A stretch of 30,205 bases of DNA from a virus. The stretch is from positions 1 to 30,205 of the IMG/VR virus record IMGVR_UViG_3300028423_000092; one strand, given 5' to 3'. The notes under the pieces are model-generated. The model saw only the letters and a program-made list of their open reading frames with translations. It made no database searches and was not told the DNA's origin. The position numbers were made by a program, and so were the translations under genes. Of this stretch, positions 1 through 30,205 are shown one piece after another (positions within the stretch are counted from its first letter, which is position 1; every line of letters begins with the position of its first letter).

Positions 1-121
1 GAATGAGATAGTTCACCCAGGCGGTGCGGCTCATCCCGGCTGGGTTGGTCTGGTCGATTTTCTGCAGGACGACAGGATCGATAAAGACCTTGACGCCTGT
101 GGTTTCGTCCTTTCGGGGCAT
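1..121 (-). CDS. Truncated small regulator, ribbon-helix-helix-like (N-terminal part)
   Basis: An ATG at 121 opens a minus-strand frame that runs off the left edge. Forty residues are visible: a short basic start (MPRKDE), a beta-strand-like VKVFIDP stretch, then a helix and a turn (NPAGMSRTAWVNYLI). This pattern of strand, helix, turn and SxTxWV helix resembles CopG/Arc-type ribbon-helix-helix DNA-binding proteins, but the second helix is cut off. It diverges from the plus-strand early operon, and a palindrome lies between them, so a role as early repressor is plausible. The family call is an inference from a fragment. It could equally be an unrelated small protein. Confidence 0.5.
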   Translation of the reverse strand, partial: MPRKDETTGVKVFIDPVVLQKIDQTNPAGMSRTAWVNYLI

Positions 122-173
122 TCCGAGTGATGCGGGGCGACGCCACCCTAGGCCCATACCGGGCATTTGGCCA

Positions 174-194
174 GTATCGGCTGCCGATCGATAC
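174..194. promoter_or_regulatory. Palindromic candidate operator in divergent intergenic region
   Basis: Two nested inverted repeats share one centre. The outer one is GTATCG, nine bases, CGATAC. The inner one is ATCGGC, T, GCCGAT. They sit in the roughly 96-bp gap between the minus-strand regulator fragment and the first plus-strand gene. Symmetry and position suit a repressor operator. No convincing -10/-35 pair was found, and function is inference. Confidence 0.4.
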
Positions 195-217
195 GATTGA
201 AGCCCGAGCGCTAGGGC

Positions 218-460
218 ATGGGAATCGCCGCAGACGCTGTGCGTCGTCGCATCAAGGCCACGCCACAGCAGATGGCCAAGGGTGTGGTCCAAACAGCAGG
301 CCAGGCCATTCAGGGCGGTTTCCTCGATCCGGCCGAACGACTGGAAACCTGCCGCAGCTGCGAGCACTTCCTGAAGAGTGAGCGCTGCGGACTGTGCGGT
401 TGTTACATGCCGGCGAAGGCACGCGTGAAGCTGGCCAGCTGCCCTGATGGTCGATGGTGA
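218..460 (+). CDS. Small cysteine-rich (putative zinc-binding) early protein
   Basis: An 80-residue protein. Its N-terminal half is helical and basic (AVRRRIKATPQQM). Its C-terminal half carries two cysteine pairs, CRSC and CGLCGC, plus a late Cys near the C-terminus, which suggests a small zinc ribbon. The exact function is unknown. The stop codon overlaps the start of the downstream RusA gene by 7 nt, so the two are probably translationally coupled. The first gene of an early operon next to a resolvase could be a DNA-binding accessory protein, but nothing in the sequence proves this. The overlapping frame at 127-381 lacks these features and was left out. Confidence 0.7.
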   Translation: MGIAADAVRRRIKATPQQMAKGVVQTAGQAIQGGFLDPAERLETCRSCEHFLKSERCGLCGCYMPAKARVKLASCPDGRW

Positions 461-876
461 TCTACGTTTCGGTGATCGGGCTGGAGCCTGCGCCGCAAGG
501 AAGCAAGCGGCACGTAGGCGGTGGCCGCATGATCGAGAGCAGCAAGCGCGTGAAGCCGTGGCGTGCTGCCGTGGCGCATGAGGCCGCGAACGCAGGGCAT
601 CAGATCACGACGGCCTGCAGCGTCGAGCTTGAGTTCAGGTTCACCAGGCCTCAGGGTCATTGGAAGGTCAATGGCGAGCTGCGAGGCACGGCACCAAGGC
701 ACTGCATCGTCAAACGCAACGACATCGACAAGTGCTGCCGCAGCACGCTTGATGGCCTGGTCGATGGCGGCCTGCTGCTCGATGACTCTCTGGTGACGGA
801 GCTGCAAGCGGTGAAGCGGTACTGCTTGCGGGATGAGGAGCCAGGCGTGCTGGTGCGGGTGAAGCGCATCGACTGA
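454..876 (+). CDS. rusA: RusA-like Holliday junction resolvase
   Basis: 140 residues, the normal RusA size. The N-terminus has the family-type GLEPAPQGSKRH stretch (residues 9-20) and KPWR (34-37), then a beta-rich centre with FTRPQGHW. The catalytic acidic cluster is NDIDK with D90 and D92, followed about 20 residues later by DD at 110-111. This matches the spacing of the essential Asp residues of E. coli RusA (D70, D72, D91). RusA dimers cut four-way DNA junctions symmetrically, and in phages they resolve recombination or replication intermediates before packaging. It fits with the exonuclease and annealing genes downstream. The assignment is firm on motif and length. Confidence 0.9.
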   Translation: MVIYVSVIGLEPAPQGSKRHVGGGRMIESSKRVKPWRAAVAHEAANAGHQITTACSVELEFRFTRPQGHWKVNGELRGTAPRHCIVKRNDIDKCCRSTLDGLVDGGLLLDDSLVTELQAVKRYCLRDEEPGVLVRVKRID

Positions 877-1101
877 GCCAGGTTACGAAATGTCACGATA
901 GACCTAGACAGGCCCCACCCTGGCCCTATTGTGGGGTCACGCCACAAGCCAGATACGCCCTCGGGCAGGCACTGGATTCTCCGCTCAGGACACGAGATGA
1001 GGTTCGGAACAGATCACACGACGAACTGAAAGAACGAGATCAACACGGCCTGACTAAGCCCGCTCCGCCGGTTGGCCCGGCACCACACCACCCCCACCGT
1101 C
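877..1101 (+). other. Intergenic stretch with one stem-loop
   Basis: About 225 bases without a convincing gene lie between the resolvase and the next small ORF. One stem-loop is visible: CCCCAC at 914-919 pairs with GTGGGG at 931-936 across a 12-base loop. No T-tract follows, so it is not a standard intrinsic terminator. No promoter could be supported. Confidence 0.35.
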
Positions 1102-1398
1102 ATGAACCTCAAGATTCCCAGCGATGAGGCCATAGGCCAGCAGCTACGGGCCATTGCCCAGGCCGTTGCCGTCATCGCCGTCGCTTTCTACATCGCAGGC
1201 CACACGCTCGGCGCTGCGATCCATTGGCTCAGCGCCAATCTCACACGTCTTCCCGCTCATGCAATCGATCAGCTCAGCACCGACCATGCTTCAGCGCATC
1301 CTCCTGTTCGTCATCCCAACAGCGACCATCGCTCTTGTGCTCGCCGATCACGGCAACCCAAACCTCAATCCAACCATTCAGGAGTTGGATTCGCATGA
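1102..1398 (+). CDS. Small membrane protein, unknown function
   Basis: The frame opens with ATG at 1102 (MNLKIPSDEAIGQQ) and contains one hydrophobic segment, roughly residues 17-39 (AVAVIAVAFYIAGH), flanked by soluble sequence. That is consistent with a single membrane span. The last third is rich in His, Arg, Pro and Ser and looks less protein-like. A second short frame (1286-1444) with its own hydrophobic start (MLQRILLFVIP) overlaps it in another register. One or both may be real, and the sequence alone does not settle it. Function is unrecognised. Confidence 0.45.
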   Translation: MNLKIPSDEAIGQQLRAIAQAVAVIAVAFYIAGHTLGAAIHWLSANLTRLPAHAIDQLSTDHASAHPPVRHPNSDHRSCARRSRQPKPQSNHSGVGFA

Positions 1399-1444
1399 AA
1401 ACCACGCGCTTTTACTTTGCCATCGCCGCGGCCAATGTTCTTGA
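1286..1444 (+). CDS. Possible overlapping small hydrophobic peptide gene
   Basis: 52 codons from ATG 1286. The N-terminus is hydrophobic (LLFVIPTATIALVLA), like a signal peptide or single membrane anchor, and is followed by a short polar tail. It overlaps the preceding frame and the following 58-residue gene. Only the hydrophobic pattern supports it, and chance cannot be excluded. Confidence 0.25.
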   Translation: MLQRILLFVIPTATIALVLADHGNPNLNPTIQELDSHENHALLLCHRRGQCS

Positions 1445-1571
1445 GTGCATCGAGGCCACATCATTCACCGAAGCCAAACAGATCGCCGCACAAGACTGGC
1501 TCCCGTATTGGGATCAGATCGAATGGCTGAACATCAAGAAGATCAACGATGAGAGCATCAAGGGACTATGA
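1395..1571 (+). CDS. Small hypothetical protein (58 aa)
   Basis: The ATG at 1395 gives a compact, normally composed 58-residue protein (MKTTRFYFAIAAAN..., with a Trp/Ile-rich C-terminal half DWLPYWDQIEWLNIKK). The upstream part of the same open frame is Ser/Arg-rich, so the internal ATG was preferred. Its 3' end overlaps the next gene by 23 nt. No family recognised. Such tiny soluble ORFs are common between phage replication genes. Confidence 0.55.
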   Translation: MKTTRFYFAIAAANVLECIEATSFTEAKQIAAQDWLPYWDQIEWLNIKKINDESIKGL

Positions 1572-1794
1572 GCCGGGCGAGATCGTCTATGTGCGTGGCG
1601 ATTCGCGGCGCTGGGTGGCGGTCGTCGCACGCGTCAATGCAGCTGAAACACCGTTTCCGCACTACGTGGTCGAGCGCGATGGCGTCACCTCCGTCATCTC
1701 AAAGCTGGAGCTAAGCAGCCAGCCGATTAACCCCAAAGAGAAAAGAAGGGCCGGACGCGCCACCACCCCGGCAAACGCAACCGACCACACTTAA
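1549..1794 (+). CDS. Hypothetical small beta-rich protein (81 aa)
   Basis: The first half looks like a small beta-barrel (EPGEIVYVRGDSRRWVAVVARVN...HYVVERDGVTSVISKLEL), as in SH3- or KOW-like folds with a GD turn. The tail is basic and Lys/Arg/Thr-rich. No family can be named. It is the last small gene before the exonuclease/annealing pair and is in the same direction, so it is probably co-transcribed with it. Confidence 0.6.
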   Translation: MRASRDYEPGEIVYVRGDSRRWVAVVARVNAAETPFPHYVVERDGVTSVISKLELSSQPINPKEKRRAGRATTPANATDHT

Positions 1795-1803
1795 CCGTAG
1801 ACC

Positions 1804-2592
1804 ATGGACAACGCCACCTACCACGCAGATCCGGCCATCAGCGCCAGTCATCTGCATCTCATTGCGCGATCACCCCAGCACTACTGGGCGCGATATGTCG
1901 ACCCTGAGCGCATCCCGCCTGCACCAACTGCAGCCATGACCTTCGGGTCGCTTGTCCATTGCGCTGTCCTCGAACGCGATGAACTCGACAAGCGCTATGC
2001 CGTCTGTCCGCCTCGCAACACCAAGGCTGGCAAGGAGCGTGCAGCAGAGATGCGCGAGCAGGGCATCGAACCTGTCACGGCTTCCGACATGCGTATGGCT
2101 CAAGCCATGAATCGCGCAGTCAAGCGTCACCCTTACGCAGGTGAGCTATTGGCGGAAGGCAAAGCAGAGCAATCGTTTTGGTGGGATGACCTCGACACTG
2201 AGATGCGATGCAAGTGCCGGCCAGATTGGTTGAGGCTTGATGGGATCATCGTCGATCTCAAGACCACCACTGACGCCAGCCCCCAGGGCTTCGCAAAATC
2301 GATCGCCAACTTTCGTTATCACGTCCAAGCTGCGCATTACCTTAACGGCATCAAGGCGCACCGTTTCGTATTCATCGCAGTCGAGAAAGAAGCACCCTAT
2401 TCCGTCGCGGTCTACGAACTCGACGAGAATGCGTTGCTCGAAGGCGAACGCCTTGCGGCTCGTGACCTCAGGCGCATTGCCAACTGCCGGCAGCAACAAA
2501 GCTGGCCGGGCTACAGCAATGGCCTAACCACGCTGTCGCTGCCTACCTGGGCGTTTTATGGCAACGACGAAATCACCCCCATGGATCTATGA
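1804..2592 (+). CDS. PDDEXK-type exonuclease (phage recombination exonuclease, Exo8/YqaJ-like)
   Basis: 262 residues. The N-terminus has the ISASHLHLIARSP and FGSLVHCAVLE (H52) elements typical of phage exodeoxyribonuclease-VIII-like and RecB-like nucleases. The nuclease core is visible at residues 137-155: CKCRPDW (D141), then IIVDLKTT (D151 and K153), the D...DxK signature that binds catalytic metal. A later helix, YHVQAAHYLNG, contains the conserved Q-x-x-x-Y element. The stop overlaps the next start as ATGA. The neighbour is a single-strand annealing protein, so together they form a Red-like recombination pair: 5' end resection plus strand annealing. This one supplies the resection step. 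The call is secure at family level. Confidence 0.9.
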   Translation: MDNATYHADPAISASHLHLIARSPQHYWARYVDPERIPPAPTAAMTFGSLVHCAVLERDELDKRYAVCPPRNTKAGKERAAEMREQGIEPVTASDMRMAQAMNRAVKRHPYAGELLAEGKAEQSFWWDDLDTEMRCKCRPDWLRLDGIIVDLKTTTDASPQGFAKSIANFRYHVQAAHYLNGIKAHRFVFIAVEKEAPYSVAVYELDENALLEGERLAARDLRRIANCRQQQSWPGYSNGLTTLSLPTWAFYGNDEITPMDL

Positions 2593-3278
2593 CGGACAAG
2601 ACCACCACACCTAACCTTGCGGGCATTATCCGCAAGGAAGACGTCTACAAGAAAGGCACAGGCAACTTCAGCGCCAGCTATGTGCCATGGGCCAGGATCG
2701 CGCAGCTTCTCCACGAGCACGCCCCAGGCTGGGACTTTCATCTCAGTCGGTATCCCGATGGATCAGGTGGCAACCCAATTCACAAGGCACCTGATGGCAC
2801 AGGTTACGTTCTCGGGCACTTCAAAGGCCCTGACGGGAAAGTCACCAGCGACTTCCCGTTCCCGTGCATGGATCACCGGAACAACCCGATCCCGTTTGAC
2901 AAGATCTCAGCGCGAGTCCTGACTGACACGCATCGCCGTGCGCTCTGCGCTGCTGCTGCGTTTCACTTCAGTCTCGGTTCTGAGCTATGGGCAAAGCAGG
3001 AGCTTGAGGATGCCGGCGCTGAGCCTGCTCCTGCAGCCCCTGCCAAGACCAAGAAATCAGCCACGCCTGAACCTGCGGAGGATGACGACAAGCCACTCTC
3101 TAAGGTCGTCCAGGCCGGTCGTAAGGCTATTGCCGGGGCAACCTCCGTCGAGCAGCTTGAAGCCGTCACGAAGCGGCTGATGACACGCCATGAGGCTGGC
3201 GATCTGACCGATGAAGAGCACCAGGGCCTCCTGCAGCTGCTGCTCGACCGCGAAACACAACTCACCACCAACAAGTGA
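2589..3278 (+). CDS. Single-strand DNA annealing protein, Rad52/Sak/DUF1071-like
   Basis: 229 residues. The N-terminal domain (about 1-140) contains YVPWARIAQLLHEHAPGW and LTDTHRRALCAAAAFHFSLGSELW. These correspond to the "sYLsWaWAW..." and "a.mRc....a..GLG..lY" blocks of DUF1071/Sak-type annealing proteins. A linker rich in Ala, Pro and Lys follows (145-170), then a helical C-terminal domain. It is translationally coupled to the exonuclease upstream (ATGA) and touches the next gene. Proteins of this group anneal complementary single strands during phage recombination. The family is judged from motif resemblance and context; ERF or a related family is the main alternative. Confidence 0.75.
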   Translation: MTDKTTTPNLAGIIRKEDVYKKGTGNFSASYVPWARIAQLLHEHAPGWDFHLSRYPDGSGGNPIHKAPDGTGYVLGHFKGPDGKVTSDFPFPCMDHRNNPIPFDKISARVLTDTHRRALCAAAAFHFSLGSELWAKQELEDAGAEPAPAAPAKTKKSATPEPAEDDDKPLSKVVQAGRKAIAGATSVEQLEAVTKRLMTRHEAGDLTDEEHQGLLQLLLDRETQLTTNK

Positions 3279-3280
3279 CC

Positions 3281-3574
3281 ATGACTGAACTCAACGCATC
3301 ATTCAGCCTGTTCCCTGCTCAGGAGAAAAAGTCCGAGCGCAGCCCTGATTACGGCGGCACCATCGAGATTCCTGCGGATCAGATCGATGCCTTGGTGGCT
3401 CACCTCGGCACACAGCCTGAAAACAACTGGAAAGACGAGCCGGTGGTAAAGCTGCGGATTGCAGGATGGAAAGCTCAAAGCCAAGGCGGGAAGAACTATC
3501 TCAACGGCAAGATCAGCGTGCCGATGCAGCAGCAGCAAGCGCCAGCGACCAACGATGACGAGATGCCGTTCTGA
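3281..3574 (+). CDS. Small protein with SSB-like acidic C-terminal tip
   Basis: 97 residues from ATG 3281. A GTG at 3275 overlapping the upstream stop is the alternative start. The body is a beta-strand-rich domain (TIEIPADQI, VVKLRIAGWKA, KNYLNGKISVPM), followed by a Gln-rich linker (QQQQ) and the ending NDDEMPF. An acidic tip closing in a hydrophobic-Pro-Phe triplet is the hallmark of bacterial and phage SSB proteins (DDDIPF type), which use it to recruit replication and repair partners. The gene sits directly after the exonuclease and annealing protein, where phages often place their SSB. I infer a ssDNA-binding or SSB-analogous role; no OB-fold can be proven by eye. Confidence 0.7.
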   Translation: MTELNASFSLFPAQEKKSERSPDYGGTIEIPADQIDALVAHLGTQPENNWKDEPVVKLRIAGWKAQSQGGKNYLNGKISVPMQQQQAPATNDDEMPF

Positions 3575-4302
3575 TGATTGATCCTTTGTTCCGCGTCGAT
3601 CTGATCGCCGCCACGCCTAACCCGCAGCAGTGCATCTACGCTGCGATGCACCAGGACTACAGCGAGACCTTCGTGGCCGCTGATCGCATGAGCTGGCCGG
3701 ATGAAACCCGTGCCGGTGAGATCTGCGTCAAGCGGCTGCTATCAGGTGAGCGGGGCCATTACGGCCCCCTGGAGCACCCCCAGATCACGTTCAATGCTGG
3801 CTGGTTCCCGCACGACGTGATGCAGCAAGCCCGCACTCATCGTGTTGGCGTCAGCTTTGATGTTCAATCAGGCCGCTACACATCGAAGCGAATCTGCGAT
3901 GTCGCGCTTGGCAAGCTTGACGTCGATCAGGTGTTCTATCGGCGCCCAGCAGGCACCTACCGCGATCGGTCTGGCAAGTGCTACGAATACACAGAAGAGC
4001 AGCGATCAATCGATCGCAACCTGTTCATGGATATGGCGACACGCTACTGGGAGGACATCCAGGCAGGCTTTTCTGAAGAGCACGCACGGCGCATGATGCC
4101 GTATGCCTTGCGTCAGCACTTTGTCGTCAGCTTCAGCCTCAGAGCTCTGATGCACTTCTTGGATCTACGGGTTAAGGAAGATGCACAGTTGGAGATCCGG
4201 CAGCTGTCTGAGCTGCTCTGGCCGCACTTTGTGACATGGGCACCACAGATCGCTGATTGGTATCAGGATCGGCGTTGGGGCAAAGCGAGGCTTGCACCAT
4301 GA
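3574..4302 (+). CDS. thyX: Flavin-dependent thymidylate synthase ThyX
   Basis: 242 residues, typical ThyX length. The signature region, residues 87-102 (RTHRVGVSFDVQSGRY), is the variant of the RHRxxSxNxxSxRY ThyX motif with an extra residue and Asp for Asn, a form known from cyanobacterial enzymes. Upstream is RGHYGPLEHPQITF, the conserved substrate-pocket block. Near the end is FSLRALMHFLDLR....QLEIRQL, matching the conserved nrxLxhfl.lR block with its FAD/dUMP-contacting Arg. ThyX methylates dUMP to dTMP using methylenetetrahydrofolate and FAD, here supplying thymidylate for phage DNA synthesis. Both ends overlap neighbouring genes (TGATG and ATGA). Confidence 0.95.
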   Translation: MIDPLFRVDLIAATPNPQQCIYAAMHQDYSETFVAADRMSWPDETRAGEICVKRLLSGERGHYGPLEHPQITFNAGWFPHDVMQQARTHRVGVSFDVQSGRYTSKRICDVALGKLDVDQVFYRRPAGTYRDRSGKCYEYTEEQRSIDRNLFMDMATRYWEDIQAGFSEEHARRMMPYALRQHFVVSFSLRALMHFLDLRVKEDAQLEIRQLSELLWPHFVTWAPQIADWYQDRRWGKARLAP

Positions 4303-4535
4303 ATGATGCTGTCAATCACCCCGAGCACTACAACCAGGGCGACATCGAGTGCATCGATGCCATTCGCGCTGCGCTGACGGCTGAGGAGTTTCGCGGTTAC
4401 TGCAAAGGCAACGTCCTGAAGTACTGCTGGAGGGAGCGTTACAAAGGCCAGAACGAAGCCCTGGCCAAGTGCATCCCTTACCTCAACTGGGCGATGGAGG
4501 CACACAAGCCGCCGCGCACTGGAGCAGCTCGATGA
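4299..4535 (+). CDS. DUF3310 protein (SaV-like, nucleotide-metabolism associated)
   Basis: 78 residues from ATG 4299, overlapping the thyX stop as ATGA. It has the DUF3310 pattern VNHPEHYNQGDIECIDAI, then FRGYCKGNVLKYCWRERYKG and a C-terminal helix ending in LNWAME. These small phage proteins are often annotated as nucleotide-kinase-like, but their biochemistry is not established. Placement directly after thyX fits a role in nucleotide supply. The longer open frame starting at 4257 adds residues that overlap thyX and was not chosen. Confidence 0.85.
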   Translation: MNDAVNHPEHYNQGDIECIDAIRAALTAEEFRGYCKGNVLKYCWRERYKGQNEALAKCIPYLNWAMEAHKPPRTGAAR

Positions 4536-5347
4536 CTGACTCAAATCCATCGCTAACATATATTTTCTCCTGTGGAGGTGGCGTTCAATCCACCGCCTGC
4601 CTAGTGCTCGCAGCGCAAGGTCGTATCCCTTACCGCACCTTCATCTTTGCTAACGTCGGACACAAGGCTGAGAGTCCTGCCACTATCCACTACATCAACA
4701 CCGTGCTTAAGCCATACGCTACCCAGCACGACATTCAATGGGTTGATGTTGCATGGGTAGATCGTCACGGTAGACAACGTGATTTGTATGACGATCTCCT
4801 TGAGCAAGAGCGCAGCATCAACATCCCTGCTTTTATGCCAGGTGGGATGCCAGGTAATCGAAAATGCACAGAGGCTTTTAAGATCAAACCAATTGCAAAA
4901 TGGATTAAGGCCAACGCACCTGGCTGCATTCTCGGGAAAGGCATTAGCACTGATGAACCGCATCGCGCTACGCCATCACGCGAATCCGATGGCTACTCCT
5001 CGGCCTACCCTCTTATTGAGCTTGGCATTAGTCGTGCGGACTGTCTCCAAATCGCACAATCCGCTAATTTGCCCCAGCCGCCAAAGTCCGCTTGTTACTT
5101 CTGCCCGTTCAAAACTACAGACCAATGGGTCACGCTTAGGCGTGAACAACCTGCACTGTTTGACAAATGCGTTGATCTTGAGCGCATTTTGCAGCAACGT
5201 CGCTCTCTATTGGGCAAAGATCCTGTCTATCTTTCAGGCATTGGTGGACGCAAAGGTGTCAACCTTGATCAAGTCATTCCTGATCAACTTGGACTTTTTG
5301 GTTGGGAACCTGAGGAGGGTTGCGAATCTGGCTATTGCATGACCTAA
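4532..5347 (+). CDS. PAPS-reductase-family (PP-loop) protein
   Basis: 271 residues from ATG 4532, overlapping the DUF3310 stop as ATGA. The N-terminal PP-loop is FSCGGGVQSTA (12-22), an ATP-pyrophosphatase nucleotide-binding motif. RKCTEAFKIKPI (110-121) and the late CYFCPFK pair (C188, C191) match phage proteins labelled phosphoadenosine phosphosulfate reductase family or DndC-like. Such proteins adenylylate substrates and sometimes move sulfur. In phages the role is unproven, with sulfur-containing nucleic-acid modification and sulfur assimilation both proposed. The gene is clearly more AT-rich than its neighbours: sample 60-base lines give 40-47% GC against about 60% in thyX. That suggests recent acquisition. 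Confidence 0.85.
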   Translation: MTDSNPSLTYIFSCGGGVQSTACLVLAAQGRIPYRTFIFANVGHKAESPATIHYINTVLKPYATQHDIQWVDVAWVDRHGRQRDLYDDLLEQERSINIPAFMPGGMPGNRKCTEAFKIKPIAKWIKANAPGCILGKGISTDEPHRATPSRESDGYSSAYPLIELGISRADCLQIAQSANLPQPPKSACYFCPFKTTDQWVTLRREQPALFDKCVDLERILQQRRSLLGKDPVYLSGIGGRKGVNLDQVIPDQLGLFGWEPEEGCESGYCMT

Positions 5348-5351
5348 TCCG

Positions 5352-5546
5352 ATGACTGAATCAATTAAACCCCGTTCCGTTTTCTTCCAAAAAGGTGACG
5401 ACAAGATTGTCATCTGGACCAATCACAAGCGCTGGACCGTCACCGATATGGTTCGCGGCGGCACCCGGCATTACACCAAGCAACTGGCTATGGCGTTGTC
5501 AGCATCGCTGATAGCCGAAGGTTATGAGGCTACCGTTCATGAATAA
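5352..5546 (+). CDS. Small hypothetical protein (64 aa)
   Basis: A 64-residue soluble protein (MTESIKPRSVFFQKGDDKIVIWTNHKRWTVTDMV...). Two beta-strand stretches with Trp residues precede a C-terminal helix (LAMALSASLIAEGYEA). It begins 4 nt after the PAPS-reductase-like gene and overlaps the next gene by 8 nt, so it is clearly within the operon. No family recognised. Confidence 0.65.
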   Translation: MTESIKPRSVFFQKGDDKIVIWTNHKRWTVTDMVRGGTRHYTKQLAMALSASLIAEGYEATVHE

Positions 5547-5715
5547 ACTTTCACCCGCTGCTAGAGCAGTGTTGGATGCTGCCATGCAGTACGAAATCAA
5601 TCCAGAGTGCTACTCACGGGAAATTGCCGCTGCTGCCCTGCGTGCTGCTGCGTTGTACTGCAAACAAAACCGCATCCGCTTGCTTGCCATTGCTGACGAG
5701 CTAGGAAACCAGTAG
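5539..5715 (+). CDS. Small helical hypothetical protein (58 aa)
   Basis: The ATG at 5539 overlaps the previous stop. The product is almost wholly helical and Ala-rich (LSPAARAVLDAAMQ, REIAAAALRAAALYCKQNRI, LLAIADELG). Its opening (SPAARAVLDAA) resembles small phage proteins of unknown function seen in cyanobacterial phages and prophages; that comparison is from memory and needs a search. No catalytic residues are visible. Confidence 0.65.
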   Translation: MNKLSPAARAVLDAAMQYEINPECYSREIAAAALRAAALYCKQNRIRLLAIADELGNQ

Positions 5716-5747
5716 CGTTACAATGAGCACATCCAGCGCCCCTCCAC

Positions 5748-6899
5748 ATGGCGGCTGACGAGCAGCTCAAGTTCACTTGTCGCCGCACACGTCGCTGCCG
5801 GGAGAAGCTACCCGCTGAGTTGCTGTATCGAGATGAGGCAACCGGTGAGCTGTATTGCAAGCCTGGGCACTGCCCCAAGGGCAAGGGAGACACGCAGGAA
5901 GCATTGACGCAGCTGCAGATTGAGAATCGCCGTTTGCGTGATCAAGTCCGCAGTCAAACCAACGATCAAGATCGACTTTTGACAAAGGTCGAGAGCCTGC
6001 AGGATCAGCTGGCCACAGCGCTTGAAATCCGCGACATCGAGCAACCTGCACCGCTTGCTACAGACGCCACAGGCAAACGCAGCGAGACCGTGCCGCTGCT
6101 GCTTTGCTCAGACTGGCATTGCGGTGCCATCGTCGATCCTGCGACGGTGTGCGGTCTGAACCGCTACGACGTCGATATCTTTCACGAACGTGCCGGCGCT
6201 CTGTTCCGCAACACGCTACGGGTTGTGCGAATGCTCCGTTCAACCACGGAAGTGCGCAAATGCGTGATCTGGCTTGGGGGTGATCTGATCGACAACTGGC
6301 TGCACCCTGATCAGGTCGAGACGCAGGTGCTTAGCCCGACCCAGCAGCTGATCGAATGCGAGCGGGCCATCGTCGCTGGTCTTGATCACCTCCTGAAGCA
6401 CGGCGACTTCGAGCAGATCATCGTGCCCTGCTCCTTCGGGAACCATGGCCGCACGACAGACAAGATGCGTGCCGGAAATGCTGCGGCCACCAGCTACGAA
6501 TGGCTGATGTACAAATCCCTCGCCCGCCACTACCGCAAGGAGCCACGCATCAGCTTCGACATCAGCGATGGGAACATTCACTACGTCGACATCCTTGGCC
6601 ATCGCCTGCGGTTTCATCACGGCGATGCCATCAGGTACGGCGGCGGTGTCGGAGGCATCACGATCCCGTTGCAGAAATGGATCTACAGGCAAGATCAGGG
6701 CATCAAAGCTGACCACACCTTCATGGGTCACTTCCACCAGCTGACGATGGGTCAGAACTGGTCCGTCAATGGCAGCCTGATTGGCGCCACCCCCTACGGC
6801 ATGAAGCTCGGGTTTGCCCCAGAACGTCCGCAGCAGCTGCTCCGTTGCATCGACTCTGAACGAGGGTTCACGATCTCAGCGCCCATCCTCACTGAATAG
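5748..6899 (+). CDS. Calcineurin-like metallophosphoesterase with N-terminal Cys cluster and coiled coil
   Basis: 383 residues in three parts. Residues 1-45 hold four cysteines (C11, C17, C37, C42) that could bind zinc. Residues 50-95 form a heptad-rich coiled coil (LQIENRRLRDQV..., KVESLQDQLATAL). From 115 on comes a complete metallophosphoesterase core: SDWH (D122, H124), GGDLIDN (D179), GNHGR (N232, H233), a later HHGD and GHFH near residue 325. These are the metal ligands of the Mre11/SbcD-like superfamily. The substrate is not shown by sequence; next to an HNH nuclease and recombination genes, a DNA-directed phosphodiesterase is plausible. All metal ligands appear present. Confidence 0.85.
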   Translation: MAADEQLKFTCRRTRRCREKLPAELLYRDEATGELYCKPGHCPKGKGDTQEALTQLQIENRRLRDQVRSQTNDQDRLLTKVESLQDQLATALEIRDIEQPAPLATDATGKRSETVPLLLCSDWHCGAIVDPATVCGLNRYDVDIFHERAGALFRNTLRVVRMLRSTTEVRKCVIWLGGDLIDNWLHPDQVETQVLSPTQQLIECERAIVAGLDHLLKHGDFEQIIVPCSFGNHGRTTDKMRAGNAAATSYEWLMYKSLARHYRKEPRISFDISDGNIHYVDILGHRLRFHHGDAIRYGGGVGGITIPLQKWIYRQDQGIKADHTFMGHFHQLTMGQNWSVNGSLIGATPYGMKLGFAPERPQQLLRCIDSERGFTISAPILTE

Positions 6900-7220
6900 G
6901 TGGACTGTTTCATCGATGGCTCGATCCTTGTGCCACGTCGCCGCGCGAAGCGCGAGTTCAGACAGTCGATCCTCGAAGCATGGGAACATCGCTGCGCTTA
7001 TTGCGATAGACCCGCAACAACGCTCGATCATGTGCGGCCACGCAGCAAGGGTGGCGAGACAACACGGCAGAACCTGATCAGCTGCTGCGCCTCCTGCAAC
7101 AGCCGCAAAGGCTCCTATGACTGGGTGACGTGGTTTCGCATACAGCCCTTTTGGGATCCTGAACGCGAGGGCACCATCTGGATCTGGTTGCATCAGAACA
7201 CAAACACAGCAGCATCCTGA
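6900..7220 (+). CDS. HNH endonuclease
   Basis: 106 residues. The frame starts with GTG immediately after the metallophosphoesterase stop. The domain is CAYCDRPATTLDHVRPRSKGG...NLISCCASCNSRKG, with zinc pairs C33/C36 and C72/C75 and the catalytic DH within the HNH fold. The N-terminus is basic (VPRRRAKREFRQ). Free-standing phage HNH proteins act as homing endonucleases or as packaging and processing nucleases. Terminase is far away at the other end of the window, so a packaging role is less obvious here. The family is secure; the role is open. Confidence 0.88.
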   Translation: MDCFIDGSILVPRRRAKREFRQSILEAWEHRCAYCDRPATTLDHVRPRSKGGETTRQNLISCCASCNSRKGSYDWVTWFRIQPFWDPEREGTIWIWLHQNTNTAAS

Positions 7221-7259
7221 GAATCGTGGTACTTTGCCCGCGGCACACCACCCCGAACC

Positions 7260-8150
7260 ATGCCAGCTGTTTTCCCTGATTCCTTCAGCGATTATCTCAA
7301 GATGATCGGTCGCTATCCGCTGCTGACACCAAGCCAGGAGATCGAGCTTTCCCGCCAGGCGCAGCGCTACATCGAGTTGCGTGACATCGAAGGCAAACCC
7401 AGCACGCCGCAGGAGAAGCGCGAGATGCGTGTTGGCAAGCGTGCCTTCGACAAGATGATCACTAGCAACCTCCGCCTGGTCGTCAACATCGCCAAGCGGT
7501 TCGCCAGTCGTGCTGGCCAAACGCTTGACATGATGGACCTCATCAGCGAGGGCACCATCGGCCTGCATCGCGCCGTTGAGCTATTCGATGCCTCACGCGG
7601 CTACAAGTTCAGCACCTACAGCTACTGGTGGGTGAGGCAGGCGATCTGTCGCGCAATCGACACCTCAGACCGCATGATCCGCGTACCGATTCATTCGCTT
7701 GAAAAGCTCCACAAGCTGATCAAGCTGCGCGAGACCTTCCAGCTATCCCATGGTCGTGAACCAACGCTGGCCGAGGCCGCTGAGATCCTGCAGGTCAAAG
7801 AACGCGAGCTGTCGCTTGTGCTCGAACGTGCTGCACGGCATGACAGCCTCGACAAGCTTCTCAAGAACGAGAAAGACGGCTCAGCCTTGGTCGACATGAT
7901 CGCATCGGAACCGATCGATGCGCAGCTGATGGATCAACGCGAGAAGGCCGATGCCATCAATCAGGCGCTGATGCACATCAACGAAGATGAGGCCGAGATC
8001 CTTGAACGCTACTACGGGCTGAACGGTGCGCCGCAAGAATCGCTGAAGGTGATCGGGCAGCAGAAAGGCGTGAGCCGTGAACGCATCAGGCAGAAGCGTG
8101 ACCGTGCCGCCAACAAGCTAGCCAGGCACATCGCGCCATTGGTGCGCTGA
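7260..8150 (+). CDS. Sigma-70 family RNA polymerase sigma factor
   Basis: 296 residues. It has region 1.2 (DSFSDYLKMIGRYPLLTPSQEIEL, 7-30) and region 2 with ITSNLRLVVNIAKRF and MDLISEGTIGLHRAVELFD (67-110). The -10 recognition segment is GYKFSTYSYWWVRQAICRAI (114-133). Region 3 follows with RVPIH, and region 4 has an HTH (SLKVIGQQKGVSRERIRQKRDRA, about 262-284). It lacks the long acidic region 1.1 of primary sigmas and resembles cyanobacterial group-2 sigma factors. As the last long early gene it probably redirects host RNA polymerase, possibly to the late promoter upstream of the terminase genes. The target promoter is inferred, not seen. Confidence 0.93.
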   Translation: MPAVFPDSFSDYLKMIGRYPLLTPSQEIELSRQAQRYIELRDIEGKPSTPQEKREMRVGKRAFDKMITSNLRLVVNIAKRFASRAGQTLDMMDLISEGTIGLHRAVELFDASRGYKFSTYSYWWVRQAICRAIDTSDRMIRVPIHSLEKLHKLIKLRETFQLSHGREPTLAEAAEILQVKERELSLVLERAARHDSLDKLLKNEKDGSALVDMIASEPIDAQLMDQREKADAINQALMHINEDEAEILERYYGLNGAPQESLKVIGQQKGVSRERIRQKRDRAANKLARHIAPLVR

Positions 8151-8396
8151 TCAACGCCAACGCCACCATGGCCGGCGTTTCCTGCCGCTGGCCATAGCCG
8201 TGGCCTCAAGCTCCATGATCCTGCCCAGCGCTTGCTTCAGCAGGATCTCCTGCATCGCAGACTGCCTGATCAGCTTCGAGCACAGCTCTCGCACCTGACC
8301 GGCGTCATCATGCAGCAGGGGGATGCGGGCATTCTTCTCGATCTGCAGCTCCTGCTCCATGGTTGGGTTCACAACCATCCAATCGGCCCAGCTCAT
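8151..8396 (-). CDS. Small hypothetical protein (81 aa), convergent to the sigma gene
   Basis: 81 residues on the minus strand, ending at the base after the sigma-factor stop. The N-terminus is MSWADWMVVNPTMEQELQIEKN, the middle is helical (VRELCSKLIRQSAMQEILLKQALGRIMELEA), and the C-terminus is strongly basic and Trp-rich (RKRRPWWRWR), which could bind nucleic acid or membrane. It lies between plus-strand genes and starts only 27 nt from a small divergent plus-strand gene. No family recognised. Confidence 0.6.
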   Translation of the reverse strand: MSWADWMVVNPTMEQELQIEKNARIPLLHDDAGQVRELCSKLIRQSAMQEILLKQALGRIMELEATAMASGRKRRPWWRWR

Positions 8397-8423
8397 CAGA
8401 TTCTGTCCGCTACCTCAACGATA

Positions 8424-8585
8424 ATGAACCTGCCAACCATCGAACAAATCGACACCAAAGACGGCAAGATCTGGCGCGTGATGTACGCCGGGATGGTCAA
8501 AGAACACCGGCAGGAATGGCAAGCCAGGGTGTTCTATGAGCAGGCGCTACAGCTCGCCATGAGAAGATCGCAGCGGCGGCTCTAA
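8424..8585 (+). CDS. Small hypothetical protein (53 aa)
   Basis: The ATG at 8424 opens a 53-residue frame (MNLPTIEQIDTKDGKIWRVMYAGMVKEHRQEWQARVFY...) with a basic tail (RRSQRRL). The first part looks like two strands and the rest is a helix. Its stop overlaps the stop of the minus-strand endolysin gene by 4 nt, so it marks where the two transcription units converge. No stem-loop terminator is visible in either direction at this junction. Confidence 0.6.
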   Translation: MNLPTIEQIDTKDGKIWRVMYAGMVKEHRQEWQARVFYEQALQLAMRRSQRRL

Positions 8586-9319
8586 ACTCCGAGCACCTTG
8601 AACGCCCTGCTTGTGTAGTCACGGCGATCCTGTGCGCCATTGGGTGGCATCCGGCCATTGACACGAGCACCAACCTGGTCAACGCTTGCACCTTGCTGGA
8701 TCAGTCGCTTCATCTTGTTGTCGTGCCACCAAAATCCAGAAATTGTCCAGGGGTACGCCTCGCTGGTGTAGGTCTTGCCCAGGTTCATGACCTTTGGGTC
8801 AGGCTTGCCGATGCTTGACAAGTAATCACTGAAGCGCTGGTGGTTGTAACGGCCGGTGCATTGCAACCATCCGGTGCCGGCAAACTTCACGCCATCGCCA
8901 GGATGCACGTTCCCAAGGTCCTGCCGGCCTTCGTAGTTGCTGCCGTCATGGATCTCGACGGGATACCGCAGCCCGGCTGATTCATGACCACACTGCCCAA
9001 GGAAGAACGCCAGCTCCGTGCGGGTGTCAATCTTGAACACCTCGCAGCATCGGGCTAGGTCATCCATCAGACCATCAGGCAACGCCTCCGGCTTGCACAG
9101 CATGATCTGAGCCAGCTCAGCCTTCGTCAACGGCCACTGTGGCTTCGGTGGCTCCACAGCCGACGCCCATGTGCCGTACCAGTCCTGGCTACGGCTCAGC
9201 AGATCAGGCGCTGCTTTATTGATCGCCTGCTCCAGCTCCTCGATCGCGGCATCCTGATGCCCCAGTCGCTTGTAGTAGCGGAACAGGTCAATCAGTCTGA
9301 TCGGGCTTGTCGGGCTCAT
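8582..9319 (-). CDS. Endolysin, glycoside hydrolase family 19-like
   Basis: The ATG at 9319 gives 245 residues; an in-frame ATG at 9346 is an alternative. The N-terminal part is a helical region (IRLIDLFRYYKRLGHQDAAIEELEQAI). The catalytic half contains ELAFFLGQCGHESAGL, where the Glu after His (about residue 113) fits the GH19 acid, and VKFAGTGWLQCTGRYNHQRFSDYL, the G.gfiQlTGR-type block of GH19 chitinase/lysozyme enzymes. In phages this fold cleaves peptidoglycan at lysis. It is the last gene of the late operon, behind two holin-like genes, the usual order of a lysis cassette. The start overlaps the end of the preceding frameshift frame by 32 nt. Confidence 0.88.
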   Translation of the reverse strand: MSPTSPIRLIDLFRYYKRLGHQDAAIEELEQAINKAAPDLLSRSQDWYGTWASAVEPPKPQWPLTKAELAQIMLCKPEALPDGLMDDLARCCEVFKIDTRTELAFFLGQCGHESAGLRYPVEIHDGSNYEGRQDLGNVHPGDGVKFAGTGWLQCTGRYNHQRFSDYLSSIGKPDPKVMNLGKTYTSEAYPWTISGFWWHDNKMKRLIQQGASVDQVGARVNGRMPPNGAQDRRDYTSRAFKVLGV

Positions 9320-9530
9320 ACCAGGGTGCTCGTAGGTGCAGGTCATCAAGCCGCAGCGGTGGCGGCATCGCGTCAGGTTGTGCCTTGTGCCAGGACTCGA
9401 TCTCAGCGTCAAGACGTGGCTTCAGTGTCGCCTCGAACTTGCGGCGATCAATCAGGCGCTGCACATCCGCCCAGCCTGAGCGTGTGCTGAATCGCCACAG
9501 CCACCTGCCATCAGCAGGGATCAGCCCTTT
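9288..9530 (-). CDS. -1 frame extension of the holin-like gene (no start codon of its own for the whole frame)
   Basis: This frame encodes 78 protein-like residues after the slip site (LIPADGRWLWRFSTRSGWAD..., ending APWYEPDKPDQTD). It is open upstream, but between the last upstream in-frame stop and this sequence there is no ATG, GTG or TTG. The first GTG lies about 20 codons inside and the first ATG deeper still. It is in the -1 register relative to the preceding 52-residue holin-like gene, exactly at an A AAA AAG heptamer. The simplest reading is a 130-residue fusion made by programmed -1 frameshifting. The alternatives are a homopolymer sequencing error or a CTG start. No known family recognised. 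It is rich in Trp, Arg and Asp and is probably soluble. Confidence 0.6.
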   Translation of the reverse strand, partial: KGLIPADGRWLWRFSTRSGWADVQRLIDRRKFEATLKPRLDAEIESWHKAQPDAMPPPLRLDDLHLRAPWYEPDKPDQTD

Positions 9531-9533
9531 TTT
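9504..9533 (-). promoter_or_regulatory. Candidate -1 frameshift signal (A AAA AAG plus stem-loop)
   Basis: Reading leftward on the minus strand, the zero-frame codons CAA AAA AAG form the heptamer A AAA AAG at 9533-9527, the dnaX-type slip sequence. After an 8-nt spacer a 5-bp stem follows: CCTGC (9518-9514) with GCAGG (9508-9504) and loop TGATG. The zero-frame TGA stop is at 9523-9521. No upstream Shine-Dalgarno stimulator was seen. Confidence 0.55.
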
Positions 9534-9679
9534 TGCTTCAGACTGCGGAGTGCATGAAAGATGATCTGGATCACGCTGTTGTCCTTCAGGGGCGACAGGG
9601 CGATGATCTCAGACGCAGCGGCCACAATGATCCAAGTGATCGGGCTGGCCAGGATCTCTTCGAGGTGCATGGTAGGCAT
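9521..9679 (-). CDS. Holin-like small membrane protein (52 aa)
   Basis: 52 residues from ATG 9679, preceded by a strong ribosome binding site (GGGGAGGA, about 7 nt upstream). Residues 10-30 form one hydrophobic segment (LASPITWIIVAAASEIIAL), followed by a polar loop (KDNSVIQIIFHALRSL) and a Lys-rich tail (KQKKG). Size, a single membrane span, a basic tail and a position just before the endolysin fit a holin or holin-associated protein. The Lys codons at the end form the slip sequence for the downstream -1 frame, so two products, one short and one long, are possible. The holin function is inferred from context. Confidence 0.7.
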   Translation of the reverse strand: MPTMHLEEILASPITWIIVAAASEIIALSPLKDNSVIQIIFHALRSLKQKKG

Positions 9680-9699
9680 AGAGTGTCCTCCCCTTAAGG

Positions 9700-9945
9700 C
9701 TAGCGGTCCTTGCTCTCAAGCAATGTGATCCTGTTGCCATGCTCATTCAGCCTTGTGTAGATCTCTTTCCGATCGGCCTTCATGTCCTGATGCAGCTCCT
9801 CCAGCTTGCCGGCGATCGACTCGACCGCTGCAGTCAGTCTGATCACAGCTTCACGTGATTCTGTATTGCGACGCGTGAAACCAGCCGCACCCATGCTCAC
9901 GACGCCAATGGACGCGCCGAGGATCGCTGCGTAGATCTCGATCAC
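9700..9945 (-). CDS. Membrane-anchored coiled-coil lysis-cassette protein (holin/XhlA-like)
   Basis: Taken from GTG 9945; a TTG at 9969 would add eight residues. The N-terminus is one transmembrane segment (IEIYAAILGASIGVVSMGAAGF). The rest is a long amphipathic helix with regular heptads (VIRLTAAVESIAGKLEELHQDM...RLNEHGNRITLLES). This architecture is typical of XhlA-like or other small phage membrane proteins found beside holins and endolysins. It sits between the fibre gene and the second holin-like gene. The exact role cannot be told from sequence. Confidence 0.65.
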   Translation of the reverse strand: MIEIYAAILGASIGVVSMGAAGFTRRNTESREAVIRLTAAVESIAGKLEELHQDMKADRKEIYTRLNEHGNRITLLESKDR

Positions 9946-9978
9946 GGGCCGCCGTGGCGTGCTACCCAACCACTGTAT

Positions 9979-10527
9979 CTAAGTCGCGATCACGCCAACG
10001 GTTCGCAGTGCTGCCAGCGCAGCCTCCAGCTTTGCCTCAAGCTCCACGCAATATTCAAGCAGCTCGGTCACTGTTGGGGTCGTGGCGTCTGCGATCGTCA
10101 CGGACCCATCAGCCGTTGGCAGCGTGCCGCTGGTGGCCGTGGTAGTGATGTCTGCAATGGCCGTGTCCGAATCAATCGCAAGCGTGATCGAGCCTGCGCC
10201 ATTGGTCACAGCGATGCCGGTGCCAGCCGTAAGCGTGCCCTTCGCCAGCGTGTTGCCGGTCGTGTTCCCGATCAGCAGCTGGCCGTTGGTGTAGCTGGTC
10301 TGGCCGGTGCCGCCATAATCCACGGCGATCGTGTCGCCCGTCCAGGTGCCATCAATCGGCAAATAGGTCAATCCCGTCCAGTTGGTGCTGCCATCACCGA
10401 TCTTCAGCTTGTCTGTGTCGCTCTCATGACCCAGTTCACCCGCAAGCAGCACAGGGTTGGCTGATGTCCAATTGGCCGCGGTGTCAGACCGCTGCGCCAT
10501 CTGCACGCGGATGGTGGTTGCAGTCAT
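9979..10527 (-). CDS. Fibre/appendage protein with Mtd-N-like domain
   Basis: 182 residues. The N-terminal block RSDTAANWTSANPVLLAGELG, then DTDKLKIGDGSTNWTGLTYL, is the small domain found at the N-terminus of the BPP-1 major tropism determinant and many phage fibres. A Gly/Thr-rich beta region typical of phage fibres follows (VDYGGTGQTSYTNGQLLIGNTTG..., LTAGTGIAVTNGAGSITLAI), then a C-terminal helix (LLEYCVELEAKLEAALAAL) that could trimerise it. The start overlaps the upstream stop (ATGA). It is probably a virion fibre or tip component, with no adhesin domain of its own visible. Confidence 0.75.
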   Translation of the reverse strand: MTATTIRVQMAQRSDTAANWTSANPVLLAGELGHESDTDKLKIGDGSTNWTGLTYLPIDGTWTGDTIAVDYGGTGQTSYTNGQLLIGNTTGNTLAKGTLTAGTGIAVTNGAGSITLAIDSDTAIADITTTATSGTLPTADGSVTIADATTPTVTELLEYCVELEAKLEAALAALRTVGVIAT

Positions 10528-11048
10528 GACTCAGCGCCTCCAGCCTTGATAATAAGGGTGGCATCCTCCGCCGGATCGGCATCATCACCATCAAGGATGA
10601 ACGGAGCGGTGCCGGTCATGGCATAGGACGTGAACGACTCCTCAGCGCCGAGAGTGGCCGGTTCACCGATCAGGTCATACAGCAGGAAGTTACCGATCAG
10701 CGCAACCAGCTCGACGGTCATGTCTGTGTAGATTCCGCGCTGCTGCTCCTCAGGCTTTGCGCCATACCGATACAGGCCATCAGCAGGAATCACATCGGCG
10801 CCATTCCAGAGGCTTGATGGCACGGTGAAGGATCGATGGCTGCCAGCTGCCTGGAAGTAGTGGTTACGGATCAGCGTGACGTCTGACTCGATCAGGTTGC
10901 TGTAGGTCAGCGTCAGCCTGTAGTTGCTTTGCCGCAGGCTATGCCTGAACAGCACAGGCGCACCGTTCTGCGTGTCTTCAGCCGAGACGTTGAGGCCGCC
11001 CAGGTCATAGGCGAAGTTGTCAGGTAGAACCTCAGGGAAGGCGTTCAT
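10524..11048 (-). CDS. Minor tail protein (unknown family)
   Basis: 174 residues with a beta-rich body (FPEVLPDNFAYDLGGLNVSAEDTQNGAPVLFRH..., YRLTLTYSNLIESDVTLIRNHY) and a Gly/Asp-rich C-terminal strand region. The central block resembles the preceding 122-residue gene product: both have a strand, then an "sdv.lir.HY" or "aerfsLvsHY" helix, then an FxxP loop. They may be distant paralogues forming rings or arms at the tail tip. Overlaps both neighbours by 4 nt. No enzymatic motif. Confidence 0.65.
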   Translation of the reverse strand: MNAFPEVLPDNFAYDLGGLNVSAEDTQNGAPVLFRHSLRQSNYRLTLTYSNLIESDVTLIRNHYFQAAGSHRSFTVPSSLWNGADVIPADGLYRYGAKPEEQQRGIYTDMTVELVALIGNFLLYDLIGEPATLGAEESFTSYAMTGTAPFILDGDDADPAEDATLIIKAGGAES

Positions 11049-11413
11049 ATCAGGTACGGCGGCAGCAGCTGCAGTTCCACTGTGGCATCGGTGACGTCGC
11101 AGGTCTGGTCAAGCTGCGGCGGCGACAGATACCGCCAGAGGTAGCCCGACGGGAAGGTCAGGTTGGTGGCGATCAACGTGGCACTGTCAAGATCGAATGG
11201 CTCGAAGATGCCATGCAGCGCATAGTGACTGACAAGGCTGAACCGCTCTGCTGATGTCAATCTGCGGAACGTCATGCGCAGCACATGCCCGACAGATGCG
11301 TTGCTGTGACGCACGCTGGCCTCATAGCCATCGAGCACAGCGAACTCAGTGCTGGCATTGGCGCCAGGTGTGTAGGTGCGAGAGGCAGGTTCGAGCGCAG
11401 GGAAGGTGGCCAT
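11045..11413 (-). CDS. Minor tail protein (unknown family, 122 aa)
   Basis: 122 residues, starting FPALEPASRTYTPG, a common opening for tail-tip proteins, followed by LRMTFRRLTSAERFSLVSHYALHGIFEPFDL and a C-terminal strand pair (CDVTDATVELQLLPPYLI). It resembles its downstream neighbour in layout. It lies immediately after the gpJ-like gene (3-nt gap) in the tail-tip cluster. A structural role is inferred from position and beta-rich composition. Confidence 0.65.
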   Translation of the reverse strand: MATFPALEPASRTYTPGANASTEFAVLDGYEASVRHSNASVGHVLRMTFRRLTSAERFSLVSHYALHGIFEPFDLDSATLIATNLTFPSGYLWRYLSPPQLDQTCDVTDATVELQLLPPYLI

Positions 11414-11416
11414 GGC

Positions 11417-13831
11417 TTAGGTGCAGCTAGTAGTGTTCAAATACTGAACTGTGCTGATGTCTTGCGCATCTGTTGTGCATCCGATGTTTCCTCCATTGAA
11501 ATAGGCATAAGAGATGCCAAACTTCTGGCCCGCAATGTAAGATCCGCTTGTTTTGGCAATAGTGAAGATTGCAACAATTATGCTATTTGCAGGAGTGACA
11601 TTTGTCGTGGTAGCATCATAGACCGTGCTGGCAATTTTGACCCAATCAAGGCCAAAGGTGTCGGCATAGCTTTGATAGGTTTCGCCGGGATCACAGGCTG
11701 TAGAGATTTGGCCTCCCTTTTGCACTGTATAGGTCTTGTAAAAAGTAATTGGCAGAAACTCGTTGTAGGCGGGGTAAGCCGTTGAGCCAGTGTAAGTGCA
11801 AGCTCCACCGCAATACACTGTCGAGGCATCTAATAGCCTTCTTTCTAATGTAATTCTGACAGCTGTGCCACAGCCAAACGATGCCGGGTCAACCTCAACA
11901 GTGCCAGTAGCACCTAAGACAAACTCAGGCCCAAGGCCATCAGGCGATCCAGGATCTTTGCAGCGTCCAACCGCTACGATGTAGTAATCAATCTCTGCTG
12001 TAGTGATAGACAGGGTGTAGGCACCCGAGATAGCCTGATCTTGGCAAGAAATGTCAAACTCCTCGAATGTCGTCTTGTCGACTTTCTTCCAACACACCTG
12101 GCCATCGCAGCCCAGATCAGCCTCAGTGACTTCAAGCGTATCGCCAGGATATGGTGTAACCAGGCTGCCATCGCTTGACAGAATCCCAGTCCCATCCTCA
12201 TCTAGGGTCTGTTCAAACGGATCCACTGGGTTGTCAGCATCACCAATAGGCTGGCCAGGCGTTGGTGTCACCGCAGGGCCGATCGGTGGTGACTCTGTGT
12301 CTGGCTGATCTAAGACAACATCGGTATCGGTTGAAGTTGGCGTCTCAGGGAATGCCGGATAATCAATGCCGGTGTCCGGCAATCCGGTGTCATCCGTCGC
12401 TGAATTATCGTCGCAGCTGTAATCATCACGGCCGGGATCCAATGTGACGCCAGGCCCCACTGCAGCATCAACAGCCAGCGCAACCAGGCTGCGACCTTGG
12501 CTGTCGATCGGATAATGCGTCAGATCGAACACGCAGGCGCCGCTGGCTGTCTTCTCGATCCGTTCTACCTCATACAGGTAATCGTGATAATTGAGCGCTG
12601 TGGTGGCCGTTTCACGACGTAACCGCACGCGCACAATGTCACCCAGGGCCAGGCTGCTGTTGTAGCTCGCAGGCCTCACCTTCAGCCTCAGTGTGTGCGT
12701 GATGAGCTTCCGTCTGGCCAGACGGAATGCCCCGACCTTCACCGCATGGTTCTCGCTTGTGCAGAAGCCGCTCAGGTCATACTGCTCAAACGGTCCATCA
12801 GTTGCTTCGCCGTTGAACCTGATCTCAGTGGTGCGAGGGAAACCAATATCAGACTCAGGCTGCTGACGCCACATCATCTGCAGACATACCGGCTGGCGAT
12901 CAGTCAGTGGCACATACTGAATATCGAAGCCATCCGGCAGCAGGTGATCCTCGGTGAACGTGAACTCCCAGTCGATCACGCCTGTATTGATCGTATGGTC
13001 ACCATTGACAGGCAACCGCGGCCTGAATCCAAACTTCCCGTTCTTCTCCGTCAGCCGCAACAGGAAATCATTGCTGATCTCCTCTAGCCAATCATCGAGG
13101 TTCCGGCTTCCCTCATAGACACCATTGAAGTGCAGGCCATTGGTGTCGGTGAAATTGGCCGCGGCCAGCATCTGCGTCGTATCGATCAAACTGCTCGGCA
13201 CACGCCCTGATGCGTCCATCAGATACAGCGCAAGATCGACCACGTTGTTGCTTGGTCCAGCAGTGCTATCGATGATCCGCGTCACCTCCATGCCGGAACG
13301 CACGAAGACATGCAGCTGATGGCCAGACCGCTGGCTGCCGTCGATGTAGCTATTGACGCAGCTCAGCGTCGTCATGTTGTCGTAGCTGCCTGACGTGCCG
13401 CAGTAATAGGGTGCTGTCCATGGCTGCTTGCCTGAGACCGTCGTCAGATAATTGCCAGGCGTCCAGCTGCCAGCACGACGGTCATACGTCTGCGCCCAGG
13501 TGCCCTGACGACATGGGCCAACAAAGCAGTCCTTGATCGGGATGGTCGCCAGCTCACCTTCGCTCAACACCACCATCAAGCTGACCGTCAGCTCATTGGT
13601 CGTGCCATCGTTCTCCCATCGGCCTTCAGTAGCGCCAGGGCTCACCAACACACCGCCATTGCCATCAACACGACGACAGAACACGATCGGCACCGGATCG
13701 CCGATCTTGTAAGCCCTCTGTGTTGTCGCCAGGTCATTGGCCGCCTTCGCCGCGGCCTCCACCAATGGCGGATCTGTCAGGCCCGCCTGATATGGGAACA
13801 GCGTTAGCGGATCGGAGATGCTGATCGTCAT
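11417..13831 (-). CDS. Tail tip/host-specificity protein (gpJ-like)
   Basis: 804 residues. The N-terminal half has the features of siphophage tip attachment proteins: RAYKIGDPVPIVFCRRVDGNGGVLVSP, SLMVVLSEGELATIPIKDCFVG and YLMDASGRVPSSLIDT, leading to a baseplate-hub-like fold with LARRKLITHTLRLKVRPASYNSSLALGDIVRVRLRRE. A Pro/Thr/Asp-rich linker follows, near residues 470-540. The C-terminal third is cysteine-rich (GCGTAVRI, CGGACTYTG, STACDPGETYQ) and its DNA is more AT-rich, suggesting a swapped receptor-binding module. It sits between a DUF1833-like gene and small tip proteins. Function in adsorption is known for the family and inferred here. Confidence 0.8.
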   Translation of the reverse strand: MTISISDPLTLFPYQAGLTDPPLVEAAAKAANDLATTQRAYKIGDPVPIVFCRRVDGNGGVLVSPGATEGRWENDGTTNELTVSLMVVLSEGELATIPIKDCFVGPCRQGTWAQTYDRRAGSWTPGNYLTTVSGKQPWTAPYYCGTSGSYDNMTTLSCVNSYIDGSQRSGHQLHVFVRSGMEVTRIIDSTAGPSNNVVDLALYLMDASGRVPSSLIDTTQMLAAANFTDTNGLHFNGVYEGSRNLDDWLEEISNDFLLRLTEKNGKFGFRPRLPVNGDHTINTGVIDWEFTFTEDHLLPDGFDIQYVPLTDRQPVCLQMMWRQQPESDIGFPRTTEIRFNGEATDGPFEQYDLSGFCTSENHAVKVGAFRLARRKLITHTLRLKVRPASYNSSLALGDIVRVRLRRETATTALNYHDYLYEVERIEKTASGACVFDLTHYPIDSQGRSLVALAVDAAVGPGVTLDPGRDDYSCDDNSATDDTGLPDTGIDYPAFPETPTSTDTDVVLDQPDTESPPIGPAVTPTPGQPIGDADNPVDPFEQTLDEDGTGILSSDGSLVTPYPGDTLEVTEADLGCDGQVCWKKVDKTTFEEFDISCQDQAISGAYTLSITTAEIDYYIVAVGRCKDPGSPDGLGPEFVLGATGTVEVDPASFGCGTAVRITLERRLLDASTVYCGGACTYTGSTAYPAYNEFLPITFYKTYTVQKGGQISTACDPGETYQSYADTFGLDWVKIASTVYDATTTNVTPANSIIVAIFTIAKTSGSYIAGQKFGISYAYFNGGNIGCTTDAQDISTVQYLNTTSCT

Positions 13832-14292
13832 AGCCGCAGCGGTGATCCGATCAGGAGACTGGTGAACTTACGAGGTGGCACCTGCGCACCTACTGGTGAC
13901 AGGCTACTGCCAAGCCTCACATCAAGCCTGGTGAACGAACCTGAGACCTCGATCACCTCAGCGGCATAGCTGGCGATCAGGTTCTGGCCTGACTGCGGTG
14001 CGGTGTTATCAAGCCGGCTGTCGAACTCATAGATCTTCAGCTCACAGAAGCGGCCATTCGCCAGGGCCGCCTCAAACGCCTCGACCACGCTGTTGGTGGC
14101 CGGCACCGTGATGCTCACAGACTTGCCGCCACTGGCGCCTGACTCAACGATGCCGCTGGCGCTGAATGGCATGTAGGCCCAGCTCGCAGCGTCCAATGTC
14201 ACGGTCTGGTTGACGTAATAGGTCTGCCAGCGCACGTAGGTGCTGCCTGAGTCATAGATCCGCAGATACTGCGCCTGAGCCCTGTTGCTCAT
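13828..14292 (-). CDS. Minor tail protein, DUF1833-like
   Basis: 154 residues, all beta-type: YLRIYDSGSTYVRWQTYYVNQTVTLDAASWAYMPFSASGIVESGASGGKSVSITVPATNSVVEAFEAAL, then CELKIYEFDSR and a closing strand pair. The order between tape measure and gpJ-like protein, and the "f.p..fs......sg....v.i..p" pattern, match DUF1833/lambda-L-like minor tail proteins that link the tail tube end to the tip. ATGA overlap with the gpJ-like gene and 1-nt overlap with the tape measure stop show tight coupling. Family call is moderate. Confidence 0.7.
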   Translation of the reverse strand: MSNRAQAQYLRIYDSGSTYVRWQTYYVNQTVTLDAASWAYMPFSASGIVESGASGGKSVSITVPATNSVVEAFEAALANGRFCELKIYEFDSRLDNTAPQSGQNLIASYAAEVIEVSGSFTRLDVRLGSSLSPVGAQVPPRKFTSLLIGSPLRL

Positions 14293-15980
14293 CAGTAGGC
14301 CCCCTGATAGCGCCTGCCGCCATAGGTGCGGCTATTGCGGAAGATCTGGCTCCCGAAGTCATGCAGCGCACGCTCCAGGTCGCCCACCGTGACATAGCGC
14401 TGGCCGTCCTGCTGCAGCACTGGGCCGGTTGTGATCTGCACCGTGGTGTTCGCAGCACCGCCACCACCACCGGGGCCAACCACGCCGCCCTCAGCGAAGG
14501 CAGGGATCACAGCGCGGCCTCTCATGCCTGCGAGATAGTTGGCCGAAGCCCTGGCCATCTTGCTCTCAGGGACGATGTACTCGCGTTCACCGCCTTCACC
14601 AACCATCGCCAGTGTCGGGCCACCAACAACACCGCCCTGGGCGAACTCAGGCACTGACACGCTGATGGCGAAGTTGACGCGATTGATCCAGGTGTTCAGG
14701 CTGTTGACAAGGAAGGTCAGGATATTGCGGAAGATTGACTTGATCACATTGGACGCCGCATTGAATGGTGCCTTCACGGCTTCACCGAGACGTCCGAAGA
14801 TGTTCAAGATGCCATCAAATGCGCTCCTGGCAAACCTAAGAACAGGCTTGGCATAGAAATCCAGGTAGGCCTGTGCGGCCTGCTTGAGCAGATCGCCAAT
14901 GGCCTTGAACGTATTCACGAAGAAGTCGCCGATAGCTTTAAGCGCAGCGCCGATCTGATCGCGGAATGTGTAGATCGCGACGCCAGCGGCCACCAGCAAC
15001 GCAATCCAACCGACCGGGCCAGTGAAGACAGCAGCAATGGCAGCGGCCAAACCACCGCCCCCTGTGAGCAGGCCGATCAAGCCGCCGATTAATGGCCCCA
15101 GGGCCGTGACTGCACTGATGATCGGCGAGAACACCAAAGCAAGTGCAGAGATGCCAGTCAGTCCAGCAATGATGGTCTGCAATGGACCGGGCAGCTGGCT
15201 AAATCCTTGGATCAAGGATTCCACGCCAGCAACCAACGCATCCAAGGCAGGCAGCAATGCTGTGGTCATGCGCACGCCAAGATCACCCAGCCTTTCCTGC
15301 ATGTTCTCAAGGCGATCATTGAACACAGCGGCGCTATCAGCAAACTCCTGCGTCATCGATGTGCTCATGTTGCGCACGGCATCACCGCCACTGTTGAGCA
15401 GCGGAATCAACTCAGAGCCAAGCCGACCGCCAAAGATCTGAGATGCCAGCGCCGCCTTCTCAGTGCCATCAGCCATACCAGCGAACGCATCGCTGACTTG
15501 CAACATGATGTCATCAGTCGATCGCAGGCTGTCATCAGCATTGGCCAACTGAATGCCAAGCTGCTCAAATGCTCTTGCAGCAGGGCCAGTCCCCTTTTCA
15601 GTTGCATCCTTGACATTCTTCGACAGAACAGGGAAGGCCCTGCTCAGGCTCTCAATACTCGTGTCGCTCAACTCTGCGACCTTCCTGAACTTGTCCAGCT
15701 CAGGTGCTGCGATGCCAGTCCGAAGCGATAGCTTCGACATCGCATCAGCTGCGTCAAGATTGCTCTTGGCAAACGCTGCAACGCCTGCCACACCAATGAC
15801 AGGCAAAATCCCACGCAATGCAGTAACAGCGCCTCCTGCAGCGCCTCTCAAGCGGCCCAATGCACCGCCTGTGGTCTTCGCCTGCGTGGCAAGGCCACCA
15901 AGGCCTTTGTTCAGCCCTTGAATGCTTGCCAGGCCCTGAACAGATGCCTGTATCGCAACGCTGGTCTTCGTGTCAGCCAT
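14292..15980 (-). CDS. Tape measure protein
   Basis: 562 residues. The N-terminus is helical and coiled (VAIQASVQGLASIQGLNKGLGGL...). A tape-measure core follows with KFRKVAELSDTSIESLSRAF and DRLENMQERLGDLGVRMTTALLPALDALVAGVES. A central hydrophobic region, about 265-345, has several membrane-like stretches (IIAGLTGISALALVFSPIIS, GPVGWIALLVAAGVAIYTF). The C-terminal part has the repeated AEGGVV/AQGGVVGGPTLAMVGEGGEREYIVP elements, typical of tape measures. At this length it predicts a short siphophage tail. It starts within the last codons of the GT chaperone frame, as usual. Confidence 0.93.
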   Translation of the reverse strand: MADTKTSVAIQASVQGLASIQGLNKGLGGLATQAKTTGGALGRLRGAAGGAVTALRGILPVIGVAGVAAFAKSNLDAADAMSKLSLRTGIAAPELDKFRKVAELSDTSIESLSRAFPVLSKNVKDATEKGTGPAARAFEQLGIQLANADDSLRSTDDIMLQVSDAFAGMADGTEKAALASQIFGGRLGSELIPLLNSGGDAVRNMSTSMTQEFADSAAVFNDRLENMQERLGDLGVRMTTALLPALDALVAGVESLIQGFSQLPGPLQTIIAGLTGISALALVFSPIISAVTALGPLIGGLIGLLTGGGGLAAAIAAVFTGPVGWIALLVAAGVAIYTFRDQIGAALKAIGDFFVNTFKAIGDLLKQAAQAYLDFYAKPVLRFARSAFDGILNIFGRLGEAVKAPFNAASNVIKSIFRNILTFLVNSLNTWINRVNFAISVSVPEFAQGGVVGGPTLAMVGEGGEREYIVPESKMARASANYLAGMRGRAVIPAFAEGGVVGPGGGGGAANTTVQITTGPVLQQDGQRYVTVGDLERALHDFGSQIFRNSRTYGGRRYQGAY

Positions 15981-16239
15981 CGCGTTGTGACAGGATCTCC
16001 ACCACTCTACCCTCGATCACCTGCAGGTCCTCCAGCAGCTCGCGTTGATCGCTCACCTGCTCCAACTCAAAGCACCACCTCACCGCGCCATAATCCAACC
16101 CGATCACACCGCCCTTCCCCACACGCCATTGCGTCTGCACCTTCAGGAACATGCTCACCGCAGGCCATGCCTCAGGCGTCACCTCATAGTCATCCTGTCC
16201 CTCAGGCACCAGGTCATCAGGAAGCTCGATGCCCATCAC
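15973..16239 (-). CDS. Tail assembly chaperone T part (DUF1799), made as a GT fusion by -1 frameshift
   Basis: The frame contains the DUF1799 pattern: YEVTPEAWPAVSMFLKVQTQWRVGKGGVIGLDYGAVRWCFEL. The first usable codons are GTG 16239 and ATG 16236, but the frame is open without a stop back to the slip site at 16305-16311, where it is the -1 register of the upstream G gene. The expected product is therefore a G-T fusion of 235 residues, as in lambda GpG-T, required with G to assemble the tail around the tape measure. The end overlaps the tape measure start by 8 nt. This part may not be translated alone. Confidence 0.85.
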   Translation of the reverse strand: MMGIELPDDLVPEGQDDYEVTPEAWPAVSMFLKVQTQWRVGKGGVIGLDYGAVRWCFELEQVSDQRELLEDLQVIEGRVVEILSQRDG

Positions 16240-16270
16240 AGCTGCATCCTCTGCCGTCTTGTCAATGACT

Positions 16271-16311
16271 GCGCCGCCGGCCCAATGCTCAGCGGCGCCG
16301 ATCAGTTTTTT
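16271..16311 (-). promoter_or_regulatory. -1 frameshift signal for the tail chaperone GT product
   Basis: On the minus strand the zero-frame codons CGA AAA AAC TGA contain the heptamer A AAA AAC (16311-16305), a classic slip sequence placed on the G stop codon. After a 6-nt spacer comes a 7-bp GC-rich stem, GCGCCGC (16298-16292) with GCGGCGC (16277-16271), and a 14-nt loop. Shifting back one base enters the DUF1799 frame directly. Confidence 0.85.
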
Positions 16312-16679
16312 CGCTTCTCGTCCGTCAACGACGCGAAATAAGCCTGAACAAGCGAAGCGGCCAACAGTGGCACCTCAAGCAGCATGGCTTTGTTGGTCTC
16401 GCTGTATGGCACTTCCTCGCCATCCTCATCGAGAATCCCGGACCAGCCCACGAGCACCTCATCGGCCACTGAGACGTCGCTAATGCCTTCAAGCTGCTCG
16501 CCAGCTTCCGCAGCCTTCACCAGTTTCTGTGCTTGCGCCTGGATCTCAGCAATGCGTGACTGTGGGAGCCGTTTGAACTCAGCCTCAAATGACTGCTTCT
16601 CGCGTTTGCCGCCATCAGCTGGCATCCTGATCGTCACTGGCCAGCTGTAGGAGCTGGATTGCTTGAGAACAAATGCCAC
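16302..16679 (-). CDS. Tail assembly chaperone G-like
   Basis: 125 residues: a beta-strand N-terminus with a basic stretch (YSWPVTIRMPADGGKREKQSFEAEFKRLP), then helices (SRIAEIQAQAQKLVKAA), a GWSGILDEDGEEVPYSETNKAMLLE block typical of siphophage G-like chaperones, and the ending LTDEKRKN at a slip site. It lies between the tail tube gene and the tape measure, the canonical place. The zero-frame product (G) is the abundant one, and frameshifting yields GT. Order, motif and frameshift signal agree, so confidence is high although sequence similarity to lambda G is low. Confidence 0.87.
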   Translation of the reverse strand: MAFVLKQSSSYSWPVTIRMPADGGKREKQSFEAEFKRLPQSRIAEIQAQAQKLVKAAEAGEQLEGISDVSVADEVLVGWSGILDEDGEEVPYSETNKAMLLEVPLLAASLVQAYFASLTDEKRKN

Positions 16680-16685
16680 GAGGTA

Positions 16686-17621
16686 TCAGGTAAAAACCAG
16701 ACTCATCTCATCATTGCCGGAGTTGGTAGGCGTTGCAATGTATGGCAGCGTCAGCATCTGCACGCCATCCTGATCGCTGTAGGACGGATTGCTTAGGTCG
16801 ATCTGACCAGCGGTGAAGGTCACGATGTTGCCGGCTGTCGTGCCATGCTCGAACGTCAGGTTTCCCGTGCTGCTGCCAGTCGCATCGTTGAAGAAGTTGT
16901 GCGTACCGACAGGCACCGCCTCGATCATCGCCTCACCAGCAGGCGCACGGTTGACGATGAGCACTTCCTTGTCGCAGCCCACCAGCTCGCGGTAGACCGT
17001 CTCATTGGCCATGTCGAAGCTCAGCGACTGCAGACAGCCTGCATAGCTGAAGATCTCGAAGCTGCTGGTGTTGCCGTTCTTGAAGATCAGCGGATCAGCC
17101 TGGTTCGCATAGGTCGGAGCGCTGATCGAGACATCCGTCGGCGCTGCGTAGATGCCGGTGAAGGTGAACGCAATGGTCGGGATCGCGCCCACCTCAGCAT
17201 TCAGCGTGAAGCTGCCGCGGCAGCCCGTCGCCTTGTGCAGCACGCCGCTGTTGTTGAAGTAGATCGTGACTGAATCAAAGCTCGTCGAGACCGGCTCATA
17301 GGTCACGCTGGTGGCCGCCACAACGGTCTCACTCAGTCCACAAGCCTTGAGAAGCGGGCCATAGGCAGGCGCGGTGCCCTCAGTGCCGGAGCCGGCCAGC
17401 TCGACCTCGAACTCAATGACAACCCTGGTCTGGCTCAGCAGTTGCTCGCTGTGGCCGAGGTAAGGACGAATCAGCTCACGGCTCACCGTGTCAGATTCCA
17501 GAGGCGTCGCAGAAATGCTCCGCACCAAGATCGCGTCAGATCCAACGACAGGCGTGGGGTCAGTGCCATAAACGCTCTCCTCCTTGGCCAGGATGAGCTG
17601 CCGGCGTGTGAGAAGAGTCAT
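16686..17621 (-). CDS. Major tail tube protein
   Basis: 311 residues. The opening RRQLILAKEESVYGTDPTP is typical of siphophage tube proteins ("..l..k.E.tyGtdptp"). Next come TPLESDTVSRELIRPYLG, a GYxPLLKACGLSE-type block (APAYGPLLKACGLSE) and KATGCRGSFTLNAEVGAIPTIAFTFTG, the tube-fold core shared by this group. The C-terminal part is beta-rich and ends with a short tail. The gene sits between the tail terminator and the G chaperone, the expected place. The assignment relies on these blocks and on gene order. Confidence 0.87.
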   Translation of the reverse strand: MTLLTRRQLILAKEESVYGTDPTPVVGSDAILVRSISATPLESDTVSRELIRPYLGHSEQLLSQTRVVIEFEVELAGSGTEGTAPAYGPLLKACGLSETVVAATSVTYEPVSTSFDSVTIYFNNSGVLHKATGCRGSFTLNAEVGAIPTIAFTFTGIYAAPTDVSISAPTYANQADPLIFKNGNTSSFEIFSYAGCLQSLSFDMANETVYRELVGCDKEVLIVNRAPAGEAMIEAVPVGTHNFFNDATGSSTGNLTFEHGTTAGNIVTFTAGQIDLSNPSYSDQDGVQMLTLPYIATPTNSGNDEMSLVFT

Positions 17622-17666
17622 GGCAGAAGAAAGCGCCAGATAGCCAGTAGGCTCATCGTAGCCCGC

Positions 17667-18095
17667 TCAGCTAGTCGTTAGATCGCCTACTGCCGTGCGA
17701 TACCGCACGATGTAGCTGCAGCTGATCACACCAGCAGGTTGATCGGCTTCGACAAGCTCAAAGTTCACCGTGTCAGGCTGCACGTCGATCGCATAGCCGC
17801 CAACGGTTAAGTCAGTCATCAGCCTGCTGTGCATGTCCTCAACAATCGCATCAGCTGCCTGGTCAGGCACCAGAGACCGCACGATCACGGCCACGCGCAC
17901 TGTCAGGCTCCAGTCCAGTGTTGGCAGGCTCGTGTTCTGCTCAACGTCATCACGAACAGGCTCCACCACCATCGCAGGCGACTCAGCCCTAGCCAATGCC
18001 GACACACGTGAGCGATAGATCCGCCCGCTGATGCCGGCTGTAGTCGCCAGCGTCGTAGCGATCTGATTCAGGATGCTCTCGCGTTTGGTCGTCAT
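17667..18095 (-). CDS. Tail terminator/completion protein (gpU-like)
   Basis: 142 residues beginning with a helix (ESILNQIATTLATTAGISGRIYRSR), then RAESPAMVVEPVRDDVEQN, strands (WSLTVRVAVIVRSL), a helix (DQAADAIVEDMHSRLM) and closing strands ending ISCSYIVRYRTAVGDL. This strand-helix layout and the "SCSYIVRYRT..gdl" ending match the tail-terminator proteins that cap siphophage tails. It precedes the tube gene, the usual order. A 45-nt gap with weak inverted repeats separates it from the tube gene. Confidence 0.78.
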   Translation of the reverse strand: MTTKRESILNQIATTLATTAGISGRIYRSRVSALARAESPAMVVEPVRDDVEQNTSLPTLDWSLTVRVAVIVRSLVPDQAADAIVEDMHSRLMTDLTVGGYAIDVQPDTVNFELVEADQPAGVISCSYIVRYRTAVGDLTTS

Positions 18096-18703
18096 CAGGC
18101 GCGAACCTCAGCCGCAACGATCCGACCACGCTTGAAGGTGATGTCTGTGGTGCTGCTGTGATTGGCGATCATCAGCGAGATCTCATCGCCGTCATCCAGC
18201 TCGACCATCCAGCTGGTCACCAGCTTGGCCTCCTGGGCGCCGCTGCCAGTGAAGGCACGGCATTCAGTTTCATCGATCGCGGTGCCGTTCTTGGCCAGCT
18301 TGATGCCAAGGGTGTTGTTGTTGCCATCGGTGGCATCGATGCTGCCGTAGATCCTGAACAGCTTCGTCGCGCCACAGTCGTTCTTCAGCCCGAAGGTGTC
18401 AGTGGTGCCGAGCACCATTTGATAGGCCGTGCTGCTATCAAGCGTTGCCGTTAGGCCTGTGCTGATGTAGGTACCTTGCGTCGTAATGTCGATCGTGCCA
18501 TCCGTCATCTTCGAGCACTGACCACGGATCGCCACGCCGTCGATGTAATAGCTCAAGCCATTCCATGCTGTGCTCCCATCTCCGATTTTGTATTTCCTCG
18601 TGTCTGTCTCCACCCCGATCTCGCCCTGCAGCAGCGTCGGGTTCGCCGCAGTCCACTCAGCGGCCGTGCCGTTGCGCAGCTTGAAACGGGTGTAAGTGGT
18701 CAC
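18095..18703 (-). CDS. Virion protein with Mtd-N-like domain and jelly-roll-like C-terminus
   Basis: 202 residues from a GTG at 18703 that overlaps the upstream stop as GTGA. The N-terminal 38 residues (FKLRNGTAAEWTAANPTLLQGEIG, then DTRKYKIGDGSTAWNGLSYY) repeat the domain also seen in the 9979-10527 protein. The C-terminal part (about 50-202) alternates strands with Gly/Thr turns (TLDSSTAYQMVLGTTDTFGL, SIDATDGNNNTLGIKLAKNG, MVELDDGDEISLMIANHS). This resembles the TNF/C1q-like jelly-roll knobs of phage decoration and fibre proteins. It lies between head-tail joining and tail terminator genes, an unusual spot for a fibre, so it may decorate the neck. Confidence 0.7.
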   Translation of the reverse strand: MTTYTRFKLRNGTAAEWTAANPTLLQGEIGVETDTRKYKIGDGSTAWNGLSYYIDGVAIRGQCSKMTDGTIDITTQGTYISTGLTATLDSSTAYQMVLGTTDTFGLKNDCGATKLFRIYGSIDATDGNNNTLGIKLAKNGTAIDETECRAFTGSGAQEAKLVTSWMVELDDGDEISLMIANHSSTTDITFKRGRIVAAEVRA

Positions 18704-19122
18704 GGCGCTCCGTCGTCCAGGACGTTGCCTTCAATGTAGGTGGTGTCAGGTGCTCCACCATCCATGGTCACCGTGCTAGTCGTATCGACGCCATCGCCGT
18801 CGAGCACTGCACGATCCGACGTGCTCTGCTCCGGTGTCGTGGTGCGTTGCAGCATGATCTCGCAGAATGCTCCATCGTCCATCAACATGACGGATTTGAC
18901 GGTGTAGGCACGTCCATCGACGTTGATGCCAGCGCCATATTCCAGATCGCCAAACTCGCTGGCCTTGCAGATCAAGCTGTAATCCGTGCTCAGCACCATC
19001 CCGCCAGCCACGGTTTCCGTTGGCATGTCCAGGATGCCAGTGCTCGACACAGCACCAGCCACCACCGGCACAGCGAACTCAGCCGTGCTCAGGAACAGAT
19101 CGAGATCTTCGGTGAAGGCCAT
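18700..19122 (-). CDS. Head-tail joining protein (FII-like)
   Basis: 140 residues. The opening FTEDLDLFLSTAEFAVPV matches the head-tail attachment group ("...dl..ff..~Fa..a....~"), followed by STGILDMPTE, DYSLICKASEFGDLEYGAGINVDGRAYTVKSVMLMDDGAFCEIMLQR, the characteristic strand pair ("i.v~g.~Y.V....dd~g~~~l.L"). The C-terminus is an acidic Thr/Asp-rich extension. Lies in the neck cluster, overlapping its neighbours by 1 and 4 nt. Confidence is moderate because the call is from pattern and gene order. Confidence 0.75.
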   Translation of the reverse strand: MAFTEDLDLFLSTAEFAVPVVAGAVSSTGILDMPTETVAGGMVLSTDYSLICKASEFGDLEYGAGINVDGRAYTVKSVMLMDDGAFCEIMLQRTTTPEQSTSDRAVLDGDGVDTTSTVTMDGGAPDTTYIEGNVLDDGAP

Positions 19123-19373
19123 CAGTTCAAGGCCTGCTCGATCTGCTCACGGCTGGCAAAGCCCCAAGCTGCAGCAGCTCCGGCATTCCATTCCTTGCGG
19201 ATCACCGGCTCCACGTAGCCAGTATCGCCAGGCTTGAGACTGCTGTCATAGTCGTCTGGATAAACCGCGTCATCGAACGTCACGAAATCGTTCAACAGCC
19301 CATTAAGAAAGGTCGTGCGCTCAGCGCTCGCCTCAGCATTCACAAGGTCGTCGATGGTGTTGATGATCAGCAT
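19122..19373 (-). CDS. Small structural-module protein (83 aa)
   Basis: 83 residues from ATG 19373, which overlaps the reverse transcriptase stop by 7 nt. An upstream in-frame ATG at 19439 lies inside the RT gene and was not chosen. The N-terminus is helical (IDDLVNAEASAERTTFLNGLLNDFVTFDDAVYP) and the rest is a Trp-containing segment with a C-terminal helix (WNAGAAAAWGFASREQIEQAL). No firm family. Neck-region phages often carry a small protein here. Coupling to the RT stop means the DGR cassette is co-transcribed with the structural genes. Confidence 0.65.
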   Translation of the reverse strand: MLIINTIDDLVNAEASAERTTFLNGLLNDFVTFDDAVYPDDYDSSLKPGDTGYVEPVIRKEWNAGAAAAWGFASREQIEQALN

Positions 19374-20341
19374 GATGCGGCAAGTCCTAGGTTCTTGAGT
19401 CCATTCTGGCCATCTCCGTGACGGATGTGGCCCATCCATGCTAATTGCGAACGCCGCCAGCCCTCATGGTCGTCATGCGCCAAGGCCAGCTTCAGCCGCC
19501 GTCGCTGTCGGATCATTGACTGCCGCTTGATCAGCTTGAACTTCAACCGGATCCGGAATCCGCAAAAAGTAAAGCCACGCCTGACTGGCACAAGGCTCCA
19601 TTTCCCAATCTTCTGCTGCATCTCAGTGGCAACAAACGCACAGATCTCGTTCTTTAGAGTCATGCCATCGTGCTTGTTATCCACAATCACAACTGCGTCG
19701 TCCATGTAGCGCACAAAGCTGCCATTGCCTTTCTGAGCAATGAAACGATCAAGCTTCCCGCCCCAATAGTTGCAAAAGCACTGGCTGGTCAGCGCACCGA
19801 TTGGCAATCCACGCGGCTGCACTGATAACACTTGCTCGATCAGCCGTAGCGTGCGCTGGCAGGTCAGCTTCTTGCCCAGATGGTCCAACAGCAAGCCCTG
19901 CGGGATGCTCGGGAAGAACTTGCTGAAATCCACGTGCAATAGCCATGCGTCTGGGTTCTGACGCATCAGCTGCTGCATCCGTGTGATACAGCGATGTGTG
20001 CCAAGCCCCACTCGACATGCGAACACCTGAGGCATCAGGGCCGCGTCAAGAATCGGCCCAATCACTTGAATCAAGGCATGATGAACAATACGATCACGAA
20101 AGCTCTGGCAAGCGATCGTCCGCTTCTTTGGATCAATAATATCAAACTGCAGCTGCGGGTCAGGCTTCCAGCTTTCCTCAATCAGACGCTGCTGAAGGTT
20201 GCGCAGATTGGCCAATGCGTACTCCTTGAACCGCAGGTAGGAACTGCTGTAGGTTTTGCCTCGCCTTGCCTCTGCATAGGCAAGCAGCAGATTATCCCAC
20301 TGATAGATCTGTTCGTAGAGATTGCGGAACTTCTTGCCCAT
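19367..20341 (-). CDS. DGR-type reverse transcriptase
   Basis: 324 residues with the RT palm motifs in order. LHVDFSKFFPSI has the first catalytic Asp at 138. RGLPIGALTSQ (177-187) carries the [IVL]GxxxSQ form of motif 4 that is diagnostic of diversity-generating retroelements; group II intron RTs read differently there. VRYMDDAVV has the catalytic pair at D214-D215. The C-terminal thumb is basic (RIRLKFKLIKRQSMIRQRRRLKL). The length is typical of DGR RTs, with no endonuclease or maturase domain. It should copy the template repeat RNA with adenine-specific errors together with the Avd protein. It is followed without a gap by structural genes, so it shares the late transcript. Confidence 0.96.
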   Translation of the reverse strand: MGKKFRNLYEQIYQWDNLLLAYAEARRGKTYSSSYLRFKEYALANLRNLQQRLIEESWKPDPQLQFDIIDPKKRTIACQSFRDRIVHHALIQVIGPILDAALMPQVFACRVGLGTHRCITRMQQLMRQNPDAWLLHVDFSKFFPSIPQGLLLDHLGKKLTCQRTLRLIEQVLSVQPRGLPIGALTSQCFCNYWGGKLDRFIAQKGNGSFVRYMDDAVVIVDNKHDGMTLKNEICAFVATEMQQKIGKWSLVPVRRGFTFCGFRIRLKFKLIKRQSMIRQRRRLKLALAHDDHEGWRRSQLAWMGHIRHGDGQNGLKNLGLAASC

Positions 20342-20496
20342 TGGAAGGTGACGGCAGGTTTCGATAAGCTACTCCCTGCCATTGCCACCACTCGGCCCTG
20401 AGTTTGCCGAAGCAGGAATTGATGGCTGGCACCTGATTAGCACCGGCCTGCTGCCCCATAGAAACAGCAGAGCGTAAAGGTGTTTGACAGTGGCCA
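20342..20496 (-). ncRNA. Spacer part of the DGR template RNA (Sp region)
   Basis: About 155 nt between the template repeat and the RT start, without a supported gene. In BPP-1 a spacer of similar size (about 140 nt) downstream of TR is required for cDNA priming and RT/Avd binding. Position and size match here. An 8-base palindrome GTGGCCAC marks the TR/spacer junction. Its function as part of a structured RNA is inferred from that analogy. Confidence 0.6.
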
Positions 20497-20613
20497 CGGC
20501 CGCAAAACGCGCCGAGATGTTGTTGTTCGCATTCGATGGAGCGTTGTTCCAGTTAGCACAACGTGAACCGGAATTCGACCCATTGTTCCAGTTGCCACCC
20601 AGGATGACGGCGC
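20497..20613 (-). repeat. DGR template repeat (TR)
   Basis: 117 bp, aligned without gaps to 21069-21185 (constant offset 572). 98 positions are identical. Every one of the 19 differences is a T on the plus strand of TR, that is, an adenine on the coding strand. 26 such adenines exist in total and 7 are unchanged. None of the other 91 positions differ. TR is rich in AAC/AAT codons if read in the target frame (NWNN..., NNN), the usual design that leaves many mutable positions. It lies between avd and the RT gene. The TR 5' end on the coding strand is 17 nt after the avd stop. Confidence 0.97.
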
Positions 20614-20630
20614 ACCCATCAACTCCAGCA

Positions 20631-21023
20631 TCAGTCTGATGCCTTTTTTGCTTTTTGCAATCGCTTAAGCCAACTGCCAAGCATCGCGCCAACTTCAGCG
20701 ATCAAGGCCTGAGCGGTTTCAAGCTGATGCTCAGTGAGCATCTTGCGCCTGTGATGCACCATGAAACGTAAGAGCAAGCGCAGCTGCGCGAGACTGCCGT
20801 CCAGCACGTAGCAGCGGCTCAACTGATTGGCCTTGATCGCAGTGTTCAGATGTTCGGCAACCAAAAACAACTGACGAATCAAAAGCTCACGAAATACGCC
20901 ATGCTTCCGTGGGATGCTTTGGGCGATTGGATAGATGTAGTCCACAACACGCTCATACTTCTCGACCATGTAGAGACCATGAGCCTCCTTGGAGGGATCC
21001 GCCGAGGCTCTTTTCTTGCTCAT
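20631..21023 (-). CDS. avd: DGR accessory variability determinant (Avd-like four-helix protein)
   Basis: 130 residues, almost entirely helical and basic: VEKYERVVDYIYPIAQSIPRKHGVFRELLIRQLFLVAEHLNTAIKA, then a second pair of long helices (LAQLRLLLRFMVHHRRKML, LETAQALIAEVGAMLGSWLKRLQKAKK). This is the Avd/four-helix-bundle layout, with the conserved "KxYxxvxxxxxxxxxxPrxxrxxLxxRi"-type first helix pair. Avd forms a pentamer that binds the RT and the template RNA and is needed for homing. ATG 21023 is used here, overlapping the target gene. ATG 20969, just before VEKYERVV and 14 nt after an AAGGAGG sequence, is a possible alternative start. Confidence 0.85.
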   Translation of the reverse strand: MSKKRASADPSKEAHGLYMVEKYERVVDYIYPIAQSIPRKHGVFRELLIRQLFLVAEHLNTAIKANQLSRCYVLDGSLAQLRLLLRFMVHHRRKMLTEHQLETAQALIAEVGAMLGSWLKRLQKAKKASD

Positions 21024-22209
21024 GATCGCGTCGGCGCTGTCGCGCCGCGTAACAAGTCACAAGGTGCCCGGCCGCAAAACGCGCCGAGAAGGAGTTGCTC
21101 GCAAACGACGGAGCGGCGCTCCAGAAAGCACAACGGGAACCGGAACTCGACCCACGGCTCCAGGAGCCACCCAGGATGACGGCGCTGTAACCCGACTGAT
21201 ACACATCGCCACGGTCGCCTGTAGCACTTGTCCAGCCACCTCCGGTGTTGCCCTGCACATCAGACCCCCAGGACCAAAGCGTGCCAGTAGACTGCGCCAA
21301 CCCCCATAAGCTCGCACGTTCCCAGATCACTGTTCCAGGGTCTGTGCCACGGCTGCCGTTCTCTGGTCCGCCAAAAGCTGCATGTTGGAACTCAAGCCAG
21401 CTGATCAGACGCTTACCGAAGCTGCTCGCTACCTCAGCGAAGTCATACCAGCTACCGGCTTCTTTGCTATCGACAAGGCTGTAGGTAGTAGTTCCATCGC
21501 CGCCATAAATCGCAGGGATCAGCGGCGGATTGTTCTCGTCAGCAATGGTCAGCCCGATTTTGCTGCTTGGCACTGCAGTGAAGTCAGAGCCTGCATAGCT
21601 GGTAGCACCGCAGAGATAAAGATCGCACCAGAACCGACCATCGACGCATGTCATGCCACGAGGATCAGGGCAGGTCGGACGCCAGGTCAGATCCCAGATG
21701 CTGTATTCAAGGATCTCAGCCGCTGCAGTAGGGCTGCCGCTATTCACTGCTGTCGGACGACCGCTTGGGATGTGGTGAAAGCCACCGACAATCGAACCGC
21801 CAGTGGCACCTGCAGGAGCACTAGTGAAGCTCGCATCAGCAACCAAACTGCCGTCTGTTGGATGCTGCCAGATTGCGTAGTCGATGTTGTCGGTGAAGCT
21901 GCCGGGCATTGTCACAGCCGTAGCTGTGTCATAGGCCACGCCATTCAGCACCGATCCAGCCGTAATACTGACCGCTGTAGAAGCTGTCTTGTAAAACAGC
22001 GGGCCGCGATGCAACACAGGGCGGCGGTTGAAATAGCCAATGGCACTTGCAAAGAGACGAAAGCCATCCCAAGTCAGATCAGCGGAGCCAGCCAGGGCGC
22101 CATTATCGTTGTACTGAACCTGCGTATCAGATCCGCCGGCTGCTGCATCAGCATCGTTACCTGTGTCATCTAGGCCGATGCCAATCAGCGGATTGAACTT
22201 GTAAGCCAT
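20953..22209 (-). CDS. DGR target protein, C-type-lectin-like variable virion protein
   Basis: 418 residues. The N-terminus (about 1-60) has GGSDTQVQYNDNGALAGSADLTWDG, a short motif common in phage fibres. The middle is a beta-rich region with GGFHHIPSGRP, YSIWDLTWRPTCPDPRGMTCVDGRFW and FGKRLISWLEFQHAAFGGPENGSRGTDPG. It leads into the CLec/FGE-like variable fold: LWSWGSDVQ, AVILGGSWSRGSSSGSRCAFW, ending NSFSARFAAG. VR covers about residues 342-381, and mutable positions map to Ser, Arg, Phe and Ala residues where TR has Asn. 37 further residues follow VR. As in Mtd, the variable face should contact a host receptor. Its position beside head genes leaves head or neck display possible. Confidence 0.88.
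   Translation of the reverse strand: MAYKFNPLIGIGLDDTGNDADAAAGGSDTQVQYNDNGALAGSADLTWDGFRLFASAIGYFNRRPVLHRGPLFYKTASTAVSITAGSVLNGVAYDTATAVTMPGSFTDNIDYAIWQHPTDGSLVADASFTSAPAGATGGSIVGGFHHIPSGRPTAVNSGSPTAAAEILEYSIWDLTWRPTCPDPRGMTCVDGRFWCDLYLCGATSYAGSDFTAVPSSKIGLTIADENNPPLIPAIYGGDGTTTYSLVDSKEAGSWYDFAEVASSFGKRLISWLEFQHAAFGGPENGSRGTDPGTVIWERASLWGLAQSTGTLWSWGSDVQGNTGGGWTSATGDRGDVYQSGYSAVILGGSWSRGSSSGSRCAFWSAAPSFASNSFSARFAAGHLVTCYAARQRRRDHEQEKSLGGSLQGGSWSLHGREV
21032..21047 (-). promoter_or_regulatory. DGR homing hairpin downstream of VR
   Basis: On the coding strand CGGCGC, GACA, GCGCCG forms a 6-bp GC stem with a 4-base loop of the GRNA type. It starts 21 nt past the VR end. DGR target sites such as that of BPP-1 have a hairpin/cruciform of this kind just downstream of VR that raises homing efficiency. 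Here it lies inside the coding sequence of the target's C-terminal tail. Confidence 0.75.
21069..21185 (-). repeat. DGR variable repeat (VR) with IMH
   Basis: The recipient copy of the template repeat, at the C-terminal end of the target gene. It aligns over 117 bp with TR, and all 19 substitutions correspond to TR coding-strand adenines. The 3'-most 21 bp (21069-21089), identical in TR and lacking adenine on the coding strand, is GC-rich and fits the initiation-of-mutagenic-homing (IMH) element. Beyond it TR and VR diverge. Confidence 0.97.
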
Positions 22210-22213
22210 CTGC

Positions 22214-22405
22214 TCAGCTCCAGTAGATGGTGTCTACACGCGTGCTGGTGCTCACGTAGGTGATGTTGAGCGTGCCAACAACACCACCACTGGCGCCGCC
22301 CTGCTTGTAGGTGATCGTGATCAGCCGATCGCTGCCGTCATAGTCCAGATCGGCATAATCAGCAGTTCCCGGGGCTGAGAAGCCACCGATACGAGGCAAA
22401 CTCAT
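22214..22405 (-). CDS. Small hypothetical protein upstream of the DGR target (63 aa)
   Basis: 63 residues, beta-rich and Gly/Asp/Thr-rich: MSLPRIGGFSAPGTADYADLDYDGSDRLITITYKQGG..., ending TLNITYVSTSTRVDTIYWS. It starts after the intrinsic terminator and stops 4 nt before the target ATG, so the two are co-translated. A ribosome-binding-like AAAGGA precedes it. It could be a small capsid-associated or fibre-connector protein; no family recognised. Confidence 0.65.
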   Translation of the reverse strand: MSLPRIGGFSAPGTADYADLDYDGSDRLITITYKQGGASGGVVGTLNITYVSTSTRVDTIYWS

Positions 22406-22454
22406 GGCGCCAGGTGTCAGGTCCTTTCCACTCTACCTAAAGTGAGCAACCATG

Positions 22455-22482
22455 AAAAAGCCCCCACCATCAGGCAGGGGCT
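22455..22482 (-). terminator. Rho-independent terminator after the decoration gene
   Basis: On the minus strand AGCCCC pairs with GGGGCT around a 12-base segment that has an inner CC/GG pair, followed by a run of T. This is a standard intrinsic terminator just after the 22499-22879 gene. It would end or attenuate head-gene transcription before the DGR and tail genes. Some read-through or a promoter in 22406-22454 is needed downstream. No clear promoter was found there. Confidence 0.85.
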
Positions 22483-22498
22483 CAACTGTCGGCCGTGT

Positions 22499-22879
22499 TC
22501 AGTTGCCGTACTTCTTGGAAGCTAGGGCAGTCACCGACACAGCGCCAGCGCCAGAGCCACCAGCCACGGTGACGCTCAGCTTGATGTAGCGCTTCAGGTC
22601 GTTAGTGTTCACCGAGATCTTCTCCACCAGAGCGGTGTTGGCCTCAGTGGTGGTGAAGGCGCCACCAGTCACGTCGGTGTAGGAGCCGCCAGAGGTGTCG
22701 GCCTCAGTGAGCTTGCAGGCATAGGTGATGCCAGCACCACCAGCCTCAGCGTCGAGGATCACGGCCATGTCGCCTTCATAACCAGCGAGATCCACCGCCG
22801 ACCCAGCGCCGGTGGTGGTCACAACATCATTCGGCAGCAGGCTCAGGACTGTTGTTTTGGTCCCCAGATTGTGAATCAT
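22499..22879 (-). CDS. Putative capsid decoration/head protein
   Basis: 126 residues, beta-strand rich with a Gly/Ala/Thr composition: TVLSLLPNDVVTTTGAGSAVDLAGYEGDMAVILDAEAGGAGITYACKLTEADTSGGSYTDVTGGAFTT..., ending VSVTALASKKYGN. This layout is common in small phage proteins encoded right after the major capsid protein and is often assumed to be decoration or head-completion. No enzymatic motif. The start overlaps the preceding 76-residue gene. A terminator follows it, closing the head cluster. Confidence 0.68.
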   Translation of the reverse strand: MIHNLGTKTTVLSLLPNDVVTTTGAGSAVDLAGYEGDMAVILDAEAGGAGITYACKLTEADTSGGSYTDVTGGAFTTTEANTALVEKISVNTNDLKRYIKLSVTVAGGSGAGAVSVTALASKKYGN

Positions 22880-23057
22880 TGGTCTTTCTCCGTTTTGTGG
22901 ATGGTTTACGAGGTGGGCAAGAAAAAACTTCCGGTGCGGGCTGCGCTTTCTTCATACCGATCAGCAGCCTGCCGTCTGAATCGCTGACCTCCACCACTTC
23001 ACCGACCCTTACGGGCCGGCCAGCGATGGAGGTTTCGCGAAGGATCTCAATCCTCAT
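22827..23057 (-). CDS. Small protein with SH3-like start and basic tail (76 aa)
   Basis: 76 residues starting MRIEILRETSIAGRPVRVGEVVEVSDSDGRLLIGMKKAQ, a small beta-barrel (SH3/KOW-like) pattern often seen in phage head-region proteins. A disordered, charged tail follows (PPRKPSTKRRKTNDSQSGDQNNSPEPAAE). It begins 2 nt after the capsid fusion stop and overlaps the next gene by 53 nt. Family unknown. Confidence 0.68.
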   Translation of the reverse strand: MRIEILRETSIAGRPVRVGEVVEVSDSDGRLLIGMKKAQPAPEVFSCPPRKPSTKRRKTNDSQSGDQNNSPEPAAE

Positions 23058-23059
23058 GA

Positions 23060-25552
23060 TCAGAGGGTGTCGTTACCGCGGCAGAAGGCCTCGGGGTGAC
23101 GCACAGCCACGTCGACATCCTGCAGAGCAGTCACGCGAACGCTGCCGCTCTTGTCCAAGGCGTAGGGGTTCACCTGGATGTCCAGAGCGCCCCACATGCC
23201 CATGATCATCTGATTCCAGACGCCAAAGAACACATCGCCGGTTTCCACCTGATTGGACCGCACGGTGTTGTAGCCGTTGACGGTGCCGCCGGGTTCGAGC
23301 ACGAACTGAGCGGTGCCAGTTGCCTTCTCGGTGGTCTTGAAGCCGCCGTAGATGGTGCTGTTGGTCAGGTAGGACATAGCGCCGATGTCGGCGTTGTCTG
23401 CAGCCACCTTCGACTCCATGCTCACCAGCTCGGCATAAGTCGGGTTGGCAGCACCGAAGTTCTCGGTGTTGATGCCGGTGACGAACTTCAGGCCCTCGGG
23501 CTGACTGCTGGAGCCGGTGCCATAGAGAGCAGCGCGGTCGATCTCAAGAGCGATCACAGTAGCCAGCTCAGTGCGGACCATCTGCTCGACGTCGATGCTG
23601 GATTGCAGCATCAAGCGGCGGGAGAACTCGGTGTAGGCGCCGAGGGTTTTGGCCACCAGGGCCACCTGATCGACAGAGGGCTGAGATTCAGTCGGATCGC
23701 CACCTTCGGCCACCCAGTAGGCAGTCGCAGCACCGGTCTGACGGGGGATTGCGACAGGACCTTGCAGGCCGGTCAGCATCGTCACGCCGAGGGTGCTCAG
23801 CGCCAGACGGTTGCGGAGCAGCTCGATGAAGCTGCCGGGACGGCCATCGGTGAACACCAGATCACCAGCAGCGGAAGCGGTATCCACCACCAGATCACGA
23901 TGGAGCACATCGTTAGGAGCCAAGATGCCGCGAGGGGTGACGCCCATGCGCTGAGCAGTGGCCTCAGAAACCTCACGCTCGAATGCAGCAGCCTCGAAAG
24001 CAGCACGATCGCCAGGCATCATCTGCGCACGAATGGCGCGAACGAAGCTGAAGCTACGGGCTTCCTTGTCGGTCAGGCCGATGTCAGCAGAACCACCGCC
24101 ATTGGCGATCGGCTGAGCGGAACGCACAGGAGCAGCAGGGGTAGCAGGCTGAGCAGCAGGACGCTTAGCGATCTCGGACAGAACCGAGCGCATGGCATCA
24201 GCTTCAGAAGCACCGGACTCGATCAGGCCCTGGGCCAGATCGTCTGCTTTGTGCTCACGGCAGAGAGAAGTGATGGAGGCAACGCGGGAGCGCGCATCGG
24301 CCGCAGCCTGCGCCCGCACCTCCTCCAGGTGGACAGAGGGTTCCATGGGGTTGTTGTCGTTGGGGGTCAAGGGTGCGGCCTGAGCCGCTGCAGCATCATC
24401 ATCAAGCATTCGCCCGATGCCAACGCTGCTATCAGCAGGCACGCTCACCACGGACACCTCATGGGGTTGCCATGAGGTGGCCAGGATGCCATCGATGCCA
24501 TCCTGACGGATTGGTTCAGCATCAATGATGCTGTAGCCAACAGAGACATTCCGAAGAATGCCATCGCGAATGTCCGCCAGTTTCTCTTCAGCCATTTGTG
24601 AACGACTGAAGCGAACGGCGACCATGCCGCGGCCGTTATCAAGCCATGCACGCTCGATAACGCCAAGCACGCGGTCAGGGTCGTGATTCCAGAGCAAGGG
24701 AGCGCCATCATTCAGGCGGCTCATATCCATTGCGCCATCAGAATGGCTGAGCACTTCAGGGCCGAACCAGCGATCGACTGGTTGCTCACTGCTGAAGCTG
24801 AACTCAAGAGTGCGTGACTCTTCTGTGGTTGTATCTTCCGCACGAACGGCCGAGACATAATCCACCGCAACGCTGCGGCGCAGAGGCCTGCTGTTCAGGT
24901 TGCGCAGATCCATCAGAGATCGGCCATCGTTCTGATCCATGCTATCTGCTGCCGGCTCAAACAAAATCGGCTGATAGTCGTTGTCGTCCAGCCATTGCCG
25001 TGCTTCGGCCACAGTGAACCGTGAGGCATCGAAGCGAATGGCCTGAAGCTCCGTTGGCTCATCGGTGCGAATGCCAAAGATGAAATCGATGCCAGCGCCA
25101 CCTGCGCCGTTCTCACGACGGAACCGCTCGAAGCGATCAGGATCGATCAGCCTTGCTGCGTGCTCGTTGGGATATGGCCGAGCTTCATGACCTTCGATGC
25201 TGCGATCCTCTCGCGCTTTCTTGATGCTCTCAGACTTTGCTGTGCTCCAGGTCTGACCAGGATCACCACCCCAGGCCGCCCATGACACACGGCCGGCCGA
25301 GGGATAGCCGTCTTCGTCAGGGCTGAAGCCTTCGCCCTGCTTGTCCACCTCATGCCTGGCAAACCAGGCCGCCATCGTGATCACCGTGTCAGGGCTCAGC
25401 TCATTGCCTGACAGGATCTGACTGGCCCTGCGTGCTGCCACCTCAGTACCGCCGGCCTCGCCTTCTTCTTTCCATGCGCGATAACGCCGCGCTTCTTCCC
25501 TCATACCTTCAGTCGGCATCAGGTTGATCTCAGTGCCGTTGACGTTTGCCAT
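23060..25552 (-). CDS. Prohead protease/major capsid protein fusion (HK97-like)
   Basis: 830 residues with several domains. Residues 10-120 form a domain with TEVAARRASQILSGNELSPDTVITMAAWFARHEVDKQGEGF, seen in phage head proteins. About 155-200 is an XkdF-like segment (IDFIFGIRTDEPTELQAIRFD). Then comes an S78-type prohead protease (about 225-382) with WNH (H290) and NVSVGY (S337). A scaffold-like delta region rich in Ala/Glu (about 405-490) follows, then the HK97-fold capsid domain from about 490 to the end, including the PRGILAPNDVLHRD start, AYWVAEGGDPTESQPS and an ETGDVFFGVWNQM strand. The protease probably releases the mature capsid subunit by self-cleavage. It is coupled to the portal stop by 1 nt. 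Confidence 0.9.
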   Translation of the reverse strand: MANVNGTEINLMPTEGMREEARRYRAWKEEGEAGGTEVAARRASQILSGNELSPDTVITMAAWFARHEVDKQGEGFSPDEDGYPSAGRVSWAAWGGDPGQTWSTAKSESIKKAREDRSIEGHEARPYPNEHAARLIDPDRFERFRRENGAGGAGIDFIFGIRTDEPTELQAIRFDASRFTVAEARQWLDDNDYQPILFEPAADSMDQNDGRSLMDLRNLNSRPLRRSVAVDYVSAVRAEDTTTEESRTLEFSFSSEQPVDRWFGPEVLSHSDGAMDMSRLNDGAPLLWNHDPDRVLGVIERAWLDNGRGMVAVRFSRSQMAEEKLADIRDGILRNVSVGYSIIDAEPIRQDGIDGILATSWQPHEVSVVSVPADSSVGIGRMLDDDAAAAQAAPLTPNDNNPMEPSVHLEEVRAQAAADARSRVASITSLCREHKADDLAQGLIESGASEADAMRSVLSEIAKRPAAQPATPAAPVRSAQPIANGGGSADIGLTDKEARSFSFVRAIRAQMMPGDRAAFEAAAFEREVSEATAQRMGVTPRGILAPNDVLHRDLVVDTASAAGDLVFTDGRPGSFIELLRNRLALSTLGVTMLTGLQGPVAIPRQTGAATAYWVAEGGDPTESQPSVDQVALVAKTLGAYTEFSRRLMLQSSIDVEQMVRTELATVIALEIDRAALYGTGSSSQPEGLKFVTGINTENFGAANPTYAELVSMESKVAADNADIGAMSYLTNSTIYGGFKTTEKATGTAQFVLEPGGTVNGYNTVRSNQVETGDVFFGVWNQMIMGMWGALDIQVNPYALDKSGSVRVTALQDVDVAVRHPEAFCRGNDTL

Positions 25553-27060
25553 CAGGCAGCAGCCTCCTCATCGATCACATCAGGCGTTGCGTTTGGTGCG
25601 CCGCCCTGAGCATCATCAGCCGGGTTGGTGTCGAACTGCAGGCCCAGCTGCTCAGCACGATCGACTTCATTGGAGCGTGCAACCAGCAGATCTTCAAGGT
25701 CACCACCGCTCTCGGCGATCACCTGCGCCTGCGTCTTAAAGCCAGCCCGCACGGCATCCCGATAAGCCTGCACTTCCTTCTGTGGATCAACCCAGGCCCA
25801 GCCACGGGGATACCACTGCACGGCCTCGTAGCGCTCAGGCATGGCCTCATAGTCAGGCAACCGCAGCTGGCCAGAGCCAACAGCAGCGGCCAGCCAGCGC
25901 TCATACACCGGCTGCGCCAGGTGCTCGATCATGAAGTCCTGCAGCATCCGCCACTGCTCACGATCTTCCAGCAGGCTTAGGCGGCTGCTGCTGTAGTTGC
26001 TTTGGCTGAAGTCTCGGCTGATCGTTTCGTAACTGCAGCCAATGGCCGCGGCAACGGATCGCAGCATCCCACGCAGGAACGGCTCGAATTGACCATCAGG
26101 CGCATCAAGCTGCGGCACGTTGATCGTCTCGCCCGGTGCCAGATATTTGAAAACACCAGGCTCGAAGCGACTGACGCGCTCGTCGTCATAGACCTCATCG
26201 CCTTGCAGCTCACCCTCTGGTGACTGGATGAAGCCCATCAGGCTGCTGTTGGCCCTGGCCCTGACCACCTCGGCCTCCTCATAGCCATCGAGATGATGCA
26301 GGCGCTTGATGGCGCTTGATACCCATGGAGCGCCACGGGTCTGGCCTGGCCGCTCGGTGATGAACAAATGAATGATCTGCTCAGCAGGCACCTCGATCAC
26401 TTCACCACCGCGAGCGTTGGCGATGTCTCCAGGGTGAACGGTGCGGAAGGCATAGCTGATCGGCCGGCCCCAGCGGTTCACCTTGACGCCCATGCGCCAT
26501 TGGTCGCCGTTGGCATCCTTGCCGTAGCTCTTCCCTTCGTCGCAGTAATCCGACTCGATGATCTCGATGCCAAGAGGCACACGGCTGCGGCCAAACGCCT
26601 CGGGGATGATCCGCAGGAACACTTCACCGGATTCCGCCACGGCCATGATCGCCAGCCGCAGGATCTCGGCCATGCTCAATCGACCGCCAACATGGCAACG
26701 ATCGGCATGACACCACGACTGCCAGGCTGCCTCGATGCGACGGTTCACTGGCTCGTTGAGCCTGTTACCGCGTTGCATCCGAACACGGCCTTGCATCCTG
26801 ATGCCCTGGCCGATCACATTGGCGCCGATGGCACGGATCGCCTGACGCGCATATGGTGAATCACGAACCAGCTGCCGTGAACGATTCCGCAGCCTGATCA
26901 GACTGCCATCAATCTCAGCATCGGCGCTGGTGCTGCTGGTAATCCAGTTGGCTGTCAGCCGTGAAGTCAATGCGCCCTCGTAGGCGCGACGTCGTGGGCG
27001 CTTCTGCTGTTGCTGCTCAGTCTCAACAGCCTGGATGGGCTTGGCTTTCTTGCTGGCCAT
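25552..27060 (-). CDS. Portal protein (lambda-B-like)
   Basis: 502 residues. Recognisable blocks are SRQLVRDSPYARQAIRAIGANVIGQGI, the "lRpRsR.l.r.np~a..ai..~..nviG~G" start of lambda-type portals, EILRLAIMAVAESGEVFLRII, and a central PAEQIIHLFITERPGQTRGAPWVSSAIKRLHHLDGYEEAEVVRARA clip/wing region. Further on is AAAIGCSYETISRDFSQSNYSSSRLSLLEDREQWRMLQDF, the stem-helix and crown region. The ring of this protein docks terminase and the neck. It sits between the gpW-like and capsid genes, with 1-nt overlaps on both sides. The C-terminal Asp/Ala-rich tail is typical. Confidence 0.93.
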   Translation of the reverse strand: MASKKAKPIQAVETEQQQQKRPRRRAYEGALTSRLTANWITSSTSADAEIDGSLIRLRNRSRQLVRDSPYARQAIRAIGANVIGQGIRMQGRVRMQRGNRLNEPVNRRIEAAWQSWCHADRCHVGGRLSMAEILRLAIMAVAESGEVFLRIIPEAFGRSRVPLGIEIIESDYCDEGKSYGKDANGDQWRMGVKVNRWGRPISYAFRTVHPGDIANARGGEVIEVPAEQIIHLFITERPGQTRGAPWVSSAIKRLHHLDGYEEAEVVRARANSSLMGFIQSPEGELQGDEVYDDERVSRFEPGVFKYLAPGETINVPQLDAPDGQFEPFLRGMLRSVAAAIGCSYETISRDFSQSNYSSSRLSLLEDREQWRMLQDFMIEHLAQPVYERWLAAAVGSGQLRLPDYEAMPERYEAVQWYPRGWAWVDPQKEVQAYRDAVRAGFKTQAQVIAESGGDLEDLLVARSNEVDRAEQLGLQFDTNPADDAQGGAPNATPDVIDEEAAA

Positions 27061-27626
27061 CAGAACCTCACGAAGACATTGCGGGGATCACCAAGCCCCT
27101 GGGCAATCTTCTCAGCAGCACGCTCGCGAGCAACGATCGCCTTCAGCTGCGACTCGCGCTGCATCAGCACGTTCAGATCGTTAGCGGTGTAGCTGCGGTT
27201 TCCGATCGAGTATTGCTTCGCACCTTTACTGATGATCGCGCGGATAGCTGCCTGCACGGCATCCAGATCTTGCTCTGCCTGGCTGCGGCCATCAAAGGCT
27301 GTCGGGTCGCCGGTGTAGGCCAGCGATGGCAGCACCTCGGTGATGCCGCTGCCGATGACAACCACGACGCTGCCCGAGGTGATCCGCTTCTCCCAGTACC
27401 AGGTGCCGGCATCCCAGTCGGCGGTTGTGGTTGCTGACAGGGAGACATCCCAACCGCCATCAGATCGAGCGCTGCCGGCAGCCGTTGCGCCCTCGCCTGC
27501 AGTGTTCGTGCGGAAATTAACCTGCAGCGTCCAAGTATCCGATTGAGCCGGGGTGTTGTTGACAGTCGCAGGCGGCTCGATCCACGTCACAGTGGTGCCG
27601 GCAGGTATTGAAGCGGGAACAGTCAC
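27060..27626 (-). CDS. Head-tail joining protein, gpW-like, with N-terminal beta domain
   Basis: 188 residues from a GTG at 27626 that follows an excellent ribosome binding site (GGAGGTGATG, ending 2 nt before it). Residues 1-110 form an Ig-like beta domain (TVTWIEPPATVNNTPAQSDTWTLQVNF..., WDVSLSATTTADWDAGTWYWEKRI). Residues 113-188 form a helical gpW-type domain (RSQAEQDLDAVQAAIRAIISKGAKQYSIGNRSYTANDLNVLMQRES...). gpW binds below the portal. The added N-terminal domain may be surface-exposed. It lies between the large terminase and portal genes, as W does in lambda. Confidence 0.78.
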   Translation of the reverse strand: MTVPASIPAGTTVTWIEPPATVNNTPAQSDTWTLQVNFRTNTAGEGATAAGSARSDGGWDVSLSATTTADWDAGTWYWEKRITSGSVVVVIGSGITEVLPSLAYTGDPTAFDGRSQAEQDLDAVQAAIRAIISKGAKQYSIGNRSYTANDLNVLMQRESQLKAIVARERAAEKIAQGLGDPRNVFVRF

Positions 27627-27655
27627 GGCATCACCTCCACCGTCTCAGGATAGCT

Positions 27656-29539
27656 TCACCAACCAGTCACAAAATCATTGCCAGATCGCGCTGATCTGCG
27701 ACGTTTGGGCCTTGGCTTTGCTTCTGCGCTCTTGTTCTCGCTTACGGCTGCCTCAAGCTGATCCCAAAGCGTGGCCCTGTTGTAACGCCTGCGGACCAGC
27801 TCAAGAATCGCAAGACAGTAGACCGCAAGGTCAAGCGGTTCATTACGGGCGCCTGATGGCTTCTCCCAGTGGAGCGTAACAAAACCCTTGACGGTCTTCG
27901 GCACCAGGCGCTCGCAGGTCAGGCCCTGCAGGTACTCCTCCGTCACGTCATTCCCAAAGTGGATCGAGCCAGGGCCGGTGCCCTCACATTTCAATCGCGC
28001 GTAGATAGATCGCTTCAAGGTGTCGCCGCCCACGAGATACAGCGTCAGTCCTTTCTTCAGCACACGGCCTCTGGAGTTGACATCGACCTTGCTGCCCTTG
28101 CTCAGTGCCGGTGCAGCCTTGGTGCTGCTGCCCTTGATCGCAACCACACCCTCGCGGGTGCGTTGCCTGCAGAACTCATAGGCCTCCTGCGTGAAGTGGC
28201 CGCCGGTATCAACACCGCAATGCCTGACGGTCATCGTGCCGCCATCCTCACGTGGCCATTGCGTCTTCCTGATGCTGTCGATCTGTTCCCACACCTCCTC
28301 ATAGGCCGGACTGCCCTCAATCTTCTGGTGCCAGATGCGCCACATCTCTTCACCGCGGCCGAAGCCCCAGACGGTTGTCTCAAGCCACGTGTCCTGCACG
28401 TCAACGGCCATCAGCAGAAGCACCACATCAGTCGGCACGGTGCCGCTGCTGTAGGTGTCAGATTGCGCCTTGGCCATCAGGCCATCAGCGTTGATGGCGG
28501 CCACCGCTTCATCTTCCCAGGCCTCGGCAGCTCGTTTGTTCACCCAGCCCTTCAGGAGCAGCGGGTCAGTCTTGGCACGCAGGAACTCATCACGGATCTG
28601 CGCCCAGCTTGTCCAGCCGGCCGGGGCATACCAACCAGGCAGGTGGAAGCCGGCAGTGATGCCATCGCCCTTGGCAGTTGGCTGCCATTGTGCGCCCATC
28701 AGCATCGTGGTCTTGTGATGCTCGCTCACTCGTTCACCGCAGGCAGGGCACTGCGCGAACACCTCGCCGTCAGTTGCATCCCACTTCATATGCTCACGCC
28801 AGCGGAGCACCTCATGAGCACCGCAGCAGGGCATCTTTAGGGCGAGCTGACGGCGATCTGATCGCGTCTCGAACTCATGCGTGATGCGACACATGCCGCG
28901 GGTGCCGGGTGTGCTGGTGATCAGCACCTTGCCCATCGGGAACGTGGACGTACGGGCCTCAGCGTTCTCCAACGGATCGCCCTTGTCATCAGCCTCGAAC
29001 GGATATGAGCTGACCTCATCGGCCAGCAGGTAGGCCGCAGGCATGGACTGCAGGCCGCTGCCGCTATTGGCGCCGGTCAACACAAACAGACCGCCGCGGA
29101 ACTCCTTCAGGAACATGGTGTTACCGCTATCCCTGGCCCTGGCTGGCGCGATCAGCTCAGATAGCGCTGGCGTCTCGCGCAGCAGCGGCTCCAGGCGCTG
29201 ACGGTTCAGGCGCTTGGCCATGTCCAGCGTTGGCTGCACCAGCAGCGTCGGCGCTGGCCAGAGATGAATGATCGCCCCCAACCAGTTCAGCACCACCTCC
29301 GTCTTGCCGAGCTGGCTGCCGAACATGAGCACGACACGACGCCATGGGCTTGATGGGCTCAGGCACTCCATCGGTTCACGCAGGTATGGCGTGCGATCTG
29401 TGCGCCACGGGCCAGGTTCCGCTGATCCCTTCGTTGACAGAACGCGATGGTTATCGGCCCACTGCGCCACCGTCATCGGATCAGCAGGCATCAGGCCTTC
29501 ATCGAATGCCTCATCGAATAGTTGCATCGCATCAGCCAT
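27656..29539 (-). CDS. Terminase large subunit (GpA-like)
   Basis: 627 residues. The ATPase has MFGSQLGKTEVVL (Walker A, G74-T80), VQPTLDMAKRLNRQRLEPLL and LLADEVSSYP (Walker B, 171-175), then KVLITSTPGTRG. A zinc ribbon follows (C238-C239 and CPACG, C264/C267). The C-terminal nuclease domain opens with LMAVDVQDTWLETTVWGFG, whose Asp is the first RNase-H-fold metal ligand, and later has HCGVDTGGH. GpA proteins cut concatemers and power packaging into proheads. It overlaps the small subunit by 8 nt. The C-terminus is basic (RPKRRRSARSG). Length and order support a complete, functional enzyme. Confidence 0.95.
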   Translation of the reverse strand: MADAMQLFDEAFDEGLMPADPMTVAQWADNHRVLSTKGSAEPGPWRTDRTPYLREPMECLSPSSPWRRVVLMFGSQLGKTEVVLNWLGAIIHLWPAPTLLVQPTLDMAKRLNRQRLEPLLRETPALSELIAPARARDSGNTMFLKEFRGGLFVLTGANSGSGLQSMPAAYLLADEVSSYPFEADDKGDPLENAEARTSTFPMGKVLITSTPGTRGMCRITHEFETRSDRRQLALKMPCCGAHEVLRWREHMKWDATDGEVFAQCPACGERVSEHHKTTMLMGAQWQPTAKGDGITAGFHLPGWYAPAGWTSWAQIRDEFLRAKTDPLLLKGWVNKRAAEAWEDEAVAAINADGLMAKAQSDTYSSGTVPTDVVLLLMAVDVQDTWLETTVWGFGRGEEMWRIWHQKIEGSPAYEEVWEQIDSIRKTQWPREDGGTMTVRHCGVDTGGHFTQEAYEFCRQRTREGVVAIKGSSTKAAPALSKGSKVDVNSRGRVLKKGLTLYLVGGDTLKRSIYARLKCEGTGPGSIHFGNDVTEEYLQGLTCERLVPKTVKGFVTLHWEKPSGARNEPLDLAVYCLAILELVRRRYNRATLWDQLEAAVSENKSAEAKPRPKRRRSARSGNDFVTGW

Positions 29540-30092
29540 CAGCCAGCACCCTCAATGCCACGCGCAGCTCCTCAGTCAACAGCTGATGGCACAGCCTGGT
29601 GTCAGTGGTGCCGGCCAGCTGCGCAGCCAGACGGTCAGGGATAGCCATGATCGAATCGCGCACAGCTCTGCCTTTCTTGAATGCAGCAGCCTTGACGTCA
29701 GCGGCAGACACCAGTTCACCGCGGCCCTGGAGCGCTTCCAGCTTGGCCTTCTCCGCTTGGTAGTGCTCACGCCTTGCCCTGCTCTCATTCAGGTCCGGGA
29801 TCTGATCTTCAGGCAGGGATTCGATCAGCTCACGTAGCTCAGAATCCTTTGGCTTCTTTTTCAGCGAGCCAGCCTTTGGCTTTTTCTCAATAGGGTCCGG
29901 CCGGCTGACCTTGCTGTTGTGCTGCTGCCTCGTGTTCTTGTTCCACAGCTCCAAAGCCAGGTCACGATCGAGCCAGCGTTTGCCCTCTTTCTCAACAACG
30001 GCATCGCTGATGCGTCCATGCTTGACGGCATAGGTCACCGCAGCAGGGCTGCACCCTTTAAGTATTGCCATCTCTGAGAACGTAATCAGCAT
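29532..30092 (-). CDS. Terminase small subunit (Nu1-like)
   Basis: 186 residues. The N-terminal winged helix-turn-helix is MLITFSEMAILKGCSPAAVTYAVKHGRI followed by EKEGKRWLDRDLALELW, as in Nu1/DNA-packaging proteins. A basic linker follows (KKPKAGSLKKKPKD), then a coiled-coil/helical oligomerisation region (LNESRARREHYQAEKAKLEALQ, then VKAAAFKKGRAVRDSIMAIPDRLAAQLAG). It binds the packaging site and activates the large subunit. First gene of the late operon: it starts at ATG 30092, 13 nt after an AAGGAGG sequence. Confidence 0.87.
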   Translation of the reverse strand: MLITFSEMAILKGCSPAAVTYAVKHGRISDAVVEKEGKRWLDRDLALELWNKNTRQQHNSKVSRPDPIEKKPKAGSLKKKPKDSELRELIESLPEDQIPDLNESRARREHYQAEKAKLEALQGRGELVSAADVKAAAFKKGRAVRDSIMAIPDRLAAQLAGTTDTRLCHQLLTEELRVALRVLADG

Positions 30093-30205
30093 CTAGCTTC
30101 TTGTTCCTCCTTAAACGAATCTAGCCTAAGGTAGGAGACGCTTAAAAGTGGTCCTTAAACGCGGTTTGGGGAAGCCATGCCTAACTGCTCAGGCTATTAA
30201 GAATC
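30093..30205 (-). promoter_or_regulatory. Upstream region of the late operon with 10-bp direct repeats
   Basis: This stretch lacks a gene. The 10-mer TCCTTAAACG (plus strand) occurs at 30108-30117 and again at 30152-30161, 44 nt apart, and a related CGCTTAAAAG lies between them. A strong Shine-Dalgarno sequence (AAGGAGG, minus strand) overlaps the first copy. It is the natural place for the late promoter, perhaps read by the phage sigma factor. A standard -10/-35 pair was not recognised, and the repeats may be regulator sites. Confidence 0.45.

Follow-up and report, generated by a model that had tools for sequence, protein, structure and literature searches.

The window, an IMG/VR viral contig of 30,205 nt, carries on its minus strand (22209 to 19367) every part of a diversity-generating retroelement (DGR) of the BPP-1 type. 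Judging from the sequence, a Synechococcus siphovirus would carry this DGR in its tail module, complete and probably active, a reading to which we assign a probability of about 0.93. The element belongs to a well-known class, which has been surveyed at large scale (PMC8144416). A complete DGR with its parts in order on one strand was the original prediction, and all of these parts were located within the predicted span (Table 1), in a gene order (mtd-avd-TR-RT) that agrees with the BPP-1 annotation.

Table 1. Parts of the DGR cassette and its immediate surroundings, in window coordinates.
Feature	Position	Strand	Remarks
Target gene, Mtd-like receptor-binding tail protein (putative)	20953..22209	-	418 aa as read; relatives end at about residue 386
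VR, 117 nt, within the 3' end of the target gene	21069..21185	-	differs from TR at 19 sites, each a TR adenine
Unmutated G+C-rich 3' end of VR, at the position of the IMH element	21069..21089	-	21 nt identical to TR
TAC codon where relatives carry an in-frame stop	21049..21051	-	adds residues 387-418
Post-VR hairpin, 6 bp stem, GACA loop	21032..21047	-
avd, accessory variability determinant, 130 aa	20631..21023	-	matches Pfam bAvd, PHROG 3206 and solved Avd
TR, 117 nt, 26 adenines	20497..20613	-
DGR RNA 3' of TR, Rfam RF03022 Phage_DGR	20347..20473	-	76.7 bits
DGR RT, 324 aa, GLPIGALTSQ and YMDD	19367..20341	-	matches PHROG 1423 and solved BPP-1 RT
Part of RT that remains in S-CBS1 and S-CBS3, a stub of 47 codons	19367..19510	-	overlaps the start of the next gene
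Next gene of the tail module, outside the DGR	19122..19373	-	start codon overlaps the RT stop; from ORF listing

Differences between TR and VR

In the window, the 117 nt of TR and of VR form an ungapped alignment at 84% identity, and the 19 mismatches affect 19 of the 26 adenine sites of TR (7 A>T, 7 A>G and 5 A>C) and none of the 91 other bases. If 19 mismatches were placed at random among 117 sites, the probability that each would hit one of the 26 adenines is 1.9e-16. TR has no match elsewhere in the record besides itself and VR.

The same pattern is found for a larger set of 30 distinct TR/VR pairs, i.e., the window together with related contigs, where 475 of 816 adenine sites are changed compared with 25 of 2694 other sites. 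Pairs were retained if they had at most five non-adenine mismatches, so that the latter rate is a lower bound. The adenine changes lead to G in 249 cases, to T in 124 and to C in 102, and this excess of A to G corresponds to misincorporation of dC, which in the reconstituted BPP-1 system is the most frequent error (PMC12875486). The non-adenine changes are dominated by T>G, which accounts for 18 of the 25, and for 18 of the 20 changes at T sites. In eight of these 18 T>G cases the preceding base is an A, which is itself changed every time. T>G is also the commonest non-adenine change (18 of about 54) in 23 further pairs with uncurated alignment ends, mostly from more distant DGRs (L148–L185). 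Selection or older drift could contribute to the non-adenine changes. The 21 nt at the 3' end of VR are the same in TR and VR across all relatives compared. One TR departs from its closest counterpart: that of L033 (3229-3345) has lost five adenines (A>G) compared with the near-identical TR of L032, as though mutation, or conversion from VR, had altered it.

Identity of the proteins and the RNA

The RT matches PHROG 1423 (3.7e-86) and the solved BPP-1 RT (7.8e-69), the latter far ahead of group II intron RTs (~1e-16), and shares 38.5% identity with BPP-1 brt. Going by these profile and solved-structure matches, in which the BPP-1 RT comes out best by a wide margin, the enzyme appears to lie within the DGR RTs, as had been predicted. 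The Avd-like gene matches Pfam bAvd (1.1e-22), PHROG 3206 and solved Avd (1.7e-31), and the spacer between TR and RT (20473-20347) gives a full-length match to RF03022 Phage_DGR with 76.7 bits compared with a gathering score of 50. For target, RT and Avd alike, the best solved-structure matches are the BPP-1 proteins.

The target gene matches Pfam mtd_2nd (5e-21), the tail family PHROG 11262 (4.3e-131) and, over residues 71-384, solved Mtd (2.5e-53), with 41% identity to BPP-1 Mtd across residues 72-384. A target of C-type-lectin kind containing VR had been predicted, and this agrees with the homology to solved Mtd, from which the lectin fold is deduced; what the prediction missed, and the same match reveals, is the specifically Mtd-like nature of the protein. 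A structure prediction for the target, based on 18 homologues, had a mean pLDDT of 34.5 and was left unused. The N-terminal domain (residues 1-70) does not align to BPP-1 Mtd, whereas residues 71-384 do. A Pfam Mtd_N domain (4.8e-15) is found in a separate fibre gene at window positions 18095-18703 on the minus strand. On the strength of these domain matches, the Mtd_N domain in a nearby separate gene and the target N-terminus unlike that of BPP-1 Mtd would be the outcome of a domain rearrangement.

The hairpin and the lost stop codon

Both the IMH-like 3' end of VR and a hairpin downstream of it are present in the window. The predicted post-VR hairpin was located at 21047-21032, and its stem is supported by the relatives: among those bearing a DGR it reads either GGCGC/GCGCC or GGCCC/GGGCC, a switch that is a compensatory change. 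The loops in these relatives are GACA, GGCA, GCCA, GTCA and GTTA, i.e., GNNA. Other DGRs are known to have a GRNA loop, which fits most of the copies here; GCCA, GTCA and GTTA deviate.

In all 31 DGR-bearing relatives compared, mtd has an in-frame stop 5 or 6 codons past VR. The window instead reads TAC at 21051-21049, unique among the 32 compared DGR copies, and its mtd gains 32 residues that run across the hairpin into avd. The original reading of the target had VR and the hairpin in the right place and did not see this loss of the stop. The change could be genuine or stem from an error in sequencing, and might impair the protein; no other viral contig searched has exactly this sequence around TAC.

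Relatives and host

Synechococcus phage S-CBS1 aligns to 78% of window bases 1-25000 with 88.8% identity, and a cyanophage origin, as first proposed from the sequence, is thereby supported. The relatives suggest that the host is a marine bacterium of Synechococcus type. A scan of viral sequences with the RT found 42 loci at 77–96% identity, and a profile scan added a few more down to 69%, followed by a gap to a BPP-1-like remainder at 41% or less. In genomes of 84,980 species no relative of the RT was found, and no prophage or host was identified. From this distribution the RT clade looks phage-borne. Literature searches on cyanophage DGRs and on S-CBS1 and S-CBS3 gave no title or abstract in which the element is described; the original S-CBS genome paper may already comment on mtd, and the S-LBS1 paper mentions neither mtd nor RT.

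Mutagenic homing

Two contigs from one metagenome, L026 and L028, have an identical TR and identical sequence for 1.7 kb downstream, and are 99.6% identical over 700 nt upstream. Their VRs differ at eight positions, all eight at TR adenines, which argues that relatives of the element, here with an RT 81% identical to that of the window, are active. VR variants limited to TR adenines had been expected within populations, and that expectation holds in these near-identical relatives rather than in the present record. Identical flanks are found in two further contig pairs, whose VRs are identical too; one of these pairs is two copies on a single contig. L016 and L018, both on one contig of 58560 bases, are a pair of identical DGRs separated by about 40 kb, probably an assembly concatemer.

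The window copy itself is probably capable of mutagenic homing, as far as its sequence indicates. By analogy with BPP-1, the TR RNA and the structured part downstream of it would be copied by a complex of RT and Avd that misincorporates at template adenines, and the mutated cDNA would replace VR in the Mtd-like tail protein, steered by the 3' end of VR and the hairpin. Such a replacement would change the receptor bound by the virion.

Loss of the cassette

In the cultured phages S-CBS1 and S-CBS3, an 'orphan' mtd retains VR and the hairpin, whereas avd and TR are gone along with most of RT: the hairpin runs straight into RT at about codon 278, from where the final 47 codons follow. The hairpin arm CGACAGCG is repeated at the RT breakpoint, which suggests microhomology. 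Over 234 nt from the junction onward, S-CBS1 and S-CBS3 are 98.7% and 97.0% identical to the DGR-bearing L003, and the scar would therefore be young or spread by recombination. When viral contigs were searched for the exact S-CBS1 junction, the matches in mtd context were the S-CBS1 and S-CBS3 records only, so that this particular scar appears to be uncommon in IMG/VR.

Loss extends beyond these two phages. In a scan anchored on the target gene, RT was present in about 11 contigs and missing from about 20 that have room for it, counts that include near-duplicates and may be affected by assembly bias. The hairpin is retained in L072, L087, L090 and L101. Besides it, L072 has the start of avd and a stub of RT, L087 has a shorter RT stub, and L090 and L101 have no recognisable stub. 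Together with the S-CBS junction there are at least five different deletion scars, which argues that DGR loss recurs in this group. Other DGR-less contigs, L073 and L071 included, have neither hairpin nor stub. The VRs of L073, L071, L101 and L072 differ from the TRs of relatives mainly at adenines. As their sequences read, S-CBS1 and S-CBS3 are among several relatives that have a frozen VR and a scar; the original prediction recognised the complete DGR of the window and did not see that its cultured relatives are deletion derivatives.

The RT stub probably survives owing to the start of the next gene, which lies inside the stop region of RT; in relatives without the stub, matches to this gene start at or near its methionine. 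We also observed two tandem mtd copies in L090 (2785-4910), 94% identical upstream of VR and with different VRs; no RT was seen, and the hairpin is found 3' of the second copy only.

We tentatively propose, at somewhat less than even odds, that in this phage group the DGR is an optional cassette. Repeated deletions would remove it and freeze the specificity of Mtd, and their breakpoints would lie at the VR hairpin or close to it, and immediately ahead of the 3' end of RT, where the next gene starts. As part of the same proposal, DGR RTs may also make a second, less frequent kind of error, T to G (dC opposite template U), in many cases adjacent to a mutated A.

Alternative explanations

The direction of change could be the reverse, with the DGR-less phages ancestral and the cassette inserted beside mtd in some lineages. 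In favour of this, RT, avd and hairpin are all missing from many target-bearing contigs, where the target is directly adjoined by the next gene. However, S-CBS1, S-CBS3, L072 and L087 hold C-terminal fragments of RT, L072 also the start of avd, and the DGR-less VRs of L073, L071, L101 and L072 carry the adenine bias relative to the TRs of relatives, all of which makes the insertion scenario very improbable compared with deletion of an existing cassette; for contigs that have neither hairpin nor stub, either direction may apply. Another possibility is that the cassette is complete and inactive in this particular phage, the loss of the mtd stop having broken the target or disturbed translation of avd, and VR being a relic. 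The stop is lost in the window copy only, the 32-residue extension spans the hairpin and enters avd, the sequence around TAC is absent from other viral contigs, and loss of the cassette is common in the phage group. Yet all of RT, avd, TR, RNA and hairpin remain intact, a 3' extension beyond VR need not block homing, and the complete lack of non-adenine mismatches between TR and VR means that VR has scarcely drifted since the last homing event; we therefore consider inactivity unlikely, and less so than an insertion.

A further view is that TR and VR are an ordinary duplication, or a repeat of phage mosaics, beside an unrelated RT such as one from a group II intron or a defence system. Phage tail genes often contain repeats, and this RT is also matched by PADLOC RT models, but mismatches confined to adenines (p ~2e-16), the presence of Avd and the DGR RNA family, and a solved BPP-1 RT that scores far above the intron RTs leave this view with almost no credibility. 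As an origin of TR and VR, duplication or a mosaic repeat is refuted by the adenine bias across the 30 pairs.

Deletion of the cassette accounts for the presence in S-CBS1 and S-CBS3 of a gene annotated as 'major tropism determinant' unaccompanied by diversifying machinery: both are deletion derivatives. The finding is of more use for what it says about recurrent loss and about the orphan mtd in cultured phages, and closely related complete and deleted forms with cultured partners would allow a direct test of the value of a DGR to a marine phage.

Comparison with known systems

The BPP-1 DGR (mtd-avd-TR-brt) shares with the window its gene order, Avd, RT (38.5% identity), the adenine pattern of TR and VR and the spacer RNA, and it also has a post-VR hairpin. 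BPP-1 Mtd corresponds to the C-terminal four fifths of the target (41% over residues 72-384), whereas residues 1-70 are unaligned and the window has its Mtd_N in a nearby separate gene. The two phages also differ in host group, and the window target reads through its usual stop.

Closer to the window are about 47 IMG/VR loci with DGRs whose RT falls in the same clade (69–96% identical), which have the same cassette and architecture where the contig extends far enough, but whose mtd stop is present in 31 of 31 compared and whose VR contents differ, mainly at adenines. S-CBS1 and S-CBS3 belong to the same phage group and share the tail module, mtd with VR, the hairpin and the next gene; unlike the window they lack avd, TR and most of RT, of which the 47-codon stub remains. 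A bacterial parallel exists in Treponema denticola, where orphan DGR target genes persist after loss of RT and TR (PMC4891356). Targets are thus retained without RT and TR in both cases, but the Treponema orphans are bacterial (PMC4891356), whereas those related to the window are carried by phages, with breakpoints visible at the level of single bases.

Follow-up and report, generated by a model that had tools for sequence, protein, structure and literature searches.

The window (the whole stretch of DNA analysed, 30,205 bases long) almost certainly contains a complete diversity-generating retroelement (DGR) of the BPP-1 type, carried by a siphophage of the S-CBS1 group, whose reverse transcriptase (RT) and Avd protein would make a cDNA which rewrites the variable repeat (VR) of the mtd gene. 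All its parts are there, and it has probably been used recently.

The record corresponds to a virus of aquatic cyanobacteria, close to Synechococcus siphophage S-CBS1: Its structural half is 89.6% identical to S-CBS1 over 83% of a 21.7-kb query, while the match to S-CBS3 is less close. The order of the cassette is mtd (with VR), avd, template repeat (TR), Phage_DGR RNA and RT, as in BPP-1. The features are listed in Table 1. The RT, which adjoins TR, is of the DGR type and presents both the SQ motif and YMDD. It is 38.5% identical to BPP-1 brt over 97% and matches chain A of PDB 8UB7 (E=6e-81). The avd product matches PDB 4DWL (E=1.7e-31) and also chain B of 8UB7. The RNA located between TR and RT scores 76.7 bits, with a gathering score of 50. 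An earlier note, made from the letters alone, had read the two repeats as the template and variable repeats of a DGR; all the other parts of a BPP-1-type cassette adjoin them and match by sequence, which supports this reading. When the RT and Mtd alignments were scanned against bacterial genome contigs, no relative and no prophage or host copy was found.

Two other genes of this phage may be mentioned. A sigma-70 factor is encoded at 7260-8150 (+), and is also found in S-CBS1, S-CBS3 and S-LBS1. A ThyX gene is found at 3574-4302 (+), and is absent from the annotation of S-CBS1 and S-CBS3.

By analogy with BPP-1, an RNA containing TR and the Phage_DGR spacer would be copied by RT-Avd into cDNA, with errors opposite adenines. 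This cDNA would take the place of VR in the 3' part of mtd, with the 3' end common to both repeats and the nearby downstream GACA hairpin as guides. In the tail receptor-binding protein, up to about a dozen residues of the C-type-lectin face would be altered and the scaffold left intact, and host range may change as a result.

Table 1. Features of the DGR cassette and its surroundings (positions in the window)
Feature	Position	Strand	Remarks
mtd, target gene, 418 aa	20953-22209	-	Mtd homologue (receptor-binding tail protein); PF21916, E=5e-21
VR, variable repeat	21069-21185	-	Within the 3' part of mtd
TAC at the position of the mtd stop of relatives	21049-21051	-	Stop lost; TAA in S-CBS1
Hairpin CGGCGC-GACA-GCGCCG	21032-21047	-	21 nt after VR
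avd, accessory variability determinant, 130 aa	20631-21023	-	PF22296 bAvd, E=1e-22; PHROG 3206
TR, template repeat	20497-20613	-
DGR RNA spacer	20347-20473	-	Downstream of TR; Rfam RF03022 Phage_DGR
DGR reverse transcriptase, 324 aa	19367-20341	-	PF00078; motifs LPIGALTSQ, YMDD
gp08-like gene	19122-19373	-	Downstream of RT; anchor for sampling relatives
Segment absent from S-CBS1 and S-CBS3	19510-21029	-	avd, TR, most of RT

The adenine signature

TR and VR, which are 84% identical and placed at a distance of 572 bp, are the sole long direct repeat of the region. Their identity ends on both sides of the 117 bp, and no further copy of either is found elsewhere in the 30,205-base record. The earlier note had described a gapless 117-bp alignment with 19 mismatches, found exclusively at TR adenines. 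Our recomputed alignment agrees: In the coding (minus) strand, each of the 19 mismatches corresponds to one of the 26 TR adenines, and none of the 91 other positions differs (hypergeometric P = 1.9e-16). The substitutions are 7 A>T, 7 A>G and 5 A>C; 7 adenines are left unchanged.

Drift cannot put 19 of 19 changes on adenines, so VR has been rewritten at least once; both statements had been made in the earlier note, and both stand. The note also considered the cassette recently active. This is a fair but undated conclusion, drawn from the absence of non-A changes and from the differing VRs of two close relatives (L026 and L028, see below). The translation of TR in the target frame is AVILGGNWNNGSNSGSRCANWNNAPSNANNNISARFAA. 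Its mutable codons are AAC or AAT, so changes of their adenines yield no stop.

The target protein and its lost stop codon

The mtd product matches the solved structures PDB 1YU0-1YU4 and 2IOU, with E values from 2.5e-53 to 5e-52 for the single sequence and 1.2e-70 for the profile. Its residues 71-384 are aligned to Mtd 66-379, and the Asn positions encoded by TR align with the sites which differ among the solved Mtd-P1, M1, I1 and U1. The AlphaFold model built from the 28-row Mtd alignment was not usable (pLDDT 40), so we have used sequence profiles against the solved Mtd structures instead.

The loss of the mtd stop adds 32 residues: The frame continues through the hairpin and shares 71 nt with the beginning of avd. 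Other mtd genes which we have seen complete end 6-7 residues past VR (the exceptions are TR itself, caught by the scan, and locus L007), and solved Mtd likewise terminates right behind the VR segment. The TAC codon, confined to this record among the loci compared, may be genuine or come from a sequencing error. It could impair the target protein.

The cassette may be complete in sequence and yet no longer active, if VR was written once and the system was then silenced by the lost stop or some other defect. The population is represented by a single genome, in which alone the stop is lost, and cassette loss is common among its relatives, which would fit such a history. Nevertheless, none of the 91 non-A sites differs, all reading frames are intact, as is the Phage_DGR RNA, and the stop loss falls outside TR, RT and avd. 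We consider an inactive cassette unlikely, and a recently used one remains our preferred explanation.

Variation, loss and exchange among relatives

The earlier note had proposed comparing VR in related genomes. Near-identical relatives which carry the DGR do differ in VR: L026 and L028 are 99.7% identical before VR and have 8 VR differences, L032 and L033 are 99.5% identical before VR and have 23. Five sets of near-identical contigs without DGR have no VR differences, but each set may stem from repeated sampling of one virus and is therefore weak evidence of VR freezing. We have examined 24 DGR-minus loci, with 25 VR copies, and every one of them still bears the adenine signature: Compared with the nearest TR, 409 of 693 A sites differ, against 205 of 2232 other sites.

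Relatives were sampled by means of the neighbouring gene gp08, an anchor which makes the sampling blind to DGR state. It gave 74 loci, with some redundant contigs, and mtd is visible in 67. The three genes mtd, avd and RT are found in 35 of these 67, so about half lack a complete cassette. Among the other 32, mtd lies directly before gp08 in 25, the RT end alone is retained in four, a truncated avd is joined to the RT end in two, and a single locus is missing avd alone.

The junctions left by these losses differ. S-CBS1 and S-CBS3 have a common one, from just past the hairpin to RT codon 278, and both retain VR, the hairpin and the RT C-terminus. Other junctions are found in L046 (about 20 avd codons kept), L055 and L119/L123 (60 avd codons kept). 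These distinct remnants prove at least four deletions. L007, which has no avd and where a TR-like end plus spacer is joined to mtd (1654-1895), is either a fifth deletion, by recombination between TR and VR, or an assembly join across the repeat; in view of the latter we have left it out of the proof of loss.

On the mtd tree, DGR state requires 15 changes, a number close to that obtained with shuffled labels; well-supported branches force 10 of the 15. The gp08 tree has too few columns for counting losses. S-CBS1 and S-CBS3 present a stretch of about 430 bp, starting near the VR end, with about 97% identity, while elsewhere there identity is mostly about 45-80%. This stretch and the mixed DGR states on the mtd tree indicate exchange as well as loss.

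As exchange is plain at this locus, VR might have been imported from the mtd of a relative by ordinary recombination, with no retrohoming in this lineage. However, non-A sites do vary between the TRs of relatives (by 16% on average), and VR agrees with its own TR at 91 of 91 such sites, which would be rare for an import. Such an origin is very improbable, and rewriting from the adjoining TR is much to be preferred.

Two unusual loci were also seen. L063 contains a tandem mtd pair with differing VR-like ends and no DGR genes (2785-4949). In L010/L135 (IMGVR_UViG_3300020220_001054) the mtd region apparently lacks about 60 nt compared with L009, a locus with an identical TR, and the TR/VR match is reduced to 30 nt.

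The DGR of these cyanophages might even be a swappable on/off module, deleted repeatedly and regained, whose leftover VR could be rewritten in trans. Taken jointly, these proposals are rather doubtful. If they were true, deletion would fix one receptor variant, regain would take place by recombination between the conserved VR end and gp08, and S-CBS1, S-CBS3, L046, L055 and L123, which are without DGR but retain VR and hairpin, would be rewritable by a co-infecting DGR-plus relative.

Substitutions across the family

We have obtained the substitution spectrum from 31 TR/VR pairs of this DGR family, including the pair in the window. Changes are found at 491 of 844 A, 21 of 698 T and 5 of 2085 G+C sites. 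Adenine-only change, as the earlier note had put it, is correct for this copy and for 12 other pairs, the 13 pairs without any non-A change, but it is no family rule: About 3% of TR thymines change too. A chance origin, or convergent drift of two duplicated segments, has nothing in its favour except the repeat itself; it is refuted by the positions of the changes (P = 2e-16) and by the recurrence of the pattern in the 30 other pairs, and its probability is practically nil.

The commonest change of adenine is A>G (253 of 491). Of the 21 thymine changes, 19 are T>G and none is T>C. Thymine changes are found at 8 of the 65 sites right after a changed A, and at none of the 54 right after an unchanged A. 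T>G changes, found for example in L014, L019, L022 and L030 (TR index 95-96) and in L011 and L024 (TR index 8-9), often turn ATC or ATT into CGC or CGT, beside a changed A. Both A>G and T>G correspond to dC placed in the cDNA, in agreement with the bias of BPP-1 RT in E. coli, whose most frequent misincorporation is dC (PMC12875486). Selection might act on the few recurrent sites.

Two TRs, those of L020 and L033, look rewritten themselves. The TRs of L020 (5731-5847) and L030 disagree at 17 of 30 A sites and at 3 of the 87 other positions, and the TR of L033 (5729-5845) differs from that of L032 by five A>G changes and no other. This suggests that mutated cDNA occasionally enters TR itself.

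The hairpin and the end of the repeat

The hairpin 3' of VR is likely, by analogy with known DGRs, to be the recognition element of the target site. In 33 DGR-plus loci its position is nearly fixed, 21-22 nt from VR, and practically all loops are GNCA. One G-C pair of the stem is replaced by C-G in 12 of these 33 loci, which preserves pairing. The stem has 6 bp in this record and 5 in most relatives. Published phage DGR hairpins have a GC-rich stem of 7-10 bp and a 4-nt GRNA loop, and are placed 4-34 bp from VR (PMC3240598). The GACA loop and the distance found here fall within this description, while the 6-bp stem is below its range.

TR and VR agree throughout their last 21 nt, both in this record and in 26 of 30 pairs. 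This end, TCTCGGCGCGTTTTGCGGCCG in the coding strand, contains no A, as the earlier note had stated. For this reason its conservation is uninformative, and the unmutated state to which the note drew attention shows nothing about protection. The IMH of BPP-1 has five TR/VR mismatches in 21 bp, which set direction; such a mismatch is a trait of BPP-1 itself, not a general DGR requirement. As the 3' ends of TR and VR are identical, unlike those of BPP-1, this end is a candidate IMH with provisional limits, and an element with mismatches might follow directly after the 117 nt, where identity ends.

Comparison with known systems

The literature we have searched describes no DGR in this phage group; the S-CBS genome paper by Huang et al. 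2012 was outside this search. The words Synechococcus and Mtd are absent from the main text of PMC8144416, and PMC6157547 mentions neither mtd nor reverse transcriptase.

A phage DGR which is lost and apparently exchanged often provides a natural comparison beyond BPP-1 alone. The same receptor-binding gene may be compared between phages whose mutator is on, went off recently or went off long ago, and two members of the group, S-CBS1 and S-CBS3, are in culture. This makes the costs and benefits of targeted hypermutation testable.

The cassette resembles that of BPP-1 (mtd-avd-TR-brt) in its adenine-specific changes and in the order of its genes, and it shares the Mtd-type target, Avd, RT, the Phage_DGR RNA and a hairpin with a GRNA-type loop behind VR. 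On the other hand, it differs from BPP-1 in its shorter stem, identical TR/VR 3' ends and 117-nt repeat, in belonging to a Synechococcus-type siphophage, and in an mtd which reads through into avd. S-CBS1 and S-CBS3 have the same structural gene order, mtd and gp08, but they lack avd, TR and all of RT except its C-terminus. Like the phage-encoded DGRs whose clades were described by Roux et al. 2021 (PMC8144416), this cassette diversifies an attachment protein whose VR domain is a C-type lectin. In summary, it adds one more member to the BPP-1 type, in a group of cyanophages which often lose the cassette.
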